Source of the DNA: Candidatus Bathyarchaeota archaeon
GTDB taxonomy: Archaea > Thermoproteota > Bathyarchaeia > RBG-16-48-13 > GCA-020355125
Reading direction: 5' to 3'
NCBI GenBank assembly: GCA_026014905.1
Contig: JAOZHK010000219.1
Location: 1-6,608 of the forward strand
Length of the DNA: 6,608 nt
In this document: in pieces, positions 1 through 6,608 of the stretch
How positions within the stretch are numbered: the stretch's first letter is position 1
How the letters are laid out: every line of letters starts with the position of its first letter
The notes under the pieces: model-generated
The model's database searches: none
Seen by the model: the letters and a program-made list of their open reading frames with translations, nothing else
Told to the model about the DNA's origin: nothing
Made by a program: the position numbers and the translations under genes

Positions 1-228
1 CGAGTAAACATGAATGTTTATACAACGGGGCGGGATCTCCAGAATCTCGGAGTCTTTCCTCTCCACGATATGCTCCCAGAAACCGCCGTTATAAAGATGA
101 TGTGGGCTTTTGGTCAAACACAAAACATCCCGAAAGTAAAAGACATCTTGTTGACAAACATAGCGGGAGAGATAGAAACTCGAAGTCAATTTCAACATTT
201 CAATCCCTGTGAGATGAATAAAGTGTGA
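1..228 (+). CDS. gatD: Glu-tRNA(Gln) amidotransferase subunit D, C-terminal end (partial)
   Basis: This is the last 75 codons of a gene that begins before the window; the frame is open from base 1 and ends at TGA 226-228. The residues match the C-terminus of archaeal GatD, an L-asparaginase-like subunit. Visible landmarks are GRDLQNLGVFPLHDMLPETA followed by a KMMWAFG segment and the LLTNIAGEIE tail. In the family, GatD hydrolyses glutamine (or asparagine) and passes ammonia to GatE, which amidates Glu-tRNA(Gln) to Gln-tRNA(Gln) in the cytoplasm. The catalytic Thr/Lys/Asp residues lie upstream and cannot be checked. The stop codon overlaps the GTG start of gatE in a GTGA arrangement, so the two subunits are probably made from one transcript by coupled translation. 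The visible part shows no frame break. Identification is firm because of the matching partner directly downstream. Confidence 0.92.
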   Translation, partial: RVNMNVYTTGRDLQNLGVFPLHDMLPETAVIKMMWAFGQTQNIPKVKDILLTNIAGEIETRSQFQHFNPCEMNKV

Positions 229-2169
229 ACAATCGTCAAAAAAATTATCAAAGCATTGGCTTAAGAGTAGGACTCGAAAATTACGCTCCATAGCGAGTGT
301 AATCGAGGAATCCATCAACAACTCAATACAATTCACAAACTCTTTTGCTCATGCACAGCCAACCTCTCAACTCAAGATGCAGAGTTCTCAGTTTATCGCC
401 GACTTCGGCCAACCCAAAGTGAATTAGGTACTGTTGATCCCGCTGCTGCCTTCGAATTCCAGCGAGGCCGAGGTTATGAATACCACGCAGATAACTACTC
501 CACCTGTCTTGTGGAACTTGATGAAGAACCTCCTCACCGTTTAAGCGATGAAGCAATTGATATCGGAATAACAATCGCATTGATGCTCAACGCGCATCCT
601 GTCGACGAAGTCCATGTAATGCGAAAGATTGTAATCGACGGATCAAACACAACAGGGTTTCAAAGAAGCTGTATTTTAGCTCTTGGTGGTGACCTAAAAG
701 TTGACCACCATCCTATTCAACTACATACTATATGCCTAGAAGAAGATGCTGCCAGGAAAATTAATGAAACCTCATCAATCACGACATACCGTCTTGACCG
801 GTTATGCATACCTCTCATCGAAGTCACTACAGCGCCAGTTATCTATAGCCCTGATGACGCTCAAAAAGTAGCCTTAGCTATAGGCAGAATCTTACGTGCG
901 ACGAACAGAGTAAAAAGAGGTTTAGGCACAATTCGCCAAGATCTGAATATCTCTATTCGTGATGGAGCAATCACAGAGATTAAAGGTGTCCAACAATTAA
1001 ATCTGATCTCTACAGTTGTCAAATATGAAGTTCAGCGCCAACTATCACTTCTAGAGATCCGAGATGAACTGCAATCCCGTGGAGTACATATCGAGGATAT
1101 CTCTGAGAATCTCCACAATATCACCTCGATTTTCAATAAGACTAGAAGCCAACTTATTAAACAAAGCATAAAGCAGGGAGCTCAAGTTTATGCAATAGTA
1201 TTACCTAATTTTAATGATCTTCTAGGTTATGAATTAGCTCCAGGCTTACGATTTGGTACCGAGCTTTCTGATTATGCAAAGTTTTGGGGTCGTGTTGGAG
1301 GAATATTTCACAGCGACGAAATGCCAGCCTATGGAATTACGATTGAAGAAGTATCACAAATTAAACTCAAACTCAATATTCAGACTTCGGATGCCTTCGT
1401 ATTCGTTGCAGCGGATGCTAGTTCCGCGAAGGATGCCTTGTTAGCTGTTATCGCACGAGCACAACAAGCTATTCAAGGGATTCCAGCTGAAACTCGGGGA
1501 GCGACTCTTGATGGGACAACGCATTATTCTCGACCACGTCCAGGAGCAGCGAGAATGTATCCAGAAACTGATGTGCCTCCTGTACCTATCACTTTTCAGA
1601 GATTGGAACGGATTAGAGAAACCCTGCCAGAATCACCAGAGATTCACTTAGCTCGACTACAGGCTGAGTATAATCTGAATGCAAAATTGGCGTCTCAATT
1701 GCAAAATTCCAAGTATAATTTCTTATTTGAACGTATTGCTCGGGAAACGTCAATACCTCCCACTTTCATCGCAGCCACTTTAACTGAAACTTTACGAAGT
1801 TTAAGGCGAGACGGTATTGATGTCGATAGCCTCTCGATGTCATCGCTTTTCACTTTGTTTTCAGTTGTAGATGCTAATCTCGTTGCAAAAGAAGCTATAC
1901 CTCAAGTGCTTCAATGGATGGTAGAACATCACCAACTCGACCCGCATATCGCAATTGAATCCCTTGGCTTAAAATTAATTCCCCTTGAACAACTAGAAGA
2001 CGTGGTTGATGCGGTATTGAATGAAAATCAAAACCTTATAATGACTCGTCAGCAATCTGCGATTGGTCCACTTATGGGCGTTTTAATGAAACAGTATCGG
2101 GGACAAATTGATGCACAAGCACTCAGTCAGTTACTTACCACAAAAATTAAAAAAATGCTAGATCGATAA
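225..2169 (+). CDS. gatE: Glu-tRNA(Gln) amidotransferase subunit E, interrupted by a 31-nt BHB intron: join(225..278,310..2169)
   Basis: GatE phosphorylates the glutamyl end of mischarged Glu-tRNA(Gln) and amidates it with ammonia from GatD. The gene reads as two exons. Exon 1 (GTG 225 to 278) gives 18 residues ending IGLRVGLE. Exon 2 (310 to TAA 2167-2169) gives 619 residues starting IHQQLNT. The joined protein is 637 residues, in the usual GatE size range. Family landmarks in joined numbering: GLEIHQQL across the junction (residues 16-23), RRLRPTQSELG (48-58), CLVELDEEPPH (84-94), RGLGTIRQDLNISIR (221-235), EIKGVQQLNLI (241-251), a GAD-type insert at about 300-420 (absent from bacterial GatB), YPETDVPP (435-442), and a helical/YqeY-like tail at about 480-637. 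GTG 225 is chosen because it overlaps the gatD stop and sits just before the conserved IGLRVGLE; an in-frame TAA lies at 219-221. The reading frame from 310 alone has no start until GTG 511, which would lose 85 conserved residues. That the gene is gatE is near certain; the join rests on homology and RNA structure. Confidence 0.93.
279..309 (+). other. Archaeal bulge-helix-bulge (BHB) intron in gatE pre-mRNA
   Basis: Thirty-one bases separate GLE (GAA 276-278) from IHQQL (ATC 310-312) and change the frame. With their flanks they form a canonical BHB. Outer helix: GGA 270-272 with TCC 311-313. Central helix, 4 bp: CTCG 273-276 with CGAG 304-307. Bulge 1: AAA 277-279. Bulge 2: GAA 308-310. Inner helix, 9 bp with one G-U: ATTACGCTC 280-288 with GAGTGTAAT 295-303. 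Hexaloop: 289-294. EndA-type splicing endonucleases cut after the second nucleotide of each 3-nt bulge, here 278|279 and 309|310. That removes exactly 31 nt and joins GAA to ATC in phase 0. If retained, the intron brings TAG 291-293 into frame. A competing fold pairs A277 with T303 (5-bp central helix, bulge 278-280) and would give a frame-breaking 30-nt excision, so the 4-bp register is the productive one. Structure and protein homology predict the same junction independently. Splicing itself is inferred. Confidence 0.88.
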
Positions 2170-2171
2170 AG

Positions 2172-2178
2172 TATAATA
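2172..2178 (+). promoter_or_regulatory. Possible TATA box upstream of the radical SAM gene
   Basis: TATAATA lies directly after the gatE stop codon in an A/T-rich stretch. With archaeal spacing of about 25 bases, transcription would begin near 2200, giving a leader of about 50 nt before ATG 2253. There is no clear BRE. The short gatE-radical SAM gap (83 bases) also allows readthrough from gatDE, so an independent promoter is only a possibility. Confidence 0.3.
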
Positions 2179-2207
2179 GGCATTCTTTAGATTGAGGAGC
2201 CTTACAA

Positions 2208-2231
2208 ATGCTACACTGTGATCACTTATGA
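2208..2231 (+). other. Short in-frame leader reading frame before the radical SAM gene
   Basis: ATG 2208-2210 follows a Shine-Dalgarno-like GAGGAG (2194-2199) at 8-nt spacing and reads MLHCDHL before TGA 2229-2231. It is in the same frame as the radical SAM gene: after the TGA the frame reads SWENWKN straight into the ATG at 2253. The TGA sits inside a small hairpin (GATCA 2220-2224 with TGATC 2229-2233, loop CTTA). It could be a regulatory leader peptide, the original start of the gene cut by a stop mutation, or chance. No BHB intron that would bridge the TGA was seen. Expression is unproven. Confidence 0.3.
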
Positions 2232-2252
2232 TCCTGGGAGAACTGGAAAAAC

Positions 2253-3248
2253 ATGGTAACGTTGAAAGAAGCCGCGAAAAAATACGTCTACGGTTACAAT
2301 AAGACCGCGGTTTTTGCTGTTACCACACAGTGTAATTGCCAATGCCTGATGTGTGATATACATCGAAAAAAATCTGAAATGATTCCACTTGAAGATGCCA
2401 AAAAAATTCTGGATATATTAGTACAAAATAAGTTTCTCGTGGTTTACTTCACTGGTGGAGAGCCAACTCTTCATCCCCAAATTGTGGACATCGTGAAATA
2501 TGCTGACGATCAGGGACTCGTTGCCACAATGACCACTAATGGTACTGCAAATCATTATCTCCTTTATAAACTAAAACAAGCGGGATTATATCTGCTAAGT
2601 GTCTCACTGGATCACTGGGATCCCGCGATTTGTGAACAACTTCGACAACATCGTAAGATCATGGAGAAACAGGTGCAGACTATTCAATATCTGAAAAAAA
2701 TCGGGTTAAAAACATATGCGCTTGCTTACTTAAACCCACATCTAGTTGATGAAGGTGTTGAAAAACTAGTTGCTTATGTGAACAATGTGTTAAAAGTACC
2801 GTTTGGTTTCTGTTACCCAACAACTAGTGATATCAATTCCTATTCTTTAGGTGGAGTCTTTTCAGATAAGCAAGTATCTCATAAACTTGATAAAAGTGTC
2901 AAAAAGATATTACAATCGAAAATTACTGGGGCAAGCATAGCGAATCTCTGGGTCTACCTTCAAGATATCCTGACATTCACGGATCAAAAAAACCCCCACT
3001 TCTTCTGTCGAGGGGGTGAAGATGTCGTTTATATTGATTGGCGAGGAGATGTTTTTCCATGTTTCCTAAAACCCAAGATATTTAACATGCTCCACGATCC
3101 TCCAAGATTTCTTAATAATGTGAAATGTAATGATTGTTTAATCAATTGCTTTCGCGAACCCTCTGTGCTTCCACATTTCCTGTCAGCCCCCCATCTATTA
3201 GCTATGGAAATACTTCATTCCCGATCTGAACGATGGGTGTATGGATAA
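2253..3248 (+). CDS. Radical SAM protein with SPASM-like C-terminal cysteine cluster
   Basis: A 331-residue protein. Radical SAM enzymes use a [4Fe-4S] cluster to cleave S-adenosylmethionine and start radical chemistry. The CxxxCxxC motif is C27, C31, C34 in TTQCNCQCLMCD, with an extra C29. The SAM-binding GGEP motif is at 68-71 (YFTGGEPTLHP); strands with TTNGT (94-98) and SVSLDH (116-121) continue the partial TIM barrel. At the C-terminus C252, G265-x4-C270 and C292-x2-C295-x3-C299 form a SPASM/twitch-like set able to hold one or more auxiliary Fe-S clusters. SPASM proteins commonly modify peptides or proteins, but no substrate or partner gene can be identified here, so the reaction is unknown. 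There is no signal peptide or membrane segment. ATG 2253 is used because an in-frame TGA lies at 2229-2231; a GGAG at 2237-2240 is a somewhat distant ribosome site. The gene starts 83 bases after gatE and may share its transcript. Confidence 0.88.
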   Translation: MVTLKEAAKKYVYGYNKTAVFAVTTQCNCQCLMCDIHRKKSEMIPLEDAKKILDILVQNKFLVVYFTGGEPTLHPQIVDIVKYADDQGLVATMTTNGTANHYLLYKLKQAGLYLLSVSLDHWDPAICEQLRQHRKIMEKQVQTIQYLKKIGLKTYALAYLNPHLVDEGVEKLVAYVNNVLKVPFGFCYPTTSDINSYSLGGVFSDKQVSHKLDKSVKKILQSKITGASIANLWVYLQDILTFTDQKNPHFFCRGGEDVVYIDWRGDVFPCFLKPKIFNMLHDPPRFLNNVKCNDCLINCFREPSVLPHFLSAPHLLAMEILHSRSERWVYG

Positions 3249-3292
3249 CTCAGCGCTAGTCAGTGACTCTTTGAGCGTGATCAGTGCACGGT

Positions 3293-3302
3293 TTGCATGC
3301 AA
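3293..3302. repeat. 10-bp perfect palindrome TTGCATGCAA in the intergenic region
   Basis: The site lies between the radical SAM gene and the 87-residue gene, about 55 bases upstream of the latter's TATA box. Its perfect dyad symmetry would suit a dimeric regulator, but a 10-bp palindrome can occur by chance and there is no second copy in the intergenic stretch. The rest of 3249-3401 holds no convincing gene. Confidence 0.2.
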
Positions 3303-3356
3303 GAATAATCAGAACATGATATCGCTCTTTCCACGATAATATTGATATGCTGAAAG

Positions 3357-3364
3357 TAATATAT
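3357..3364 (+). promoter_or_regulatory. Probable TATA box for the 87-residue gene
   Basis: TAATATAT, preceded by the purine-rich GAAAG (a BRE-like context), is centred 42 bases before the GTG start. The predicted start of transcription is near 3386, leaving a leader of about 16 nt that just contains the Shine-Dalgarno site at 3390-3398. This spacing is coherent for an archaeal gene. Confidence 0.5.
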
Positions 3365-3389
3365 CTACAATAATAGCGAGAAACATAGT

Positions 3390-3398
3390 GGAGGTGAT
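3390..3398 (+). promoter_or_regulatory. Full-length Shine-Dalgarno sequence GGAGGTGAT
   Basis: GGAGGTGAT is complementary to the conserved 3' tail of archaeal 16S rRNA over nine bases. It ends three bases before GTG 3402 (seven bases from GGAGG to the start), which fixes the start codon and suggests efficient translation despite GTG. Confidence 0.8.
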
Positions 3399-3401
3399 AC
3401 T

Positions 3402-3665
3402 GTGCCATATATAAAAGCTGAGAAACGCAGATTATATGATAACGGCATTGAGCAACTTGTGAAGATCTTAGAACAACAGCCATTAATGGAAGTAGACGGA
3501 GATTTGAATTACATCGTCACAAGTATCTGTAAGAAATTGTATGCTCCGAAATACTTCAATTATAATCGAGCGATAGGCGTTCTCGAAGCTATTAAACAGG
3601 AATTTTACCGACGAGTTGTCGCACCATATGAAGATACAAAAATCGTGGAGAACGGCGATGTGTAA
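3402..3665 (+). CDS. Small conserved protein of unknown function (87 residues)
   Basis: An 87-residue protein starting at GTG 3402 behind a complete Shine-Dalgarno site and ending at TAA 3663-3665. It begins MPYIKAEKR, has a central GDLNYIVTSI segment, and ends with YRRVVAPYEDTKIVENGDV. From memory, this arrangement (MPYI start, G-[DE]-LNY core, YRR...PYED...ENGDV end) belongs to a family of small uncharacterised proteins found in archaea, bacteria and phages; the family name cannot be confirmed here. The composition is soluble and mostly helical, with no signal peptide, membrane segment or cysteine cluster (one Cys). The gene stands 153 bases after the radical SAM gene with its own TATA box, and is convergent with ppdK. 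The preserved PYED/ENGDV tail suggests a constrained function, but none can be assigned. Confidence 0.85.
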   Translation: MPYIKAEKRRLYDNGIEQLVKILEQQPLMEVDGDLNYIVTSICKKLYAPKYFNYNRAIGVLEAIKQEFYRRVVAPYEDTKIVENGDV

Positions 3666-3718
3666 CTGCGACGCGCGCTGGCTTTCATACATCAAGCTAG
3701 TTATCAGATAAAGAAGGG

Positions 3719-3740
3719 AATCAGACTAAAAAGTCGGATT
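3719..3740 (-). terminator. Probable terminator hairpin between convergent genes
   Basis: AATCAGACT (3719-3727) pairs with AGTCGGATT (3732-3740) around an AAAA loop with one A-G mismatch. The hairpin overlaps the ppdK stop codon. On the minus strand it holds a run of five T (3728-3732) just past the stop, followed by a pyrimidine-rich CCCTTCTTT (3710-3718), fitting archaeal T-tract termination of ppdK. It may also block transcripts from the plus-strand gene ending at 3665. Confidence 0.45.
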
Positions 3741-6354
3741 AGGCTTTTAGCTTTGCTTGCGCAGCCGCGAGTATGGCAATCGGCACTCTGAAAGGCGAAG
3801 AGCTCACGTTTGATAAGCCGATCTGATGGCAGAACTTAACGCTCTCCGGATCACCGCCATGTTCCCCGCATATCCCGATGTCCATGTCCGGTTTCACGCT
3901 CCTTGCCTTCTCGACCGTGATCCTCATCATCTCCCCGACACCGGGCTTGTCAATACTTTGGAATGGGTCCTTGTTGAAGATGCCCATCTCCAGATACCTG
4001 TTTATGAATTTGCCCACATCGTCCCTGGAGAACCCGAGGGTGGTCTGAGTCAGATCATTGGTTCCGAAGCTCATGAACTCCACTTCCTTCGCGAGAATAT
4101 CGGCGGTCAGGGCAGCCCGCGGGAACTCTATCATGCTCCCAATGTGATAGGTGACCTGTCCCTCTGCGCCTGTATCCTTCGCGGCCTTCTTGATGATGTC
4201 TCTGATGAAGCGGTACTCCTCTATGGAGATTATGTTCGGCACTTCTATCATGGGCATCGGATTCAGGCCCTCATTCTTGAGCTGCAGGGCAGCCTGGAAT
4301 ATTGCAGTCGCCTGCATCTCGCTGACTTCCGGATAAACGACCCCGACTCTGCATCCTCTGAATCCAAGCATGGGGTTGAATTCATGCAGTTGTTGTATCC
4401 TCTCTTTGATTTTCTCCACTGGCACTTTGATTATGCCAGAGAGCTTTGTGATCTCCTTGTCCTCCTTTGGCAGAAACTCGTGCAAAGGAGGGTCAAGCAG
4501 CCTGACAATAACTGGCAATCCGTCCATGCCCCTCAATATTCCGATGAAGTCCTCCCTCTGGTATGGAAGTAGTTTGGTCAAAGCCTTCCTCCTAGCCTCC
4601 TCGTCGTCCGCAAGTATCATCTCCCTCATGGAGTTTATCCTCTCCGGCTCGAAGAACATGTGCTCCGTCCTGCAGAGGCCAATCCCTTCAGCCCCGAAAT
4701 TCCTAGCCACAGCAGCGTCATGCGGTGTATCCGCGTTGGCCAGTACTCCAAGTCTCTTCACACCCTGGGCCCATCCCATTAGTATCCCGAAGTCTCCGGT
4801 CATCTCCGGGTCGATGACATTCAACTGTCCTATGTATACCTCGCCAGTCGTACCGTCCAATGTAAGGTAGTCTCCCTCCTTAACCTCTGTCCCTCCGATC
4901 CTAGCGGTTTTCTTCTTTTCGTCAATTATCAAATCTTGGCATCCCGCCACGCAACACTTGCCCATACCCCTTGCGACGACCGCAGCATGGGACGTCATTC
5001 CTCCCCTGGCAGTCAGGAACCCTTCAGCGGCGTTCATGCCTTCGATATCCTCCGGGGAGGTCTCCAGCCTTACAAGGACCACATCCTCTCCCCTCTCTTT
5101 CCATTCCGTTGCCTCCTCTGCAGTGAACACGACTTTTCCCACAGCTGCTCCTGGAGATGCGGGCAGTCCTTTTGCGTTCGCTGTGTTCGCACTCTTGTCT
5201 GTAGGGTCGAGCCTCTTGTGGAGGAGCTGGATGAGCTTCGAGGGCTCTATCCTCATCAAAGCCTGCTCTTGTGTTATCAATTTCTCCTTCACCATATCAA
5301 CTGCTATCTTCACGTCCGCAACTCCGGTCCTCTTACCGGTCCTGGTCTGCAGCATGTAGAGCTTTCCTTGTTGGATGGTGAACTCCACGTCCTGCATGTC
5401 CTTGTAGTGGTTCTCCAGTATCTCGCGGATGTCCAACAACTGCTTAAATATCTCAGGCATCTTCTTGTCAAGCTCGTCAATGGACCTTGGTGTGCGTGTG
5501 CCAGCGACTACGTCCTCTCCCTGAGCGTTATAGAGGAATTCTCCATAGAACTTGTTCTCGCCCGTGCTGGGGTTCCTTGTGAACGCCACTCCAGTCGCAG
5601 AGTCGTCACCCATGTTGCCGAATACCATCGTCTGTACATTTACAGCTGTTCCGAGCAAGCCTTTGATGTTGTTTATCCTCCTGTAGGATATCGCCCTTGG
5701 ATTGTCCCAGGAACCAAAAACAGCATCAATAGCCATCTGCAGCTGCACTTTGATGTCTTGGGGGAACTCTTTTCCAGCATACTTCTTCACAATCTGCTTG
5801 TACTCCTTTACCAAGTCCTTCAATGCCTTCACATCCACTTCAGTATCATACTTCCATCCCTTCTTCTCCTTCACCTTCTGAAGGGCATGCTCGAAGTGCT
5901 CCCTCTTCACTCCCATCACGACATCCCCGAACATTGTTATCAATCGTCTGTAGGCATCCCATGCGAACCTCTCGTTGTTCATCTTCGCAATGAGGCCGTT
6001 GATGGTCTGGTCGTTCAATCCGAGGTTCAATACTGTGTCCATCATCCCCGGCATGCTGATGGCAGCCCCGCTTCTGACAGAAACCAGCAAAGGATTGTTA
6101 ACGTCACCAAACTTCATACCCATGGTCTCCTCCAGCTTTACAACATTCTCCTCGACCTGGGTGTTCATCTCGTCAGGATACACCTTGTTGTTCTTAATGT
6201 AATAGTCGCAGACTTCAGTGCTTATGGTGAAGCCAGGTGGAATTGGGAGTCCAAGCTTGGTCATCTCGCCAAGGTTTGCCCCTTTGCCTCCTAGAAGCTG
6301 TTTGTTCTTTGTATCCCCTTCACCGAAAGTGTAAACGTATTTTTCGCTGCTCAA
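3739..6354 (-). CDS. ppdK: Pyruvate, phosphate dikinase
   Basis: An 871-residue, full-length enzyme (the family is usually about 870-880) that interconverts pyruvate + ATP + phosphate with phosphoenolpyruvate + AMP + diphosphate. It is cytosolic and links pyruvate to gluconeogenesis or works in PPi-dependent glycolysis. The N-terminal ATP-grasp half (about 1-345) starts with LLGGKGANLGEM and contains VSVRSGAAISMPGMMDTVLN. The swivelling phosphohistidine domain (about 390-510) has GGMTSHAAVVARGMGK, with the phosphorylated His at 456. The C-terminal PEP/pyruvate TIM barrel has GLCRTEHMFF (559-568), RLLDPPLHEF (618-627), GSMIEFPRAA (739-748), FGTNDLTQ (763-770) and GICGEHGGDP with the acid/base Cys at 829. 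All expected catalytic residues are present. The start is TTG (6354-6352): an in-frame TGA lies eight codons before it, no ATG or GTG is available between, and GAGG (6366-6363 on the minus strand) is 8 nt upstream. The gene is visibly richer in G+C than gatE and the radical SAM gene. Confidence 0.96.
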   Translation of the reverse strand: MSSEKYVYTFGEGDTKNKQLLGGKGANLGEMTKLGLPIPPGFTISTEVCDYYIKNNKVYPDEMNTQVEENVVKLEETMGMKFGDVNNPLLVSVRSGAAISMPGMMDTVLNLGLNDQTINGLIAKMNNERFAWDAYRRLITMFGDVVMGVKREHFEHALQKVKEKKGWKYDTEVDVKALKDLVKEYKQIVKKYAGKEFPQDIKVQLQMAIDAVFGSWDNPRAISYRRINNIKGLLGTAVNVQTMVFGNMGDDSATGVAFTRNPSTGENKFYGEFLYNAQGEDVVAGTRTPRSIDELDKKMPEIFKQLLDIREILENHYKDMQDVEFTIQQGKLYMLQTRTGKRTGVADVKIAVDMVKEKLITQEQALMRIEPSKLIQLLHKRLDPTDKSANTANAKGLPASPGAAVGKVVFTAEEATEWKERGEDVVLVRLETSPEDIEGMNAAEGFLTARGGMTSHAAVVARGMGKCCVAGCQDLIIDEKKKTARIGGTEVKEGDYLTLDGTTGEVYIGQLNVIDPEMTGDFGILMGWAQGVKRLGVLANADTPHDAAVARNFGAEGIGLCRTEHMFFEPERINSMREMILADDEEARRKALTKLLPYQREDFIGILRGMDGLPVIVRLLDPPLHEFLPKEDKEITKLSGIIKVPVEKIKERIQQLHEFNPMLGFRGCRVGVVYPEVSEMQATAIFQAALQLKNEGLNPMPMIEVPNIISIEEYRFIRDIIKKAAKDTGAEGQVTYHIGSMIEFPRAALTADILAKEVEFMSFGTNDLTQTTLGFSRDDVGKFINRYLEMGIFNKDPFQSIDKPGVGEMMRITVEKARSVKPDMDIGICGEHGGDPESVKFCHQIGLSNVSSSPFRVPIAILAAAQAKLKA

Positions 6355-6413
6355 ATTGTATGCCTCATATGTCGTCTGTCAAAACGTGTCTTTTCGACTT
6401 TACATTCAGAGTT

Positions 6414-6422
6414 GAATATAAA
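6414..6422 (-). promoter_or_regulatory. Probable TATA box for ppdK
   Basis: On the minus strand the sequence reads TTTATATTC. It is centred about 64 bases before the TTG start, which predicts a leader of about 38 nt carrying the GAGG ribosome site at 6366-6363. It lies in the 105-base gap between the PIN gene stop and ppdK, so ppdK probably has its own promoter. Confidence 0.5.
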
Positions 6423-6459
6423 GAAATCGGTTATTTTTGAAAGGAGGCGATGATTAAGC

Positions 6460-6608
6460 CTATCGAAAAACGCCTATTCGCGATCTCTGTCTGATAAAAA
6501 TCACTGGAATACCTGCTTTTCTTAAGGTTTTTCTCAGTTCTTTATCATTTGTAGCGATATAACATTGGTTGTTTTGAGCGTAGGTTGTTATCGTTTGGTC
6601 AACGTCAT
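6460..6608 (-). CDS. PIN-domain protein of the Fcf1/VapC9 type, C-terminal end (partial)
   Basis: On the minus strand an open frame enters from the window edge and stops at TAG (6462-6460), giving 48 complete residues. It reads DVDQTITTYAQ, then CYIATNDKELRKTLRKAGIP, then VIFIRQRSRIGVFR. The pattern 'D-D...A...IATND.ELR..LR..GIPVI.LR' is typical of the end of archaeal PIN-domain nucleases related to Fcf1/Utp24 and VapC9. The Asp of TND is one of the acidic metal-binding residues. Such proteins are single-domain, Mg/Mn-dependent ribonucleases of about 130-150 residues, with roles in rRNA processing or as toxins. The first two-thirds lies outside the window, so the other catalytic acids and any antitoxin neighbour cannot be checked. 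It precedes ppdK on the same strand with a 105-base gap. Confidence 0.75.
   Translation of the reverse strand, partial: DVDQTITTYAQNNQCYIATNDKELRKTLRKAGIPVIFIRQRSRIGVFR

What the first reader, a model, noticed from the sequence alone, without database searches (positions are those of the whole stretch)
270..313. A 31-nt bulge-helix-bulge intron inside the protein-coding gene gatE
The GatE frame breaks between two halves of its most conserved N-terminal motif (GLE|IHQQL). The 31-nt interruption and its flanks form a canonical BHB: outer 3 bp (270-272/311-313), 3-nt bulge 308-310, central 4 bp (273-276/304-307), 3-nt bulge 277-279, inner 9 bp (280-288/295-303), loop 289-294. Standard cleavage after the second bulge nucleotide at both sites removes 279-309 and restores the motif exactly, in phase 0. 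Known archaeal mRNA introns of this type are rare, cbf5 being the classic case; I recall none in a tRNA-amidotransferase gene. A chance insertion would not be expected to meet both the structural and the frame requirement.
Basis: partly seen in the sequence, partly recalled or inferred. Interest (0 to 1): 0.93.

Follow-up and report, generated by a model that had tools for sequence, protein, structure and literature searches.

The report
Spliced mini-intron in archaeal gatE
In a group of uncultured archaea the gene gatE, which encodes a subunit of an enzyme likely needed to make glutamine-charged tRNA, is interrupted by a 31-base insert that is predicted to fold like a tRNA intron and to be cut out of the messenger RNA by the tRNA-splicing enzymes, something that the papers we found report as confirmed inside only one other archaeal protein gene.

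Summary
In the window, gatE breaks between GLE (exon 1, 225-278) and IHQQL (exon 2, 310-2169). The 31-nt insert 279-309 and its flanks can fold as a canonical bulge-helix-bulge (BHB). It is no assembly error: five of 256 genomes in the class of relative G001 carry a 32-nt insert at the same codon boundary (GatE 56-60% identical over its main part), and two further relatives read an insert in frame as a false N-terminus. The exon-encoded helix letters GGACTCGAA occur in 7 of 7 intron copies but 1 of 102 intron-less loci. Three of the genomes carry a second, 28-nt BHB-like insert at VEAD|EEPPH; protein P0133 of the same clade has the predicted joined sequence there. Joined products are 636-637 aa in 6 of 6 built. 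EndA is encoded in 7 and RtcB in 6 of 7 relatives checked. No other interrupted gene appeared in 304 compared regions, and cbf5 is open in the 5 of 7 genomes with a good match. A 2020 paper names cbf5 as the only earlier coding-gene case. New member of a known kind, with two intron sites in one gene and another lineage.

The parts
1..228 (+). C-terminal end of gatD, just upstream; its TGA stop (226-228) overlaps the GTG start of gatE exon 1 (225-227)
   Evidence: NCBIfam GatD models NF003217 and TIGR02153, E 6e-22 and 1e-21; sequence
225..278 (+). gatE exon 1: VNNRQKNYQSIGLRVGLE, from GTG to the GAA codon
   Evidence: Lines up with the N-terminus of intron-less GatE; exon 1 of relatives has dN below dS in four pairs
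279..309 (+). predicted BHB intron, 31 nt, phase 0
   Evidence: Fold and BHB scan; insert at the same site in G001, G002, G003, G217, G218
310..2169 (+). gatE exon 2: IHQQL... to the stop
   Evidence: NF003107 GatE 812 bits, profile 17-628 of 630
270..272 (+). outer helix 5' strand (GGA), pairs with 311-313
311..313 (+). outer helix 3' strand (TCC)
273..276 (+). central 4-bp helix 5' strand (CTCG), exon-encoded, pairs with 304-307
   Evidence: GGACTCGAA in 7 of 7 intron copies against 1 of 102 intron-less loci
304..307 (+). central helix 3' strand (CGAG), intron-encoded
   Evidence: invariant in 7 copies
277..279 (+). 5' bulge (AAA); predicted cut after 278
308..310 (+). 3' bulge (GAA); predicted cut after 309
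280..303 (+). inner helix 280-288/295-303 with loop 289-294
   Evidence: across 7 copies one pair changed on both sides and one shows three pair types plus a mismatch
291..293 (+). TAG stop that ends the exon-1 frame inside the insert
   Evidence: sequence
268..270 (+). TAG that closes the exon-2 frame upstream; that frame has no ATG, GTG or TTG from 271 to 510, so an unspliced message has its first ordinary start for it at GTG 511

Best explanation
The 31 bases at 279-309 are predicted to fold, with their flanks, into a canonical bulge-helix-bulge inside the coding sequence of gatE, and are likely an intron that the tRNA-splicing endonuclease EndA would cut out of the gatD-gatE mRNA after bases 278 and 309, after which the ligase RtcB would probably join the exons. 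Shown: the complementary letters, the interruption, the restored frame, the conservation of site and helix letters in related genomes, selection on exon 1 in relatives, a second BHB-like insert in the same gene in some relatives, and genes for EndA and RtcB in relatives. Inferred: transcription as one mRNA, cleavage, ligation, and that only spliced mRNA gives full-length GatE. The intron was probably gained once in this group of Bathyarchaeia and lost cleanly in at least one branch; the trees do not settle this.
For: Structure; rarity. Insert at the same site in G001 (two copies), G002, G003, G217, G218 (DNA), that is 5 of 256 class genomes by covariance model; five of the six copies that trained the model are from these genomes and match by construction, so its only new find is the second G001 copy. 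Inserts of 31 (window) and 32 nt; joined proteins 636-637 aa in 6 of 6 built. P0011 and P0017 read an insert in frame as an N-terminus ending NRG|IHQQL; deduced lengths 31 and 37 nt (my reading of protein letters). In G217 and G218 a TAA lies directly before IHQQL, so no upstream start can serve exon 2. Exon 1 dN/dS 0.05-0.24 in 4 pairs. GGACTCGAA in 7 of 7 intron copies, 1 of 102 intron-less loci, which use 45 spellings. Second insert of 28 nt in L013, L016, L024 (scan hit in L013); its 3' half is read as ASGLN or ATGLN before EEPPH in 8 of 19 proteins read, while P0133 of the same clade reads VEADEEPPH without it. EndA matches in 7 of 7 genomes, at least two in 6; in G219 one paralog looks catalytic and one structural. 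RtcB in 6 of 7.
Against: No RNA or protein data. Covariation is weak: 1 of 16 pairs changed on both sides and 53 of 500 shuffles reach the observed score, because the outer and central helices never vary. The 6 other DNA copies have a 4-nt 3' bulge, where the cut that restores GLE|IH lies after the third bulge base (or an equivalent slid joint), not the second. The second G001 copy has an A-C mismatch in the inner helix, and its exon 1 differs from the first copy's by 2 nonsynonymous and 0 synonymous codons; the window's own exon 1 had no close DNA relative for such a test. For the second insert the BHB only ties with the best fold of the minimal 41 bases, which leaves the outer helix open; with 24 more bases other folds are better by 3.5-7.5 kcal/mol, and there is no covariation in 3 copies. 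The window's own genome is not held, so its EndA and RtcB were not seen; G003 gave one EndA match and no RtcB.
Confidence: 0.93

Rival explanations
1. The insert is an assembly or sequencing error, or gatE is a decaying pseudogene.
For: A short insert that breaks a frame in one contig.
Against: An insert at the same site in five other genomes and in two read-through proteins; purifying selection on both sides in relatives; exon 2 is full-length.
Confidence: 0.01
2. Translation deals with it: ribosomes hop over the insert or shift frame.
For: A stem-loop follows the GAA codon; hopping over about 50 nt is known from phage T4 gene 60 (recalled).
Against: Hopping uses matching take-off and landing codons (recalled); here the codons before the two exon edges are GAA and GGA in the window, GAA and CAC in L013, GAA and TAA in L090. 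Lengths 31 and 32 would need different frame changes in different relatives.
Confidence: 0.03
3. GatE starts at another codon in this lineage, inside or after the insert, and exon 1 is a relic; the hairpin would be a translational control element.
For: The exon-2 frame is open from 271 in the window, and P0011 and P0017 are database proteins with such starts.
Against: No ATG, GTG or TTG from 271 to 510 in that frame; a stop directly before IHQQL in G217 and G218; exon 1 keeps its GL-[KR]-[IV]-GLE reading with dN below dS in four pairs; it does not explain the second insert further inside the gene.
Confidence: 0.03

Closest known systems
cbf5 pre-mRNA intron of Crenarchaeota (Desulfurococcales, Sulfolobales)
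   Same: BHB-like insert inside a protein-coding gene, cut by EndA, predicted cuts between the second and third bulge bases, with gain and lineage-specific loss (PMC2738675: abstract, passages, conclusion, reference list)
   Different: Different gene and lineage; the cbf5 BHB is unconventional in all but two of the cases that passage names, the window's is canonical; gatE relatives have a second intron site; cbf5 is open in the 5 of 7 genomes here with a match over the cut-off
BHB intron in the 5' UTR of HVO_1309, Haloferax volcanii
   Same: BHB insert in an mRNA, cut by EndA in vitro (PMC7714728, passages only)
   Different: Lies outside the coding sequence; no frame is restored
Archaeal tRNA introns with hBHBh' motif
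   Same: Same structure and size class; PMC7714728 gives a 31-nt intron in H. volcanii tRNA-Gln (passage)
   Different: Here the host RNA is an mRNA
Split Glu-tRNA(Gln) amidotransferase of Nanoarchaeota
   Same: A Glu-tRNA(Gln) amidotransferase protein is listed as split (PMC3655853, table passage; which subunit was not seen)
   Different: Listed there as a split protein with two locus numbers; no intron is mentioned for it in the passages seen

Membership tests
Archaeal BHB introns (EndA substrates) | 4-bp central helix flanked by two 3-nt bulges on opposite strands | tested here: met
   Window. The six other DNA copies have a 4-nt 3' bulge
Archaeal BHB introns (EndA substrates) | Two outer helices of at least two Watson-Crick pairs (hBHBh', definition read) | tested here: met
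   3 pairs on the exon side, 9 (8 Watson-Crick) on the intron side
Archaeal BHB introns (EndA substrates) | Removal after the second bulge base restores a functional exon joint | tested here: met
   GLE|IHQQL restored in the window; joined proteins 636-637 aa in 6 of 6. In the 4-nt-bulge copies the cut must lie one base later
Archaeal BHB introns (EndA substrates) | Cleaved by EndA and ligated | not testable with these tools
   Only the presence of EndA and RtcB genes in relatives
cbf5-type mRNA introns | BHB insert interrupts a coding frame, with presence and absence among relatives | tested here: met
cbf5-type mRNA introns | Located in cbf5 | tested here: not met
   This insert is in gatE; cbf5 is open in 5 of 7 genomes, the other two (G001, G002) gave only weak matches
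Group I or group II introns | Catalytic RNA core, hundreds of bases (recalled) | tested here: not met
   By length only: the insert is 31 nt; Rfam was not run

The most novel reading that the evidence does not exclude
gatE is a hot-spot gene for BHB introns in Bathyarchaeia, with two positions gained and lost separately, and the introns make production of Gln-tRNA(Gln) depend on spare tRNA-splicing capacity: when EndA or RtcB is saturated by pre-tRNA, gatE mRNA stays unspliced and GatE output falls. The two archaeal genes with coding introns, cbf5 and gatE, would then both be tRNA or rRNA maturation genes wired to the splicing machine.
Probability: 0.15. Interest if true: 0.92.

Novelty: new member of a known kind. 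Interest (0 to 1): 0.8.

Why it matters
Since 2002 cbf5 has been the example of a spliced archaeal protein gene; a 2020 paper still calls it the only one besides its own 5' UTR case (PMC7714728, passage). A second gene, in another lineage, with two intron sites, a relative without the second insert, and frozen exon-encoded helix letters, would show that BHB introns can settle and persist in mRNAs, makes gain and loss of non-spliceosomal mRNA introns testable, and warns that gene callers truncate or misread such genes: database GatE entries from this group start late or carry intron-encoded residues.

Tried and rejected
A search for further interrupted genes: 7,307 reference ORFs (all of G219 and other loci without the insert) against 52 target pieces of 405 kb, mainly 252 kb of G217 (20 contigs, each cut at 20 kb) and 104 kb of G001 (20 contigs), gave 304 merged homologous regions (202 kb) outside the gatE loci and no further candidate; the same test with a smaller reference set found the gatE breaks. 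It needs one matched piece of 50 bits and one of 14, so very short exons would be missed, and most of each genome was not compared. A generally intron-rich genome is not supported by this part.

Ribosomal hopping, frameshifting, another start and a pseudogene were considered and set aside (see rivals). G+C rises from about 0.40 to 0.52 near 3.65 kb, so the contig could be chimeric to the right of gatE; gatE lies wholly on the left, after gatD and before a radical SAM gene that is near gatE in relatives too.

Literature: eight searches showed in their listings no report of a gatE intron or of BHB introns in Bathyarchaeota coding genes. Several matched more papers than were listed (96, 230, 41, 1,303 and 25), I read passages of five papers only, and the library holds open-licence papers. 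A ninth search, on GatB metal ligands, gave nothing useful. One search used wrong coordinates for the second G001 copy; one search replaced it.

Full report
What was checked. The window holds the end of gatD (1-228), gatE (225-2169), a radical SAM gene (2253-3248), a DUF6899 gene (3402-3665) and a pyruvate phosphate dikinase gene on the other strand (3739-6354). gatE is broken: exon 1 (225-278) ends GLRVGLE and its frame runs into TAG at 291; exon 2 opens with IHQQL at 310. Exon 2 alone scores 812 bits against the GatE model, profile 17-628 of 630.

The structure. The minimum slides one A-U pair relative to the canonical register (0.8 kcal/mol), so energy does not tell the registers apart. In 1.976 Mb of the relative G219, both strands, in 99 pieces, BHBs with central 4 Watson-Crick pairs, 3-nt bulges, outer at least 3, inner at least 5 and intron up to 60 nt number 390; with inner at least 9 there are 8, and none of these has 3 or more G/C in the central helix.

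Relatives with the insert. Of 80 loci kept from the genome collection (the pattern limit was reached, so there are more), tblastn with the joined protein is one piece from residue 15 or earlier in 76; L025 is cut by its contig end; L013, L016 and L024 are broken. They carry a 32-nt insert at the same GLE|IH boundary. A search of 256 genomes in the class of G001 found a match in 241 (its list of places is capped). Of the 30 loci it gave, L090 and L091 (60% identity) have a 32-nt insert there and 28 are continuous. A covariance model of six copies matches 5 of the 256 genomes, one of them twice; five of its six training copies come from those genomes, so only the second G001 copy (L191) is a new find. 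In an even sample of 398 genomes of the phylum only G001 itself matches. Stricter filters were used in both, so weak copies may be missed.

Proteins as witnesses. The seven closest proteins of 95-98% identity besides the window's own begin at residue 68 of exon 2, as expected if gene callers cannot cross the insert. P0011 (79%) and P0017 (63%) instead start in an insert: their N-termini end NRG|IHQQL, which is how the window's insert reads in the exon-2 frame (CGA GGA ATC). By back-reading, their inserts would be 31 and 37 nt. This is deduced from protein letters only.

Why splicing rather than translation tricks. Lengths 31 and 32 put the exons in different relative frames, yet the six joined proteins built are 636-637 aa. 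In G217 and G218 a stop codon directly precedes IHQQL. Exon 1 evolves under purifying selection in four pairs (dN/dS 0.079/0.508, 0.051/0.216, 0.079/0.508 and 0.024/0.458; only 17-18 codons each); against this, the two G001 copies differ in exon 1 by 2 nonsynonymous and no synonymous codons. The codons before the two exon edges do not match, as hopping would need. The exon letters GGACTCGAA, which make one strand of the outer helix and of the central helix, are the same in 7 of 7 intron copies, whereas 102 intron-less loci (85 distinct 24-mers; 3 loci without the motif were dropped) use 45 spellings and this one only once, in L020.

Limits of the structural evidence. On seven copies 97.3% of 112 cells pair, against 24-39% when partners are slid; but one pair changed on both sides, 53 of 500 shuffles reach the covariation score, and the outer and central helices never vary. 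The evidence is conservation more than covariation. The six copies other than the window's have a 4-nt 3' bulge; there the frame demands a joint one base later. The (alpha-beta)2 EndA found mainly in the TACK superphylum is reported to accept various bulge lengths (PMC7714728, passage). EndA matches are present in 7 of 7 genomes checked and at least two in 6; in G219 one paralog keeps the residues I recall as catalytic (Tyr, His, Lys) and the other lacks the His. RtcB is present in 6 of 7.

A second insert. L013, L016 and L024 also break at VEAD|EEPPH by 28 nt, which can form outer 3 bp, central 4 bp, two 3-nt bulges and an inner helix; cuts after the second bulge bases restore GAC GAA GAA, in L024 GAC GAG GAA. 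The BHB ties with the best fold of the minimal 41 bases, which leaves the outer helix open; longer context prefers other folds by 3.5-7.5 kcal/mol. All pairs hold in three copies with no covariation. A protein search with the L013 downstream exon put a run of late-starting entries on top. Of the 19 I read, eight (P0121, which is L013's own protein, P0122, P0124, P0129, P0130, P0132, P0134, P0147) show ASGLN or ATGLN before EEPPH, the read-through of the insert's 3' half; eight start after the site and say nothing; P0140 and P0149 have a shorter likeness (PGLN, PGLH); and P0133 reads CLVEADEEPPH without any insert. On the tree P0133 lies inside the clade and P0140 with P0149 outside it; the labels need three changes for the second intron and two for the first, with unknown rows left out (an earlier tree with other rows is). 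The DNA pattern for GLNEEPPH hits 3 of 256 class genomes, the same three, and only G001 in the phylum sample of 398. The window has no second insert (511-537 is continuous).

Elsewhere in the genomes. cbf5 is open in the 5 of 7 genomes with a match over the cut-off, three of them with the gatE insert. No other interrupted gene appeared in 304 regions. So gatE stands out in what was compared.

What is known. Yokobori et al. 2009 (PMC2738675: abstract, passages, conclusion and reference list read) describe the cbf5 intron, its gain and loss, and say that introns in other protein genes had been predicted but not confirmed. PMC7714728 (2020; passages) says that to date only the cbf5 mRNA had another BHB intron. 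The passages seen of PMC12397907 and PMC13149111 add no further coding gene. The searches are named in Tried and rejected. That the E and H of GLEIH bind metal in the related GatB is recalled, not checked; if right, the intron splits the active site, as cbf5's lies in the codon of the catalytic aspartate.

Verdict. A BHB intron in a coding sequence, real and conserved as a sequence feature; splicing inferred at 0.93. New member of a known kind, of high interest because the kind had one confirmed coding-gene member in the papers found.

Noticed in passing
window 3600-6608: G+C rises from about 0.40 to about 0.52 near 3.65 kb, where the pyruvate phosphate dikinase gene begins; that gene has only one, weak match (24% identity) in the loci fetched here. 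Recent transfer or a chimeric contig are both possible.
   Followed up: partly
window 2253-3248: A radical SAM gene follows gatE; homologs (59-63% identity) lie directly after gatE in L090, L091, L001 and L089 and about 2.3 kb after it in L013 and L016, so the neighbourhood is shared by intron-bearing and intron-less relatives.
   Followed up: partly
L191 1507-1556 (G001 contig C104): The same genome bin holds a second, slightly different gatE start with the same insert, probably a strain variant; its inner helix has an A-C mismatch.
   Followed up: partly
P0140, P0149 (proteins, no locus): Two proteins outside the L013 clade begin MAFSPGLNEEPPH or MAFSPGLHEEPPH, as if they too had an insert at the second site; a separate gain or a chance start cannot be told apart without DNA.
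   Followed up: partly
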